Shown one piece after another: positions 1 through 64,000 of a stretch of DNA of 64,000 nt. The stretch is from positions 1 through 64,000 of the forward strand of contig NZ_NEGZ01000031.1 of NCBI RefSeq assembly GCF_002127585.1, given 5' to 3'. Each line of letters opens with the position of its first letter. Position 1 is the first letter of the stretch. Made by a program: the position numbers and the translations under genes. Source of the DNA: Janthinobacterium sp. GW458P. GTDB taxonomy: Bacteria > Pseudomonadota > Gammaproteobacteria > Burkholderiales > Burkholderiaceae_D. The notes under the pieces were generated by a model. It did not search any database. It was not told where the DNA came from and was given only the letters and a program-made list of their open reading frames with translations.

Positions 1-145
1 GGTCGTATGCTTTGGCTTCGCCGCCGAATTTCTTCGACAGAACCGTTGCGATTGCAGCGGTCAGCGTGGTTTTACCGTGGTCGACGTGGCCGATGGTGCC
101 GACGTTAACGTGCGGCTTGGTCCGTTCGAATTTACCTTTTGCCAT
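1..145 (-). CDS. tuf: Elongation factor Tu, N-terminal fragment (cut by window edge)
   Basis: EF-Tu is the GTPase that carries aminoacyl-tRNA to the ribosomal A site. Only the first 48 codons lie in the window. They read [20 protein letters not shown] and continue through the P-loop (HVDHGKT) to [11 protein letters not shown], a near-invariant EF-Tu N-terminus. The ATG is at 143-145, and 72 bp separate it from the fusA stop, so this is the last gene of the rpsL-rpsG-fusA-tuf str operon. Betaproteobacteria usually have a second tuf copy upstream of secE. That position would lie beyond the right edge and cannot be seen here. Confidence 0.97.
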
Positions 146-178
146 TTTATTCTTCCTTAGAACAATGATTTAAATGTA

Positions 179-207
179 GGGACCGGCATTCTCGTGAAAG
201 CCGGCCC
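179..207 (-). other. fusA-tuf intercistronic hairpin
   Basis: Between the fusA stop and the tuf start an inverted repeat pairs GGG-a-CCGGC (179-187) with GCCGGCCC (200-207), with one bulged base and a 12-nt loop. No U-tract follows in either direction, so it is more likely an mRNA processing or stability element than a full terminator. Confidence 0.4.
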
Positions 208-217
208 GGAACTTCTA

Positions 218-2323
218 TTACTTAGCTTTCGAGCTTACGATGGCTTCAGTCACATGTTTCGGAGCTTCCGAATAGTGCTTGAATTCCATCGTGTAAGTCG
301 CACGGCCTTGCGTCGAGGAACGCAACGATGTAGCGTAACCGAACATTTCCGACAGAGGAACTTCGGCCTTGATGATCTTGCCGCCACCGCCAGCAATTTC
401 ATCCATGCCTTGTACCATGCCGCGACGCGACGACAGGTCGCCCATCACGGTACCGGCGTAGTCTTCCGGCGTTTCCACTTCCACGGCCATCATCGGCTCC
501 AGGATGACTGGCGATGCTTTGCGGCAGCCATCTTTGAATGCCATCGAAGCGGCCATGCGGAATGCATTTTCGTTCGAGTCAACATCGTGGTACGAACCGA
601 AGAACAGCGTGACTTTGACGTCAACAACTGGGTAGCCAGCCATCACGCCCGAAGGCAGCGTGTCGCGCACACCTTTTTCAACTGCAGGGATGTATTCGCG
701 AGGAACGGTACCGCCCTTGATCGCGTCAACGAATTCGAAGCCCTTGCCCGGCTCTTGCGGCTCGATCTTCAGAACCACGTGACCGTATTGACCACGACCA
801 CCCGATTGCTTGACGAATTTGCCTTCCGACTCTTCGCACACTTTACGGATCGTTTCGCGGTAAGCCACTTGTGGCTTGCCGACGGTGGCTTCAACGTTGA
901 ATTCGCGCTTCATGCGGTCAACAATGATGTCCAGATGCAACTCGCCCATACCGGCGATGATGGTCTGACCCGATTCTTCATCGGTACGCACGCGGAACGA
1001 TGGATCTTCTGCTGCCAGACGGTTCAGCGCCAGGCCCATTTTTTCCTGGTCAGCCTTGGTTTTTGGCTCAACCGCTTGCGAAATCACTGGCTCAGGGAAG
1101 ACCATGCGCTCCAGAACCACGCTCGCCTTGTCGTCGCACAGCGTATCGCCAGTGGTGGTGTCTTTCAGACCCACAACCGCGGCGATGTCGCCAGCGCGCA
1201 TTTCCTTGATTTCTTCGCGTTCATTGGCTTGCATCTGCACGATACGGCCAATACGCTCTTTCTTCTGCTTCACGGAGTTCAACACCGAGTCACCCGAATT
1301 CAAGGTACCCGAGTAGCAACGGATGAAGCACAGCTGACCCACGAACGGATCGGTTGCGATTTTGAAAGCCAGCGCCGAGAATTTCTCGTTGTCGTCAGCT
1401 TTACGCTCGACAGGCTGCTCGTCCTCATCCAGACCTGGTACTGGCGGGATGTCGATTGGCGATGGCAGGTACTCGATCACCGCGTCCAACATTGCTTGTA
1501 CGCCCTTGTTTTTAAAGGCGGTACCGCACAGCATTGGAACGATTTCGCTGGCGATGGTACGCTGGCGCAGAGCAGCCTTGATCTCGGCTTCCGACAGGTC
1601 GCCTTCTTCCAGGTACTTGTTCATCAGGTCTTCCGACGCTTCAGCAGCGGCTTCAACCATGTTCTCGCGCCACTTGGCAGCATCAGCAGCCAGGTGTGCA
1701 GGAATGTCTTCGTATTCAAACTTCATGCCTTGCGAAGCGTCGTCCCAAATGACGGCCTTCATCTTGACCAGATCGATAACGCCGGTGAAGACGTCTTCAG
1801 CACCGATAGGCATCTGAATAGGCACTGGGTTGGCTTTCAGACGCGAACGCATCTGATCGTAGACCTTGAAGAAGTTGGCGCCGGTACGGTCCATCTTGTT
1901 CACGAAAGCCAGACGTGGCACTTTGTATTTGTTAGCCTGACGCCATACCGTTTCCGATTGTGGCTGCACGCCGCCGACTGCACAGTAAACCATGCAGGCG
2001 CCATCCAACACGCGCATCGAACGTTCCACTTCAATGGTGAAGTCAACGTGGCCTGGGGTGTCGATGATGTTGATGTGATGCGCTGGGAAGTTGTTTGCCA
2101 TGCCTTTCCAGAAGCACGTAACAGCAGCCGAGGTAATCGTGATGCCGCGCTCTTGCTCCTGCGCCATCCAGTCGGTGGTGGCAGCGCCATCATGTACTTC
2201 GCCCAGCTTGTGGTTCACGCCGGTGTAGAACAGGACGCGCTCGGTCGTGGTCGTCTTACCTGCATCGATGTGAGCGGAGATACCGATATTGCGATAGCGC
2301 TCAATGGGGGTCTTGCGGGCCAT
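218..2323 (-). CDS. fusA: Elongation factor G
   Basis: EF-G is the translocase GTPase that moves tRNA and mRNA through the ribosome and, with RRF, recycles it. The 701-residue product has the usual length. It starts [20 protein letters not shown], with the P-loop [12 protein letters not shown] near residue 17 and the G2/G3 elements ([17 protein letters not shown]) intact. The reading frame stays open 23 codons further upstream, but the ATG at 2321-2323 is preceded by an AGGATT ribosome-binding site and matches the family start. It lies 108 bp downstream of rpsG and 72 bp upstream of tuf in the str operon. It is the target of fusidic acid. Nothing unusual was seen. Confidence 0.98.
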
Positions 2324-2431
2324 AATTAATCCTAAATGAATGGACAAAACCGAGCAGCATTTTTTTGCAAAAATGAGCCCGGCCTCGAACAACAGATGCT
2401 TGACAGCCGCCTTGCGGAAGCTGGCTTTATA

Positions 2432-2902
2432 TTAGAAGCGGAAATGCGAGAACGCTTTGTTCGCTTCAGCCATACGATGGACTTCGTCGCGCTTTTTCAT
2501 CGCGCCGCCGCGGCTTTCAGCCGCTTCCATCAGCTCACCGCCGAGGCGTTGTGGCATCGATTTTTCGCTGCGCTTGTTAGCAGCTTCACGCAACCAACGC
2601 ATGGACAGCGCCATACGACGGACTGGGCGAACTTCGACCGGCACCTGGTAGTTTGCACCACCAACACGACGGGATTTCACCTCAACCAACGGCTTGGCGT
2701 TGTTGATTGCGGTAGCAAAAACTTCGAGCGGATCTTTGCCCGATTTTGCTGCGATGTGCTCGAAAGCACCGTAGATGATGTTTTCTGCAACCGATTTCTT
2801 ACCGGACAGCATCAGCACGTTTACAAATTTAGCGACATCAGTGTTGCCGAATTTTGGATCTGGCAAAATTTCGCGCTTGGGTACTTCACGACGACGTGGC
2901 AT
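2432..2902 (-). CDS. rpsG: 30S ribosomal protein S7
   Basis: S7 nucleates assembly of the 30S head and contacts tRNA at the E site. In E. coli it represses its own operon at the translational level. The 156-residue product starts [20 protein letters not shown] and has the standard length. The frame opens five codons earlier (MKGID), but the ATG at 2900-2902 has an AGGAA site six bases upstream and fits the family N-terminus. It is the second gene of the str operon, 151 bp after rpsL. The 151-bp spacer is where an S7 autoregulatory structure would be expected. I did not resolve one. Confidence 0.97.
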
Positions 2903-3053
2903 ATCAATTCCTTTCAATCTTCAGTTGAGCGCGCGTTCTTCGCACACTCGCGGACGACCATCATAGTCTTCCACTTACTCGACCAGATGCGGTCGACTAC
3001 ATTCACTTAGCTAGTTGCCACTGAGCGAAACTTGGTTTGCTGCGTACAACTTA

Positions 3054-3437
3054 TTACTTCTTGCCAGCTTTAGCGCGCTTGGTACCGTACTTCGAACGCG
3101 ATTGCTTACGGTCTTTAACGCCTTGGGTATCCAGGGCACCGCGAACCATGTGGTAACGCACACCCGGCAAATCCTTAACGCGACCGCCGCGCAACAGCAC
3201 AACACTATGCTCTTGCAGGTTATGGCCTTCACCGCCAATGTACGAAATGACTTCGAAACCATTGGTCAGGCGAACTTTAGCGACTTTACGCAGAGCCGAG
3301 TTAGGCTTCTTTGGAGTCGTGGTGTAAACACGTGTGCAGACGCCACGTTTTTGCGGGCTGTTTTCCAGCGCCGGCGATTTGCTCTTGACGCGTACCGAAA
3401 CACGCGGCTGGCGAATCAACTGATTGATGGTTGGCAT
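3054..3437 (-). CDS. rpsL: 30S ribosomal protein S12
   Basis: S12 lies at the decoding centre and controls accuracy; it is the streptomycin-resistance locus. The 127-residue product begins [20 protein letters not shown] and carries the conserved [10 protein letters not shown] and [13 protein letters not shown] segments. Lysines 43 and 88 (E. coli K42 and K87) are both lysine, so the allele looks streptomycin-sensitive. It is the first gene of the str operon. Its promoter is predicted about 180 bp upstream, and rpoC, often the next gene upstream in related bacteria, is about 48 kb away. Confidence 0.98.
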
Positions 3438-3615
3438 CGTTATAAATCCAACAAAAAAATACGATTAATAACCCGGACAAGATGCCCGGCGACTAAAACC
3501 TCGTCCCGTTTCTATCTGCTGCGCACCGGAGGCGCCCGCAGCCACTCGATAAGGAGCGGCCATGAAATGCCAAGTAACACGTAAACGATGTGCAGAATAA
3601 AATCGAGAACTCGCT

Positions 3616-3644
3616 AGTTTAGACCTTGTGTTACAGGGGGTCAA
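3616..3644 (-). promoter_or_regulatory. Sigma-70 promoter for the str operon
   Basis: Read on the minus strand, TTGACC (3644-3639), a 17-bp spacer and TAAACT (3621-3616) form a good sigma-70 promoter pointing at rpsL, whose start lies about 180 bp downstream. No minus-strand gene lies between it and the divergent gene at 3862. The str genes therefore appear to be transcribed independently of rpoBC. The rest of the gap (3438-3861) holds a long 5' leader and an AT-rich stretch, with no gene seen. Confidence 0.65.
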
Positions 3645-3861
3645 TCAGTTTACGGCTTTTTGCTATAAAAAAAGGCAAAAAACGGGCCGTTTTGTAGCCT
3701 TTTGGCTAATTTTCGCTGCGGGCAACCGGACCAGAGCCGGCCAATACAAATGATTGTTTGATATTTTTTCCTGCGTGCAAGCATCGCGCGAGGCCGTTCT
3801 TGTATGACCGCAAGGTGACAAAAGGATTGATAATAGCGGACATTTTTCGCTGCCCTCCCTT

Positions 3862-5787
3862 ATGCGCCCCTTGCTTCGCCCCGCCACCGTGTTCCTGCTG
3901 CTGACCTATGCCCTGCTGACGGCCGTGCCCTTTGTCCCTGCGCTGCTGGGGCGTCCACTCGAACATCCCTGGCAGATGCTCACCTTCGAACTGCTGGCGT
4001 GGCTGGCCGTCTGGAGCGTGTTCAAACGCCCCGCTTACTTCCACTGGCTGCTGGTGCCCGCCTTCCTGGCCCTGCCGACGGAAATCTATCTGTTCATCTT
4101 CTATGGCCAGGGCATTTCCACGCATCACCTGGGCATCATCTTCGAAACCAGCCCCAAGGAAGCAATGGAATTCCTCGGGCAAAAAGTATGGCTGATGGGC
4201 GCCGTCATGCTGGGCGTGATCGCCTGGTGCCTGCTCGGCTGGTTTGCGGCCACGCGCACGCGCGACCTCGACTGGCGCGGCAAGACGCGTCCGGCCGCCT
4301 TCGTGCTGCTGATCCTGCTGGGCGGCTTCTGGTGGTATGGCTACGAATTCGGTTTCGACGCCAGCCCCCCGCATAGCGCCGTCGCCTCGGCCAAGGCCGC
4401 CAAGCCATCGGCCGGCAGCAGCAAGCCGGGCGCGTCCGGCTTTGGCGACGCCAGCTCGGCGGACGACGAAGCGGAAGAGGACGACGAGAGCAGCAAGCCC
4501 GAAAATGCCAGCATCGCCGGCGCCGACGAGACGGGCCTGGGCTGGCCCAGCCTGCCCCACTGGGCGCGCCTGCCCTACGCCTTCGATACCGTCAGCAATT
4601 CCTGGCCCTTTGGCCTGATGGCGCGCGGCCTCGATTTTTACAAGGAGCGCAAATACCTGGCCGAACTGGGGCAGAAAAGCAGCAGCTTCCGCTTCGGCGC
4701 GCACCAGCAACAGCCCGATCCCCACCCGGAAGTGGTGGTGATGGTGATCGGCGAATCGTCGCGCTACGACCGCTGGAGCCTGAACGGCTATGAGCGCGAC
4801 ACCAATCCCCTGCTGAAACAGGAAGCCAACCTGGTGCCGCTGGCCGACGTCATCACGGCCGTTTCCGCCACGCGCCTGTCGGTACCCGTCATCATCTCGC
4901 GCAAGCCGGCCACGCAAAGCCTCAAGGATGGTTTTTCGGAAAAATCCTTCCTCACTGCCTACAAGGAAGCGGGTTTCAAAACCTACTGGCTGTCGAACCA
5001 GATTTCGTTCGGCCAGTTCGACACGCCCGTCTCCGTATTCGCCAAGGAAGCGGACGTGGTGCAGTTCCTGAATCTGGGCGGCTTTACCAACAACTCGAAC
5101 TTCGACCAGATCCTCTTCGACCCGTTCAAGAACGCGCTGGCCGACCCGGCGCCGAAAAAACTCATCGTGCTGCACACGCTGGGCAGCCACTGGAACTACA
5201 GCCAGCGCTATCCGAAGGCATTCGACAAGTGGCAACCGTCGCTGTTCGGCGTCGACAAACCCGTCTACACGGACACGGCCATCAAGCCGCAGTTGAACAA
5301 CAGCTACGACAGCTCCATCCTGTACACGGACTGGTTCCTCTCCGGCGTGATCGACATCCTGAAGGACGATGGCCAGCGCAGCGCCCTGCGCAGCTCGCTC
5401 GTCTACGTGGCCGACCATGGCCAGACACTGTACGACGGCAGCTGCCGCCTGGCCTTCCATGGCCACAACACGCAGTTCGAATTCCACGTGCCCGCCTTCG
5501 TCTGGTATTCGCAGCAATTCCAGCAGCGCTATCCCGACAAGGTAACGCAGCTGCAGCGCCATCAGAAAGCGCGTCTGTCGACGGAAAACATGTTCCACAC
5601 CCTGCTCGACCTGGGCGACATCCGCTTCGCCGGCGAACAGCCCGAGTGGAGCATCGCCAGCCCCCGCTTCAAGCAGCACAAGCGCTATGTCGACAGCTAC
5701 GGCTGGACCAACTACGACAACGCCATCATCCGTGGCGATTGCCGCGAAGTGATCGACAAGAGCACGCCGGAGAAGCAGGACAAGTAA
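3862..5787 (+). CDS. Phosphoethanolamine transferase (EptC/CptA-like)
   Basis: This is an inner-membrane enzyme with a periplasmic sulfatase-fold domain. The family moves phosphoethanolamine from phosphatidylethanolamine to lipid A or core sugars, which lowers negative charge and can raise resistance to cationic peptides. The 641-residue product has about five N-terminal membrane segments (residues 9-165). The catalytic domain holds GESSRYDRWSLNGYERDTNP (metal-binding Glu near 298), a probable nucleophile Thr near 337 in AVSATRLS, and later ADHG and FHGHN motifs that complete the zinc site. AVSATRLSVP resembles CptA/EptC more than EptA. Residues about 170-222 form an unusual Ser/Ala/acidic low-complexity linker between membrane and catalytic parts. 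It is convergent with the next gene, 9 bp apart. The exact acceptor cannot be told from sequence. Confidence 0.85.
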   Translation: MRPLLRPATVFLLLTYALLTAVPFVPALLGRPLEHPWQMLTFELLAWLAVWSVFKRPAYFHWLLVPAFLALPTEIYLFIFYGQGISTHHLGIIFETSPKEAMEFLGQKVWLMGAVMLGVIAWCLLGWFAATRTRDLDWRGKTRPAAFVLLILLGGFWWYGYEFGFDASPPHSAVASAKAAKPSAGSSKPGASGFGDASSADDEAEEDDESSKPENASIAGADETGLGWPSLPHWARLPYAFDTVSNSWPFGLMARGLDFYKERKYLAELGQKSSSFRFGAHQQQPDPHPEVVVMVIGESSRYDRWSLNGYERDTNPLLKQEANLVPLADVITAVSATRLSVPVIISRKPATQSLKDGFSEKSFLTAYKEAGFKTYWLSNQISFGQFDTPVSVFAKEADVVQFLNLGGFTNNSNFDQILFDPFKNALADPAPKKLIVLHTLGSHWNYSQRYPKAFDKWQPSLFGVDKPVYTDTAIKPQLNNSYDSSILYTDWFLSGVIDILKDDGQRSALRSSLVYVADHGQTLYDGSCRLAFHGHNTQFEFHVPAFVWYSQQFQQRYPDKVTQLQRHQKARLSTENMFHTLLDLGDIRFAGEQPEWSIASPRFKQHKRYVDSYGWTNYDNAIIRGDCREVIDKSTPEKQDK

Positions 5788-5796
5788 GGACAGCCA

Positions 5797-7392
5797 TCAA
5801 GCCCCTTCGAGGACGCCGCCGCAATCGGCCGGTTGCGCCATGTGCGTGCTGAGCCAGTCGAAGACCTGTCCCGCCTTCGCCTCGATGGCGCTGCCGAAGC
5901 CGCGCTGCGCCAGCAGGGCGATGCCGTTGGTGGCCTGCAGCACGCCAGGGGCCAGCAGCAGCACACCGGCGTCATCGCGGCGCACGCACCAGGGCGCCAG
6001 ACAGTCTTCCAGCAACGGCCCCAGCACCAGGTTGTGCGACGAGACGATTACCAGGTTGCGTGCCGCCAGCGTATGCAGCACGGCGGCGGCCGCCGCCACC
6101 GATTCGAGGTGGTTGGTGCCGCGGAAGATCTCGTCGATCAGGAACAGGGCCGGCGCGGCGCCCTCGGCCAGCGCCAGCAGTTCGCGCGCGCGCCGCAGTT
6201 CGGCGATATATAAGCTTTCGCCGCCATCGAACGTATCCTCGTTCTGCATGCTCGAATACAGGGGCAGCAAGGGTACGCTGGCCGCCTGCGCATAGCAAAA
6301 GCCGAAGGCGCGCGCACTGATCAGGTTGAGGCCCACGCCGCGCAGCAAGGTGCTCTTGCCGATGGCATTCTGCCCCGAAATAAAGGCGCCGCGGCCATCG
6401 AGATACAGCGACAGTGGCACGGCGCCGTCCAGCAGCGGATGCACCATGGCCTCGAACGACAATTGCCGCGCGCCCGCGTCCTGCGCCCAGCAGAACTGCG
6501 CACGGCCGCGCAGGTGGCGCGCCAGGGCCAGGTCCGCCTCCAGGTCTGCCAGCAGCAGGAAACTCTGGCGCAGAAAGGCGCGCTCGCGCCGCACCACGCG
6601 CAAGCTGTGAAAATAACGGCGGATATTGCCCAGCATGAGCCAGTCGTCATATTCACTCAACAAGGGAATCATCTTGATCCAGCGCAGCGGCGTGATCTGG
6701 CGGTTGATCACGCCGGCAGCCCGCCCGCCTTCTCGCAGCTGCGCCGTGAACGCAGTATCGAGCGCGCCCAGGCGGCCATGCACCAGCAGTATCTGCTGCA
6801 AGGTAAATACGCTGCGCTCCCACGGTTTGCAAAGGTCGTAAAAGCGCATCTGCAACGCCATCAGCAAGAGCCAGACGGGCACCGCGACGGCCCATGCCAG
6901 CGGCGCGACCAGCCATGCGGCCAGCAGCGACAGCAGCAGTGCCACGGTGGGCAGCAGCAGCCAGCGGCTCCACCACGGCACCGCCGGCGGCGGTGCGCCG
7001 CACAGCAGCGCCGCCACTTCCATGTCCGCCGTGCGCAAGGGCTGCATGGCTCGCTCGAGCACGGCTTGCTGTGCCGGCGCCGCCAGCAGGGCAGCGATGC
7101 GCGCGCGCGAGGCGGCGTCTGCCGTGCCACCCGCCAGACGCTGATGCAGGCGCTGTTGGCCAACGATGCTGGTCTGCGCGGCAAGCTGTGCATGGTAGTC
7201 ATCGAGCAGCATTTCCTCCCAGGTCTGGCCATCGAGCTGGGCCGGGTCGCCCTCGACCTGGTGCAGCATGGCGATGTCGCTGCGGGCAAACGGATAATCG
7301 AATTCGGCCGGCTCTGGCAGGCTGGCGAACTGGCGCAACCAGTGGCGCAGCTTGGCATACAGGGACGGCTTGGGGGGCGAGGCAGGCATCAT
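5797..7392 (-). CDS. Membrane-anchored MutS-like ATPase
   Basis: The 531-residue protein has a C-terminal MutS-family ABC ATPase domain. Its Walker A is GQNAIGKST, its Walker B is LFLIDEIFRGTN, and a switch histidine follows in VIVSSHN. The N-terminal half has two adjacent hydrophobic segments (about residues 143-185) and helical MutS core-like sequence, but no recognisable mismatch-binding domain. Proteins of this type are usually annotated only as 'MutS domain protein' and have no settled function. They are not the MutS of mismatch repair. Two ATGs in tandem (7387-7392) could serve as start. It runs convergently against the phosphoethanolamine transferase and divergently from the efflux operon. 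Its role is unknown. Confidence 0.75.
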   Translation of the reverse strand: MMPASPPKPSLYAKLRHWLRQFASLPEPAEFDYPFARSDIAMLHQVEGDPAQLDGQTWEEMLLDDYHAQLAAQTSIVGQQRLHQRLAGGTADAASRARIAALLAAPAQQAVLERAMQPLRTADMEVAALLCGAPPPAVPWWSRWLLLPTVALLLSLLAAWLVAPLAWAVAVPVWLLLMALQMRFYDLCKPWERSVFTLQQILLVHGRLGALDTAFTAQLREGGRAAGVINRQITPLRWIKMIPLLSEYDDWLMLGNIRRYFHSLRVVRRERAFLRQSFLLLADLEADLALARHLRGRAQFCWAQDAGARQLSFEAMVHPLLDGAVPLSLYLDGRGAFISGQNAIGKSTLLRGVGLNLISARAFGFCYAQAASVPLLPLYSSMQNEDTFDGGESLYIAELRRARELLALAEGAAPALFLIDEIFRGTNHLESVAAAAAVLHTLAARNLVIVSSHNLVLGPLLEDCLAPWCVRRDDAGVLLLAPGVLQATNGIALLAQRGFGSAIEAKAGQVFDWLSTHMAQPADCGGVLEGA

Positions 7393-7483
7393 GCTCCAGA
7401 AAGGTGGCCAGCTTGGCGCCGCGCGCCATCACTGCCAGGCACAGATCGGGGCGATTATCAGCTTATCAAGATCCATGCATGCG

Positions 7484-7526
7484 CGGACGCCCGCTGGACG
7501 GTGCGGACACGGCGGACAGCCGGACA
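7484..7526 (+). promoter_or_regulatory. GGAC repeat array, candidate enhancer for a sigma-54 activator
   Basis: Five copies of [C/T]GGAC[A/G] occur at 7484, 7495, 7504, 7513 and 7521, spaced 11, 9, 9 and 8 bp. The last three are exact CGGACA. The array ends about 38 bp before the sigma-54 promoter element. Activators of this class usually bind upstream of their promoter, so this is a plausible binding array for the regulator encoded at 12246. The assignment is inference; the repeats themselves are directly visible. Confidence 0.4.
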
Positions 7527-7563
7527 CTTTATATTTTCCCCTTGCAAATCAACATCTTGAATC

Positions 7564-7579
7564 TGGCACAGAATCTGCT
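7564..7579 (+). promoter_or_regulatory. Sigma-54 (-24/-12) promoter of the efflux operon
   Basis: TGGCACAGAATCTGCT matches the sigma-54 consensus. The GG of TGGCAC (7565-7566) and the GC of CTGCT (7577-7578) are separated by exactly ten bases. Transcription would start near 7590, about 20 bases before the adaptor ATG at 7612. The operon encodes a sigma-54-dependent response regulator as its fifth gene, which supports the assignment and suggests autoregulation. Confidence 0.7.
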
Positions 7580-7611
7580 AGCAAAAGGGTATTGTCCACG
7601 AAACGTCCGCC

Positions 7612-8877
7612 ATGATCCGCGATACCTCCTCCCAAGACGCCGTACTGTCCGCCCCGCCGGGCCAGCGCCACAAAAAACGCGCCCTCGTACTGGCCGGCGC
7701 CGCCATCGTCATCGGCGGCGCCATCGCCGTGTTCTCCGGCTGGCGCAACAGCGACCACTCCGTCAACGCCAGCCGCCTGCGCATCGCCGAGGTCACGCGC
7801 GGCACCCTGGTCCGCGACGCCGCCGTCACCGGGCGCGTGGTGGCCGCCATCAGCCCCACCCTGTATTCCACCACAGTGGCCACGGTGACCCTGAAGGCGA
7901 AGGCGGGCGACACGGTCAGGAAGGGCGACATCCTGGCCGTGCTGGAGTCACCCGACCTGTCCGACACGCTGAAACGCGAACAGTCGAGCGTGCAGCAGCT
8001 GGAAGCGGAAGTGGCGCGCCAGCAGATTCTGGCCAAGAAGCAGAAACTGCTGGCGCGGCGCGAAGCCGACACGGCGGAAATCGAGCGCCTGTCCGCGCAG
8101 CGCACGCTGGAACGCTACGAAAGCGTGGCGCAGGTGGGCATCATCGCCAAGATCGATTACCAGAAGGCCAAGGACGCGCTCAACTCGGCCGAGATCCGCA
8201 GCAAGCACGCCTCCCAGGCGGCCGGTCTGGAAGGCGAGGACGTGACTCTGGCCCTGAAGACCAGGCTCAATGAACTGGAGCGCCAGCGCCTCGTCCGCGA
8301 CAATGCCCAGCGCCGCGTCGACGAACTGACCGTGCGCGCGCCCGTCAACGGTTTTATCGGCACCCTGTCGGTGGCCAACCGCAGCGTGGTGCAAGCCAAT
8401 ACGGCGCTGATGACCCTGGTCGACCTGTCGCAGCTGGAAGTCGAACTGGAAGTGCCGGAAACCTATGTGGCCGATATCGGCCTGGGCATGCGTGCGGAAA
8501 TCGAAACTGGCGCCATCAAGGCAACGGGAAAACTCTCGGCGCTGTCGCCCGAAGTGGTGAAAAACCAGGTCCTGGCGCGCGTGCGCTTCAACGGCGAACA
8601 GCCGGCCGGCCTGCGCCAGAACCAGCGCGTGGCGGCGCGCCTGCTGATCGACGAGCGGCCCAATGTGCTGATGCTGGCGCGCGGCTCCTTCGTCGAGGCC
8701 GAAGGGGGACGTTTCGCCTACGTGGTGCTCGATGGCGTCGCCATCCGCACTCCCATCAAGCTGGGCGCCACCAGCGTGGCGGCCGTCGAAATTCTCGACG
8801 GCCTGAAGCTGGGCGACAAGGTGGTGGTCGCCGGCACGGAAAACTTTACGAACGCGGCCCGCGTCGCACTCAACTAA
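7612..8877 (+). CDS. Efflux periplasmic adaptor (MacA/HlyD family)
   Basis: This adaptor would link an inner-membrane ABC transporter to an outer-membrane channel. The 421-residue product has a cytoplasmic N-terminus, one membrane anchor (about residues 23-43), and a lipoyl/barrel-sandwich domain split by a long coiled coil (about residues 115-235) rich in Glu, Gln and Arg. The second lipoyl half follows (VRAPVNGFIGTL), then a beta-barrel and a membrane-proximal domain. It is first in the operon: the ATPase starts 24 bp downstream after an AGGAG site. No outer-membrane TolC-like gene is nearby, so a channel encoded elsewhere is probably shared. The substrate is unknown; macrolides, peptides or lipids are all possible. 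Confidence 0.85.
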   Translation: MIRDTSSQDAVLSAPPGQRHKKRALVLAGAAIVIGGAIAVFSGWRNSDHSVNASRLRIAEVTRGTLVRDAAVTGRVVAAISPTLYSTTVATVTLKAKAGDTVRKGDILAVLESPDLSDTLKREQSSVQQLEAEVARQQILAKKQKLLARREADTAEIERLSAQRTLERYESVAQVGIIAKIDYQKAKDALNSAEIRSKHASQAAGLEGEDVTLALKTRLNELERQRLVRDNAQRRVDELTVRAPVNGFIGTLSVANRSVVQANTALMTLVDLSQLEVELEVPETYVADIGLGMRAEIETGAIKATGKLSALSPEVVKNQVLARVRFNGEQPAGLRQNQRVAARLLIDERPNVLMLARGSFVEAEGGRFAYVVLDGVAIRTPIKLGATSVAAVEILDGLKLGDKVVVAGTENFTNAARVALN

Positions 8878-8901
8878 TTTCAGACAACGAGGAGCATTCC
8901 C

Positions 8902-9618
8902 ATGCTGCGCATGCAAAACCTGAGCAAAATCTACCGCACCCACATGATCGAAACGCACGCGCTGCGCGGCTTCGAAATCCACGTCAGGCAAGGTGAATTC
9001 GTTACCGTCACGGGTCCGTCCGGCTCCGGCAAGACGAGCTTCCTGAACATCGCCGGGCTGCTGGAGGAATTTACCGATGGCGAGTACATTCTCGACGGCG
9101 TCAACGTGAAAGGCATGAACGACAATGCCCGTTCGCGCCTGCGTAACGAAAAGCTGGGCTTCATCTTCCAAGGTTTTAATCTGATTCCCGACCTGTCGCT
9201 GTTCGACAACGTCGACGTACCACTGCGCTACCGGGGCTTCAACCGCGCCGAACGCAAGGAGCGCATCGAGGAGGCGCTGACCAAGGTCGGCCTGGCGTCG
9301 CGCATGAGGCATTATCCGGCCGAACTGTCGGGCGGCCAGCAGCAGCGCGTGGCGATCGCGCGCGCGCTGGCCGGCTCGCCCAAACTGCTGCTGGCCGATG
9401 AGCCGACGGGCAACCTGGACACGCAGATGGCGCGCGGCGTGATGGAGCTGCTGGAAGAGATCAATGCGCAAGGCACCACCATCCTGATGGTCACGCACGA
9501 TCCGGAACTGGCGCTGCGCAGCCAGCGCAATGTGCACATCATCGACGGCCAGGTGTCGGACCTGGTGCAGCACGGCGCCACGCTGTCGGCCAGGCCGCAG
9601 CACGCCGCGACTGCGTAA
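8902..9618 (+). CDS. ABC transporter ATP-binding protein (MacB/LolD type)
   Basis: This is the ATPase subunit powering the two permeases that follow. The 238-residue product has Walker A GPSGSGKTS (Lys44), Q-loop FIFQGFNLIPDLS, signature LSGGQQQRVAIARAL near residue 142, Walker B LLLADEPTGNLD (Asp166, Glu167) and the switch His in VTHD. This is the typical layout of the MacB/LolD/FtsE subgroup. In E. coli MacB the ATPase and permease are one chain; here they are separate. The next gene starts 9 bp after the stop with an AAGGAG site, which indicates tight translational coupling. Confidence 0.93.
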   Translation: MLRMQNLSKIYRTHMIETHALRGFEIHVRQGEFVTVTGPSGSGKTSFLNIAGLLEEFTDGEYILDGVNVKGMNDNARSRLRNEKLGFIFQGFNLIPDLSLFDNVDVPLRYRGFNRAERKERIEEALTKVGLASRMRHYPAELSGGQQQRVAIARALAGSPKLLLADEPTGNLDTQMARGVMELLEEINAQGTTILMVTHDPELALRSQRNVHIIDGQVSDLVQHGATLSARPQHAATA

Positions 9619-9627
9619 GGAGAAACC

Positions 9628-10950
9628 ATGTTCCGCTACTATTTCACGCTGGGCCTGCGCAGCCTGCGCCGCAACCGCGCCCTGACCGCGCTGATGGTGC
9701 TGACCCTGGCCGTCGGCGTGGCCGCCAGCGTGTCCACCGTCACCATCCTGCACGCCATGTCGGGCGATCCGCTGCCGCACAAGAGCGACCGCCTGTTCGT
9801 GCCGATGATCGACATCCTGCCCGTCAAGGGCTACGTGCCCGGCCAAAAGCCCGGCTTCGCGCAATCCCAGATGAGCTATATCGATGCGCGCAACTTCATG
9901 GCCAGCAAGATGGGCGTGCGCCGCACCGTCATGTATGGCGTGGCCGGTCCGGTCGAACCGGCGCGCAAGGATATCGGCTCCTTCCAGGCCCAGGGGATTG
10001 CGCCCACGCGCGATTTCTTCAGCATGTTCGACGCCCCCTTCCTGTACGGCCAGCCGTGGAGCGAAGCCGACGACGCCAGCGGCGCCGACGTGATCGTGCT
10101 GAACCGCGCGCTGGCCGAAAAACTGGTCGGCAGCAGCAACCCCGTCGGCCTGCGCGTCACGGTGCTTGGCCGGCCCTACATGGTGACGGGCGTGCTGGCG
10201 GCCTGGGACGTGGTGCCACGCTCCCACCGCATCATCGGCAGCAAAGGCGCGTTCGGCCCGGAGGATGAATTCTTCATCCCGTTTGCCAGCGCCATCCGCC
10301 ACGAAACGGAGCACGACGGCGGCATGAGCTGCAATGGCGACCAGAATGCCCCCGGCTTCCAGGGCCGGCTCGCCTCCGGCTGCACCTGGCTGCAGTTCTG
10401 GTTCGAAATGGCCAGCAGCGGCGAACGTGGCCAGCTGCAGCAGTACCTGGACGCCTATGCAGGCGAGCAGCGCAAGCTGGGGCGCATGATGCGCAATGCG
10501 CCGAACCGGCTGTACGACCTGAACGAATGGATGAACTACCTGCAGGTGGTCGACAACGACAACAAACTGGCGGCCTGGCTGGCCTTCGGCTTTCTGCTGC
10601 TGTGCCTGGTCAACACCATCGGCCTGTTGCTGGCGAAGTTTTCCGTGCGCGCCAGCGAGGTGGGTATCCGCCGCGCGCTGGGCGCCACGCGGCGCGACAT
10701 CTTCCGCCAGTTCCTGATCGAAAGCGGCGTGATCGGCCTGGCCGGCGGCGTACTGGGCCTGCTGCTGGCGTTTGGCGCGCTGGCCGTGGTCAGCCAGCAG
10801 TCGGAGGAACTGGGCACTGTCGCGCACATGGATGTGCCGATGCTGCTGCTGACGTTTGCCATGTCGGTATTGGCGGCCCTGCTGGCCGGCCTGTTGCCCA
10901 CCTGGCGCGCCTGCCAGGTGACGCCGGCGATCCAGCTCAAGTCCCAATGA
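9628..10950 (+). CDS. ABC transporter permease (MacB/FtsX family), first of two
   Basis: This 440-residue inner-membrane protein has the MacB/FtsX plan: one N-terminal membrane helix (about residues 17-40), a large periplasmic MacB_PCD domain, then three C-terminal helices (about 310-430). Between the second and third helices lies the family motif ASEVGIRRALGATRRDI. FtsX-type transporters act as mechanotransmitters that drive an adaptor and outer-membrane channel rather than moving substrate through the membrane domain. It sits between its ATPase and a second, diverged permease, so the complex is probably a heterodimer. Confidence 0.88.
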   Translation: MFRYYFTLGLRSLRRNRALTALMVLTLAVGVAASVSTVTILHAMSGDPLPHKSDRLFVPMIDILPVKGYVPGQKPGFAQSQMSYIDARNFMASKMGVRRTVMYGVAGPVEPARKDIGSFQAQGIAPTRDFFSMFDAPFLYGQPWSEADDASGADVIVLNRALAEKLVGSSNPVGLRVTVLGRPYMVTGVLAAWDVVPRSHRIIGSKGAFGPEDEFFIPFASAIRHETEHDGGMSCNGDQNAPGFQGRLASGCTWLQFWFEMASSGERGQLQQYLDAYAGEQRKLGRMMRNAPNRLYDLNEWMNYLQVVDNDNKLAAWLAFGFLLLCLVNTIGLLLAKFSVRASEVGIRRALGATRRDIFRQFLIESGVIGLAGGVLGLLLAFGALAVVSQQSEELGTVAHMDVPMLLLTFAMSVLAALLAGLLPTWRACQVTPAIQLKSQ

Positions 10951-10978
10951 CACCCCTTTCCCCAACATGAGGTCCAGC

Positions 10979-12217
10979 ATGGAAATCCGTCCCATCCTGT
11001 CGGCGCTGATGCGCAGCAAAACCGGCGCCATCCTGGTGGCGGTGCAGATCGCGATCAGCCTGGCCATCCTGGCCAATGCCCTGCACATCGTCAACCTGCG
11101 CCAGGCCGTAGCCGCGCGACCCACCGGCGTGGCCGCTGAAAACGACATTTTTTATGTCAATATCCAGAACATGGACCGCGGCAGCCACCAGCGCCAGCTG
11201 TCCGAGCAGAAGCGCCAGGCGTCCCTGCTGCGCGCCTTGCCGGGCGTGCTGTCGGTAGCGCAGACGTCGCAGGCGGTGCTGTCGCGCTCCGGCAACTCCA
11301 CCAGCGTGTCGGCCAAGCGCAGCCAGGTCACGCCCAGCGCCAACATCTCGACCTACGTCACCCCCGATTCACTGGTCAAGACCTACGGCTTGCAACTGGT
11401 GGAGGGGCGCGACTTCCGGCCCGAGGAAGTGCCCGAGATCGACGAGGATGTCGACGACAGCTACCCGAAGGTGGCCATCGTGACGCGCGCGGCGGCGCAG
11501 AAGATCTGGCCAGGCGACACCAGCTTTGTCGGCAAGACGCTGTACAAGGGTACCGGCGCCGATGATCCCGAGCTGAGCGTGGTCGGCGTCGTCGAGCGGC
11601 TGCAGACGCAGGTCGGCCAGGTCAGGGCCGAAGGCGAATACTCGATCCTGCTGCCGGCGCGCCTGACGGGCGGGCGCGATTCGCTGCTATATGCCGTGCG
11701 CGCCGAACCGGGCCAGCGCGACCGCCTGATGAAGGAGGCCGAGCAAGCCATCCGCAGTGCCAGCAGCGACCGCCTGCTGGTGCGTATCGACACCCTGGAA
11801 CACCATCGCCAGTCACGCTACCGGGCCGACCGCGGGCTGTCCTGGACGCTGATCGCCGTCTCGGCCCTGCTGCTGCTGGTGACGGCCAGCGGCATCGTCG
11901 GCATTGCCAGCCTGTGGGTGACGCAGCGCAGGAAGCAGATCGGCGTGCGGCGCGCATTGGGCGCCCGCCGCGTCGACATCCTGCGCTATTTTTTGACGGA
12001 GAATTTCATGATCACCAGCGTCGGCGTGGCGTGCGGCGTGCTGCTGGCACTGGGCTTGAACCAGCTGCTGGTAAGCCAGCTGGAAATGGCGCGCCTGCCG
12101 CCCGGCTACCTGCTGGCCGGCGCGCTCGTGTTCTGGCTGCTGGGAGTGGGCGCCGTGTATGGCCCGGCATGGCGCGCGGCCAGCATTTCGCCGGCCACTG
12201 CCACCCGCAGTACCTGA
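10979..12217 (+). CDS. ABC transporter permease (MacB/FtsX family), second of two
   Basis: This is the second permease half, about 412 residues. It has an N-terminal helix (ILVAVQIAISLAILANALHI), a periplasmic domain and three C-terminal helices with the FtsX motif RKQIGVRRALGARRVDILRY. I chose the ATG at 10979 because GAGG lies six bases upstream. An in-frame ATG at 10967 would add four residues and has no good ribosome-binding site. It follows the first permease by 28 bp. The two permeases align only in overall plan, so they are ancient paralogues, not a recent duplication. Confidence 0.85.
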   Translation: MEIRPILSALMRSKTGAILVAVQIAISLAILANALHIVNLRQAVAARPTGVAAENDIFYVNIQNMDRGSHQRQLSEQKRQASLLRALPGVLSVAQTSQAVLSRSGNSTSVSAKRSQVTPSANISTYVTPDSLVKTYGLQLVEGRDFRPEEVPEIDEDVDDSYPKVAIVTRAAAQKIWPGDTSFVGKTLYKGTGADDPELSVVGVVERLQTQVGQVRAEGEYSILLPARLTGGRDSLLYAVRAEPGQRDRLMKEAEQAIRSASSDRLLVRIDTLEHHRQSRYRADRGLSWTLIAVSALLLLVTASGIVGIASLWVTQRRKQIGVRRALGARRVDILRYFLTENFMITSVGVACGVLLALGLNQLLVSQLEMARLPPGYLLAGALVFWLLGVGAVYGPAWRAASISPATATRST

Positions 12218-12245
12218 GCCGGCACCTGAGTGATATGCTGCGCGC

Positions 12246-13592
12246 ATGCCTACCGTACTGATTATTGACGACAATGCCGCCGTGGCCATCGCGCTCGACG
12301 TGCTGTTCTCCCTGCACGAGATCGACGCCGTGCGCGCTGCCTCGCCCGAGGAAGGCCTGCACCTGCTCGAGCGCCACGCCATCGATCTGGTGGTGCAGGA
12401 CATGAACTTCACGGCCGACACCACCTCGGGCGAGGAAGGCAGCGCGCTGTTCCACGCCATCCGCGCGCGCCACCCGGACCTGCCCGTGATCCTGCTGACG
12501 GCCTGGACCCAGCTCGACGCGGCCGTCGACCTGATCAAGTCCGGTGCGGCCGACTATCTGGCCAAGCCATGGGACGACCGGCGCCTGATCGCCAGCGTGC
12601 AGAACCTGCTGGAGCTGGGACAGGCCAACCGCGCGCTGCGCCAGCGTGTGGTGGCCGAACAGCGCCAGCGCCACACCCTGGAGCGCGACTTCGACTTGCG
12701 CGGCATGGTGTGGCAAGACCCAGCCACGGAACGAGTCGTGCATCTGGCGTGCCAGGTGGCGCGTGCCGACGTGTCCGTACTCATTTCGGGGCCGAACGGC
12801 AGCGGCAAGGAACGTATCGCCGCCATCGTGCAAGCCAATTCGCAGGTGGCCGCCGGCCCCTTCGTGGTGCTCAATTGCGGCGCCGTTCCCGTGGAACTGA
12901 TCGAGGCGGAACTGTTCGGCGCAGAAGCAGGCGCTTATACGGGCATTACCCGGGCGCGCGACGGCAAGTTCGATGCGGCGGACGGCGGCACCCTGTTTCT
13001 CGACGAGATCGGCAATCTGCCGCTGGCCGGCCAGATGAAGCTGCTGCGCGTGCTGGAAACGGGCCGCTTCGAGCGCCTCGGCTCGAACCGTGAGCGCCAG
13101 GTGAAGGTACGCGTCATCAGCGCCAGCAATGCCGACCTGCCGGCCATGATACGCGCCGGCACCTTCCGCGAAGACCTGTTTTACCGCCTCAACGTGATCG
13201 AGCTGCGCCTGCCGCCGCTGGCCCAGCGCCCGGCCGACATCCTCGTGCTGGCGCGGCATTTCCTCGGACCGGACAAGACACTCGAAACACAGGCGCAGGC
13301 AGCCCTGCTGGCCCATGGCTGGCCGGGCAATGTGCGCGAACTGAAAAACGTCATGCAGCGCGCCAGCCTGCTGGCAGCTGGTCCCGTGATACGCGCGGCC
13401 GAACTGGGGCTGCCGCTGGCAACGGTGCCGCGCGCAACGCAGGATGGCGCCGGCACGGAACCGGATCGCGACAGCGTCGTGGCCGCGCTGGACCGCGCGC
13501 ACGGGGTGGTGGCGCAGGCGGCGCAAGAACTGGGCCTGTCGCGCCAGGCGCTGTACCGGCGCATGGAGCGCCTGGGCATTGCACGCGCCTGA
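12246..13592 (+). CDS. Sigma-54-dependent response regulator (NtrC family)
   Basis: This two-component activator opens sigma-54 promoters by ATP hydrolysis. The 448-residue product has a receiver domain (acidic pair D8-D9, phospho-acceptor Asp52, later LLTAW and Lys near 107 in LAKPW). An AAA+ domain follows, with Walker A GPNGSGKE, Walker B GGTLFLDEIGNLP and arginine-finger region FREDLFYRLN, then a Fis-type helix-turn-helix (AAQELGLSRQALYRRMERLG). The sigma-54 contact loop reads GAYTGI instead of the near-invariant GAFTGA. Its stop overlaps the kinase start (TGATG). It probably activates the promoter at 7564 and so its own operon. Confidence 0.9.
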   Translation: MPTVLIIDDNAAVAIALDVLFSLHEIDAVRAASPEEGLHLLERHAIDLVVQDMNFTADTTSGEEGSALFHAIRARHPDLPVILLTAWTQLDAAVDLIKSGAADYLAKPWDDRRLIASVQNLLELGQANRALRQRVVAEQRQRHTLERDFDLRGMVWQDPATERVVHLACQVARADVSVLISGPNGSGKERIAAIVQANSQVAAGPFVVLNCGAVPVELIEAELFGAEAGAYTGITRARDGKFDAADGGTLFLDEIGNLPLAGQMKLLRVLETGRFERLGSNRERQVKVRVISASNADLPAMIRAGTFREDLFYRLNVIELRLPPLAQRPADILVLARHFLGPDKTLETQAQAALLAHGWPGNVRELKNVMQRASLLAAGPVIRAAELGLPLATVPRATQDGAGTEPDRDSVVAALDRAHGVVAQAAQELGLSRQALYRRMERLGIARA

Positions 13593-14947
13593 TGCCACCC
13601 GTCCAGCACACACCGCGGCATCCGCAAGGCCAGCGCCTTTCATTACTCACGCGCTGGACGGCGCTGATCGTCACCCTGCTGATACTGGGCATGGGCATCG
13701 CCCTGCTGCTCGCGCATTTTCTGCCAGGCCAGCCATGGCTGGTACTGGGCCTGTCCCTGCTGTGCATCGTGCCGATCGCCATCATCACCATCCGCGCGCA
13801 GCTACAGGCGATGCTGTCGCTGTTTCGCGCCCTCTCCGGCACGGTCGCCAGCTACCAGGACGGCGACTTCGCCTTCAGCCTGCGCTGGCCGCAAAATGAC
13901 GAGCTGGCGGACCTGGTGACAGCGCACAATGCTCTGGGCGACGTGCTGCGCAAGCAGCGCCTGGATCTGGTGCAGCGCGAACTGCTGCTCGACACCATGG
14001 TGCAAAACACGCCGGTGGCCATGCTGCTGGTGGCCGAGGGCAATGCCGTCGTCTATGCCAATCTGGCCGCGCGCCATTTGCTCAACGAGGGCCGCCGGCT
14101 GGAGGGCCAGCACCTGACCGACATCGTGCAGCAGGCAGCCCCCGCGCTGGCAGAGGCACTGGCGCGCGCCAGCGACGGCCTGTTCACCAGCGGCGATGGA
14201 GAACAGGAAGAGGTATATCACCTGGCGCGTCGCAGTTTCAGCCTGAACGGCCGCAAGCACGAACTGCTGCTGTTGCGCCAGCTGACCCTGGAACTGCGCC
14301 GCCAGGAAGTGCAGACCTGGAAGAAAGTCATCCGTGTCATCAGCCATGAGCTGAACAACTCCCTCGCGCCACTGGCCTCGCTGGCCCATTCCGGCGCCGA
14401 ATTGGTGCGCCGCGGCCAGACGGAGCGCCTGCCGCAAATCCTCGCCACCATCGAGGAACGCACGCGCCACCTGGAGACATTCATTCTCGGCTACGCCCGC
14501 TTCGCCAAACTGCCCGCTCCCCGTCTGGCCCCGTGCGAGTGGCAACCGTTCCTCGACAGCCTGGCTTCGCAGGCGGTCTTCACGCTCGACTGTCCGCCGC
14601 CGGCGCAGGCAGCCGTGTTCGATGCGGCGCAAATGCAGCAGGCGCTGCTGAACCTGCTCAAGAATGCGCTGGAATCAGGCTCGCGGGCAGAGCAGATCGG
14701 CCTGCACGTCAGTCAGGCGCATGGGCAGCTGCGCATCGAGGTACACGACCGCGGGCCAGGCATGAGCGGCGCCGTGCTGGAAAACGCGCTGGTACCGTTT
14801 TACTCCACCAAGCGCAGCGGCACGGGGCTGGGCCTGGCTCTGGCACGCGAAATCGCCGAAGCGCATGGCGGGCGCATCACCCTGGCCAACCGCGAAGGTG
14901 GCGGCCTGGCGGTGACCTTGATTTTTCCCTTACTGGACAGAAATTAG
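13592..14947 (+). CDS. Sensor histidine kinase (NtrY/NtrB-like)
   Basis: This is the cognate kinase of the upstream regulator; its ATG overlaps that gene's stop. The 451-residue product has two N-terminal membrane helices (about residues 20-70) joined by only a few residues, so there is almost no periplasmic sensor. Next come a HAMP-like linker, a PAS-like segment (VQNTPVAMLLVAEGNAVVYA), the phospho-accepting His252 in VISHELNNSLAPL, and a HATPase domain with LLNLLKNALE, DRGPGMSG and GTGLGLALAREI. The HELNNSLAP box is typical of NtrY-type kinases. The sensing input is probably in the membrane or cytoplasm, possibly the transporter itself, as in other efflux-coupled kinases. Confidence 0.88.
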   Translation: MPPVQHTPRHPQGQRLSLLTRWTALIVTLLILGMGIALLLAHFLPGQPWLVLGLSLLCIVPIAIITIRAQLQAMLSLFRALSGTVASYQDGDFAFSLRWPQNDELADLVTAHNALGDVLRKQRLDLVQRELLLDTMVQNTPVAMLLVAEGNAVVYANLAARHLLNEGRRLEGQHLTDIVQQAAPALAEALARASDGLFTSGDGEQEEVYHLARRSFSLNGRKHELLLLRQLTLELRRQEVQTWKKVIRVISHELNNSLAPLASLAHSGAELVRRGQTERLPQILATIEERTRHLETFILGYARFAKLPAPRLAPCEWQPFLDSLASQAVFTLDCPPPAQAAVFDAAQMQQALLNLLKNALESGSRAEQIGLHVSQAHGQLRIEVHDRGPGMSGAVLENALVPFYSTKRSGTGLGLALAREIAEAHGGRITLANREGGGLAVTLIFPLLDRN

Positions 14948-14997
14948 TTCCTAAAGTAACGATTTTTACATCACAAAATCCCAGACTATTTTTGAGT

Positions 14998-15029
14998 GCG
15001 ATATTGATAATAATAATTTTAAATATCGC
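14998..15029 (+). terminator. Possible terminator of the efflux operon
   Basis: Fifty bases after the kinase stop, GCGATATT (14998-15005) pairs perfectly with AATATCGC (15022-15029) across a 16-nt AT-rich loop, followed by AACTTTT. The U-tract is short, so this is a moderate terminator candidate. It lies in an unusually AT-rich 238-bp gap. Confidence 0.4.
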
Positions 15030-15102
15030 AACTTTTCGCGGCCCATGCCCGTGTGTTAGAAATAAGCTATTTAAGTTTGCATAATGATATAAAAATAGCT
15101 CG

Positions 15103-15131
15103 TTGACAACGAATTATCTTGGCGATAATTT
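15103..15131 (+). promoter_or_regulatory. Sigma-70 promoter of the PEP-CTERM gene
   Basis: TTGACA (15103-15108), 17 bp, then TAATTT (15126-15131), 54 bp before the ATG at 15186. A shorter-spaced GATAAT overlaps the -10. The ribosome-binding site is GGGGAT just before the start. The surrounding 238-bp gap holds no gene. Confidence 0.55.
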
Positions 15132-15185
15132 ATCACTGCGGTACGGTTTTTTTGAAACATTAATCGTTTTTTCGCGGGGATCAAC

Positions 15186-15710
15186 ATGAAACTAAAATCA
15201 CTCATCGCAGCGGCAGTACTGAGCGCTGCTTCCATCGGCAGCGCCAGCGCCACCGCCTACGTGGTCAACCTCGTCAATACCACGGGCAATCTGTGGACCA
15301 GCGGTTTCAACGCCGTGCCCAGCCCGCTTGGCGACTTCACGGATACCTTCACGTTCACACCGAACGCGATCTTCGGCTCCACCGCGCAAGCCTTCCTGGC
15401 CAACCTGTCCGTCACGGGCACGGACAGCTCTTCCATCCACTTCACCGCTGCCGACCTGAACGGCATAGGACTGACCGGCTTTGGCGGACCTACCGTCTTT
15501 GGCTATGCCCAAGGCGAAGTCCTGGCGCCGACGAGCATCCTGTTCAATGGCCCGCTGGTCCTCACCGTCATGGGCAACACCAAGGGCGGCAGCTATGGCG
15601 GCGTCTTCAACCTGAACCTGGCTCCCGTTCCTGAACCGGAAACCTATGGCATGCTGCTGGCAGGCCTGGGCATACTCGGCTTCCTGGCGCGACGCCGCAA
15701 GCAATCTTGA
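15186..15710 (+). CDS. FxDxF-type PEP-CTERM exported protein
   Basis: This 174-residue protein has a signal peptide (cleavage probably after ASA near residue 22). Its C-terminus is a classic PEP-CTERM sorting tail: VPEPETYG, a hydrophobic helix LLAGLGILGFLA and an RRRKQS basic end. Such tails are recognised by exosortase (EpsH), which cuts at the motif. The segment DFTDTFTF early in the mature part is the signature of the FxDxF subfamily, common in Oxalobacteraceae. The body is low-complexity, rich in Gly, Thr and Ser, with no cysteine or enzymatic motif. It is probably a surface or matrix protein. No exosortase gene is in the window. Confidence 0.87.
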   Translation: MKLKSLIAAAVLSAASIGSASATAYVVNLVNTTGNLWTSGFNAVPSPLGDFTDTFTFTPNAIFGSTAQAFLANLSVTGTDSSSIHFTAADLNGIGLTGFGGPTVFGYAQGEVLAPTSILFNGPLVLTVMGNTKGGSYGGVFNLNLAPVPEPETYGMLLAGLGILGFLARRRKQS

Positions 15711-15722
15711 GCGCACCACCCA

Positions 15723-15747
15723 AAAGACGCTGCGGCGTCTTTTTCTT
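15723..15747 (+). terminator. Rho-independent terminator after the PEP-CTERM gene
   Basis: AAAGACGC (15723-15730), TGCG loop, GCGTCTTT (15735-15742) and a T-rich tail (TTCTTT). The perfect 8-bp stem begins 12 bases after the stop codon, so the PEP-CTERM gene is probably a single-gene transcript. Confidence 0.85.
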
Positions 15748-15769
15748 TGACGGCTGCTAAACTGGCGCC

Positions 15770-16549
15770 ATGACAACCGATTTTATCTCCACCAGCCACA
15801 CCGCTTTCAGCCACCCGGGCCACCCGCCCGCCACCACCACCGAACACCGCGGCATCCGCTACCTGCATCTGGGCACCAAGTGGGTGCAGGGCGCCATGCG
15901 CCTCGACAAACCCGACGCCATCGAGCTCGAATACGTGCAAATGATGATGATGTGGATGCTCTTCAAGACGCAGCCGAAACGCATCGTGCAGTTGGGCCTG
16001 GGCAGCGCCGCACTGACCAAATTCAGCTACCGCCGCTTTCCTGATGCCTCCGTCACGGCCATCGAGCTCAATCCGAACGTGATCGCCATCTGCGGCGCCC
16101 AGTTCGCGCTGCCGCCAAACGACACGCGTCTCGACGTGCGCGAAATGAACGCGCTCGACTTCGTGCTCGACATGGCCAACCACGGCACGGTCGACGTACT
16201 GCAGGTCGACCTGTACGACGAGGAGGCGCGCGGCCCCGTGCTCGACACGCCCGAGTTTTACCAGGCCTGCTTCGATTGCCTGACGGACGACGGCATCATG
16301 TGCACGAACGTGTTTGGCGACTTCCCCAACTACGACAAGAATCTGCAGGCGATGGAACTGGTGTTCGACGCCGTCGTGTGGGTGCCGGAAATGGAAGATG
16401 AAAACATCGTCGTGCTGGCCTTCAAAAAGTCGCCGTCGCTCGACTTCAGCGAGTTGTACGAACGCGCCGCCAGCATCAAGAAACAGTTCAACCTGCCGGC
16501 CAAGAACTGGGTCAACGGCTTGAAGCAGTGGATGCTGGACCAGCAGTAG
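15770..16549 (+). CDS. Spermidine synthase-like (SpeE-fold) protein
   Basis: This 259-residue Rossmann-fold protein matches the spermidine synthase/methyltransferase superfamily: a short N-terminal beta segment, the nucleotide-binding stretch RIVQLGLGSAALTKF, acidic strand end TAIELNPNVI, then LQVDLYDEEARGPVLDTPEFY. True aminopropyltransferases usually have GGGDGG and a D-[ST]-[ST]-D-P catalytic loop. Here these read LGLGSAAL and DLYDEEA, so polyamine synthesis is doubtful. It may be a methyltransferase or a binding protein. It stands alone between a terminator and a convergent gene 28 bp away. Confidence 0.7.
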   Translation: MTTDFISTSHTAFSHPGHPPATTTEHRGIRYLHLGTKWVQGAMRLDKPDAIELEYVQMMMMWMLFKTQPKRIVQLGLGSAALTKFSYRRFPDASVTAIELNPNVIAICGAQFALPPNDTRLDVREMNALDFVLDMANHGTVDVLQVDLYDEEARGPVLDTPEFYQACFDCLTDDGIMCTNVFGDFPNYDKNLQAMELVFDAVVWVPEMEDENIVVLAFKKSPSLDFSELYERAASIKKQFNLPAKNWVNGLKQWMLDQQ

Positions 16550-16577
16550 GAGACAGCGGGCGCAGCGCGTCTGCATC

Positions 16578-17183
16578 TCATTCCAGAACGGGCTGCCAAT
16601 TTCCTTCGGCGCGATAAAACCCCAGGTTCCTGTCGCCCTTGAAGCGCCCGGCCCTGATGCGGCCTGCCAGTTCGCTGGAGATCAGCAGGTCGCCCGATTG
16701 CGCTTCCCTGGCAATATGCCTGGGCGCCAGCCCCTCGTCGCGGAAAAATGTCCGCGTGAAGTAGATGACGTTGCCAACGTCATCCGTTTGCGCTATTGAC
16801 CGCGCAAGATCGACGACCTGCGCCTGGTGCATCGCGTTCAAGATGTAGAACGGCTCGCCCACCAGCTCCCCATCGGCCATGATGCATGCCGGGCGTATCA
16901 ATTCAACGTCCTGATCGCCCGCGCCGGCAAGAAAGTCCGCCAGACGGGCCGAAATCAGCGGCACGTTCCCGAGCAGCCAGAGGCAGTCATATTTCAGGAG
17001 TTTTGCCTGGTCGCAGACGACATGCACGGATGGCCTGTCCATGTCGAACGGATACGGCGCGCCCTGCAGCAGCGCCAGGTAGTCGAAGTTCGAGCCCGCG
17101 GTCTCATACGAGCCACGCGTCGTGTCGTAGGAGCCGATCAGTTTGTCATTGTAATAAACAGGGGCTTTCCAGCTCAGTATCAT
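16578..17183 (-). CDS. Imm11/DUF1629-like protein (putative immunity protein)
   Basis: This is a 201-residue soluble protein without signal peptide or membrane segment. Its order of motifs fits the Imm11 (DUF1629) family: a central IRPACIMADG strand, YILNAMHQAQVVDLARS, a TRTFFRDEGLAP segment, then LLISSELAGRI and a C-terminal GFYRAE. Members often protect against polymorphic or type VI toxins, but many stand alone as orphans. No toxin, VgrG or Rhs gene is adjacent. I chose the ATG at 17183 with GAAGA upstream; the frame is open for another 58 codons, but that stretch overlaps the mocR 3' end. It lies 28 bp after mocR and may be cotranscribed. The family call is from memory of motifs and needs a profile search. 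Confidence 0.5.
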   Translation of the reverse strand: MILSWKAPVYYNDKLIGSYDTTRGSYETAGSNFDYLALLQGAPYPFDMDRPSVHVVCDQAKLLKYDCLWLLGNVPLISARLADFLAGAGDQDVELIRPACIMADGELVGEPFYILNAMHQAQVVDLARSIAQTDDVGNVIYFTRTFFRDEGLAPRHIAREAQSGDLLISSELAGRIRAGRFKGDRNLGFYRAEGNWQPVLE

Positions 17184-17211
17184 GGGCAGTCTTCTTCGGC
17201 CTGGCAAAGGT

Positions 17212-18717
17212 CTATTTTGCCCGCTTTGTCTGTCCAGCCGCGCCAGCTTGCGCAAGCAGCGTCCCAACGCGACGCGCCAGGCCATCCATGTGCTCGGCCG
17301 GAACCTGGGCATAGCCGAGCAAAAAACCGCTCCAGCCGGCCCGCTCGCCGGTACCATGCGCGGACAGCGCCAGCGCCACGATGCCGTCGTGCGCGGCGCG
17401 ACGGCTCAATGCCAGATCATCCCAGCCTGCATCGTGAAAACGCAGCGCCAAATGCATGCCGGCAGAGCCGCCATGGATGGATGCGCCCGCACATGCATGG
17501 CGCTGCAATGCCGCGCTCAAGGCGTCACGGCGCTGGCGATACAGACGGCGCATGCGCCGCACATGGCGCGCAAACAGGCCGCTGCGCAGGAACTCGGCCA
17601 GCGCCAGTTGTTCGGCTACGCGCCCCCGCGCGGCGCCTTGCGCCTGCATTTGCGCAAATGCAGCGGCCAGCGCGGCCGGCACGACGATAAAGGCGATGCG
17701 CAAGGCGGGAAACATGGTCTTGCTGAACGTGCCCAGGTACACGACCGGTGCGTCGGCTACCAGTCCCTGCATGGCGGCCAGGGGTGGCCCGCCATGACGA
17801 AACTCGCTGTCGTAATCGTCTTCGATGATCAGGGCGCCCGCCGCCCGGGCGCGTTCCAGCAGCGCCATGCGGCGCGCGGGACTGAGCACGCTGCCGGTCG
17901 GATACTGGTGCGACGGCGTGGTGTAGATCAGGCGCGGCGGGGTATCCTGCCAGTCCCTGTCCGTCGGCGCGATGCCATCCATGTCGACCGGAATACCCAC
18001 CACGTGCAAGCCGGCAGCGCGCCCCGCCGCCAGCGCCCCGCCATAACCGGGATGCTCCATCCACAGGGTTTCCCCCGGATCCGCAAAGGCGCGCAAACAC
18101 ACATCCAGGCTGCTTTGCGTACCATCCGTGATGAACACCTGGCCCGCATTGCACACGACGCCGCGCGAGGAGCGCAAATGGTCCGCGATGGCCATGCGCA
18201 GCTGCGGCTCGCCGGCAGGATCGCCGTAGTTGAGCTGACGCGGCGTCAACGCGCGCCAGGCGCGATCCAGCACGCGGCGCCATTGCGCCAGCGGGAATTC
18301 GTCCAGCGCGGGCACGCCAGGCGCGAACGCCGCCATCGCATCGGCGGGAAACACCACCGCCGCATTCACGTCCTGTCCCGCCACGCCGCGCAAATGCCGG
18401 GCACGGAATGACAAGCCATCCTCGTCGCCCTCGGCCAACGGTGCCATTGCCGCACCAACGCTGCCGGCGACCACCGTGCCGCGCCGATCCGGCAAGACAA
18501 ACCCTTCGCTGGCCAGCTGCTCATAGGCATACAGCACCGTATTGCGCGCCAAGCCCAGTTCCGCCGCCAGCACCCGCGTAGCGGCCAGGCGCGTGCCGGG
18601 TGCCAGCTGGCCATCACGGATCGCCGTACGCAGGCATTCATGCAGCAAACGCTGGCGCGACCAGCCCCGTTCGCGGTGCCTGCCTTCGAACGCATTCAGC
18701 AGCAAAGCAAAATCCAT
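17212..18717 (-). CDS. MocR/PdxR-family regulator (GntR HTH fused to aminotransferase fold)
   Basis: This 501-residue regulator has a GntR winged helix at about residues 10-80 (LAATRVLAAELGLARNTVLYAYEQL). It is fused to a class I aminotransferase-like domain that carries the PLP-lysine segment (LGTFSKTMFPALRIAF), the DGTQSSLD pocket and IIEDDYDSEF. Members use PLP or an amino-acid-PLP adduct as effector and often control vitamin B6, GABA or taurine genes. It is divergent from a flavin-binding PNPOx-fold gene 108 bp away, the classic MocR arrangement, and an inverted repeat lies between them. That makes the neighbour its likely target. Confidence 0.9.
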   Translation of the reverse strand: MDFALLLNAFEGRHRERGWSRQRLLHECLRTAIRDGQLAPGTRLAATRVLAAELGLARNTVLYAYEQLASEGFVLPDRRGTVVAGSVGAAMAPLAEGDEDGLSFRARHLRGVAGQDVNAAVVFPADAMAAFAPGVPALDEFPLAQWRRVLDRAWRALTPRQLNYGDPAGEPQLRMAIADHLRSSRGVVCNAGQVFITDGTQSSLDVCLRAFADPGETLWMEHPGYGGALAAGRAAGLHVVGIPVDMDGIAPTDRDWQDTPPRLIYTTPSHQYPTGSVLSPARRMALLERARAAGALIIEDDYDSEFRHGGPPLAAMQGLVADAPVVYLGTFSKTMFPALRIAFIVVPAALAAAFAQMQAQGAARGRVAEQLALAEFLRSGLFARHVRRMRRLYRQRRDALSAALQRHACAGASIHGGSAGMHLALRFHDAGWDDLALSRRAAHDGIVALALSAHGTGERAGWSGFLLGYAQVPAEHMDGLARRVGTLLAQAGAAGQTKRAK

Positions 18718-18754
18718 GCGTGCCCTTCCATGTGGCTCTAAATTATTTGTCGAC

Positions 18755-18778
18755 TCTGGATCTTTTTTCAGAACCAGA
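18755..18778 (+). promoter_or_regulatory. Candidate MocR operator in the divergent promoter
   Basis: TCTGGATC (18755-18762) and GAACCAGA (18771-18778) form an inverted repeat matching at seven of eight positions with an 8-bp spacer. It lies midway between the divergent mocR and flavin-binding genes, just upstream of a possible -10 TATAGT (18786-18791) for the plus-strand gene. The operator role is inferred from position. Confidence 0.35.
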
Positions 18779-18825
18779 TGCCGATTATAGTGCGGCCAGC
18801 CTCTTCAACCAACCGGACTTCCGCC

Positions 18826-19485
18826 ATGACCGCCACCGCCCTCCCTCCCAGCCCCCGTACCCGCGTGCGCCGCGTCGCCGAACTGGCCAGCTACGAGCAA
18901 GCCACCCTGTACGCCATCCTCGATGCCGCCTACCTGTGCCATATCGCCTTCCGCGACGACAAGGGCAGCCATTGCATTCCGACCGCCTGCTGGCGCATCG
19001 GCGGCTACCTGTACATCCATGGCTCGAACGGCAGCCGCATGCTCAAGCAACTCGTCAACGATGCCGACGTATGCGTGACGGTCAGCCATCTCGACGGCCT
19101 GGTGCTGGCGCGCTCCGCCTTCAATCACACGATGAACTACCGCTCGGCGATGGTGTATGGGCAATTTGAAAAGGTGGCCGACATCGGCCAGCAGCATGCG
19201 GCCATGGATGCGCTGATGGAAAAGCTGGCGCCGGGACGCTTGGCGCAGGTGCGTGGCGGCAGCGCCAAGGAATATGCGGCCACCACAGTGCTGCGCATCG
19301 CGCTCGACGAATGCGCCGTCAAGCAGCGCACGGGCGGCCCGCTCGACGACGCGGGCGACATGGCGCATGTTGTCTGGACGGGCGAACTGCCCTTCACGCA
19401 CGGCCGTGGCGCAGCCATCGCCGACGCGCAAAACACCAGCGCATTGCCCGCGTATGCCGCCGCATGGCAAACGGAATCCGCTTGA
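18826..19485 (+). CDS. Flavin-nucleotide-binding protein (PNPOx-like, Pyridox_ox_2 family)
   Basis: This 219-residue split-barrel protein is related to pyridoxamine 5'-phosphate oxidase. Family landmarks are YAILDAAYLCHIAF, LYIHGSNGSRMLKQL, the flavin-site stretch VSHLDGLVLARSAFNHTMNY and the C-terminal acidic-aromatic segment. Members bind FMN or related cofactors; the substrate is usually unknown. The ATG at 18826 is chosen because the family N-terminus follows it; the frame is open 16 codons further upstream, into the promoter. It is divergent from mocR, which suggests control by PLP status. Confidence 0.8.
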   Translation: MTATALPPSPRTRVRRVAELASYEQATLYAILDAAYLCHIAFRDDKGSHCIPTACWRIGGYLYIHGSNGSRMLKQLVNDADVCVTVSHLDGLVLARSAFNHTMNYRSAMVYGQFEKVADIGQQHAAMDALMEKLAPGRLAQVRGGSAKEYAATTVLRIALDECAVKQRTGGPLDDAGDMAHVVWTGELPFTHGRGAAIADAQNTSALPAYAAAWQTESA

Positions 19486-19570
19486 CCGGCCAGCGTGCTT
19501 GGCCGATGATCGGCATTGATGGCGATCGCCACCAATTCACCAACCGATCCAATCACGCATGGAGCATATG

Positions 19571-20401
19571 ATGATGAAGCGAGTATCCCTGGCTGCGGCC
19601 CTGACAGTCATGCTGGCCTGTGGCGGCAGCGGCGCGGCCCTGGCCGCCGATGCAGGTGACGCGGCCCTGAAGGCGGCCATTGGCGGCAGTGCGCGCACGC
19701 CAGCCAACGTGACGCGCGACAGCGCCCGCCACCCGTATGAAACGCTGACGTTCTTCGGCATCAAGCCGAGCATGACAGTGGTGGAACTGGCGCCCGGTGG
19801 CGGCTGGTACACGGAGATCCTGGCGCCTTATCTGCGCGAGCATGGCAAGCTGATCGCCGCCGGCAATGACCCGCAGTCAAGCAGCGAAGGCGCGCGCAAG
19901 GGCGCCGCGCGCTTCCAGCAAAAACTCGACGCCAATCCGGCCGCTTTCGGCAAAGTGGAAATCGGCGCCTTCGCGCCCCCCGCCACCTACCGTATCGCGC
20001 CCAGGGGCACGGCCGACATGGTACTTACCTTCCGCAATATCCACAACTGGATACCGATCGGCGAAGCGGGCATGCAGGCCCTGTTCAAGCAAGTCTATGA
20101 CAGCCTGAAACCGGGCGGCGTCTTCGGCGTCGTCGAGCACCGCCTGCCCGCCAGCAAGGTGCAGGATGCCACGGCCAGCAGCGGCTACATGCACGAAGCG
20201 TACGTGATCAAGCTGGCTGAAGGCGCAGGCTTCAAGCTGGCGGCCAAATCGGAGATCAACGCCAATCCGCGAGACCATGCCGACCACCAGGGCGGCGTCT
20301 GGGCCCTGCCACCCACCTACGCCAACAAGGACGTGGAGCGCGACAAGTACACGGCCATCGGCGAGAGCGACCGCATGACCCTGAAGTTCGTCAAACCCTG
20401 A
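19571..20401 (+). CDS. Exported class I SAM-dependent methyltransferase-like protein
   Basis: This protein of about 276 residues has a clear signal peptide (MMKRVSLAAALTVMLACGG..., cleavage probably after ALA near residue 27) and a methyltransferase domain with the glycine motif VVELAPGGGWYTEIL, DMVLTFRNIHNW and LKPGGVFGVVEH. Exported methyltransferase folds are common in proteobacteria but poorly understood, since S-adenosylmethionine is not known in the periplasm. Four in-frame ATGs cluster at 19559-19576. GGAG at 19561-19564 favours 19571 or 19574. It is followed by convergent small-peptide genes. Confidence 0.75.
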   Translation: MMKRVSLAAALTVMLACGGSGAALAADAGDAALKAAIGGSARTPANVTRDSARHPYETLTFFGIKPSMTVVELAPGGGWYTEILAPYLREHGKLIAAGNDPQSSSEGARKGAARFQQKLDANPAAFGKVEIGAFAPPATYRIAPRGTADMVLTFRNIHNWIPIGEAGMQALFKQVYDSLKPGGVFGVVEHRLPASKVQDATASSGYMHEAYVIKLAEGAGFKLAAKSEINANPRDHADHQGGVWALPPTYANKDVERDKYTAIGESDRMTLKFVKP

Positions 20402-20435
20402 GTCACTAGAAAAGCCAATGGCGGCGGGCCGATAC

Positions 20436-20469
20436 GGCGCGCCCCAATGCCTTGTGCGCGCAGCGCGCC
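20436..20469. terminator. GC-rich hairpin between convergent genes (weak terminator candidate)
   Basis: GGCGCGC (20436-20442) pairs with GCGCGCC (20463-20469) just between the methyltransferase stop and the stop of the convergent small-peptide gene. No U-tract is present on either strand, so it may act as a weak or Rho-dependent boundary only. Confidence 0.3.
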
Positions 20470-20661
20470 TTAAAGGTAAATGCCGTACACGCCGCAAGAG
20501 CGCGAGACAAGCATGCACTGGCTCGCCGTGCCATTTTCGGTGCAGTCAATCAGGGCCTGCATGCACTCCCGGCGTGTCGGCTGCGCATACGCGGTGCTCA
20601 CGGCACCAGCCAAACCAACGGCGGCGCAGAAGACAAATACCGCCTTTTTCACATGGATCAT
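20470..20661 (-). CDS. Small secreted four-cysteine peptide, copy A
   Basis: This 63-residue gene product has a signal peptide (cleavage after AYA, residue 26), leaving a mature peptide of about 37 residues, QPTRRECMQALID onward. The mature part has four cysteines at 33, 40, 49 and 56 in the pattern C-x6-C-x8-C-x6-C, ending SCGVYGIYL. The start MIHVKKAVFVF follows a GGGAGTGGAATAAAA leader with a good ribosome-binding site. It is a clear paralogue of the gene 88 bp upstream, with the same signal, cysteine spacing and GVYGI end. I recognise no named family. The pattern suggests an alpha-hairpin held by two disulfides. The function is unknown. Confidence 0.75.
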   Translation of the reverse strand: MIHVKKAVFVFCAAVGLAGAVSTAYAQPTRRECMQALIDCTENGTASQCMLVSRSCGVYGIYL

Positions 20662-20749
20662 TTTTATTCCACTCCCAAAGAGTTGAGCCGATCTAGAAAC
20701 TAGTGAACTGGAAGATCACAACAGCGCGTGCACGCAGGCAGCAACACGC

Positions 20750-20944
20750 TCAGACGTGAATGCCGTACACGCCGCACAGGCGACGCACCAGCGCGCAGTC
20801 GTTTTCATTGCCATCGGCGAGACAGGAATCGCGGGCTTCCTCACACGTTTCACGCGACGGCAAGGCATATGCACTCGAACTGACGGCACCGGCGAAACCG
20901 ACAGCGGCACAGAAGACAACTACGGCTTTCTTGAAATTGATCAT
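20750..20944 (-). CDS. Small secreted four-cysteine peptide, copy B
   Basis: This 64-residue paralogue of the downstream gene begins MINFKKAVVVFCAAVGFAGA, with cleavage after AYA (residue 27). Cysteines at 34, 41, 50 and 57 again give C-x6-C-x8-C-x6-C, ending LCGVYGIHV. The mature part is more acidic (CEEARDSCLADGNENDC) than the basic copy A (TRRECMQ). The ATG at 20944 is chosen for the GGGATAAAA leader, nearly the same as in copy A; the frame is open 45 codons further, but that part does not resemble a signal peptide. The two genes probably form one transcript with copy B first. Residues shared across signal and mature parts show a tandem duplication followed by divergence. Confidence 0.75.
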   Translation of the reverse strand: MINFKKAVVVFCAAVGFAGAVSSSAYALPSRETCEEARDSCLADGNENDCALVRRLCGVYGIHV

Positions 20945-21170
20945 TTTTATCCCGTTAGCAAAAAAGTTCATCGTTATAAAAAACCAGGGCAGACCGCCAG
21001 CCGCCAACTTCCACCTATCGATAGACGTATAGCGCATAAAAATAGTAGCACCAAAGAAAGTTACCAAATACGCAAACAAGAAAACAAGATAACATTTTCA
21101 TTTCACGCCCTTTCATGGAATAAAAACCGGCCTGCGGCCATTCCGACTCCCACTTGCATGGAAAGGCGCG

Positions 21171-21201
21171 AAAAAAAACCGCAGGCCAGGCTGCGGTTTT
21201 T
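21171..21201 (-). terminator. Rho-independent terminator after the serine hydrolase gene
   Basis: AAACCGCAG (21176-21184) pairs with CTGCGGTTT (21191-21199) around a 6-nt loop. On the minus strand eight Us follow, 12 bases beyond the stop of the gene at 21213. The remainder of the 20945-21212 gap holds the peptide promoter region and a CTATCGATAG palindrome (21015-21024), with no convincing gene. Confidence 0.85.
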
Positions 21202-21212
21202 GTATCGACAGT

Positions 21213-22850
21213 TTATTTCTTCGCTTCCTTGGGCTTCACCGGCACCAGGCTCAAGTCCTGAAAGTCGTAGCTGAAGTCCGTCTCGGCCGACACGGGCGCC
21301 ATCTTCACCCGGTCGATACTGGCATCCGGGTTCAACGAAAACGTCACGTAGGCGTCGGCATTGAAGTTGCGCTCTTTCCAGCGCACGATGAAGGTGTCGT
21401 GCTGCCAGTGTTCCAGCTCGCCCGTCAGGTCCGGCGTGCGCGTAAAGCTGAGGATATGTTTTTTCCCTTCCGGCTTGATCACGACCTTGCCGTACCATGC
21501 GTCCTCATACTCGCCATCGTACGCGGCCAGCGGCAGCGACGGCTGCGATTTCGCCGCGCGCGCGCTCGACGCCTTGCCCTGCTTTTTCACTTCTTCCGCA
21601 TGCTGGTCCTGCTCCACCTTGGCCACCAGCGCCAGCCAGTCCGACGGCGCCGCCTGCAGGTAATGGTCGAGGATGCGCCATTGCAGCGCCGTCATCGAAC
21701 CGCCATTTTCCGCATTGGTGAGGATGGCCACGCCCAGTTTCGCTTCCGGCACCATCAGCACGCGCGAATAGAATCCCTGCAGCGCGCCGCCGTGCATGGC
21801 GACCTTCATGCCCTTGTAGTCGCGCAGCTGGAAGCCCAGGCCATACGCGCTGAAGTTCGGTTTCGTCGCGGCCAGCGCCGGCTTCGGCTCGGGAATCTTG
21901 ATCGGCGTTTGCGCGGTCCACATTTCACGGCCCTGCTTTTCGCTGAACAGGCGCGCTTCCTTGCCGTCCTTGCCCTGCACGCCGGCGATCTTGCCGCCGT
22001 CGAGCAGCACCATCATCCACTTGGCGATATCTTCCGCATTCGTGTTGATGCCGACGGCGCCCACCGCGTTCGGCACGGGCATCGACTTGACGGCGGCAAT
22101 CTTGCCGTCGATCTTGCTGTGCGCATGGGCGACGTCGGGATTACCCGCATTCTCGGCCAGGCTGGTGGTGGTGCCCGTCATGCCCAGCGGTGCCAGGATG
22201 CGCTCATGCATGGCCTCGCCCCAGCTTTTCCCCGCCTTGTCGGCGATGATCTTGCCGGCCACGATGTACAGCAGGTTATCGTAGGCATAGCTGTTGCGAA
22301 AACTCGTGGCCGGACGGATGTAGCGCAGTTTCTCGATGATCTCGTCGGTGCTGAAGGTGGTAGTCGGCCACCACAGCAAGTCGCCCGCACCCAGGCCCAG
22401 GCCGCTGCGGTGCGTCAGCAAATCACGGATGGTCATGGCGCCCGTCACGTAGGAATCGTGCATCTGGAAACCGGGCAGGTGCTTGGTGACGGGATCGTCC
22501 CAGGCCAGCTTGCCGTCGTCGACCAGCATGGCCAGCGCAGCGGCCGTAAAACCCTTCGAATTCGATGCCACTTCAAACAAGGTCTGCGCATCGACGGCGG
22601 CCGGTTCGCCCAGCTTGCGCACACCAAAGCCCTTGGCGGTGACGACCTTGCCGTCCTTGACGATGGCGATCGCCATGCCGGGCACGTCGAACACTGTCAG
22701 GGCGGTGGCGACGTCGCGCTCAAGATCGAAGGCAGGCGCAGGCACCGGCGCTGCGGCAACGACGGGTACTGCATCGGCTGCCAGCGCCGGCACGGCGATG
22801 CTGGAAAACGCCAGCACGATGGCGGCGGCGAGACGGTTCATGGTATGCAT
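21213..22850 (-). CDS. Exported serine hydrolase of the class C beta-lactamase family
   Basis: This 545-residue protein has a signal peptide (cleavage after ALA, residue 24) and a beta-lactamase/penicillin-binding fold. It has the nucleophile Ser96 with Lys99 in ASNSKGFT, the YDN triad (YAYDNLL) and the third-motif HGG (AMHGGALQGF). The C-terminal 130 residues form a DUF3471-like barrel. Proteins of this plan are mostly esterases, D-aminopeptidases or peptide hydrolases rather than antibiotic-resistance enzymes. The M1 aminopeptidase gene ends 22 bp upstream, so the two are very likely cotranscribed and may work together on peptides in the periplasm. Confidence 0.88.
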   Translation of the reverse strand: MHTMNRLAAAIVLAFSSIAVPALAADAVPVVAAAPVPAPAFDLERDVATALTVFDVPGMAIAIVKDGKVVTAKGFGVRKLGEPAAVDAQTLFEVASNSKGFTAAALAMLVDDGKLAWDDPVTKHLPGFQMHDSYVTGAMTIRDLLTHRSGLGLGAGDLLWWPTTTFSTDEIIEKLRYIRPATSFRNSYAYDNLLYIVAGKIIADKAGKSWGEAMHERILAPLGMTGTTTSLAENAGNPDVAHAHSKIDGKIAAVKSMPVPNAVGAVGINTNAEDIAKWMMVLLDGGKIAGVQGKDGKEARLFSEKQGREMWTAQTPIKIPEPKPALAATKPNFSAYGLGFQLRDYKGMKVAMHGGALQGFYSRVLMVPEAKLGVAILTNAENGGSMTALQWRILDHYLQAAPSDWLALVAKVEQDQHAEEVKKQGKASSARAAKSQPSLPLAAYDGEYEDAWYGKVVIKPEGKKHILSFTRTPDLTGELEHWQHDTFIVRWKERNFNADAYVTFSLNPDASIDRVKMAPVSAETDFSYDFQDLSLVPVKPKEAKK

Positions 22851-22872
22851 GGTCAGGATATCCAGAGAAAGT

Positions 22873-24732
22873 TCAATGCGCTTGCGCGGCCATCAATTTA
22901 TCAACGCTTTCCTGCGTCACCGGGTGGTAGCGTTCGCGCGCCTGCGCGTACACCTCCTTGGCCCAGACATGGCCTTGCGGCGTCTTCATCAAGGCGCTGT
23001 ACAGGGGCACGACGAACTTCTGGCGGCCCACGCTCAGCAGGAATGCCTGCAAAGGCTGCCGCACGTCGTAGCCGGCGTTCACGGAGGCCAGATAGAAGCG
23101 GTACGCCACTTCATTGTTGCCGCTCTTGCCCACGCCGTAGACCTGGTCCAGTTCGCGCAATTGCGCCGCGCTGGCCTTGTTGTTGACATCGTTCAGGAAA
23201 TGCATCGATTCGATGGCGATCCACTTGTCCATGCCCAGGTCTTTCGTCGCCAGTTCACCTTTCAGCCAGGCGTCGCGGTGCTGGTCGAGCAGCGCCAGGC
23301 GTGGCGAGACGACGCGCTGTGCGCTGGCCGGCACGCCCGTGCCATACAGCCATTCATCGAGTTCCGCTTGCGGCATCACGTCCGGATGCTGGGTCAGCAG
23401 GTTCTTGCGCAGATAGGCGATGAACTGTTCCGTCGTGACGCTCTGGAACGCATGCTGGTCGAACCAGCCGCGCAGGAAAGGATCGAACACGGCGCGGCCC
23501 GCGCGGCGCTCCATGGTGGCCAGGAACCATGCGCCTTTCGGGTAGATGATGCCGTCGTCCGTGTACGTTTCCGCGGGATTGGCATCCGCATCGCGCGTGA
23601 CCAGCGCCGTTTTCGCGGCCGGCAATTCGCGGATCGAGGCGGCCAGTTCTTCCTGGTCGACCTGCACGCCCATCTGCGCCACTTCGCTGCCATACAGCTG
23701 CTCGACGATGCGCGTCGTGACGTACGTGGTGAAGCCTTCGTTGAGCCACATATGCTTCCACGACGCGTTGGTGACCAGGTTGCCAGACCACGAGTGGGCC
23801 AGTTCATGCGCAATCAGGTCAACCAGGCTGCGGTCGCCCGCGATCATGGTCGGCGTAAGGAAGGTCAGGCGCGGATTTTCCATGCCGCCGTAGGGGAACG
23901 ATGGCGGCAGCACGATCATGTCGTAGCGCCCCCAGCCATACGGACCGTACAGCGCTTCGGCTGCCTGGATCATCTTTTCCGTATCGGCCAGCTCGTATTC
24001 AGCCGCTTTGATACGCGGCGGTTCCGCATACACAGCGGAACGAGGGCCGAGTTTGCGCACTTCCAGTTCGCCGATGGCAATGGCCAGCAGGTACGAGGGA
24101 ATCGGCTGGGGCATCCTGAATTTCCAGCCGCCCTTGCCGGTCGCCTTCTCGTCGTTCTCGGCGCTCATCACGACGCGCATACCCGCTGGCGCATCGATGC
24201 GCGCGCTATATGTAAAACGCACGGCCGGCGTATCCTGCGATGGCACCCACGAGCGGGCGTTGATGCTTTGCGACTGGCTGAACATGAAAGGCAGCTTGCC
24301 CGACATGGTTTGCTGCGGCGTGAGCCACTGCAGCGCGATGGCGTTCGGGGCCGTGTGATAGTAGACGCGCACCTTGCCCGGCTGGCCCGTGGTGGTGATG
24401 CGCAGTGCCTGGCCCTTTTCCGGATCGGCCTTGTCCAGCTGGTACGGCGCCATCTGCCATGCGCCGCGCTTGTCCTGCACCTGCACCTTCGCGATCGACA
24501 GGTCGCGCGTATCGAGCACCAGGGTGCGCGCCGCCGGATCGATCCAGTTCAAGGACAGCTCGGCATAGCCGGACAGGGTCTTTTGCTTGAAATCGGCTTT
24601 CAGGTCCAGCTGCAGGTCGCGCGTGCGCACCTGGTCGTAGCGCGCGTAGCTGAGGGGATCGGCGTGCGCGGCCAGGGTCGCCTGGCAAAGTAGCGCACAG
24701 CCCAGCGCGCGCAGGAAGGTCATAGTTTGCAT
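22873..24732 (-). CDS. Exported M1-family zinc aminopeptidase
   Basis: This enzyme removes N-terminal residues from peptides. The 619-residue protein has a signal peptide (MQTMTFLRALGCALLCQATLA...), the exopeptidase motif YGGMENPRL, and the zinc site His309-Glu310-x2-His313 with Glu332 (HELAHSW, 18 residues, then WLNEGF). The C-terminal helical domain resembles LTA4 hydrolase or cold-active aminopeptidase. It is followed after 22 bp by the serine hydrolase and separated from the upstream M1 gene by a terminator. The first ATG (24732) or the one three codons later could be used. Secretion distinguishes it from cytosolic PepN. Confidence 0.92.
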   Translation of the reverse strand: MQTMTFLRALGCALLCQATLAAHADPLSYARYDQVRTRDLQLDLKADFKQKTLSGYAELSLNWIDPAARTLVLDTRDLSIAKVQVQDKRGAWQMAPYQLDKADPEKGQALRITTTGQPGKVRVYYHTAPNAIALQWLTPQQTMSGKLPFMFSQSQSINARSWVPSQDTPAVRFTYSARIDAPAGMRVVMSAENDEKATGKGGWKFRMPQPIPSYLLAIAIGELEVRKLGPRSAVYAEPPRIKAAEYELADTEKMIQAAEALYGPYGWGRYDMIVLPPSFPYGGMENPRLTFLTPTMIAGDRSLVDLIAHELAHSWSGNLVTNASWKHMWLNEGFTTYVTTRIVEQLYGSEVAQMGVQVDQEELAASIRELPAAKTALVTRDADANPAETYTDDGIIYPKGAWFLATMERRAGRAVFDPFLRGWFDQHAFQSVTTEQFIAYLRKNLLTQHPDVMPQAELDEWLYGTGVPASAQRVVSPRLALLDQHRDAWLKGELATKDLGMDKWIAIESMHFLNDVNNKASAAQLRELDQVYGVGKSGNNEVAYRFYLASVNAGYDVRQPLQAFLLSVGRQKFVVPLYSALMKTPQGHVWAKEVYAQARERYHPVTQESVDKLMAAQAH

Positions 24733-24816
24733 GGTCGTCTTTTGAATGATTTGCGAAAGCCCCGGTCCGTGTGCGCCGGGGCGTCGCGCAGAATAGCACT
24801 TCCGGCGCTGGCCGGC

Positions 24817-24845
24817 AGAAAAAAGCGCCGGGCTGGCCGGCGCTG
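24817..24845 (-). terminator. Rho-independent terminator after the larger M1 peptidase gene
   Basis: AGCGCCGG (24824-24831), loop GCTGG, CCGGCGCT (24837-24844), with seven As at 24818-24824 that read as a U-tract on the minus strand. It lies 7 bases after the stop of the gene at 24851 and separates it from the downstream peptidase operon. Confidence 0.85.
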
Positions 24846-24850
24846 CTTCC

Positions 24851-27244
24851 CTATTTCGTCTCCGGCCTGGCCTCCGGCTTTGGCTCGGACGCCTTCAGCG
24901 GTGTTTTGACATCCTTCATCAGGTTGTTCTTGTCGCGGTCCAGCTTGAACAGTTCCAGGCGCGATGGCGTGATTTTCCTCGGCCAGGAATTATTGCTGGT
25001 GTCGATATCAGCCGTCTCCCAGTACGGGTCCTGCACCAGCCCCACCATCGGTTCGTCCGCGATGATCACCTTGCTGATCTTGTGCGGCGCGTAGCGCCAC
25101 ACTTCGGCCGGCACGCGCTCGGTGATTTTCCTGCCGCTTTGCAGTTCGATTTCCAGGATCAGCGGCATCACCAGACCGCCGAGATTCGAAAAATCGACCA
25201 GGTACAAATGCTTGCCCATGTTGTGCTGTTCCAGCAGTTTACGCTCCCATGGTTCCAGCGTTTCCTGCTCTTCCGCATAGCTGTTGCGGTCCTTGTTGGT
25301 GACCGTGAACTCATCGTGCTGGTTATAGAAATCCTTCAGCGCAGGATCGGTATCCACCTTCTTCGGCAGCGCCTTGTTGCGCTGGTCCGAGATCGAGATA
25401 GGCTGCGCCGCCTTCTGCGCCTTCTTCCACGCCTTTTCCGTTTCCGGATTCTTTGTACTCACGCCATATTCGCTGATGCCGTCGATGCTGATGTCGACCG
25501 CGTCGGTGGTGTAGAACCAGCCGCGCCAGAACCAGTCCAGGTCCGTGCCGGAAGCGTCTTCCATGGTGCGGAAAAAATCGGCCGGCGTCGGGCGCTTGAA
25601 TTTCCAGCGCAAGGCGTACTGCTTGAAGGCGAAGTCGAACAGTTCGCGCCCGAGGATGGTTTCGCGCAGGATATTGAGGGCGGTGGCAGGCTTGTCGTAG
25701 GCATTCGCCGTAAACTGCAGCAAGGATTCTGAATTGGTCATGATGGGCACCTGGTTCTGACTGCGCATGTAGTCGACGATCTTGCGCGGCTCGCCATTCC
25801 AGGACGGGAAATGCTCTTCCCACGCCTGCTCGGCCAGGTACTGCAGGAAGGAATTGAGGCCCTCGTCCATCCACGTCCACTGGCGCTCGTCCGAGTTGAC
25901 GATCATGGGGAAATAATTGTGCCCCACTTCATGGATGATCACGCCGATCAGGTCATATTTGGTCGTCTTCGAATACGTAATTTCCCCCGTCTTCTTGTCC
26001 TTCACGGGGCGCCCGCCATTAAACGCAATCATCGGATACTCCATGCCGCCCACGGCGCCATTGACGGAAATCGCGTTCGGATACGGATAGTCGAAACTGT
26101 ATTTGTTGTACTGCTCGATCGCATGCGCGACGGCGCGCGTGCTGTACTGCTGCCACAGCGGATTACCCTCGTTCGGATAGTAGGACATGGCCATTACGCG
26201 CTTGCCGCCGCTATTCAAACCCTGCGCATCCCAGATAAACTTGCGGCTCGATGCCCACGCCACGTCGCGCACATTGGCCGCCTTGAAGTGCCAGGTTTTC
26301 ATGCCCGCCGCCCGGCCCTTTTCCGCCGCCAGCGCCTCGGCGGGCGTGATCACCAGCAGCGGCGTAGCGCTGTTTTTCGCCCTCGCCAGGCGTTCGCGCT
26401 GCGCCGTGCTCAACACGGTGGCAGGATTTTGCAATTCTCCCGTGGCCGCCACCACATGATCGGCCGGCACCGTCAGATACAGCTCGTAATCGCCAAACTC
26501 CAGCGTGAATTCACCCGAGCCAAGAAACTGCTTATGCTGCCAACCGACGGCGTCATAGTAGGCGGCCATGCGCGGGAACCACTGCGCGATCTGGAAAATC
26601 GCGTTCTTGTCGTCTTCAAAATACTCATAGCCGGAGCGCTCGACCAGCACCTTCTGGTCATTGATCTGATACGACCAGTCGATATTGAACGTGATGCTCT
26701 GGCCGGGCGCCAGCGCCACCGGCAAATCGATGCGCAGCATGGTCTGGTTGACAACATACGGCAGCGGCTTGCCGCTGGCCGCTTTCACGGCGGTAAGCTT
26801 GAAGCCGCCGTCAAATTCGCGGCCCGCATGGATGGCCCGCAAGTCCTCGAACTTCAGCGCTTCTTCTTCGCTGCTACCCAACCAGGCCTGGCGCGAGGGC
26901 GCGCTCAGGACGCGGCGCTGGTCAGCGTCCTTGCGCAAGCCATTCTGGTCCAGTTGCAGCCACAAGTACGCGAGGCTGTCGGGCGAGCGATTATGGTAAG
27001 TAATCTGTTCGCTGGCAGTGATCTCGCGGCGCGCTTCGTCCAGCGTGGCGCGGATCACGTAATCGGCGCGCTGCTGCCAGTAAGCGTGGCCGGGCGCGCC
27101 CGATGCGGTGCGGTAGGCGTTCGGCGTGGGCAGCAGTTCTTCGAGCTGGCGGAACTTGTCGTCGAAAGGCGCGGCGGCGCACATGGCGGTCAAGGGGGAA
27201 ATCAAGGTCAGGCACAGGGCAAGCAAGCGGACAAGAACCGGCAT
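24851..27244 (-). CDS. Exported M1-family metallopeptidase (large form)
   Basis: This 797-residue exported protein has a signal peptide (MPVLVRLLALCLTLISPLTA), an N-terminal beta domain, the motif GGMEYPM, and zinc site His438-Glu439-x2-His442 with Glu461 (HEVGHNYFP ... WMDEGL). A long C-terminal part includes a charged helical segment (residues about 640-690) and beta sandwich. The ATG at 27244 has GGAA seven bases upstream. An ATG at 27256 and the longer open frame lack a good site. It is a paralogue of the gene downstream only at family level. The substrate is unknown. It diverges from the manganese riboswitch transcript. Confidence 0.87.
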   Translation of the reverse strand: MPVLVRLLALCLTLISPLTAMCAAAPFDDKFRQLEELLPTPNAYRTASGAPGHAYWQQRADYVIRATLDEARREITASEQITYHNRSPDSLAYLWLQLDQNGLRKDADQRRVLSAPSRQAWLGSSEEEALKFEDLRAIHAGREFDGGFKLTAVKAASGKPLPYVVNQTMLRIDLPVALAPGQSITFNIDWSYQINDQKVLVERSGYEYFEDDKNAIFQIAQWFPRMAAYYDAVGWQHKQFLGSGEFTLEFGDYELYLTVPADHVVAATGELQNPATVLSTAQRERLARAKNSATPLLVITPAEALAAEKGRAAGMKTWHFKAANVRDVAWASSRKFIWDAQGLNSGGKRVMAMSYYPNEGNPLWQQYSTRAVAHAIEQYNKYSFDYPYPNAISVNGAVGGMEYPMIAFNGGRPVKDKKTGEITYSKTTKYDLIGVIIHEVGHNYFPMIVNSDERQWTWMDEGLNSFLQYLAEQAWEEHFPSWNGEPRKIVDYMRSQNQVPIMTNSESLLQFTANAYDKPATALNILRETILGRELFDFAFKQYALRWKFKRPTPADFFRTMEDASGTDLDWFWRGWFYTTDAVDISIDGISEYGVSTKNPETEKAWKKAQKAAQPISISDQRNKALPKKVDTDPALKDFYNQHDEFTVTNKDRNSYAEEQETLEPWERKLLEQHNMGKHLYLVDFSNLGGLVMPLILEIELQSGRKITERVPAEVWRYAPHKISKVIIADEPMVGLVQDPYWETADIDTSNNSWPRKITPSRLELFKLDRDKNNLMKDVKTPLKASEPKPEARPETK

Positions 27245-27395
27245 GGCGCATTCCATCTGGGAGTCGTGGACAGAACTGCATTCTAAGTCGAGTCTGTTTG
27301 CAAATCGATCATTGTTGTGGAAGTCCCACACGCAGCACAGCGCCGGCGGCCAGTGGCACTGGCGCAGAAACAGGCATTGGCGTATGATGCGCCTC

Positions 27396-27545
27396 GAACA
27401 TTGGGGAGTAGTCGTCCCGCGGTCCTGCCGCAGGAACCTGTATCAACATAATTGGCCCGCAGGCCATGGTGCAGGTGGTTGAAAAACTTGACGAGACCAT
27501 TGATCCAGGGCGGCCGCATGGGCCGGAGTCGCCCGTGGATCATTG
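27396..27545 (+). promoter_or_regulatory. yybP-ykoY manganese riboswitch
   Basis: The leader has both conserved loop strands of the yybP-ykoY class: TTGGGGAGTAG (27401-27411) and CTTGACGAGACC (27487-27498), which together build the Mn2+ pocket. Between them are helices and the stretch GCAGGTGGTTGAAAAA. A long hairpin follows at once, TGATCCAGGGCG (27501-27512) pairing with CGCCCGTGGATCA (27530-27542), and could be the expression platform. A -10 TATGAT lies at 27383-27388. The gene downstream is a manganese-exporter family member, the textbook partner. In this class Mn2+ binding generally turns expression on. Confidence 0.85.
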
Positions 27546-27581
27546 GTTAATTCGTCCGGCCCACGTACCTCTTGCAATCTC

Positions 27582-28157
27582 ATGGAAGCATTTCTCATCT
27601 CCACCGGCATCGTCGGCCTCGCTGAAATCGGCGACAAAACCCAACTCCTGGCCTTTCTGCTGGCCGCCAAATTCCGCAGGCCCCTGCCCATCGTGCTGGC
27701 GATTTTCGTCGCCACCGTTGCCAACCACGCGTTCGCCGCCGCCGTCGGCGCCTGGATCACCAGCATGCTGGGGCCGGACGTGCTGCGCTGGGTGCTGGGC
27801 GTGTCCTTTCTGGCCATGGCCGCCTGGACCCTGATCCCCGACAAGCTCGATGAAGAAGAGACCAGGCTGGCCAAATATGGCGTCTTCCTGACCACCCTGA
27901 TCGCCTTCTTCATGGCGGAAATGGGCGACAAGACACAGGTGGCCACGGTGGCGCTGGCGGCGCGCTACCACGACATTGTCTCCGTCGTGCTGGGCACCAC
28001 TCTCGGCATGATGCTTGCCAACGTCCCTGCCGTGTACTTGGGCGACAAGATTGCCAACCGCGTGTCGCTGCGTCTGGTGCACGGTATCGCGGCACTCGTA
28101 TTTGCCGGGCTGGGCGTGGCCACCCTGCTTGGCGCCGGTGCGCGCCTGGGTTTCTGA
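27582..28157 (+). CDS. UPF0016/GDT1-family manganese exporter (MneA/TMEM165 type)
   Basis: This 191-residue membrane protein has six helices in two repeats, each with the ExGDKT signature: LAEIGDKTQ near residue 14 and MAEMGDKTQ near residue 112. These acidic motifs form the divalent-cation path in the GDT1/TMEM165 family. Bacterial members controlled by yybP-ykoY riboswitches export Mn2+. The ATG at 27582 starts MEAFLISTGIVGLAEIGDKT, as in the family; the open frame upstream reads into the riboswitch. It has no obvious strong ribosome-binding site, which fits control by the leader. Confidence 0.9.
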   Translation: MEAFLISTGIVGLAEIGDKTQLLAFLLAAKFRRPLPIVLAIFVATVANHAFAAAVGAWITSMLGPDVLRWVLGVSFLAMAAWTLIPDKLDEEETRLAKYGVFLTTLIAFFMAEMGDKTQVATVALAARYHDIVSVVLGTTLGMMLANVPAVYLGDKIANRVSLRLVHGIAALVFAGLGVATLLGAGARLGF

Positions 28158-28227
28158 CACAGGGCTGAATAATTCCTCATTTACAATGTTCATGCTCATA
28201 ATTACAATATCGCCGACATAAACACAG

Positions 28228-28261
28228 GCGCGCCGGTCCCGCAAGGTCAGCGCGCTTTTTT
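28228..28261 (+). terminator. Rho-independent terminator after the manganese exporter
   Basis: GCGCGC (28228-28233) and GCGCGC (28250-28255) pair around a 16-nt loop and are followed by six Ts. The ribosome-binding site of the next small gene begins immediately after the T-run. Confidence 0.75.
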
Positions 28262-28270
28262 GAGGAATCT

Positions 28271-28621
28271 ATGCAGTTAAATGGAAAAGTGGCGGCGCTG
28301 TGCCTGGCCGCCTGTGCCAGCCATGCTCCCGCCGCCACGGCCGCACCCACTCATCGCCAGGCGCCTCTCGCTGCGGGCCAAGTCAGCCACGAAGTGCGTA
28401 CCCGCGACCTGCTGCTGTTGGGCGCAGGCTTGATCCTGCTGGCCGGCCGCCGCCGCCCCGGCTACGAAAAGTGGCAAGATCCGCTACAGGATTACAGCAA
28501 CAATAACACCGCGTACTCGCGGCTTTCGTCGCGCAGGACAATGCTGCCGTCCGCTACTGCCACGCCATCGAGCGACAATCCGACAGGTCGTCCCTGCGCC
28601 TTTTCCACCGTGATCGCGTAG
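28271..28621 (+). CDS. Small putative lipoprotein or anchored protein, tail overlapping ndvB
   Basis: The ORF has a strong GAGGA site six bases before its ATG, an N-terminal signal with lipobox-like LAAC (MQLNGKVAALCLAACASHAP), and a second hydrophobic helix capped by arginines (LLLLGAGLILLAGRRRP) that resembles a PEP-CTERM-type anchor without the PEP motif. Its last 43 codons are antisense to the end of the cyclic glucan synthase gene and look like chance sequence. The gene may therefore have lost its original stop, or the real protein may be this 116-residue product. I recognise no family and the function is unknown. Confidence 0.45.
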   Translation: MQLNGKVAALCLAACASHAPAATAAPTHRQAPLAAGQVSHEVRTRDLLLLGAGLILLAGRRRPGYEKWQDPLQDYSNNNTAYSRLSSRRTMLPSATATPSSDNPTGRPCAFSTVIA

Positions 28622-31600
28622 CTGCTGGCGCCGAAACGGTAGTGCAGCTTGAAGCTGTCCCATTCGGCCGGCATGCGGGGAGTGAGGCGCAGCACGTTCG
28701 CCTCGCGTGTCAAGCCCAGCAGGGATTCGACAATCAACCGGTACAACCAGCCCGACGACCCGGTATACCAGCTCCAGCCGCCGCGCCCGACGTGCGGCGC
28801 GACAGCATACACATCGGCCGTCACCACGTACGGTTCCACCTTGTAGCGCGCCACCGCCTGCGCGTCGGCGCCATGGCGCACGGGATTGATCATACGCAGC
28901 AGTTCCCACGCCTTTTCGCCATCGCCCATGCGGGCAAATGCCATCGCCGTCCAGATGGCCGCATGCGTGTACTGGCCGCCATTCTCGCGCACGCCAGGCA
29001 CATAGCCGCGGATATAGCCAGGATTGAGGCTGGATTTATCGAACGGCGGATCGAGCAACTGGATCACGCCGGAATCGCGCCGTACCAGGCGCGCATCGAC
29101 CTGGCGCATGGCACCGGCGACACGTTCCTTGTTGGCGGCGCCCGACAGCACGCCCCAGCTTTGCGAAATCGAATCAATCTGGCATTCCTCGTTGGTATGC
29201 GAACCGAGCGGCGTGCCATCGTCGAAATATGCGCGTCGGTACCACTCGCCATCCCACGCATGCTCCTCGATACTGGCCGCCAGTTTCACGGCTTCGTCAC
29301 GACAGAACTGCGCGAAGGCCGCATCGCCGCGCAGCACGGCTACCTCGGCGAAGCGCAGCAGCACCTCATACAGGAAGAAGGCCAGCCACACGCTCTCTCC
29401 CTTGCCGTGTTCGCCCACCTTGTCCATGCCGTCATTCCAGTCACAGGAGCCCATCAGCGGCAAGCCATGCACCCCCAGTCTCAGGCCATGGCGGATGGCC
29501 CGCACGCAGTGCTCGTACAAGTCGGCCGATTCGCCCGAACGCATAGGCAAGTCGTAGTACGAATCCTCTTCCGGCTTGACGGCGCGCCCCTCGATGAAGG
29601 GCGCCACTTCCGACAGCACGTTGACGTCACCGGTGGCAATCACATAACGGCAGGCGGCAAGCGGCAGCCACAGGTAATCGTCGGAGCAGTGCGTGCGCAC
29701 GCCGCGGTCCGAGGGCGGATGCCACCAGTGCTGCACGTCGCCTTCGACAAACTGGTGCGCCGAACACAGCAGCAAGTGGCTGCGCAGCAGTTGCGGCGCC
29801 GTGTGGATCATGGCCATCGCATCCTGCAGCTGGTCGCGAAAACCGTAGGCGCCGCCAGACTGGTAATAGCCGCTGCGCGCCCACAGACGACAGGCGATGG
29901 TCTGGTACATCAGCCAGCCGTTGGCGATGACATCGAGCGAAGGATCAGGCGTCTCGATACGCACGGCGCCCAGTGTCGTCTCCCAATGCGCGCGCACCGC
30001 TTCCAGCGCGCTGCGGGCCGCCTCTTTGCCAGCATGACGCTGCACCATGGTGCTGGCATCGGCATTGCGGCGCCCGCCCACGCCAAGGAGGAAGACGATT
30101 TCACGCTCCTGTCCCGGTTGCAGCTCGAACGGCACCTGGATTGCTGCGCACGGGTCCAGTCCCGTACCGGCCTTGCCGGACAGGCGCACGCGGCGCAGGG
30201 CGGCCGGCTGCGCCAGGCTGCCGTTGCGGCCGATGAACTCATTGCGGTCGCAGGTGATCGAGCGGATGCTGGCATCGGTATTGAAAAATCCGACGCGGCC
30301 CGAAAACTCCGTATTGTAGTTATTGCGCGCAAACAGCGCGCCGCTGATCGTATCGACCTCGGTCGCCACATGCATGCCGGACTTGGCGCGCAGGTCTGCC
30401 ATCACCCATTCCACGTAACCGGTGACGGACAGGCGGCGCGGCACGCCGCTGTCGTTGCGCACCTTGATCAGCGAGTATTTGACGGCTGCGTCCATCGCCA
30501 CATAGGTACACAATTCGGTGACGATGCCGCCCTCGCTGTGCTCGAAAATGCTGTAGCCGAAGCCGTGGCGCGTGACGTAGTCGCCGCTGCCGCGCGCCGG
30601 CAGGGCTGACGGCGACCAGAACTGCCCGCTGTGCTCGTCACGCACATAAAACGCTTCGCCGGACAGGTCGGACACGGGATCGTTCTGCCATGGCGTGAGG
30701 CGGAATTCATGCGCATTCTCGCTCCACGTATACGCCTGGCCGGCTTCCGACACTACCGTGCCAAACTGTGCATTGGCCAGCACGTTCGACCATGGCGCCG
30801 GCGTCTGTTTGCCCTCGCACGTGGTGATGACATATTCGCGTCCATCGGGCGTGAAACCGCCCAGGCCATTTTCCAGTATCAGTTCACGCGGCGCGGCGCG
30901 GTGCGGCACGCCGCCATGCTCGCGAGCAGGGTCCTGCAGCAGTGGCGGCATGCGCAGCACGGGGCTGGGTGGCCGCTTGACCTGCTCGGCCAGGGTGCCG
31001 CGCAAGTCACTGATGATGGCGCGCGCCACCGACTGCAGCAGGATGCGGTCTTCATTGGCGATCTGCTCGGCCAGGCGCACGAAGATGCCGCCCGGGCGGT
31101 CGATCGCCTGCGCGTCGATGCCCGAGGCAATCAGACCCATGATCTGGTCGTGCAGCAGCTGGCGGTAGCCCGACTGCTCCTCATACCAGATCACCAGGTC
31201 AACTATCAGTCCTTTCAGGCGCCAGTAGGCATGTGCCTGCACCATCTGGCGCGCCAGTTCGATATTGGCCACGTCGCGTATCTGCAGCAGCACGATCGGC
31301 AAATCGCCCGAGATGGCATACGCCCACAGGCCGGACTGGCCGCGCTGGTTCTTGATCAGGATGCCGGCCTCGGCGCGCAACGACGCGTTCGGATAGATGA
31401 CAGCATTGGCCAGGCGCGCATACAGCTGTGCATCCGCTTCGCTGGCATTGAGCTGGCGCAGTACCACCTGGCTGTGCGTCCAGGCCAGTTCGAACACCCG
31501 GTCGGCAAGGTGGCGATCCTGGTACTTGTCGATCAGGTGCAGCGCCGCCTCCCGCTGTTCCACCATGCCGGTCACGCTGTCGACCGTCACAGCCTGGTCG

Positions 31601-34600
31601 GGTTCGAGCGTGATCACATAGCGGACGGCCACGATGGGGTCGAGCACGGAGCCGTGGCCGCCACTGAGCGGCCCGCTGTCCTGCAGCGCCTGCGGCAGTT
31701 GCGCCGTGTTGCCGCGGCCGATGAAGCGCGCGCGGTCCGTCTCGAACGAGACTTCGTAGCGGTCCACGTCGTGCACCGTCATCACATGCAACAGCCACGG
31801 CATTTGCTCATCCTTCGAGCGGGGCCGGCGCGTGCACAAAATCGCGTTTTCGTGCGGCAGGATTTCCGTCTGCACAAACAATTTGCTGAACGCGGGATGG
31901 GCCGCATCGGCTGCCGCCGGCGCCATCACCACTTCGGCAAAACTGGTGATCTCGATGCGCCGCTGGCGGTTCGAATTATTGCTGATGCGCGTGCGGCGGA
32001 TTTCGATGTCGTCCTCGGGCGAAACGACGATTTCCGTGTACAAATCGAGGCCATGATCGGCGCGGCGGAACTCGGCCCGCCCTTCCGAGAAAATCACCTC
32101 GTATTTCTTCGGTTCCGCCAATGTGGGCTGGTACATGGTGGACCAGACAGCGCCGTCATCAAGGTCGCGCAGATAGCAGAAATTGCCCCAGTTATCGCGC
32201 GTGCTGTCCTCGCGCCAGCGCGTTACGGACAGGTCTTTCCAGCGGCTGTAGCTGCCGCCCGCATTGCTCACCATGACGTGGTAGCGTCCATTCGACAGCA
32301 ATTGCGTTTCCGGCACGGCGCTGTTGGCCTGCGTGAGGATACGCATCGGCATGGCCTGCTCGGGCGCGCCGCTGCGCAGCACCGCCAGTTCAGCCGTATT
32401 CGAGTAAAACGCCCCCGCTTGCGGCGTGCGCTCCTGCAGCACCAGCAAGGCCGATTGCAGCAGCGGATCAGACTCGAAACGGCGCTGCATCGGGCGGTCG
32501 TGCAGCAAATAGCTGAGGGCCAGGAATCCCATGCCCTGGTGATGCACCATGAAGGAACGGATGACGGCGCTGCCCTGCCCGCGCGGCAGGCGCGCCGTGG
32601 TGAAGTCGACCGCCTCAAAAAAGCCGTAACGCCCCATGTAGCCTGCCGCCTGCATGCGCTGCATGTTCTGGCACGACGCTTCCGGCTGTACCATCAGCCC
32701 CATCATGCTGGCGTACGGTGCCACCACCAGGTCGTCGGCCAAGCCCCGCTTCAGGCCCAGTCCCGGCACGCCGAAGGCGCGGTACTGGTAATTCAGGCTG
32801 GCGTCGACGGTGTTGTAGCCGGACTCGGAAATCCCCCATGGTACGTCGCGCTGGCGGCCATAGTCGATCTGCGCCTCGATGACCGAGTGGTAAGTCTGGT
32901 CGAGCAGGGTATTCGGATAGTTCGGCATCACCAGCAGCGGCATCAGGTACTCGAACATCGAGCCGCTCCACGACAGCAGCACGGGCTGCCCCGCTACCAT
33001 GCATAGCTGGCGCCCCAGGGCGAACCAGTGTTCCTGCGGCAGCTGGCCCTGGGCGATGGCAATGAAGCTGGCCAGGCGCACTTCGGAAGCCAATAAATCG
33101 TAGTAGCTGGGGTCAAGGCGCCGTTCACTGACGTTGTAGCCGATGGCCAGCAGTTTTGTCGACGGGTTGTACAGGAACGCGTATTCAATCTGCGCGAAGT
33201 CGCGTGCCTGGCCCGCCGCACGGGCGATGTCGCGCATGTGGCGGCCCGCCTGCTCGCGGCCCTGCGCCAGCAATGCAGCCAGCTCGGTGGGCATGCCTTC
33301 GGGCGCCTCGAGGTTCGCCAGTTGGCGCAGGGTCGGCACGCGCGCCAGCGTCACATCGACGCCCGCCTGCGCGACCCACGGCGCCAGCTGCAGCAACTCG
33401 GTCAGCGCTGCGCGGCACTGGCGGGCCAGCGCGCCGCTCCACATGGGCAGCTCGCCATCCTCGCTTTGCAGGGTCAGCGACAGCAGCGCGTCGGCCGCGC
33501 CATTCGCGGCGCTCAGGTAGGCATGCCATTCGGGCAGGCTCGCTGGCGCGGCCGGCATCTGCAGCAGCGCCAGCGATGCGCGCACCTCCTTGCCTTCGCC
33601 TTCGGCGGCAATGAACTCCTGCAGCACCTGCGCCGTCGTGCGAATGCCTTGCACGATCTGCGCGCCCAAAATGGGCGCGTCGTACAGTTCCACCAGACCA
33701 GGCTGCAAGGTCAGCAAGTGGCCGGCCAGGTTGCCGCTGTCGACCGTCGAGATGTACATCGGCTGCAGCGCCTTCAGGGTCTGCGTGTCGTACCAGTTAT
33801 AGAAATGGCCCTGGAAGCGCTCCAGCTCGCTCATGCTGTGCAGGGTGGCGCGGCTGCGCTCGATCAACTGCCCCATGGTGACATAACCGAAATCGTAGGC
33901 CGTCAGGTTGGCCAGCAGCGCCAGTCCGATGTTCGTCGGCGAGGTGCGGTGCGCCACCACCAGGTTCGGATGCTCCTGCATGTTATCGGGCGGCAGCCAG
34001 TGGTCGTCCGGTCCGACGAAGGTATCGAAATAGGCCCAGGTCTTGCGTGCCACGCCGTGCAAAAACCTCCCTTGCTCGGCTGACAGGCGCGCCACCGCCC
34101 GCTCGATGGGGCGGCTGATCCACCAGGCGATGGCGGGAGCCATCAGCCATAGCAGCAGCACCACGGCGGCGGCCGGCAACGCTGCCGGGCGCCAGGTCAG
34201 CAAGGCGGCAAAAGTGGCCAGCGCCAGCGCGGGCGAGCACCACATGGCGCGCCAGCTGTCCGCTTGCGAGCCTGTAGACACATGCAGGTTCGAGGCACGC
34301 CAGTCGAGCAGGTGTTTATGCGATACGCCCAGGCGCCACAGGGTGCGCGCGATGGCGTCCAGGCTGATCCAGGCCTCATAGGGCAGGAAGACGAGAGTCA
34401 GCATGGCATGCGAGAACTGCACGCCGCAGCGCCGCTCGAACGCCGCCAGGTGCTGGCGCCACAGCGTGTCGCGCGGCTTGCGCAACAAGTCGTACAGCGC
34501 CGAAAACACGGGCGGCAGGAAGATGATGGCCAGCACTGCCGCACTCCAGAACGCCACGTGCGGCAGGAAGCCCCACGCCAGCAGCAGGGACAGGGTGGTG

Positions 34601-37203
34601 GCCGGCGCCACGACGCTGCGGCGCAGGTTGTCGAACAGCTTCCAGCGCGACAGCATGGACAGCGGATTGCGTTCGCGCTTGCCGGCGCGGCCCGGCACCC
34701 GCCCCAGCAGCCAGCCGATCAGCTGCCAGTCGCCGCGTATCCAGCGCTGGCGACGGCTCACGTCGGCGTCATAGCGGGCCGGATATTCTTCATACAATTG
34801 CGAGTCGCTGAGCAGGCCCGCGCGCAGGTAGCAGCCTTCGAGCAGGTCGTGGCTGAGGATTTTATTGTCGGGCAGGCGCTGGCCCAGCACGCGCTCGAAC
34901 ATGTCGAGGTCATAGATGCCCTTGCCGATGAACGAGCCTTCATAAAACACGTCCTGGTACAGGTCCGACACAGTGCGCGTGTACGGGTCGATGCCCGGTT
35001 CGCCGCCGCACAGCAGTTCATAGCGCGAGGCGTTCGCGCTGGGCAGCGCCACGGCCACGCGTGGCTGCAGGATGCCGTAGCCGGCGACCACGCGCGTGCC
35101 GGCCGCGTCGAGCACGGGACGGTTCAGCGGATGCATCATGGTGGCGATGAATTCGCGCGCCGCGTCGCGCGGCAGCTGCGTATCGGTGTCGAGCGTAATC
35201 ACGTATTTGATCGTGCGCAAACCGCGCAACTCGCCTTCCACCAGCGAGAATCTGTCGCGCGCGCCGCCGCGCAGAAAGGCGTGCAGGTCGGACAATTTGC
35301 CGCGTTTGCGCTCCTGCCCCATCCACGTATTCTGCTGCGAATTCCACAGGCGCGGACGGTGCAAGAGCAGGAACGGCCCCACATGGCCCAGCTCTTCACG
35401 CTCGACCGGGTCGCCATTATCCTTGAACTCGGCACCCTCCACGCGGTATTTATCGTTCAAGCCGCGGATGGTGTCCTGCGCCTGGCGCAGCAGGGCGTCG
35501 TCGCCCGGCATCGTTTGCGCGTCCGCGTCGACGAAGTCCGTCAGCAGGCAGAAACGCAGGTTCGGGTCGCGGTTGGCCAGGTAGCGCACTTCCAGCGCCT
35601 CGCACAGGGCGGCCACGTTTTCCGGGTTATAGATCAGGGTCGGCACCACCACGATGCCGCGCCCGTCCGACGGAATGCCGGCCTGGTAATCCATGCGCGG
35701 CAGCGGATGCGGCGACGTCATCAGCGTCGCCAGCCAGTTCACCACGGCCACCGCCAGCTGGCTGCTGCCCAGCAGCGCCAGCGCGCCCAGCGCCGCCAGT
35801 GGCCAGCCCTGCACGCCATGGCGTACGGCGCGCTCGAGCAGCAGTGCGCTCGTCGCCAGGGTCAGGAACGAGATGGCGCCCAGGTAGACGGCCAGCGGCG
35901 CGGCGCGCGCCGTATGCTGCAGCGCCTCGATAAATGGCAGTTTCGCGCCGGCCTGCTTTTCCAGCACCAGCACGCCGCGCCCGACCAGGTAAAAGCCGAT
36001 GTGGCCACGGCGCGCGTCATTGCCGTTGCCGTGTGTGTGCGCCAGTTGCACCACCATCTCGGCCACGTCCACTTCGCTGCGCGCGCTGCGCTTGGCGATG
36101 CGTTCGATGGCGTGGCGATAACTGTCGCGCGTGGCGAAATCCATCAGGCCATAGGTGCCGGCCGGGTCGAGGCGCAAGGTCTGCTCGACCACGCTCATGG
36201 TCTCGACGAATTCCTGCCAGTCCATGGTGCCGAGAAAACGCAGGCTGCCAATGCTGTTGGCGATCGATACCTGGTCAGCCGCCTGCTGCCCGATCTCCGC
36301 TTGAATCTGCTGCTCGATGGTGAGGCCCGATTCGGCCAGCTTGTGCGTCAGCCACGACAACGCCAGCGTGAGCGACGGACTTTGCCCCTGCAGGCGGCGC
36401 GACAATTCCGCCACGAAGGCGCTGGTAATCGGCGGATTCGAGCGCGCCATGTCAGCCACCAGCAGGATCAGGCCGCTGGGGTTGCGCTCGGCGATGTCCG
36501 TCATCTGGTCGGCCCAGGTATTGGCCAGGTCGCGCTGCATGCGGTCGTCGGCCACGCGCGCGGCCACGCGGCGCAGATTTTCGATCAGGGCCAGGCGCAG
36601 CATGATGGGCACGGCCCACAGTTCGCCCAGGGTCAGGGTGGCGACATCCTGGTAAGCCTCGACGAAGTGGCACAGGTTTTCCAGGTCGACGCGGCCGTCG
36701 CCATGCGAGATGATTTCCAGCGCGATTTTATACACGCGCGGGCATCCCGCATCCGTACCCGAGGTCAGGCGCGGCAACTCCTTGCTGTAGTTCTTTGGCA
36801 GGTGGCGCCGCGTGGTGCGGATCTGTTCTTCGATGAGATAGAAATTGTCGAGCAGCCATTCCGAAGCGGGCGTGACCTGGCGCCCGCTCTTCACGGTAGC
36901 CGTCAGCTCGTTGACGGTGGCCGTGATCAGGGCCGCATTGTCGGCCAGGCGCGCCAGCAGGCGGTCGCGGCCGTGATGCCGCCCCACCGCATGGCCGGCG
37001 GCCACGTTCTTGCCGTGGGCAGCCATCTGCATGGCGCTGAACAATTCCGAACGCAAGGGCAAGGCATCGTCGCGCGCGGCGTCAAACGTGTCCTGTGCAA
37101 GGGAATGGTCCCGGAAGATTTCTTTGAATTTGGAAATCTGTTCCTTGATCTGTTCCGCGACTACTGCTGTGTACTCTTTCAACTTGGGCCTCGCTAGGTG
37201 CAC
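28492..37203 (-). CDS. ndvB: Cyclic beta-1,2-glucan synthase (NdvB/ChvB family)
   Basis: This very large inner-membrane enzyme makes cyclic beta-1,2-glucans from UDP-glucose; these act as periplasmic osmoprotectants and host-interaction factors. The length of 2,903 residues fits Brucella Cgs and Agrobacterium ChvB. Order: cytosolic N-terminal region (1-430), membrane segments near 435-490, GT84 glycosyltransferase (YVITLDTDTQLPRD near 670, HDLLEGCYLRAG near 781, RRQRWIRGDWQL near 821), more helices (about 860-1060), glycoamylase-like domain (about 1350-1540) and C-terminal GH94 phosphorylase-like domain with catalytic SCDWNDGMDKVGEHG near 2588. The start is uncertain: the frame opens at GTG 37203, but TTG at 37182 has GAGG six bases upstream. 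It appears monocistronic. Confidence 0.93.
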   Translation of the reverse strand: MHLARPKLKEYTAVVAEQIKEQISKFKEIFRDHSLAQDTFDAARDDALPLRSELFSAMQMAAHGKNVAAGHAVGRHHGRDRLLARLADNAALITATVNELTATVKSGRQVTPASEWLLDNFYLIEEQIRTTRRHLPKNYSKELPRLTSGTDAGCPRVYKIALEIISHGDGRVDLENLCHFVEAYQDVATLTLGELWAVPIMLRLALIENLRRVAARVADDRMQRDLANTWADQMTDIAERNPSGLILLVADMARSNPPITSAFVAELSRRLQGQSPSLTLALSWLTHKLAESGLTIEQQIQAEIGQQAADQVSIANSIGSLRFLGTMDWQEFVETMSVVEQTLRLDPAGTYGLMDFATRDSYRHAIERIAKRSARSEVDVAEMVVQLAHTHGNGNDARRGHIGFYLVGRGVLVLEKQAGAKLPFIEALQHTARAAPLAVYLGAISFLTLATSALLLERAVRHGVQGWPLAALGALALLGSSQLAVAVVNWLATLMTSPHPLPRMDYQAGIPSDGRGIVVVPTLIYNPENVAALCEALEVRYLANRDPNLRFCLLTDFVDADAQTMPGDDALLRQAQDTIRGLNDKYRVEGAEFKDNGDPVEREELGHVGPFLLLHRPRLWNSQQNTWMGQERKRGKLSDLHAFLRGGARDRFSLVEGELRGLRTIKYVITLDTDTQLPRDAAREFIATMMHPLNRPVLDAAGTRVVAGYGILQPRVAVALPSANASRYELLCGGEPGIDPYTRTVSDLYQDVFYEGSFIGKGIYDLDMFERVLGQRLPDNKILSHDLLEGCYLRAGLLSDSQLYEEYPARYDADVSRRQRWIRGDWQLIGWLLGRVPGRAGKRERNPLSMLSRWKLFDNLRRSVVAPATTLSLLLAWGFLPHVAFWSAAVLAIIFLPPVFSALYDLLRKPRDTLWRQHLAAFERRCGVQFSHAMLTLVFLPYEAWISLDAIARTLWRLGVSHKHLLDWRASNLHVSTGSQADSWRAMWCSPALALATFAALLTWRPAALPAAAVVLLLWLMAPAIAWWISRPIERAVARLSAEQGRFLHGVARKTWAYFDTFVGPDDHWLPPDNMQEHPNLVVAHRTSPTNIGLALLANLTAYDFGYVTMGQLIERSRATLHSMSELERFQGHFYNWYDTQTLKALQPMYISTVDSGNLAGHLLTLQPGLVELYDAPILGAQIVQGIRTTAQVLQEFIAAEGEGKEVRASLALLQMPAAPASLPEWHAYLSAANGAADALLSLTLQSEDGELPMWSGALARQCRAALTELLQLAPWVAQAGVDVTLARVPTLRQLANLEAPEGMPTELAALLAQGREQAGRHMRDIARAAGQARDFAQIEYAFLYNPSTKLLAIGYNVSERRLDPSYYDLLASEVRLASFIAIAQGQLPQEHWFALGRQLCMVAGQPVLLSWSGSMFEYLMPLLVMPNYPNTLLDQTYHSVIEAQIDYGRQRDVPWGISESGYNTVDASLNYQYRAFGVPGLGLKRGLADDLVVAPYASMMGLMVQPEASCQNMQRMQAAGYMGRYGFFEAVDFTTARLPRGQGSAVIRSFMVHHQGMGFLALSYLLHDRPMQRRFESDPLLQSALLVLQERTPQAGAFYSNTAELAVLRSGAPEQAMPMRILTQANSAVPETQLLSNGRYHVMVSNAGGSYSRWKDLSVTRWREDSTRDNWGNFCYLRDLDDGAVWSTMYQPTLAEPKKYEVIFSEGRAEFRRADHGLDLYTEIVVSPEDDIEIRRTRISNNSNRQRRIEITSFAEVVMAPAAADAAHPAFSKLFVQTEILPHENAILCTRRPRSKDEQMPWLLHVMTVHDVDRYEVSFETDRARFIGRGNTAQLPQALQDSGPLSGGHGSVLDPIVAVRYVITLEPDQAVTVDSVTGMVEQREAALHLIDKYQDRHLADRVFELAWTHSQVVLRQLNASEADAQLYARLANAVIYPNASLRAEAGILIKNQRGQSGLWAYAISGDLPIVLLQIRDVANIELARQMVQAHAYWRLKGLIVDLVIWYEEQSGYRQLLHDQIMGLIASGIDAQAIDRPGGIFVRLAEQIANEDRILLQSVARAIISDLRGTLAEQVKRPPSPVLRMPPLLQDPAREHGGVPHRAAPRELILENGLGGFTPDGREYVITTCEGKQTPAPWSNVLANAQFGTVVSEAGQAYTWSENAHEFRLTPWQNDPVSDLSGEAFYVRDEHSGQFWSPSALPARGSGDYVTRHGFGYSIFEHSEGGIVTELCTYVAMDAAVKYSLIKVRNDSGVPRRLSVTGYVEWVMADLRAKSGMHVATEVDTISGALFARNNYNTEFSGRVGFFNTDASIRSITCDRNEFIGRNGSLAQPAALRRVRLSGKAGTGLDPCAAIQVPFELQPGQEREIVFLLGVGGRRNADASTMVQRHAGKEAARSALEAVRAHWETTLGAVRIETPDPSLDVIANGWLMYQTIACRLWARSGYYQSGGAYGFRDQLQDAMAMIHTAPQLLRSHLLLCSAHQFVEGDVQHWWHPPSDRGVRTHCSDDYLWLPLAACRYVIATGDVNVLSEVAPFIEGRAVKPEEDSYYDLPMRSGESADLYEHCVRAIRHGLRLGVHGLPLMGSCDWNDGMDKVGEHGKGESVWLAFFLYEVLLRFAEVAVLRGDAAFAQFCRDEAVKLAASIEEHAWDGEWYRRAYFDDGTPLGSHTNEECQIDSISQSWGVLSGAANKERVAGAMRQVDARLVRRDSGVIQLLDPPFDKSSLNPGYIRGYVPGVRENGGQYTHAAIWTAMAFARMGDGEKAWELLRMINPVRHGADAQAVARYKVEPYVVTADVYAVAPHVGRGGWSWYTGSSGWLYRLIVESLLGLTREANVLRLTPRMPAEWDSFKLHYRFGASSYAITVEKAQGRPVGLSLDGVAVADGSIVLRDESREYAVLLLL

Positions 37204-37513
37204 GCATGCAGCCAGCGACCGCCGTCACGCCGGCCCAGTCAGGAGGAACAAGATCGGACACTGGCGAAGACGGAAAGCGAAGCGCCGGAGCGTTGCGACG
37301 AATCTCAGGGTATAGGGAGATTTTCTGAACTTCATCGTAGGGGCGCTGCGCTGGCAAGACCGTGCGCTAGCGTACATAGCTGGCGCTTTGGCGGCGTGTC
37401 GGCCAAGAAATTAGCGGACTGAACAGCATAAAAATGCCACAAGGAAATAAATCAATTGCCCCACACCAATGATGATGCAGGGCAAGATTTCAAAGATGAA
37501 ACTTTACCTCGGC
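37204..37513. other. Intergenic gap, ndvB upstream region
   Basis: This 310-bp gap lies between ndvB and the cysteine desulfurase gene, both on the minus strand. I see no gene, strong hairpin or convincing promoter. The ndvB promoter and the end of the desulfurase transcript must lie here. Confidence 0.5.
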
Positions 37514-39550
37514 TCAGGCCGCAATGGCCAGCGGGTGGCGCGTCGCTTCCGCCATCGCCATGCCGCCGCTGAGCTGCCACGCCGCACCATGGCCCAGGCG
37601 GCGCAGGCAGGCGGCGGCGCGCGCGCTGCGGTTGCCGCTGCGGCAGAAAAACACCAGCGGACGCTGTGGCTCCTGCAACCAGGCGCCGACCTGTCCCGCC
37701 AGGCGGCTCAGGGGTACGCTGTGCACCTCGCACCCTTCAAATACCGTGCCGGCGCAGGCCGCATGTTCATACGCTTCGCGCACGTCGACGAGAATGGCGT
37801 CAGGATGCTGGCGCAGCAAGGCCGGCAAGCCGGCCGCATCAATTTGCAGCTCGCTGGCGGAGGGCACGCCATCGCACACGGCGCGCACGGTGCTGCAGAC
37901 GCTGTTATCGTCGCTTGATGCGCACAGCACGGTCTCCGGCGTCACCAGGCCGGCCTCCAGCAAAGGGGCGATGGCGTGCGACGCCAGGGCGCCGACAAAA
38001 GCGAAACGCTGCCCCAGCAAGTACACATGCGTTTCGTGGTTTTCGCCACACTCGATGCGGCGCAGACGCTGCTGGCCCAGCGGCAGTTCGCCGTCGATAT
38101 CGACGCGGCCCACTTGCTCGATATCAAGTTCCTGCAGCAGCGCCAGGCGCGCGGCGCCATGGTCGCCAGGGGCCGTCGTGTGCACGATGGCGCGCAAGGC
38201 CAGATGCTGGCAGCGGATGAAGGCGGCCAGCCGCGGCACAAGCGCGGCGGCGGGGTCGATGACAACGCAACTGGCGCTGGCCGCATCGCTGAGCAGCCAG
38301 GTGTTCTGGCCGTCGACGCTCAGCTGGATCACGCCGTCATGCGGCGAGGGCGCCAGCGCCGACGGCAGCAAACAGCTGCTGCGCAGCGCTTCGCCGCAGC
38401 GCTCGATGCGCGCGCAGGCGGCAGCGACGGTCGCCGCGTCGATCAGGGGGCCGAACGACAGGCGGATGGCCGAACTGGCGCGCCATTGCGGCACGTGCAT
38501 CGCTTCCAGTACATAGCTCGGCAGGGCCTTGGCGGCGGAGCAGGCGCTGCCCGAGCTGACGCGCACGCGCGCCGCGTCGAACAAATCCAGCAATTCCTTC
38601 GAAGATAGCCCCGGCACGGAAAAATTGAGCGTGGTCGGCAGCGACAAGTCAAACGGCATATTGAACACGATGCCGGGGAAAGCGCACTCCAGGCTGGCCA
38701 CCAGCTGCTCGCGGAACGCGGCCAGGTCGGCGTGACTGCGGAAGGTCTTGCCGTCTTCCAGCGCGGCCAGGACGGCGCCCAGCGCGGCGATGCCGGCCAT
38801 GTTTTCCGTCCCCGAACGCAGGCCCGCCTCCTGGCCGCCACCCATCATCAACGGCGTAAATGGCGCGCCGGCGCGCACGTACAGCATGCCGATGCCCTTG
38901 GGCGCATACAGTTTATGACCGGAAAACGGCGCGTAATCGATGCGCGTGGCGGCCAGGTTCAATTTCAGCTTGCCCAGCGCCTGTACGCAATCGACCATCC
39001 AGTAGGCGTCCGCACCGCGCTCCTGCAGCAGCTGGGCGATGGCCGACAGGTCGCTGATGACGCCCGTTTCATTGTTGGCCGCCATCGTGCACAGCATGGC
39101 CGTGTCGCCGATCAGCGCATCGAGCGCCTGCAAGTCGTGGCGCCCCTGCGCATCGACGGGCAGCTTGCGCACGTCCAGGTTCAGGCCCAGCAAGCGGTTC
39201 CAGTGCGCCAGGCTTTCCGGAACGGCCTTGTGCTCGGTCGCACCGTACAGCAGCAGGCTGCCGATGCGTTTGCCCGCATCGCGCCGTTCGCGCAACGCGT
39301 ACAGGGCCGACAGCACAGCCGTCTGGATGCCCTCGGTGGCGCCGCTATTGAACATCAGGCGCCCGTCGCCCACGCCCAGCAGGCGGCTGGCGCGCTGGCG
39401 CACGCCATCCATCATGGCCTTGGCCTGCAAGCCTGTCGCGTGGGTGCTGCTGGGGTTGCCGTAACCGTGCTCCATGGCTTGCCGGGCGGCGGCAACGGCG
39501 GCGGGCAGCACGCAGGTGGTGGCGTTACTGTCGAGGTAGATTTCTTTCAT
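37514..39550 (-). CDS. Cysteine desulfurase fused to degenerate metallo-beta-lactamase and rhodanese domains
   Basis: This 678-residue three-domain protein begins with a NifS/IscS-type PLP cysteine desulfurase (1-390): His107 in ATEHKA, PLP Lys213 in SGHKLYAPKG and sulfur-accepting Cys337 in SSGSACSAAK. Residues about 400-560 resemble an ETHE1-like metallo-beta-lactamase fold, but the metal motif reads TTAPGDHG where THxHxDH is expected, so two ligand histidines are lost. Residues about 575-670 are a rhodanese with active Cys636 in FFCRSGNRSA. The fusion suggests persulfide made at Cys337 is passed to the rhodanese. It is not beside iscU or other Fe-S genes, so a housekeeping Fe-S role is unlikely. 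It is divergent from an Lrp-type regulator. Confidence 0.85.
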   Translation of the reverse strand: MKEIYLDSNATTCVLPAAVAAARQAMEHGYGNPSSTHATGLQAKAMMDGVRQRASRLLGVGDGRLMFNSGATEGIQTAVLSALYALRERRDAGKRIGSLLLYGATEHKAVPESLAHWNRLLGLNLDVRKLPVDAQGRHDLQALDALIGDTAMLCTMAANNETGVISDLSAIAQLLQERGADAYWMVDCVQALGKLKLNLAATRIDYAPFSGHKLYAPKGIGMLYVRAGAPFTPLMMGGGQEAGLRSGTENMAGIAALGAVLAALEDGKTFRSHADLAAFREQLVASLECAFPGIVFNMPFDLSLPTTLNFSVPGLSSKELLDLFDAARVRVSSGSACSAAKALPSYVLEAMHVPQWRASSAIRLSFGPLIDAATVAAACARIERCGEALRSSCLLPSALAPSPHDGVIQLSVDGQNTWLLSDAASASCVVIDPAAALVPRLAAFIRCQHLALRAIVHTTAPGDHGAARLALLQELDIEQVGRVDIDGELPLGQQRLRRIECGENHETHVYLLGQRFAFVGALASHAIAPLLEAGLVTPETVLCASSDDNSVCSTVRAVCDGVPSASELQIDAAGLPALLRQHPDAILVDVREAYEHAACAGTVFEGCEVHSVPLSRLAGQVGAWLQEPQRPLVFFCRSGNRSARAAACLRRLGHGAAWQLSGGMAMAEATRHPLAIAA

Positions 39551-39666
39551 GATGGCAGTCTGTCAGGGCAAGGGTAGAAGGGGCGTCGCGGCTGCGGCTC
39601 GGGCATGCCCATTAGTCTAGCGGCACGCCACCGTGAAGATATGCCAAAAGACACTGCAAACACGGT

Positions 39667-39686
39667 AATATGCAGCATGAATATGC
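39667..39686 (+). promoter_or_regulatory. Repeat operator between the desulfurase fusion and the Lrp-type gene
   Basis: AATATGC occurs twice as a direct repeat (39667-39673 and 39680-39686), and GCAT-gaat-ATGC (39675-39686) forms an inverted repeat across the second copy. It lies 21 bp before the Lrp-type ATG, within the divergent promoter. The regulator probably binds here and controls both genes. This is inference from position and symmetry. Confidence 0.4.
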
Positions 39687-39707
39687 TACAAAATTGGAGA
39701 TAACAAA

Positions 39708-40205
39708 ATGAATTCACCTGGCACCCCGCTCGACAAATTCGACTGCGCCATCCTGGCCGCCCTGCAGCAGGACGGCACCTTGTCGATCGCCGCCCTCAGC
39801 GAAAAGATCGGCCTGTCCAGCACGCCGTGCTGGAAGAGGGTCAGGCGGCTGGAAGAAGAGGGCTATATCGAAAGCCGCGTGGCCATCGTCAACCGGCAAA
39901 AAGTGGGCTTGCCCGTGACGGTGTTCGTCAGCGTGCGCACGGGCCAGCACGATGAAAAATGGCTGCGCCGCTTTGCCGCCGCCGTGATCGTCCTGCCCGA
40001 GGTACAGGAATTTCACCGCATGAGCGGCGACATCGACTACCTGCTGAAAGTCGTCACCACCGACATCAAGGGCTACGATACCTTCTATAAAAAGCTCATC
40101 AAGGCCGTGCAACTGACGGGCGTGTCGTCCGCCTTTTCCATGGAACAAATTAAGTGCAGTACGGAATTGCCGCTGGAATTGATCGCTCACGGCTTGCCTG
40201 CTTGA
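39708..40205 (+). CDS. Lrp/AsnC-family regulator, probably cysteine-responsive (DecR-like)
   Basis: This 165-residue regulator has an N-terminal winged helix (LDKFDCAILAALQQDGTLS... SSTPCWKRVRRLEEEGYI) and a C-terminal RAM ligand-binding domain (GDIDYLLKVVTTDIKGYDTFYKKL). The domain order and length are standard. The ATG has GGAG eight bases upstream. It is divergent from the cysteine desulfurase fusion by 157 bp. DecR/CyuR-type Lrp proteins control cysteine-degrading enzymes in response to cysteine, so the same logic is likely here, but specificity cannot be read directly. Confidence 0.88.
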   Translation: MNSPGTPLDKFDCAILAALQQDGTLSIAALSEKIGLSSTPCWKRVRRLEEEGYIESRVAIVNRQKVGLPVTVFVSVRTGQHDEKWLRRFAAAVIVLPEVQEFHRMSGDIDYLLKVVTTDIKGYDTFYKKLIKAVQLTGVSSAFSMEQIKCSTELPLELIAHGLPA

Positions 40206-40264
40206 ACGTTTTTTCACCCTGTGCGAGGGCGCATGAAAAATACGCATATTAGCACCATGAAATC

Positions 40265-40280
40265 GTTGCCATATGGCAAC
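40265..40280 (+). promoter_or_regulatory. Perfect 16-bp palindrome upstream of the chemoreceptor gene
   Basis: GTTGCCATATGGCAAC is exactly self-complementary. It lies 123 bp before the chemoreceptor start and 60 bp after the Lrp-type gene, in a 197-bp gap. It has the form of an operator for a dimeric regulator. No U-tract follows, so termination is unlikely. Confidence 0.35.
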
Positions 40281-40402
40281 ACCCATGCATAAAATACGGC
40301 ATTCTCCCCCAATAGCCTCCCTATCCGTCGCTATACTGCCCACTTGCCTGTGCATGTCCGGCAACCTCTGCCAGTCGCACGGGCCCACGCCCAGGGTCTT
40401 CC

Positions 40403-42427
40403 ATGCATCTGCTCCGCCGCCTCTCCATCCAGAAAAAATTGATGTTCAGCATGGGCTTGTGCCTGCTGCTGTTCATGGCGATCTCGTCCTTCCTCAGTGT
40501 GCGCATGAGCAGCGCCTATGTGCGCGAACGCGTCGTCGGCCAGGAACTGCCGGCCCAGGTGGGCGAGATCCGCAACGATGTGTTGCGCCAGATCAATCAG
40601 CCGCTGTCGGTGGTGCAAACCATGGCCAACGACATCTTTCTGCAGGACTGGGAAGACGCGGGCCTGGCCGATGGCGGCCTGCCCACCTTCCAGCGCTACG
40701 CCAGGCTGCTCAAGGAAAAGAACAAGGCTGCCGTCGTCAGCTGGAGTTCGCAAGCGGCGTCCCGCTACATGACCGACGCAGGACTGATCCGCACGCTGGA
40801 CAAGCAACAAGCAGCCGATCACTGGTTCTTCAGCATGCTCGACGAAAACAAACTGCATACGGTGAATCTGGACCGCGATCCGGCCTCGGGCAGCTTCATG
40901 CTGTTCCTGAACGCGCGGGGCCAGACGGCCGGCGGCAAGGCCGTCATCGCCGGAATGGGCCTGAGCGTCGACGCCATGGCCGAAACCATCCGCAGCTACA
41001 AGGTCGGCCAGACGGGCTATGTCTACCTGGTGCGTGCCAACGGCAGCCTGCTGATCCACCGTGACCCGGCCCTGGCCGACGGCAAGCATCAACTGAAGGA
41101 CTTGCCTGGTTTTGACGAAGCATTGAGCAAGACTCTACTGACCGGCAACAAATACACGTATGCCAGCTATGCGGCGCCCAGTGGCAAGCAACTCGTGGCG
41201 GCCTCTTTCGTACCGGAATTGAACCTGTACGTGGTGGCCGAAGTGCCGGAAGCGGAGGTGCTGGGCAATGTCATGCGCTCGGCGCTGATCGCCGCATTGA
41301 TCGCCGGCCTGGTGGGCGGCGGCATCGCCCTGCTCATCATCTATGTCATCAGCCGCGCCATTGCCGCCCCGGTGGCGCGGGCGGCCGACATGCTGGGCGA
41401 CATCGCCAGCGGCAATGGCGACTTGAGCCGCCGCATGGCCGTCGAATCGGACGATGAAGTGGGAGCGCTGGCCTCGGCCTTCAATCGATTCATCGCGTCG
41501 CTGAACGTGACGATACGCGAAGTTCGCGACAGTACCGAGGCCATTGCCGGCGCATCGAGCCAGATCGCGTCGGGCAACCTGGACCTGTCGGCGCGCACGG
41601 AAGCCCAGGCGTCCAGCCTGGAAGAGACGGCGGCGGCCATGGAAGAACTGACATCGACCGTAAAACAGAACGCGGACAACGCGCGCCAGGCGAACCAGTT
41701 GGTGGTGTCGGCATCGGGCCACGCCGTCAAGGGCGGCGACGTGGTCGGCCAGGTGGTACAGACGATGAGCGAGATTACAGAAAGTTCACGCAAGATCGCG
41801 GACATTATCGGGGTAATCGACGGTATTGCGTTTCAAACCAACATCCTGGCCTTGAATGCGGCAGTCGAGGCGGCGCGTGCCGGCGAGCAGGGCCGCGGCT
41901 TTGCCGTGGTGGCGACCGAGGTGCGCAACCTGGCGCAACGGTCGAGCCAGGCAGCCAGGGAAATCAAGGATTTGATCGTCGACTCGGGCAGCAGGGTGGA
42001 GGCGGGCAGCAAGCTGGTCGATTCAGCCGGTGCCACCATGCAGGACATCGTCGTTTCCGTGCAGAGAGTTGCCGACCTGATGGGAGAAATCGCCTCGGCC
42101 AGCCAGGAACAAAGCCAGGGCATCGCACAAGTCAATGCGACGGTCACGCAGATGGATGATGCAACCCAGCAAAATGCGGCGCTGGTGGAAGAAGCGGCGG
42201 CCGCAGCCCAATCCTTGCAGGATCAGGCCGGCAAACTGGCGCAGGTGGTCAGCGTGTTCACACTCGACGAATCGGGCCAGGCGGCCGCACCGCGCCCGGC
42301 GCCTGCGGCCGCAGGCAAACCGTCACGGCCCGTGTCCAGGCTCGCTGCCAAACCTGCGGTGCCGGCCAGGCCCGCCCCGACCGCCAGCCGCAAGGCAGCG
42401 GGCGGCGATGAGTGGGAAGCGTTTTAA
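40403..42427 (+). CDS. Methyl-accepting chemotaxis protein with periplasmic Cache-type sensor
   Basis: This 674-residue chemoreceptor has a first membrane helix at about 13-33, a periplasmic double-Cache-like domain to about 295 ([29 protein letters not shown]), a second helix (295-320), a HAMP domain and a long signalling coiled coil with the CheA/CheW-binding tip [30 protein letters not shown]. The C-terminus has a Pro/Ala-rich linker ending DEWEAF, close to the EWETF-type pentapeptide that tethers CheR and CheB. The ligand is unknown; Cache domains often bind amino or organic acids. No other che or flagellar gene is near. The thioredoxin gene converges 5 bp away. Confidence 0.93.
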
Positions 42428-42432
42428 GGCCA

Positions 42433-42936
42433 TTAAATGGCAGGCGACTTGACGCTGGCCGCCTGCTTGAAGAAGTCATAAATGCCGCTCTCGCTCATGC
42501 GGCGTGCATTCGCCAGTTCGCCGCCCTTGGTGGCGTACAGCACCTGGTTGTTGTCGCTGGACACGAGCACGGCGGCGGGGATGCCTTTCTTGAGCGGATT
42601 GCCATAGGTTTGCGCCACGTCAAGGTTATGGTCGAAGTTGCCCACGTCGACCTTGACGACCTTGAACTCCGTTTGCATCAGCTGCGCGTTCTTGCCTTCC
42701 TTCAAGGCTTTGTCGAGCGCGCGGCAATCCTCGCACCAGTTGGCGCCAAAGATCAGCAATACGGGCACGCGCGCCGCCTTGGCTTCGGCCAGCGCGCGGG
42801 CCACGTCGGCCTTGGCATCGGCCGCCGCGTTGTACGGCAGATGCGGCGTGGCGGCCGTGGCGGCAGGCGGTGTCGGGGCGGCGGCAACGGCGGCGGCGGC
42901 GAACAACAGGCTGGCGAGCAGGATGGGTGGGCGCAT
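42433..42936 (-). CDS. Exported thioredoxin-family protein
   Basis: This 167-residue protein has an N-terminal signal peptide (MRPPILLASLLFAAAAVAAA) and a thioredoxin fold with active site WCEDC in LIFGANWCEDCRALDKAL near residue 68, and a cis-proline segment KKGIPAAVLV. It would act in the periplasm as a disulfide reductase or oxidase. WCEDC is not the DsbA or TrxA motif but is found in thioredoxin_7-like exported proteins. No DsbD-type partner is adjacent. It converges on the chemoreceptor gene. Confidence 0.85.
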   Translation of the reverse strand: MRPPILLASLLFAAAAVAAAPTPPAATAATPHLPYNAAADAKADVARALAEAKAARVPVLLIFGANWCEDCRALDKALKEGKNAQLMQTEFKVVKVDVGNFDHNLDVAQTYGNPLKKGIPAAVLVSSDNNQVLYATKGGELANARRMSESGIYDFFKQAASVKSPAI

Positions 42937-43043
42937 GCGGGGCTCCTGAAAGAAAATCGTGAGGCCAGCTGGACAGGCGCCAGCGGGCGTGACTGTCTAG
43001 AATATGCCTGCTTCCAGGAAATATCTACAATTTAATTGCACTG

Positions 43044-43068
43044 TGCTTATGCGGAAAACGTATAAGCA
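43044..43068 (+). promoter_or_regulatory. Strong hairpin just upstream of the DUF3349 ribosome-binding site
   Basis: TGCTTATGCG (43044-43053), loop GAAAA, CGTATAAGCA (43059-43068): a ten-pair stem with one G-U pair. It ends five bases before the AGGAG ribosome-binding site at 43074-43078. There is no U-run, so it is not a terminator. It could be a 5' mRNA stabiliser, a regulatory RNA hairpin or a DNA operator. Confidence 0.5.
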
Positions 43069-43085
43069 AGAAGAGGAGAAACGAT

Positions 43086-43385
43086 TTGAGCATGCAAGCT
43101 GGCCTACCCCCTGTGCTGTGGCGCGCCGCGCGCATGCTGCACAGCGCCTATCCCGGCGGCATTCCCGAGACGGCGTATGTCGCCGTACTGGTCTTGCTGT
43201 ATGAATACTTTTCCGACCGCAATCTGACAGAACTGATGGCGGCCGTCACGGGCAAGGATGCGGCGCAGATCCTCAACGACATCTATGCCTGCGCCGGCAG
43301 CAAGCCGGAGCCATCCGCAATCGATGCGGCCAGACAGCGGCTGGAGCGATACGGCTTGCAGGCCGTCTGCGCGGAGGACGCGTAG
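43086..43385 (+). CDS. DUF3349-like small protein
   Basis: This 99-residue soluble protein has no signal or membrane segment. Its sequence plan, an N-terminal helix with AARMLHSAYPGGIPETAYVAVLVLL, a middle helical part and a C-terminal ARQRLERYGL, is like the DUF3349 proteins known mainly from actinobacteria, which share AGYPEGIP and RARLAAQGW. AGGAG lies seven bases before a TTG at 43086, whereas the ATG two codons later is 13 bases away, so TTG is the likely start. It stands behind a strong hairpin and precedes the HPP-CBS gene by 80 bp. The function is unknown. Confidence 0.6.
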   Translation: MSMQAGLPPVLWRAARMLHSAYPGGIPETAYVAVLVLLYEYFSDRNLTELMAAVTGKDAAQILNDIYACAGSKPEPSAIDAARQRLERYGLQAVCAEDA

Positions 43386-43465
43386 TGCCCGCCGGCAGCG
43401 AATTGGAACGCATGGGATAATGCCAGGCTCACACTGAGCAACGCGGCCCGAACGCGCCCTCCTCC

Positions 43466-44632
43466 ATGACGACTTCTTTCCTGGCACGCTGGCTGCCGCA
43501 ACCGAACAACGGCAGCCGCCGCGAACAATTGCGCGCCTGCGCGGGCGCCATCTGCGGCTTGCTGCTGACGGGACTCATCTGCCATTTCCTGCTGGCCCCC
43601 GACAGCGCCAGCGTGTACCTGATCGCGCCCATGGGCGCCTCCGCCGTGCTGCTGTTCTGCCTGCCGGCCAGCCCGCTGGCACAGCCGTGGTCGGTAGTGG
43701 GCGGCAACGTCGTCTCCGGCCTCGTGGGCATGGCCTGCGTCAAGTGGCTGGGACCCAGCGTGGGCGTGGCGGCGCTGGCCGCCTGCCTGGCCATCGGCGC
43801 CATGTTCGCCCTGCGCTGTCTGCATCCGCCAGGCGGCGCCGTGGCCTTGACCACCGTCGTCGGCGGCGCCAGCGTGCACGCGGCCGGCTTTGAATTCGTC
43901 TTCATCACCGTACTGTTCAATTCCGCCGTGCTGGTCGCCTGCGCCGTGCTGTACAACAATCTGACGGGGCGCCGCTACCCCCACGTCCAGCAACTGGCCG
44001 CGCCGCATCCGCACGACACAAAGGATGAGGTGCCCAGCAACCGCCTGGGCTTTTCACCGGACGACCTCGATGCCGTCTTGCGCCAGCATGGCGAAGTGCT
44101 CGACATCAGCCGCGACGATTTGCAAGCGATCTTCGTGCAGACGGAAATGCGCGCCTACCAGCGCCGCTTCGGCGTCGTCACCTGCGCCGACATCATGTCG
44201 AAAGACGTGATCAGCGTGGAATTCGGCACGCCGCTCGATGTTGCCTGGCGCACCATGCGCGAGCACGATGTGGGCGCCCTGCCCGTTGTGAACCGGGCGC
44301 GCCGCATCATCGGCATCATCACGCAGACGGATTTCCTGCGCCACGGCGGGCTCGACGATTACCAGGGCGTGCGCCAGCGCCTGCGCAGCCTGCTGCAGCG
44401 CAGCGGCCTCTCCCATGACGACAAGCCGGAAGTGGTGGGCCAGCTGATGACGCCATCGCCGCACACGGCGCGCCTGGGCACGCCCATCATCGACCTGGTG
44501 CCGCTGATGGCCGATGCCGGCTATCACCATATCCCCATCCTCGACGATGAAGAACGCCTGGCCGGCATCATCAGCCAGTCCGACCTGATGGCGGCCCTGT
44601 ACGAAAGCCGCTTTGCCGAGGCCGCCACGTGA
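43466..44632 (+). CDS. HPP-family membrane protein with two CBS domains
   Basis: This 388-residue inner-membrane protein has four to five helices within residues 25-170 with the family motif LHPPGGAVAL, followed by a cytosolic tail with two CBS domains (about 225-290, ADIMSKDVISVEFGTPLDVA; and about 320-380, GQLMTPSPHTARLGTPIIDL). CBS pairs bind adenine nucleotides and gate transporters. Plant HPP homologues transport nitrite, so anion transport is possible. Its stop overlaps the GTG start of the M48 gene by four bases (GTGA), so the two are translationally coupled. Confidence 0.87.
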   Translation: MTTSFLARWLPQPNNGSRREQLRACAGAICGLLLTGLICHFLLAPDSASVYLIAPMGASAVLLFCLPASPLAQPWSVVGGNVVSGLVGMACVKWLGPSVGVAALAACLAIGAMFALRCLHPPGGAVALTTVVGGASVHAAGFEFVFITVLFNSAVLVACAVLYNNLTGRRYPHVQQLAAPHPHDTKDEVPSNRLGFSPDDLDAVLRQHGEVLDISRDDLQAIFVQTEMRAYQRRFGVVTCADIMSKDVISVEFGTPLDVAWRTMREHDVGALPVVNRARRIIGIITQTDFLRHGGLDDYQGVRQRLRSLLQRSGLSHDDKPEVVGQLMTPSPHTARLGTPIIDLVPLMADAGYHHIPILDDEERLAGIISQSDLMAALYESRFAEAAT

Positions 44633-45726
44633 CGCCATTCCAGGCCCTGCTGACCGGCCCCGACGGCGACTCCGCCGGGACTGCCGTCAGCGCGCGTTTT
44701 TTTGACGGACAGTTGCTCGTCGATGCGCCCCGCACCACCGTTGATATTGCGCAACTGGTCGTCAGCGTAGGCGGTGTCGATGGGCCGGAACTGTTCCTGA
44801 ACTGGCTTGATGCGCAAGGCAGGCAAGCGTCGCTCAAACCGCTGACAGCGGACGACATCGCCATCGTGTTAAACGAAGCGCCGGCCGCGCTGCAACCGCA
44901 ACTGCAGCGCCTGTGGCGCGAGCGCCAGCGCAACCGCCGGCAAGTATCGGGCTGGCTGGCCGGTTTGACGGGTGCGGCCGTCGTCGCCACCGCGCTGCTG
45001 TGGTGGCAAGGTGGCAACGCCATCAGCGCGCTGGCGGGGCTGATACCGTTGTCGACGGAGAAGCAGCTGGGTGAACTGGCGCTGTCGCAAGTGCGCGCGC
45101 AAGGCGGCATCGCCGAAAATGGTGCGACGCAGCAAACCGTGCGGGACATCGGCCAGCGCCTGACGGCCGGTTCGCGCTACCAATACCGCTGGCTGGTCAA
45201 GAATGACGACACGGTCAATGCGTTTGCCATGCCCGGCGGCATCATCGTCGTGCACACGGGTTTGCTGCGCCAGGCGGGGGATCCGGGCGAACTGGCCGGC
45301 GTGCTCGCGCATGAGGTGCAGCATGTGGAGCAGCGCCATTCGCTGCGGCAGATGATCAGCAGCCTGGGCTGGGGCGCCCTGGTCGGCGTGACCATCGGCG
45401 ACATCAGCGCCGTGGCCGCCATGCTGGCGCACCAGGCCGGCACCCTGTATTTCAGCCGCGACATGGAGGATGAAGCAGACCGCCTGGGTTTGCTCGCCTT
45501 GCAGCGTGCGCGCATCCATCCCGACGGTATGCTGAGCTTTTTCCAGAAACTGGGCAAGACAGATGGAGCAACGCCGCCGGACTGGCTGTCCTCGCACCCG
45601 CAAACGACGGCCCGCGCGCAACAGATCCGCAGCCTGATCGCCGCCACGCCCTGCCCTGCCTGCCAACCAATACATAGCAGCGGCTGGCAGCAGATGAAAG
45701 CCGCCTTGCCTGCCTCAACAAAATAG
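44629..45726 (+). CDS. M48-family membrane metallopeptidase
   Basis: This 365-residue protease has an N-terminal cytosolic beta domain (about 1-100, DUF7092-like), one membrane helix (about 107-128) and a zinc peptidase domain with His228-Glu229-x2-His232 (LAHEVQHVEQRHSL) and third-ligand region MEDEADRLGLL near 279-284. M48 enzymes such as HtpX and BepA act in membrane-protein and envelope quality control. Start is GTG inside the HPP-CBS stop. The coupling to a CBS transporter is unusual and hints at shared control. Confidence 0.88.
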   Translation: MTPFQALLTGPDGDSAGTAVSARFFDGQLLVDAPRTTVDIAQLVVSVGGVDGPELFLNWLDAQGRQASLKPLTADDIAIVLNEAPAALQPQLQRLWRERQRNRRQVSGWLAGLTGAAVVATALLWWQGGNAISALAGLIPLSTEKQLGELALSQVRAQGGIAENGATQQTVRDIGQRLTAGSRYQYRWLVKNDDTVNAFAMPGGIIVVHTGLLRQAGDPGELAGVLAHEVQHVEQRHSLRQMISSLGWGALVGVTIGDISAVAAMLAHQAGTLYFSRDMEDEADRLGLLALQRARIHPDGMLSFFQKLGKTDGATPPDWLSSHPQTTARAQQIRSLIAATPCPACQPIHSSGWQQMKAALPASTK

Positions 45727-45860
45727 CAACATTCCCCTCGTACAATTTATCCAAGCACGCTGGGCAATGGCGTATGCTTACGCCCCGGCTGCTCCTACAC
45801 GACCGGCCACCCCGATCCGCAACGCCTCCGTTCATTCCCTCCTTACAAAGGACATCGCGC

Positions 45861-47681
45861 ATGAAGCATCGTTTTGCCGCCGGTACCCTCGGCACCCTGG
45901 CCCTCTCCCTGTTACTCGCCCATGCATCGATGGCGCAAGCGGCCCAGCCCGCTGCCAAGGCAGCCGTCGCACCAGCCGCGGGCGCGCCGCAAGCCAAACA
46001 GCAACTGCAAGTGCTGGCCGACCAATACTACGATGCGCAGGCCCGTTTCGAGCCGATCAATGCCACCGAGAGCGGCGACAACCGTTTTGACGACCAGCTC
46101 GGTTCAGCCATCGTACCCGCCGCGCGCGCGAAACAGTTCGCCCTGTACCGCCAGTACCAGAAAACCCTGCGCGCCATCGCGCGCCAGCAACTGTCGCACC
46201 AGGACCAGATCAACTACGACATTCTCGACTATGAACTGGCGACGGCGCTGAGCTTCGAGCGCTTCCCCGAATATCTGCTGCCGCTGAACCAGATGGACAG
46301 CATGCCCGTCACCCTGGCCAATTATGCGGGCGGTGAGGCATCGCAGCCTTTGACAAGTGTCAAAGAGTATGACGCTTACCTGAGCCGTATCGGCCAATTG
46401 CCGGGCTGGATAGACCAGGCTATCGCCAACATGAAGGTCGGCATGCAGAAGGGCATCGTACTGCCGAAGGCACTGACGGAATCGGCGCTGCCGCAATTCA
46501 AGAAACTCGTCAGCGCCACGCCGCAGGACAGCGTCTATTACACGCCCATCAAAAAGCTGCCTGCCAGCTTTTCCGATGCGGACAAGGCTCGCCTGACGCA
46601 AACATATACCGTTGTCATCGAAGCCAGGCTGATGCCGGCCCTGCAGCGCCTGGCCACGTTCATGGAACGCGACTACCTGCCGGCCAGCCGCAGCAGCAGC
46701 GGCTGGAGCGCCCTGCCCGATGGCGCTGCCTGGTACCAGGCGCGCGTGGCCAGCAGCACCACCACGGACCTGAAGCCGGAACAGATCCACGCCATCGGCT
46801 TGCGCGAAGTGGCGCGCATCCAGGAGCAGTACGCGATCGTGGGGCCGAAGATGGGCTACAACGGCCCCGCCGCCGGCTTGCCCGTGTGGGTCTCGCAGCA
46901 GGAGAAATTCCGCCCGTTCAAGACGGAGCAGGAAGTGCTCGACGTCTACCGCAAGCTGAACGTGCTGCTGGACAGCAAATTGCCGGCCCTGTTCACGCTG
47001 GTGCCGAAGGCGCCGCTGGACTTGCGTCTGGAGCCTGAGCTGAGCCGTGACACGGCCGCCGACCACTACACGGCACCAGCCGCCGACGGTTCGCGCCCCG
47101 GCGTGTTCTGGTCCGTCGTCACCGATCCGAAACTGTATGGCGACACGGGCATGACTACCTTGTTCCTGCATGAAGGCAAGCCGGGTCACCATTTCCACCT
47201 GGCGCTGGTGCAAGAGATGGACTTGCCAAACTTCCGCCGTTTCGGCGGCAACAATGCCTTTGCGGAAGGCTGGGCCCTGTATGCGGAGACCCTGGGCAAG
47301 GAAATGGGCCTGTTCGACGATCCGGCCCAGTATTTCGGTCACTTGAACGACGAAATGCTGCGCGCCGTGCGCCTGGTGGTCGACACGGGCTTGCACACCA
47401 AAGGCTGGACGCGCGAGCAGACCATCAAGTACATGCGCGACACCCTCGGCTATGACGCCGTGGCGAAAAGCGAAACGGAGCGCTACATGGCCTGGCCAGG
47501 CCAGGCGCTGGGCTACAAGATCGGCTCGCTGAAGATCGTCGAACTGCGCCAGCGCGCGCAAAAAGCCTTGGGCGACAAGTTCAGCCTGCCGAAATTCCAC
47601 GAAGTGGTGCTCGGCGACGGCACCCTGCCCCTGAAACTGCTGGAAGCCAAGGTCGACCGGTGGATCGCCCAGCAGAAGTAA
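45861..47681 (+). CDS. Exported DUF885 zinc peptidase-like protein
   Basis: This 606-residue protein has a signal peptide (MKHRFAAGTLGTLALSLLLAHASMAQA). The DUF885 helical fold is related to M32/M3-type peptidases, with the metal motif His437-Glu438-GKPG-His443 (LHEGKPGHHFH) and a downstream Glu-rich segment NNAFAEGWALYAE. Characterised relatives are few; some act as peptidases or esterases. The ATG at 45861 is preceded by AAGGA nine bases away; the open frame upstream has no signal peptide. It is transcribed alone and ends in a strong terminator. Confidence 0.87.
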   Translation: MKHRFAAGTLGTLALSLLLAHASMAQAAQPAAKAAVAPAAGAPQAKQQLQVLADQYYDAQARFEPINATESGDNRFDDQLGSAIVPAARAKQFALYRQYQKTLRAIARQQLSHQDQINYDILDYELATALSFERFPEYLLPLNQMDSMPVTLANYAGGEASQPLTSVKEYDAYLSRIGQLPGWIDQAIANMKVGMQKGIVLPKALTESALPQFKKLVSATPQDSVYYTPIKKLPASFSDADKARLTQTYTVVIEARLMPALQRLATFMERDYLPASRSSSGWSALPDGAAWYQARVASSTTTDLKPEQIHAIGLREVARIQEQYAIVGPKMGYNGPAAGLPVWVSQQEKFRPFKTEQEVLDVYRKLNVLLDSKLPALFTLVPKAPLDLRLEPELSRDTAADHYTAPAADGSRPGVFWSVVTDPKLYGDTGMTTLFLHEGKPGHHFHLALVQEMDLPNFRRFGGNNAFAEGWALYAETLGKEMGLFDDPAQYFGHLNDEMLRAVRLVVDTGLHTKGWTREQTIKYMRDTLGYDAVAKSETERYMAWPGQALGYKIGSLKIVELRQRAQKALGDKFSLPKFHEVVLGDGTLPLKLLEAKVDRWIAQQK

Positions 47682-47701
47682 GCGGCGACGCTTGACGATA
47701 A

Positions 47702-47736
47702 AACGGCAGCACCTTGACGGGGCTGCCGTTTTTTTT
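47702..47736 (+). terminator. Rho-independent terminator after the DUF885 gene
   Basis: AACGGCAGC (47702-47710) pairs perfectly with GCTGCCGTT (47722-47730), then six more Ts. It begins 20 bases after the stop codon. Confidence 0.9.
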
Positions 47737-47754
47737 CGCCTGCCCGATGTGCAC

Positions 47755-48597
47755 TTACACCAGCAGCGCCGCACTCATCGAACGCACTTCCTCGGCCGAT
47801 TCGGCCAGGATGCTTTGCAAGGTTTCGTTGTCGATAATAAAGTCGATCACGGAATCGGAGGGCGTGAGCATTTCCACGAACGTCGCCTGCAGCGGCGAAG
47901 GCACAGGAGAGAGTTGTTTTGCCAGCAACAAGGTGTCGAGCAGGGAATCGGGCGGAATGGACAGCAGGCCGTCGCGCAAGCCCTCGATCGCTTCGCTGAC
48001 GGCCAGCGGGATCAGCAGCTTCTTCATGACTTCGCGGGAAATGATTTCTTCGGCAGATTCCATCCAGTGATCGGCATCGTCGTCGAGCAGGCCGGGGAAC
48101 TCGTCCGCGCGCGACAGCAAGTAAAAACCGCCCACCTCATGCACGATGCCGGCGAACAGGGCCGTATCGGGATCGACGTGGGTGACCCTGCGGGCAAGCA
48201 CATGCGCCAACGCCGCCACATGCGCCGTGTGTTCCCACAACTGTGTCGCCTTCTGGCGCAGGACGGGGTCGATGATCTTGCTGCCAAACTGGCGCACCAC
48301 CATGGCCGCCACCAGCGCATACAGGTTGCGGTAACCCATGCGCATGACGGCGGCGCGCACGCTGGTGACGGGCGCCGCTTCGCCGCGGCTATAGACGGCC
48401 GAGTTGGCCAGCGCCACCGTGCGCGCTGCCAGCAAGGGCTCGGCCAATACCAGCTTGATGGCGTGATCGATATGGCAGTCCGGTTCCGCCAAGGCCAATT
48501 GCAATTGCAACGCGGAATTCACACTGGTGGGAAAAGTTAATTCTCCCCGCACTGCCTGGGAAACGATCAAGCCAAATGCCTGCAATTTATTCATCAT
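47755..48597 (-). CDS. HDOD-domain signalling protein
   Basis: This 280-residue cytosolic protein consists of one HDOD domain, a non-enzymatic relative of HD phosphohydrolases. Family landmarks are TFPTSVNSALQLQLALAEPD, the helix with LANSAVYSRGEA, MRMGYRNLYALV and GIVHEVGGFYLLSR. HDOD proteins take part in signalling by protein contacts, for example in chemotaxis, type IV pili and cell-cycle control. No GGDEF, EAL or kinase domain is attached. It stands alone, convergent with the DUF885 gene and downstream of the winged-helix gene by 76 bp. Confidence 0.87.
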   Translation of the reverse strand: MMNKLQAFGLIVSQAVRGELTFPTSVNSALQLQLALAEPDCHIDHAIKLVLAEPLLAARTVALANSAVYSRGEAAPVTSVRAAVMRMGYRNLYALVAAMVVRQFGSKIIDPVLRQKATQLWEHTAHVAALAHVLARRVTHVDPDTALFAGIVHEVGGFYLLSRADEFPGLLDDDADHWMESAEEIISREVMKKLLIPLAVSEAIEGLRDGLLSIPPDSLLDTLLLAKQLSPVPSPLQATFVEMLTPSDSVIDFIIDNETLQSILAESAEEVRSMSAALLV

Positions 48598-48673
48598 ACG
48601 ATCAACCCGCCTCAGATATTATTCCAGCAAACAACTTCACCTTATATCAGAAAATGATTATCAGCCCCGGCCT

Positions 48674-49306
48674 TTAGAAAACGGATGGCAATCCATTTGC
48701 CTGCCATGGCTGATCCGCAAATTCCAGCGCCTGCAAAGCCGATTCATCGCCAATTACAAACAGCTTTGGCTGCTGTAATACCTGCAGCAGGAATGGTTGT
48801 CCCTCACGCAAGCGGCGCCGATAATCCGACAGCGTATAGAGATTGGGATTGATTTTACGCCGTAAGGTTCGCTCGGCCGGGGCCAATCGCGTCAACAGAT
48901 CGCCATAATTGGCGTCCTCGCCCACCAGCAGCAGGTCGATGGCACTGCCTGGCAAGTCCTGTCCCTTCGCCGTGGCGCCAGAAACGAAGGCCAGTTGCAA
49001 TTGCGCCCGCAGGGGTGCCAGAGTCATGCTGAGTACGCCAACGATACCGAAGGTCTTCTGCACCAGTCCGCTCAACTCCGGATACACGAGGCTTTCCTTG
49101 TTCGGCCAGAAGCGGCGCACGTTGCCGATGCGCTCGGACGTGATCAAGCCGGAATCATGCAGACGGCGCAGCTCCCGTTGTGCCGACGCGCTGCCAAGTC
49201 CCGTCAGGCGCATGATCTCGTTCAAATGAAAGCCTTCATTCACGCGAACAAACAGCAATCCCAGCAATTTTTGCTGGGCGGGAGTAAACAGGGCTTGGGC
49301 AATCAT
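48674..49306 (-). CDS. Winged-helix regulator with inactive nucleotidyltransferase fold
   Basis: This 210-residue protein has an N-terminal ArsR-like winged helix (AQQKLLGLLFVRVNEGFHLNEI... SASAQRELRRLHDSGLI) and a C-terminal domain with the form of MNT-type nucleotidyltransferases. The usual GS-x8-SDID motif reads GATAKGQDLPGSAIDLLLVGE, so the first catalytic Asp is Ala and the enzyme is probably inactive. Such fusions are known as transcription regulators of unknown ligand. The ATG at 49306 fits the winged-helix start; 36 more codons are open upstream without homology. Confidence 0.72.
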   Translation of the reverse strand: MIAQALFTPAQQKLLGLLFVRVNEGFHLNEIMRLTGLGSASAQRELRRLHDSGLITSERIGNVRRFWPNKESLVYPELSGLVQKTFGIVGVLSMTLAPLRAQLQLAFVSGATAKGQDLPGSAIDLLLVGEDANYGDLLTRLAPAERTLRRKINPNLYTLSDYRRRLREGQPFLLQVLQQPKLFVIGDESALQALEFADQPWQANGLPSVF

Positions 49307-49472
49307 GCGCCAAATCTTAGCATGAATAAACTGACAATTGGCGTAGCGCGGTCGTAGCCAGGCATTTGTGCAACACGTGCCGGTCGCCAGCAGAGTCAGC
49401 CGTTGCGGCTGCACGCGGCATCAGCGGACAAGCCTCGGCATGCCCCGCAATGGCGCCAGTGAGGAAGGTCGG

Positions 49473-49486
49473 AGTGAGTACTCACT
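49473..49486 (+). promoter_or_regulatory. Orphan 14-bp palindrome, TetR-operator-like
   Basis: AGTGAGTACTCACT is perfectly self-complementary and of the form bound by several TetR-family repressors. The 288-bp gap 49307-49594 has no gene I can support. The element lies between the winged-helix gene and the TetR gene's 3' end, away from any visible promoter. It may be a relic of a lost promoter or the operator of an unseen small transcript. Confidence 0.35.
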
Positions 49487-49594
49487 AAAATGTGAGCAAG
49501 GAAGCAGGGAAATTCGCGCAAAAAGAATGAGAATAATTGAACATGCTCGACAATCCAATAGTAGCGGTGCCGGGGAAATATATTATATAGACCT

Positions 49595-50230
49595 TTAGCC
49601 CATATTTATTTTCACCTGTAAGCCGATAATCAGCAAATCGAGTCCGGCATTAAAACGGTCATCAATTTCCGCATCAAAAATGGCATCCATAGAAGCGAGC
49701 ACATGCGGATAACGATCGGCCGCCATGGTAGCGAAATCGGCACGCCGGTTCGATAAGGCATTCATGGCAGCACTTCCCGGTCCCGCGCCTTGCGCTTCCA
49801 TGACAAAGCCGAGCACATAATATAACAGCGTAAATGCGCTCCAGCTGGCCAGTTTCTCCGATGCCCCGGCAGCGCGCATGGGGCCAATTAACGCTTCCGC
49901 TACACGAAACACGTTTTCCGAAATGACATAGGTGCCACCAAAGACGCGCACGCCATCGCGGCGCGCCGACAGCGCCGCGCGCATTTGCGCCGCCACCTGG
50001 CGCAGCCGCGCTTCCCAGCCCGCATTCTCATCGATGTTCCTGGCAACGTCGTCGATCAGCACGTCAGCCATGCCATCGAGCAAAGCCTGCTTGTTCGCAA
50101 AATGCCAGTACAGCGAAGCGGCCTTGATGCCCAAGGCATCGGCCAGACGACGCATGGTCAAGCCTTCGATGCCCACGTCGTCCAGCAACTCGAGTGCCCT
50201 GGCCACCACGGCTTCGCGTTGAATTTTCAT
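49595..50230 (-). CDS. TetR-family repressor
   Basis: This 211-residue repressor has an N-terminal helix-turn-helix (LTMRRLADALGIKAASLYWHFANKQALLDGM) and a TetR_C-type ligand domain. The LTMRRLADALG...LYWHF form is that of the TetR/TetR_C subgroup. It is divergent from a flavin monooxygenase gene 80 bp away, with two matching palindromes between them, so it most likely represses both and is released by the monooxygenase substrate. The arrangement resembles tetR-tetX or aromatic hydroxylase modules. Confidence 0.9.
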   Translation of the reverse strand: MKIQREAVVARALELLDDVGIEGLTMRRLADALGIKAASLYWHFANKQALLDGMADVLIDDVARNIDENAGWEARLRQVAAQMRAALSARRDGVRVFGGTYVISENVFRVAEALIGPMRAAGASEKLASWSAFTLLYYVLGFVMEAQGAGPGSAAMNALSNRRADFATMAADRYPHVLASMDAIFDAEIDDRFNAGLDLLIIGLQVKINMG

Positions 50231-50254
50231 TGTCCTGTCATTTCTCTTGAAAGT

Positions 50255-50267
50255 CTAACGTCGTTAG
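50255..50267. promoter_or_regulatory. TetR operator 1
   Basis: CTAACGTCGTTAG, an exact palindrome around a central T. It lies 24 bp from the repressor ATG and is centred 31 bp (three helical turns) from operator 2, so two dimers would sit on one face of the DNA. Confidence 0.7.
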
Positions 50268-50285
50268 TTTACCATTTTGCGCAGA

Positions 50286-50298
50286 CTAACAACGTTAG
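50286..50298. promoter_or_regulatory. TetR operator 2
   Basis: CTAACAACGTTAG, with the same CTAAC/GTTAG half-sites as operator 1 and a 3-bp centre. It lies 12 bp before the monooxygenase ATG and would block that promoter or ribosome access region. Confidence 0.7.
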
Positions 50299-50310
50299 AT
50301 TGAGAACAGC

Positions 50311-51750
50311 ATGAACAACAGTGATACCGAAGTCATCATCGTGGGAGCGGGCCCCGTCGGCCTGACCCTGGCCTGTGAACTGCGCCTGGCGGGCATCCGC
50401 GTGGCCATCCTCGAGCGACGGCAGGAACGCAGCGTGCATTCGCGCGCGCTGACCATCCATGGCCGCACCCTGGAAATGCTGGGTTTGCGGGGCCTGGACC
50501 AGCGCTTTGTCGCGCTGGGCACGGCCGTCTCCAGCGGCCACTATGCAGGCCTCGATACCCGGCTCGACTTTTCCGGCTTCGACACGCCCCATCCCTACAC
50601 CTTGTTCCTGCCGCAAAACACGACGGAATGCTTGCTGGAAGAGCAATTGCTGGACGACGGCGTGGCGATTGCGCGCGGCGCACTCGTGGAACAGACGCAG
50701 CAGGATGACGATGGCGTCACGGTAGCCGGCACGCGCGACGGCGCGCCGTTCTGCCTGCGCGCCCGTTACCTGGTCGGCGCCGATGGCGGCCGCAGCCTGG
50801 TGCGCCAGCAGGCGGGCATCGCCTTCGACGGCGTGGCGGCCACTTGCAGCATGCTCATGGGAGATGTACGGCTGCGCCATCCGCCCGCGTCACCCATGCT
50901 GTCGCTGACGAATGCGGCTGGCAGCCTGATGATCGTGCCGCTGGGGCAAGGCCGTCACCGCGTCATCGCCATGAATGCGCGCCGCCCCCACGCTGCGGCA
51001 GCGGAAGTGGCCACCCTGGAGGAATTGGCGCAGGCCTGCACGCTCATCGCGGAACACGATTTCGGCCTGCATGACGCCAGCTGGCTGTCGCGCTTCAGCG
51101 ATGAAACACGGCTGGCCCGGCGCTACCGCCAGGGCCGTGTCTTCCTGGCCGGCGATGCCGCCCACATCCACATGCCGGCCGGCGGCCAGGGCATGAACGT
51201 CGGCATGCAGGACGCAATGAACCTGGGCTGGAAGCTGGCCGGCGTGCTCAACGGTTACGCGCCGGACAGCCTGCTCGACAGCTACCATGCGGAGCGCCAT
51301 CCCGTTGGCGTGTCCTTGCAGCACAATACCCTCGCGCAAACGGCCATGCTGACGCGTTTTGACGCGCGCACCCTGGCCCTGCGCGCCACCATCAGTGACA
51401 TGCTGACGCAACCGGAAGTGAACCGCGCGCTGGCCAGCGAACTGTCCGGCTTCGGCGTGCGCTATCGCGCCCCGCTAAGCGCCGGTACCGGCAGCACAGA
51501 CTGGACGGGCCGGCGCGTGCCCGACTGGCTGCTGCGCCTGGCCGACGGCACGGCCGTGGGCATCCATGAACTGCTGCACGCGGGAAAATGGCTACACCTG
51601 GCCGTCGGCGGCGCCGCCCCCTCGGCACAGCCGTATCGTTTTGATGCCGCCTGGTTGACCTCGCTGACCATCAAACCCGGCTGCCCGCAACTGGCCGGCA
51701 TCAAAAGCTTGCTGATCCGACCCGACGGTTACGCGGATCACGCGGTCTGA
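50311..51750 (+). CDS. FAD-dependent class A monooxygenase (aromatic hydroxylase type)
   Basis: This 479-residue flavoprotein hydroxylase uses NAD(P)H and O2. It has the FAD-binding GAGPVGLTLACELR near residue 12, the DG motif LVGADGGRSLVR near 155 and the GD motif FLAGDAAHIHMPAGGQGMN near 283. It ends with the typical LLIRPDGYADHAV, so it is complete. This family includes phenol, salicylate, tetracycline (TetX) and rifampicin (Rox) monooxygenases; the overall form is of the PheA/Rox group, but the substrate cannot be assigned. It is controlled by the divergent TetR gene and converges on rpoC. Confidence 0.88.
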   Translation: MNNSDTEVIIVGAGPVGLTLACELRLAGIRVAILERRQERSVHSRALTIHGRTLEMLGLRGLDQRFVALGTAVSSGHYAGLDTRLDFSGFDTPHPYTLFLPQNTTECLLEEQLLDDGVAIARGALVEQTQQDDDGVTVAGTRDGAPFCLRARYLVGADGGRSLVRQQAGIAFDGVAATCSMLMGDVRLRHPPASPMLSLTNAAGSLMIVPLGQGRHRVIAMNARRPHAAAAEVATLEELAQACTLIAEHDFGLHDASWLSRFSDETRLARRYRQGRVFLAGDAAHIHMPAGGQGMNVGMQDAMNLGWKLAGVLNGYAPDSLLDSYHAERHPVGVSLQHNTLAQTAMLTRFDARTLALRATISDMLTQPEVNRALASELSGFGVRYRAPLSAGTGSTDWTGRRVPDWLLRLADGTAVGIHELLHAGKWLHLAVGGAAPSAQPYRFDAAWLTSLTIKPGCPQLAGIKSLLIRPDGYADHAV

Positions 51751-51767
51751 TTGACTGATCTCAAGAC

Positions 51768-51797
51768 GAAAAAAAACGGCACCCGAAGGTGCCGTTT
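51768..51797. terminator. Bidirectional terminator between the monooxygenase and rpoC
   Basis: AACGGCACC (51775-51783), loop CGAA, GGTGCCGTT (51788-51796). The minus-strand transcript gains eight Us from the A-run at 51769-51776, so this is a strong terminator for rpoC. The plus-strand side has only a short T-tail for the monooxygenase. It ends the rif operon immediately after rpoC. Confidence 0.9.
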
Positions 51798-51812
51798 CTG
51801 TCAGCGGGAAGC

Positions 51813-56054
<4,242 letters not shown>

Positions 56055-56101
56055 GTATCACTCCAGAGGTGATTAAATTTCTATATTCCTGAGACTACAT
56101 T

Positions 56102-56169
56102 GCCCGGCATGGTTTCCCAGCCGGGCTTTGTGTTTCCCAAACCAAATGACGCTTATTGGGTCAATAAGC
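56102..56169 (-). other. rpoB-rpoC intercistronic hairpins
   Basis: Two stems lie in the 122-bp spacer: GCCCGGC (56102-56108) with GCCGGGC (56120-56126), and GCTTATT (56151-56157) with AATAAGC (56163-56169). No U-tract follows either on the minus strand, so read-through is expected; a processing or stability role is likely. Confidence 0.5.
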
Positions 56170-56176
56170 CTGTCGT

Positions 56177-59100
56177 TTAGTTGCGTTCGAGGTCGATATC
56201 GATACCGAGCGAACGGATTTCCTTGACCAGCACGTTGAACGATTCCGGCATGCCGGCGTCGATCACGTGGTCGCCCTTGACGAGGTTTTCGTACACTTTG
56301 GTACGGCCATTCACGTCATCGGACTTGACGGTCAACATCTCTTGCAAGACATACGACGCGCCATACGCTTCCAGTGCCCAGACTTCCATCTCACCGAAAC
56401 GCTGACCACCGAACTGGGCTTTACCACCCAGCGGTTGCTGCGTCACCAGCGAGTAAGGACCGGTCGAACGCGCATGCATCTTGTCATCAACCAAGTGATG
56501 CAGTTTCAGCATGTGCATGACGCCGACAGTGACCTTGCGCTCGAATGCCTCACCGGTGCGACCGTCATACATGGTCACCTGGTTTTTCGATGCGGTCATG
56601 CCCAGGTTCTTGGCGATGTCGTCCGGATACGCCAGGTCCAGCATGCGGCGGATCTCTTCTTCATTCGCGCCGTCGAACACTGGCGTGGCGAACGGAACAC
56701 CTTTTTTCAGGTTTTCCGCCAGCTTCATGATCTCTTCGTCGTCGAAGTTGTCCAGCTCTTCCGCACGGCCGTTGTCGTTGTAGATCGTCGTCAGGTACTT
56801 GCGCACTTGCTCGACCTTGGTTTGCGCCTTCAGCATTTCGCCGATGCGGATACCCAGACCCTTGGCAGCCCAGCCCAAGTGCGTCTCGAGAATCTGACCA
56901 ACGTTCATCCGCGAAGGAACGCCCAGCGGGTTCAGCACAACGTCGGCTGGCGTGCCGTCGGCCATGTATGGCATGTCTTCCACAGGAACAATACGGGAAA
57001 CCACACCCTTGTTACCGTGGCGACCTGCCATCTTGTCGCCCGACTGCAGGCGGCGTTTCACGGCCAGGTACACCTTGACCATTTTTTGCACGCCTGGTTG
57101 CAGCTCATCGCCTTGCGTCAGTTTCTTGCGCTTCTCTTCGAAAGCCAGGTCGAACTGGTGACGCTTCTCGTTGATCGATTCCTTGATCGCTTCCAGCGCT
57201 ACCGCGGCATCGTCGTCCGCAGGACGGATGTCGAACCAGTGGTATTTGTCCAGATCGGCCAGATATTCCTTGGTGATCTTGGCGCCTTTGGCCAGCTTTT
57301 TCGGGCCGCCGTTGACGACTTTGCCGATCAGCATTTTTTCCAGACGCTGGAAGGCATCGCCTTCCACGATACGCATCTGGTCATTCAGATCCAGACGGAA
57401 ACGTTTCAGTTCGTCATCGATAATTTGCTGGGCACGCTTGTCGCGCACGATGCCTTCACGGGTGAAGACTTGCACGTCGATCACGGTACCGATCATGCCC
57501 GAAGGCACGCGCAGCGACGTATCTTTCACGTCCGAGGCTTTTTCGCCGAAGATCGCGCGCAGCAGCTTCTCTTCCGGGGTCAGCTGGGTTTCGCCCTTCG
57601 GCGTCACTTTACCGACCAGGGTGTCGCCCGCTTGCACTTCCGCGCCGATGTAGACGATACCGGATTCATCCAGACGAGCCAGCTGGTTTTCAGCCAGGTT
57701 CGAGATGTCGCGCGTAATTTCTTCCGCGCCCAGTTTCGTGTCACGGGCCACCACCGACAACTCTTCGATGTGAATCGAGGTGTAGCGGTCGTCCTTGACG
57801 ACGTTTTCCGAGATCAGGATCGAATCTTCGAAGTTCAGACCATTCCATGGCATGAAGGCCACGGTCATGTTCTGGCCCAGCGCCAATTCACCCAGGTCGG
57901 TCGATGCGCCGTCGGCGATCACGTCGCGCTTGGCAACACGGTCGCCCACTTGCACGATAGGACGCTGGTTGATGTTGGTGTTCTGGTTCGAACGGGTGTA
58001 CTTGATCAGGTTGTAGATGTCGACGCCCACTTCACCAGCTTGCGCTTCGTCATCGTTGACGCGAATCACGACACGGCCCGCGTCGATGTAATCGACGATA
58101 CCGCCACGCAGCGCTTGCACGGTGGTGCCCGAGTCGACCGCAACGGTGCGTTCGATACCAGTACCGACCAGCGCTTTTTCCGGACGCAAGCAAGGCACAG
58201 CCTGGCGTTGCATGTTGGCGCCCATCAATGCACGGTTCGCATCATCGTGTTCGAGGAACGGAATCAGCGAGGCAGCGACGGAAACGATCTGGCCTGGCGC
58301 CACGTCCATGTACTGGATGCGCTCCGGGGAGACCAGAATGGTTTCGCCGGCTTCACGGGCCGAGACCAGTTCATCGGACAGCATGCCTTCGTCGTTGATG
58401 GTCGCATTCGCCTGAGCGATGATGTAGCGGCCTTCTTCGATGGCGGACAGGTAGTCGATCTGATCGGTAATCTTGGAGCCTTCGACCTTGCGGTACGGGG
58501 TTTCCAGGAAGCCGTATTCATTCAGGCGGGCATACAGAGCCAGCGAGTTGATCAGACCAATGTTCGGACCTTCCGGTGTCTCGATCGGGCAGACGCGGCC
58601 GTAATGGGTCGGATGCACGTCGCGCACTTCAAAGCCGGCGCGTTCGCGTGTCAGACCGCCGGGTCCCAGAGCCGATACGCGGCGCTTGTGGGTAATTTCC
58701 GACAGAGGATTGGTTTGGTCCATGAACTGCGACAGCTGGGACGAACCGAAGAACTCGCGAATCGCGGCCGAAATCGGCTTCGAGTTGATCAGGTCGTGCG
58801 GCATCAGGTTGTCCGCTTCGGCTTGGCCGAGGCGTTCCTTGACGGCGCGCTCAACACGCACCAGGCCGGCGCGGAATTGATTCTCGGCCAGTTCGCCCAC
58901 GCAACGTACGCGGCGGTTACCCAGGTGATCGATATCGTCGACTTCGCCGCGGCCATTGCGCAATTCCACCAGGATCTTGATCACGGCCAGCACGTCTTCG
59001 TTCGACAGGGTCATGGCGCCAGTCAGTTCATCGCGGCCAATGCGGCGGTTGAACTTCATGCGGCCCACGGCCGACAGGTCGTAGCGGTCCGAGTTGTAGA

Positions 59101-60283
59101 ACAGGCCATTGAACAGCGCTTCAACGGAGTCTTCCGTTGGCGGTTCGCCTGGACGCATCATGCGGTAGATCGCCACTTTCGCAGCCATCTGGTCGGCGGT
59201 GTCGTCGATACGCAGGGTTTGCGAAATGTAGGCGCCTTGATCCAGGTCGTTGGTGTACAGGGTCTGGATTTCGGAGATGTTGGCATCGCGCAAGCGACCC
59301 AGCAGGTCTTCCGTCAGCTCATCGTTCGCGGAAGCGACGACTTCGCCGGTGTCGCCATCGACGATGTTCTTCGCCAGTACGCGGCCCAGCAGGTAGTCTT
59401 CCGGTACGGAAATGTGCTTGATGCCGGCAGCTTCGATATCACGCACGTGCTTGGCATTGATACGCTTGTCTTTCAAGACCAGGGTCTTGCCCGACTTGTC
59501 GACGATGTCGAAACGCGCCACTTCACCGCGCAGACGCTCGGCAACGAATTCCATCTCCGCGCCTTCGGAGCGCAGGTTGAAATTGTCGAAGACAAAGAAA
59601 TTGGCCAGGATTTGCTCATGCGACATGCCGATTGCTTTGAGCAAAATCGTCACGGGCATCTTGCGGCGGCGGTCGACGCGGAAGAACAGGATGTCTTTCG
59701 GGTCGAACTCGAAGTCCAGCCACGAACCGCGGTAAGGAATGATACGCGCGGAGAACAGCAGTTTACCGGACGAGTGGGTCTTGCCGCGGTCATGCTCGAA
59801 GAACACGCCTGGCGAACGGTGCAGCTGGGAAACGATAACCCGCTCCGTGCCGTTGATCACGAACGAACCGGTGGTCGTCATGAGCGGCAATTCGCCCATG
59901 TAGACTTCCTGTTCCTTCATCTCTTTGACGACGGGCTTGGTTGGCGATTCCTTGTCCAGGATCACCAGGCGCACTTTCGCGCGCAGCGGCGACGCGAACG
60001 TCAGGCCACGTTGTTGACATTCTTTGACGTCAAAGGCAGGATCGCCCAGAACGTACGACAAGAATTCGAGACGCGCAAAACCATTGTGCGACACGATAGG
60101 GAAAATCGAAGTGAAAGCCGACTGCAGGCCATCATTCTTGCGGCCGGACGGTGCTATGTCCTCTTGCAAGAAGCTATGATAAGACTCGAGCTGGGTCGCC
60201 AGCAGGAACGGAACGTGGTGAACGTTGGCGCGCTTCGCGAATGATTTGCGAATGCGTTTCTTCTCAGTAAATGAGTAGTGCAT
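56177..60283 (-). CDS. rpoB: RNA polymerase beta subunit
   Basis: This RNA polymerase subunit forms the pincer and the rifampicin pocket. The 1,368-residue product starts [18 protein letters not shown]; 30 further open codons upstream are not part of the protein. The rifampicin region reads [20 protein letters not shown] with Asp522 (E. coli 516), the His and Ser of 526 and 531 kept, so no classic resistance substitution is present. The DQTN in place of DQNN is normal for betaproteobacteria. It follows rplL by 244 bp, with a processing hairpin between. Confidence 0.98.
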
Positions 60284-60453
60284 GGACACTCCGTGAGTGA
60301 CAGAAAGGATAGAAAATTCAGGTTTTGCAAGTGTTCGTTTGCACCGCTGCGTGTGACACAGACGAAACCTCAAGGCTCTGCTTTCCGGCTTGAATCGAAT
60401 AAAAACTGCTGCTACAACTACATGACAAATACGATGCAGACGACAAAGGAGCC

Positions 60454-60495
60454 AAAGTCGGATTTCCCCCCTTGCGAGGGGAAACCTCAGACTTT
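60454..60495 (-). other. rplL-rpoB intercistronic stem-loop (attenuator or RNase III site)
   Basis: AAAGTC (60454-60459) pairs with GACTTT (60490-60495), and TTTCCCC (60463-60469) with GGGGAAA (60478-60484), giving one long interrupted stem with a 8-nt loop. E. coli has a partial terminator and an RNase III site at the same place, which lower rpoBC relative to ribosomal protein output. The same role is inferred here. Confidence 0.6.
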
Positions 60496-60527
60496 GACTC
60501 GGGCGCTAACTGCCGCCGGTACAGATA

Positions 60528-60905
60528 TTACTTCATCGAAGCGGTTGCGCCGGCTTCAACCAGTTTCTTCACTGCAGCTTCAGCGTCAGCTTTCGACACT
60601 GCTTCTTTCACAGTTTTTGGTGCGCCATCGACCAGGTCTTTAGCTTCTTTCAAGCCCAGGCCGGTGATTTCGCGAACTGCTTTAATGACGCCAACTTTGT
60701 TTGCGCCGAAGGTGTCCAGCACAACGTTGAACTCGGTTTGCTCTTCAGCTGCTGCGCCGCCTGCTGCTGCGCCGCCGGCTGCAGGAGCAGCCATAGCTGC
60801 TGCCGACACGCCGAATTTTTCTTCGAATGCTTTAACCAGGTCGTTCAGGTCCATTACGGACATGGCGCTAACTGCTTCCAGGATATCGTCTTTGCTAATT
60901 GCCAT
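60528..60905 (-). CDS. rplL: 50S ribosomal protein L7/L12
   Basis: This stalk protein recruits elongation factors and activates their GTPases. The 125-residue product has an N-terminal dimer helix ([20 protein letters not shown]), an Ala/Gly-rich hinge (about 37-53) and the C-terminal factor-binding domain ([20 protein letters not shown]). It follows rplJ by 67 bp, and several dimers bind L10. Confidence 0.97.
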
Positions 60906-60972
60906 TTTGAAACTCCTAAATTTATTACGTTAGTTACATCAGATTGGTACTGAGAGAAAAAAGTGCGCGCAA

Positions 60973-61509
60973 TTAAGCGGCTGCTGGGGCTTCTTCTGCT
61001 GCTGCTTCTGCAGGAGCGGCGCCTTCGCCTTTTTTCGCTGCCAGGGCAGCCAGACCACGTGCAAAGCCCGAAACCGGAGCCAGCATAACGCCCAACAACT
61101 GCGAAATGAGAACTTCACGGCTAGGAATGCTCGCCAACGCGGTGACAGCAGCTGTATCCAGCGGCTTGCCTGCGTAGTTACCTGCTTTGATGACCAGTTT
61201 GTCATTGGTTTTAGCGAAGTCAGCGATGACTTTAGCTGCTGCAACGGCATCGGCCGAGATCGAGTAGATCAACGGGCCGGTCATGGCATCTGCCAGGCTG
61301 GCGAATGCGGTACCTTCAACGGAGCGACGAGCCAGAGTGTTTTTCAACACACGCAGGTACACGCCTTGGGCACGCGCTTTAGCACGCAGTTGCGTCAAGT
61401 GACCAACCTGGATGCCACGATATTCGGCCACGACGATCGTTTGCGCATTTGCTACTTGTGCGGAAACTTCGGCGACGACGGCCTTTTTGTCATTCAGATT
61501 GAGACTCAC
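60973..61509 (-). CDS. rplJ: 50S ribosomal protein L10
   Basis: L10 anchors the L7/L12 stalk and represses its own operon by binding the leader RNA. The 178-residue product begins (M)[20 protein letters not shown]. The start is GTG at 61507-61509, with AAGGAGG six bases upstream, the best ribosome-binding site in the block. An earlier in-frame start at 61542 would place extra residues before that site and is rejected. The C-terminal Ala-rich helix for L7/L12 binding is present. Confidence 0.96.
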
Positions 61510-61519
61510 GGTCAACCTC

Positions 61520-61810
61520 CTTAAATGATGTTCGGCAATCACAACCGAGTGGTTGAGCGCCTTGCATCGGTTCGAACACGGCGTCCGAAGTCAAGAAGTA
61601 CTAAACTGAGCGGATGGATTCACGCAGCATGAGGACTACAAAACTTGTTCGGGTACACCATCTGCGTTGGGCACTTGCCGTTGCCGGCAAGCCTATTAAC
61701 CTTCTGCATGTGCCATCGCAGTCGGCCCAACGGTCTTTGATTGTCTGCCTGCCCGGTGCGAACACCGCGCAGACAGCCCAAAGATGCGCCTATAGCGCCC
61801 GAAGGCGCTA
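61520..61810 (-). promoter_or_regulatory. L10 leader, autoregulatory RNA before rplJ
   Basis: The 320-bp gap between rplA and rplJ holds nested helices of the ribosomal L10 leader: CGTTGGGC (61665-61672) with GCCCAACG (61725-61732), enclosing CTTGCC (61674-61679)/GGCAAG (61686-61691). Upstream on the transcript lie TGTCTGC (61742-61748)/GCAGACA (61769-61775), with inner stem CGGTG-CGAA-CACCG, and TAGCGCC-CGAA-GGCGCTA (61793-61810) near the rplA stop. L10-L7/L12 binding to such a leader represses translation. There is no gene in the gap. Confidence 0.7.
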
Positions 61811-61829
61811 CAGGACTTGATTCTGTTAC

Positions 61830-62525
61830 TTAAGCTGCCAGGCTAGCCTGGTCAACACGGACGCCAGCGCCCATGGTCGACGACAGCGAAACTTTGCGCA
61901 GGTACACGCCTTTGCTCGATGCTGGCTTGGCTTTGTTCAGTGCGTCGATCAGTGCGACCAGATTCGACTTCAGATCTGCGTCAGCGAACGATTTACGACC
62001 GATGGTAGCGTGGATGATACCGGACTTGTCGGTACGGTACTGAACTTGACCGGCTTTCGCGTTTTTCACGGCGGTAGCGACGTCAGGAGTAACAGTGCCG
62101 ACTTTCGGGTTAGGCATCATGCCGCGTGGGCCCAGGATCTGACCCAGGGTACCAACGATACGCATGGTATCTGGCGAAGCGATAACGATGTCGAAAGGCA
62201 TGTCGCCGGCTTTGATCTGCTCAGCCAGGTCTTCCATACCAACGATGTCGGCGCCGGCTGCCTTGGCAGCTTCCGCTTTTTCGCCCGACGCGAATACTGC
62301 CACGCGTACGGTTTTGCCGGTGCCAGCTGGCAACACGACGGAGCCGCGCACCACTTGGTCGGATTTCTTAGGATCAACGCCCAGTTGTACCGATACGTCG
62401 ATCGACTCATTGAACTTGGCCGTTGCGCACTCTTTGATCAGAGCGACAGCGTTGTCGAAAGCGTACACTTTGGTACGGTCGACTTTGGCTTTCAAAGCCT
62501 TGATACGTTTGGATAACTTAGCCAT
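61830..62525 (-). CDS. rplA: 50S ribosomal protein L1
   Basis: L1 forms the mobile L1 stalk that guides deacylated tRNA from the E site, and it represses the rplK-rplA mRNA. The 231-residue product starts [20 protein letters not shown] and has the conserved [15 protein letters not shown] segment. Its ATG overlaps the rplK stop by one base (TAATG), so translation is coupled. Confidence 0.97.
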
Positions 62526-62959
62526 TATACAACACCTTCCACCGTGATACCAATCGAACGAGCGGAACCAGCGATGGTGCGTACAGCAGCATCCATGTCG
62601 GCAGCGGTCAGATCAGGGGTTTTCAATTTAGCGATTTCTTCAGCTTGTGCGCGGGTCAGCGTACCGACTTTGTCGGTATGTGGCTTCGGCGAACCTTTGG
62701 TGATCGCAGCAGCTTTTTTGATCAGGTAGGTTGCTGGAGGCGTCTTCATCACGAACGTGAAGGACTTGTCAGCAAACGCGGTGATCACGACTGGAATCGG
62801 CATGCCTGGCTCCAGACCTTGGGTCTGTGCATTGAACGCCTTGCAGAATTCCATGATGTTCAGGCCACGTTGACCCAGAGCTGGACCGATTGGTGGGGAT
62901 GGGTTTGCTTTACCAGCTGGCACTTGCAGCTTGATAAAACCAATGATTTTCTTTGCCAT
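62525..62959 (-). CDS. rplK: 50S ribosomal protein L11
   Basis: L11 lies at the GTPase-associated centre and is needed for RelA activation and thiopeptide sensitivity. The 144-residue product starts [20 protein letters not shown] and has the standard [18 protein letters not shown] and GSARSIGI segments. It follows nusG by 114 bp and overlaps rplA by one base. Confidence 0.97.
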
Positions 62960-63073
62960 GATGGCTCCTATCTTGGATTGAGTAGTAGCGCCCCGCCGAT
63001 CCTACCCTGGCGGGGCTCCTCTGGCCGGATTTCGCTGAGACTGCTGCGGCGCTCCTGGTGGCGCTGATACAAC

Positions 63074-63700
63074 TTAAACTTTTTCGACCTGGCCGAATTC
63101 GAGTTCCACCGGAGTAGCGCGGCCGAAGATGGTGACCGAAACGCGCACTTTGGATTTCTCGTAGTTGACTTCTTCGACGTTGCCGTTGAAGTCGGTGAAC
63201 GGACCATCCTTGATGCGCACTTGCTCGCCCACTTCGTACAAGGTCTTCGGACGGGGCTTTTCAACGCCTTCCTGCATCTGGCGCATGATGGCATCGATTT
63301 CGCGCGCGGAAATCGGCGTCGGCTTGTTCGATTTGCCACCAATAAAACCGGTAACCTTGCTGGTATTCTTGACCAAGTGCCAGCTCTCATCGGTCATTTC
63401 CATTTCGACCAGCACATAGCCAGGATAGAAACGACGCTCGGTGACCGACTTCACACCATTCTTGACTTCGACCACTTCTTCGATCGGCACCAGGATCTGG
63501 CCGAACTGGTCTTGCATGCCCGCGCGCTCGATGCGCTCGGTCAGTGCGCGCATGACGCTTTTTTCCATGCCGGAATAAGCATGCACGACATACCAGCGCT
63601 TGCTGCTCACTGGCACGCTCAGCGCTGCACCAGTATCCGCTACCGGAGCGTCGCCCGGAACGGATTCGTCCGCCGCTTCATCATGCACATTTTCGCTCAT
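63074..63700 (-). CDS. nusG: Transcription antitermination factor NusG
   Basis: NusG binds RNA polymerase, raises processivity and links transcription to the ribosome or Rho. The 208-residue product has an acidic Ala-rich N-terminal extension of about 33 residues before [15 protein letters not shown], the NGN domain ([12 protein letters not shown]), and a C-terminal KOW domain ([21 protein letters not shown]). The ATG at 63700 overlaps the secE stop (TAATG). Four codons upstream are open but unneeded. Confidence 0.97.
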
Positions 63701-64000
63701 TATTTTTTCCAACCCAGAATTACGTCATACAACAAAAACTCGAGCAATTTATCCGTACCCCACAGGAAAATCGCCATGACCAGCACAAAGGCAAACACGA
63801 TCGCAGTAATCTGCGTGGCTTCTTTGCGGGTCGGCCAAACGACTTTCTTGGTTTCGCGCACAGCTTCTTTGGCGAAATTGAGAAATTCACGGCCGGTCGT
63901 CGAGACATACAAGAGCGCAACAGCAATAACCAAACCAGCCACAAGCGCGCTTGCACGCACCAGAGCTGGTTGGCCTGCCAGGTAATAAAACCCGACTACT
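63700..64000 (-). CDS. secE: Preprotein translocase subunit SecE (N-terminus beyond window)
   Basis: SecE is the essential small subunit of the SecYEG channel. The frame runs open to the window edge, reading [14 protein letters not shown] before [10 protein letters not shown], so the start lies beyond 64000 and this is a partial gene of about 100 visible codons. It has the long three-helix betaproteobacterial/E. coli form, with the conserved [20 protein letters not shown] amphipathic segment before the last helix. The stop overlaps the nusG ATG. Confidence 0.95.

What the first reader, a model, noticed from the sequence alone, without database searches (positions are those of the whole stretch)
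20470..20944. Tandem secreted peptides with a twin-Cx6C pattern
Two adjacent genes encode exported peptides of about 37 mature residues with identical C-x6-C-x8-C-x6-C spacing and a GVYGI end, near-identical start leaders and opposite charge bias (copy A basic, copy B acidic). The spacing is what a two-helix hairpin clamped by two disulfides would give. They match no family I know. Duplication followed by charge divergence suggests selection, for example as secreted effectors, bacteriocin-like peptides, a binding pair or metal ligands.
Basis: partly seen in the sequence, partly recalled or inferred. Interest (0 to 1): 0.75.

Follow-up and report, generated by a model that had tools for sequence, protein, structure and literature searches.

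The report
Stapled hairpin peptides with glutaredoxin partner
Janthinobacterium and some relatives export small peptides predicted to form two helices stapled by nested disulfides, in tandem arrays of up to two dozen genes and mostly in genomes that also carry a particular membrane-anchored glutaredoxin, which points to an apparently undescribed peptide system in bacteria.

Summary
Two minus-strand genes, A (20470-20661) and B (20750-20944), encode Sec-type precursors with C-x6-C-x8-C-x6-C and GVYGI. Orthologs are under purifying selection (dN/dS about 0.2), and both mature parts are predicted as two-helix hairpins (pLDDT 90.5 and 88.6). One detail is wrong: mature A is neutral, not basic.

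They belong to a wider Oxalobacteraceae set: 4-Cys peptides, six-Cys peptides (mostly C-x3-C-x6-C-x7..13-C-x6-C-x3-C) and a twin C-x3-C form, single or in arrays of up to 24 genes. A membrane-anchored glutaredoxin goes with them: full-length in 63 of 66 peptide-positive genomes and in 2 of 174 scored negative (plus one weak match); those 2 have peptides beside it that my profile missed. Of 57 such genes read, 51 have a hairpin peptide within 1 kb.

Closest known kind: glycocins, with the same Cys 7/14/23/30 framework and dedicated thiol oxidoreductases, but here with a Sec leader and no glycosyltransferase or C39 transporter among scanned neighbours.

Most likely: exported hairpins stapled or edited by this glutaredoxin; their target is unknown.

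The parts
20470..20661 (-). Gene A: 63-aa precursor of a 4-Cys (C-x6-C-x8-C-x6-C) hairpin peptide
   Evidence: orthologs and dN/dS
20584..20661 (-). Sec-type signal peptide of A (26 aa, K-K n-region, ends AYA)
   Evidence: sequence; cleavage site inferred from AxA, not predicted by a tool
20473..20583 (-). Mature A (37 aa), net charge 0; AF2 pLDDT 88.6, helices 5-18 and 21-33
20750..20944 (-). Gene B: 64-aa precursor of a 4-Cys hairpin peptide
   Evidence: dN/dS
20864..20944 (-). Sec-type signal peptide of B (27 aa, ends AYA)
   Evidence: inferred cleavage
20753..20863 (-). Mature B (37 aa), net charge -3; AF2 pLDDT 90.5, helices 5-18 and 21-34
20662..20749 (-). 88-bp B-A intergenic stretch with a GGGAGTGG Shine-Dalgarno-like stretch before A; no sigma-70 consensus site found

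Best explanation
A and B are precursors of Sec-exported miniproteins. After signal peptidase cleavage at AYA the 37-residue chain folds into two antiparallel helices, stapled by nested disulfides C7-C30 and C14-C23. They belong to a set of hairpin peptides in Oxalobacteraceae (4-Cys, six-Cys with an extra outer staple, and a twin C-x3-C form). The staples are made or proofread in the periplasm by a dedicated membrane-anchored glutaredoxin, encoded in this genome inside a six-Cys array at G000:C118:24223-24597. The oxidised hairpins then act as stable miniprotein binders in the envelope or outside the cell, each paralog with its own conserved surface. Shown by calls: gene anatomy, selection, family, arrays, co-distribution and co-location with the glutaredoxin. 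Predicted: fold. Inferred: disulfide pairing, membrane topology, the glutaredoxin acting on the peptides, that it serves the unlinked window pair, and the final role.
For: AF2 hairpins with Cys pairs symmetric about the turn. Palindromic six-Cys arrays with 24, 22 and 17 genes in G375, G235, G314. Glutaredoxin (Pfam PF00462, E 1.8e-13, with an N-terminal hydrophobic segment) full-length in 58 of 59 genomes with six-Cys hits (E<=1e-4) and 5 of 7 with only 4-Cys hits (E<=1e-5), against 2 of 174 scored negative; both of those had missed six-Cys peptides beside it. Both states occur inside genera: Janthinobacterium 26 of 26 against 0 of 14, g18 8 of 8 against 0 of 10, g40 18 of 18 against 0 of 6. 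4-Cys peptides occur in 19 of those 26 Janthinobacterium genomes and none of the 14. Peptide within 1 kb of 51 of 57 glutaredoxin genes read (40 of the 46 not fetched for their arrays). Twin C-x6-C 4-Cys peptides lie beside it in G223, G251, G369. Mature dN/dS is 0.16-0.23 in array orthologs while paralogs share only 16-18% of mature non-Cys residues, so each surface is kept. Precedent: glycocins have the same framework and dedicated thiol-disulfide enzymes.
Against: No glutaredoxin lies in the window, so the link for this pair rests on genome-level co-occurrence and on relatives. G240, G234 and G361 have peptide hits but no full-length glutaredoxin; G170 has a weak near-full-length match (E 1.3e-13) without peptide hits and its surroundings were not read. 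Six of the 57 glutaredoxin genes read have no peptide within 1 kb by my filter. Mature 4-Cys and six-Cys profiles do not match each other (hhalign probability 4%), so common descent of the mature parts is not shown. No expression, disulfide or activity data. Co-distribution counts ignore relatedness of the genomes. The target or activity is unknown.
Confidence: 0.6

Rival explanations
1. Bacteriocin-like or anti-eukaryote secreted peptides: the hairpins are released and harm competitors or predators, as glycocins, plant alpha-hairpinins or venom hairpins do, with the glutaredoxin as maturation enzyme.
For: Cys 7/14/23/30 equals the nested Cys7-Cys30, Cys14-Cys23 pattern reported for thermoglycocin, whose cluster also has thioredoxin-like isomerases. 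Tandem arrays with conserved leaders and divergent mature parts. Weak PDB profile matches to animal hairpin toxins, none significant (1VIB E 0.85; 6UX5 E 0.22 and 1VIB E 0.68, where two OCRL-1 chains score better at E 0.10-0.11).
Against: Mature parts of the three arrays are mostly acidic or neutral: net positive in 4 of 24, 1 of 22 and 1 of 17. No array gene shows mature pN/pS>1 in three species pairs, 0 of 18, 0 of 16, 0 of 15. No C39/ABC exporter, glycosyltransferase or obvious immunity gene among the neighbours scanned. Up to 24 different peptides side by side would need as many immunities.
Confidence: 0.2
2. Periplasmic redox pool: the peptides are dithiol/disulfide buffers or shuttles reduced and oxidised by the glutaredoxin, and the helix pair only positions the thiols.
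For: Close co-occurrence with a glutaredoxin. The Cys are the only invariant columns across paralogs (peptides picked by Cys pattern). Glutathione is present in the E. coli periplasm and a glutaredoxin-like coupling to it has been proposed there.
Against: Each array paralog is conserved between species (median identity 87-90%, mature dN/dS 0.16-0.23) although paralogs differ almost completely; a bulk thiol pool would not need this.
Confidence: 0.15
3. Metal ligands (copper, zinc, mercury): the four or six thiols bind a metal and the glutaredoxin keeps them reduced.
For: High Cys content; a di-haem peroxidase/MauG gene stands before the array in G000 and G092, with a TonB-plug protein before it in G092 (Pfam); similar-looking genes in the maps of G109 and G146.
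Against: That gene pair is absent from the map before the G329 array; no CxxC-type metal motif is conserved in the 4-Cys set; Cys positions fit helix-to-helix staples.
Confidence: 0.04
4. A and B are an obligate complementary pair (opposite charges) that works as a dimer, like a two-peptide bacteriocin.
For: Adjacent, 88 bp apart, and both present side by side in G000, G092, G146 and G136.
Against: A is neutral, not basic; B was found alone in 5 of 10 genomes and A alone in one (G285).
Confidence: 0.03

Closest known systems
Glycocins, glycocin F type (sublancin, glycocin F, thermoglycocin)
   Same: Two helices and nested disulfides; thermoglycocin has an eight-residue loop and pairs Cys7-Cys30 and Cys14-Cys23, the same numbering as mature A and B; thioredoxin-like thiol-disulfide enzymes encoded in the cluster.
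   Different: Here: Sec signal peptide with AxA, no C39/ABC exporter and no glycosyltransferase among scanned neighbours, no conserved Ser/Cys in the loop, Gram-negative Oxalobacteraceae, a membrane-anchored glutaredoxin, arrays of up to 24 genes, a six-Cys form with an outer staple.
Plant alpha-hairpinins
   Same: Small antiparallel helix-loop-helix peptides with Cys sometimes the only conserved residues (passages read); the C-x3-C-x13-C-x3-C form beside a g32 glutaredoxin fits the printed 4C motif.
   Different: The window peptides are C-x6-C, not C-x3-C; the six-Cys form is x3/x6, not the printed x3/x3; no sequence match found.
Neurotoxin B-IV of a nemertean (PDB 1VIB) and sea anemone U-actitoxin-Aeq5a (PDB 6UX5)
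   Same: B-IV is a disulfide-cross-linked helical hairpin (passages read); 1VIB is a match of both six-Cys profiles and 6UX5 of the mature-only one.
   Different: E-values 0.22-0.85 are not significant; animal proteins; resemblance is of framework only. The structure of 6UX5 was not looked up.
YruB-type glutaredoxins (TIGR02196)
   Same: Best NCBIfam match of the array glutaredoxin, E 4.4e-17.
   Different: Below the family's cut-off (62.3 against 88.55 bits); carries an N-terminal hydrophobic segment and a Y-x-E-G-N-[YF] linker in 10 of 13 sequences printed.

Membership tests
Glycocins | (C-x6-C)2 framework with two helices | tested here: met
   Spacing and predicted helices
Glycocins | Nested disulfide pairing | not testable with these tools
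   Cys positions allow it; pairing not measured
Glycocins | Glycosyltransferase gene in the cluster | tested here: not met
   None among 9 of the 10 window genes called around A/B or the 12 array-locus proteins scanned; a glycosyltransferase elsewhere in the genome was not sought
Glycocins | Leader cleaved by a C39-peptidase ABC transporter (GG or GK site) | tested here: not met
   Leader is hydrophobic with AxA end; no ABC/C39 gene among scanned neighbours
Glycocins | Dedicated thiol-disulfide oxidoreductase genes | tested here: inconclusive
   A glutaredoxin accompanies the peptide set but is not in the window and is not of the thioredoxin/DsbB type
Glycocins | Antibacterial activity of the glycosylated peptide | not testable with these tools
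   needs peptide
Plant alpha-hairpinins | C-x3-C-x(4-20)-C-x3-C core motif | tested here: not met
   A and B are C-x6-C-x8-C-x6-C; motif definition
Any Pfam or NCBIfam family | Match to a curated profile | tested here: not met
   0 matches at E<=10 for A and B
PHROGs phage families | Significant match | tested here: not met
   Only A to phrog_34573 (major head protein) at E 0.0041 and B to phrog_28451 at E 0.35, judged chance; no match in phages or plasmids by tblastn with B
Six-Cys array peptides of Oxalobacteraceae | Common descent of the mature part with the 4-Cys peptides | tested here: inconclusive
   Whole-precursor cross hits 1.4e-6 to 1.5e-3, leader included; mature-only hhalign probability 4%

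The most novel reading that the evidence does not exclude
Oxalobacteraceae carry a so far undescribed system in which a membrane-anchored periplasmic glutaredoxin staples or edits a whole repertoire of Sec-exported hairpin miniproteins with two or three rungs of a nested disulfide ladder, tandemly multiplied to two dozen in some genomes: a bacterial, ribosomal counterpart to the hairpin peptide arsenals of plants and venoms, each peptide with its own conserved target.
Probability: 0.45. Interest if true: 0.85.

Novelty: new variant of a known kind. Interest (0 to 1): 0.72.

Why it matters
It would give bacteria a natural library of very small, self-standing disulfide-stapled helical hairpins with a genetically paired redox enzyme, in free-living bacteria that can be cultured. 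It makes three things testable at once: whether a glutaredoxin can act as a dedicated folding enzyme in the periplasm (a glutaredoxin-like link to periplasmic glutathione has been proposed for E. coli), what the targets of the diversified surfaces are, and whether the scaffold can be used as a binder. The 57 glutaredoxin genes whose surroundings were read give a list to start from.

Tried and rejected
Phage or plasmid origin: tblastn of B gave no match in 50,697 phage or 72,556 plasmid records, and a viral-contig scan with B found none; a scan with one six-Cys peptide gave two loci with 14-residue matches, not followed. Known family: Pfam, NCBIfam and PHROGs gave nothing credible for the peptides given; one array peptide has a sub-threshold Pfam match to Toxin_13 (neurotoxin B-IV-like), E 0.075, and one to DUF7772, E 0.02. 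PADLOC was not searched. Solved structures by sequence: none for A or B; A1 and A6 only a chance match to a phosphodiesterase. Fold search of the B model: no match at E<=0.001 in PDB or BFVD; a bare two-helix hairpin carries little information. Promoters: no sigma-70 consensus in 20380-21230. A link to the local window neighbours (methyltransferase-like protein, beta-lactamase-family protein, M1 peptidases) was considered and not adopted: other family members sit elsewhere, for instance beside a GAPDH-like gene in G000. The M48 peptidase, GDSL lipase and LysR genes of the g40 array are not core: in the five Janthinobacterium array loci mapped no gene but the glutaredoxin was called between the peptides (L139, L142, L143, L144, L151).

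Rows dropped and limits: the profile searches scored at most 16 candidates per genome in the family samples, so copy numbers are lower bounds. 4-Cys hits with E above 1e-5 were not counted as positive; eight genomes in the negative set have such hits (G006, G015, G020, G031, G046, G093, G152, G232; E 0.001-0.009). Fourteen negatives have a match to the glutaredoxin domain alone and were counted as lacking the anchored protein; G170 too. In one search genome K2E3 equals G325 and was entered twice. In one search, 11 of the 57 genes come from loci fetched for their arrays, and the 24 Janthinobacterium ones are close relatives; L211 and L212 count as misses although the 4-Cys profile had hit about 260 bp from those glutaredoxins, in L211 a C-x2-C-x6-C-x7-C-x9-C-x2-C variant; L204 and L214 have a peptide only within 3.5 kb; L205 and L206 none. 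Not all glutaredoxin matches were read. 240 of the 392 family genomes were tested for the glutaredoxin. Outside the family: order sample with the 4-Cys profile, no credible hit besides the own genome among 399; class sample with the six-Cys profile, none besides the own genome among 274. Wider bacteria were not searched. Genera g40, g32, g18 are unnamed in the tool; g1 is taken as Janthinobacterium because contigs have the lengths of contigs of G092, G136, G168, G179 and G285.

Full report
What is there. The window lies on contig C82 of a 6.28-Mb genome. The named relatives found for the A/B locus are Janthinobacterium (6 of 6 loci). On the minus strand two small genes follow each other, B (20750-20944, 64 aa) then A (20470-20661, 63 aa), 88 bp apart. 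Each starts with a K-K plus hydrophobic leader ending AYA and continues as a 37-residue chain with Cys at 7, 14, 23 and 30.

Not chance, and a gene. Protein and profile searches find relatives in the genus and in other genera of Oxalobacteraceae. Pooled pairwise dN/dS of the mature part is 0.22 for A and 0.19 for B. A third copy in the own genome (C84:34607-34792) stands beside a GAPDH-like gene; loci with a copy in G228 (L092) and G067 (L091) share clustered neighbours with it (the name GAPDH is recalled from the sequence). In 5 of 10 genomes B was found with no A beside it, so the pair is not obligate.

Fold. AlphaFold2 of mature B (10-row alignment of window and L093-L098 proteins only) gives pLDDT 90.5 with helices 5-18 and 21-34; mature A gives 88.6 with 5-18 and 21-33. 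The four Cys are symmetric about the turn (8+31 = 15+24 = 39), which is what nested staples need. No disulfide was modelled or measured, and I did not see coordinates. Fold searches with the B model gave no significant match.

A larger set. Some hits lay in clusters. Reading three of them showed tandem same-strand genes, 24 in G375, 22 by the strict filter in G235 and 17 in G314, each with a similar leader and six Cys, mostly C-x3-C-x6-C-x7..13-C-x6-C-x3-C, that is the window framework plus one outer staple. A profile of 28 of these hits 59 of 392 Oxalobacteraceae genomes at E<=1e-4, in 7 of 44 genera, and in a class-wide sample only the own genome of 274. The own genome has six six-Cys genes besides the three 4-Cys genes: four at C118, one each at C108 and C128. 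Between species, array orthologs (18, 16 and 15 pairs in three comparisons) show mature dN/dS 0.23, 0.19 and 0.16, none with pN/pS above 1; within an array, paralogs share 50-52% of leader residues but 16-18% of mature non-Cys residues. Each surface is therefore different and kept.

The glutaredoxin. A 128-aa protein inside the g40 array is a glutaredoxin (PF00462, E 1.4e-12) with an N-terminal hydrophobic segment. Its ortholog in the window's own genome lies inside the own six-Cys array (C118, 57% identity). I tested 240 of the 392 genomes with that ortholog. Full-length it is present in 58 of 59 six-Cys-positive genomes (not G240, whose peptide hit is only E 2.4e-5), in 5 of 7 with only 4-Cys hits (not G234, G361), and in 2 of 174 scored negative. 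One further near-full-length but weak match in that group (G170, E 1.3e-13) is not counted; 14 other negatives match in the glutaredoxin domain alone. Reading the two (G132, G165) showed six-Cys peptides, C-x3-C-x6-C-x12-C-x6-C-x3-C, beside the glutaredoxin, missed by the profile. Both states occur within genera: Janthinobacterium 26 of 26 against 0 of 14, g18 8 of 8 against 0 of 10, g40 18 of 18 against 0 of 6. 4-Cys peptides occur in 19 of the 26 and none of the 14 Janthinobacterium genomes. Fisher p-values (2.8e-43 for 58/59 against 0/101; 4.3e-11; 5.5e-6) ignore relatedness and are only a scale. Of 57 glutaredoxin genes whose surroundings I read, 51 have a hairpin peptide within 1 kb and 53 within 3.5 kb; 11 of the 57 had been fetched for their arrays, and of the other 46, 40 have one within 1 kb. 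None of 9 loci with only a glutaredoxin-domain match shows one. In G223, G251 and G369 the neighbours are 4-Cys twin C-x6-C peptides, the window's type; in four g32 loci they are C-x3-C-x13-C-x3-C. So the glutaredoxin goes with all three staple patterns. None lies in the window itself.

How it most likely works. Export by Sec, cleavage at AYA, collapse to two helices, nested oxidation. The glutaredoxin, anchored by an N-terminal segment that by the positive-inside rule puts its C-x-x-C domain in the periplasm (inference), would make or edit the staples, possibly with periplasmic glutathione; a Discussion passage of an E. coli study proposes a glutaredoxin-like link to that pool (PMC10344953, passages read). 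What the finished hairpins bind is unknown. The conserved, paralog-specific surfaces argue for specific partners rather than for a thiol pool, and the mostly acidic or neutral charges and the lack of positive selection in the arrays argue against classical cationic antimicrobials.

Compared with what is known. The nearest working analogue is the glycocin F type of bacteriocins: two helices, nested disulfides Cys7-Cys30 and Cys14-Cys23 and an eight-residue loop in thermoglycocin, and thioredoxin-like isomerases in the cluster (PMC12457901, abstract and passages; PMC6405829, passages). The Cys numbering is identical to mature A and B. But two defining features were tested in the neighbourhood and not met, the glycosyltransferase and the C39/ABC exporter with its leader, so this is not filed as a glycocin. 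Plant alpha-hairpinins (PMC11591084, passages) and nemertean B-IV (PMC6410017, passages) share the hairpin idea only. None of the paper searches (open-licence PubMed Central; listings only, apart from the five papers named here) listed a work that appeared to be on these peptides; most subscription journals and bioRxiv preprints are not held.

Verdict. A real, conserved, apparently undescribed set of exported Cys-hairpin peptides with a co-inherited glutaredoxin. The window pair is of its 4-Cys form; whether 4-Cys and six-Cys mature parts descend from one ancestor is not shown.

Noticed in passing
G000:C118 (L139:11135-12313 -) and L142:8624-12353 -: A di-haem cytochrome c peroxidase/MauG gene precedes the Janthinobacterium six-Cys/glutaredoxin array; in L142 a TonB-plug protein stands before it. 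The map of G329 (L144) lacks the pair, so it is not a strict partner.
   Followed up: partly
L147, L148 (G144, G309) and L140 (G000:C108): A second six-Cys location lies near ribosomal protein genes (rpsJ, rplW, rplV by recall of their sequences), with three glutaredoxin copies in G309.
   Followed up: no
L073:5661-6410 and L073:8583-9878: The g40 array also holds an M48-type peptidase and a GDSL lipase gene, candidates for processing or unrelated passengers.
   Followed up: no
window 22873-27331 -: Two different M1-family peptidase genes stand next to each other beside a beta-lactamase-family gene.
   Followed up: no
window 15186-15710 +: A PEP-CTERM protein gene (PF07589).
   Followed up: no
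L194, L195 (G132, G165): Six-Cys peptides with a 12-residue, lysine-containing loop beside a distant glutaredoxin; not found by the six-Cys profile, so the set is wider than counted.
   Followed up: partly
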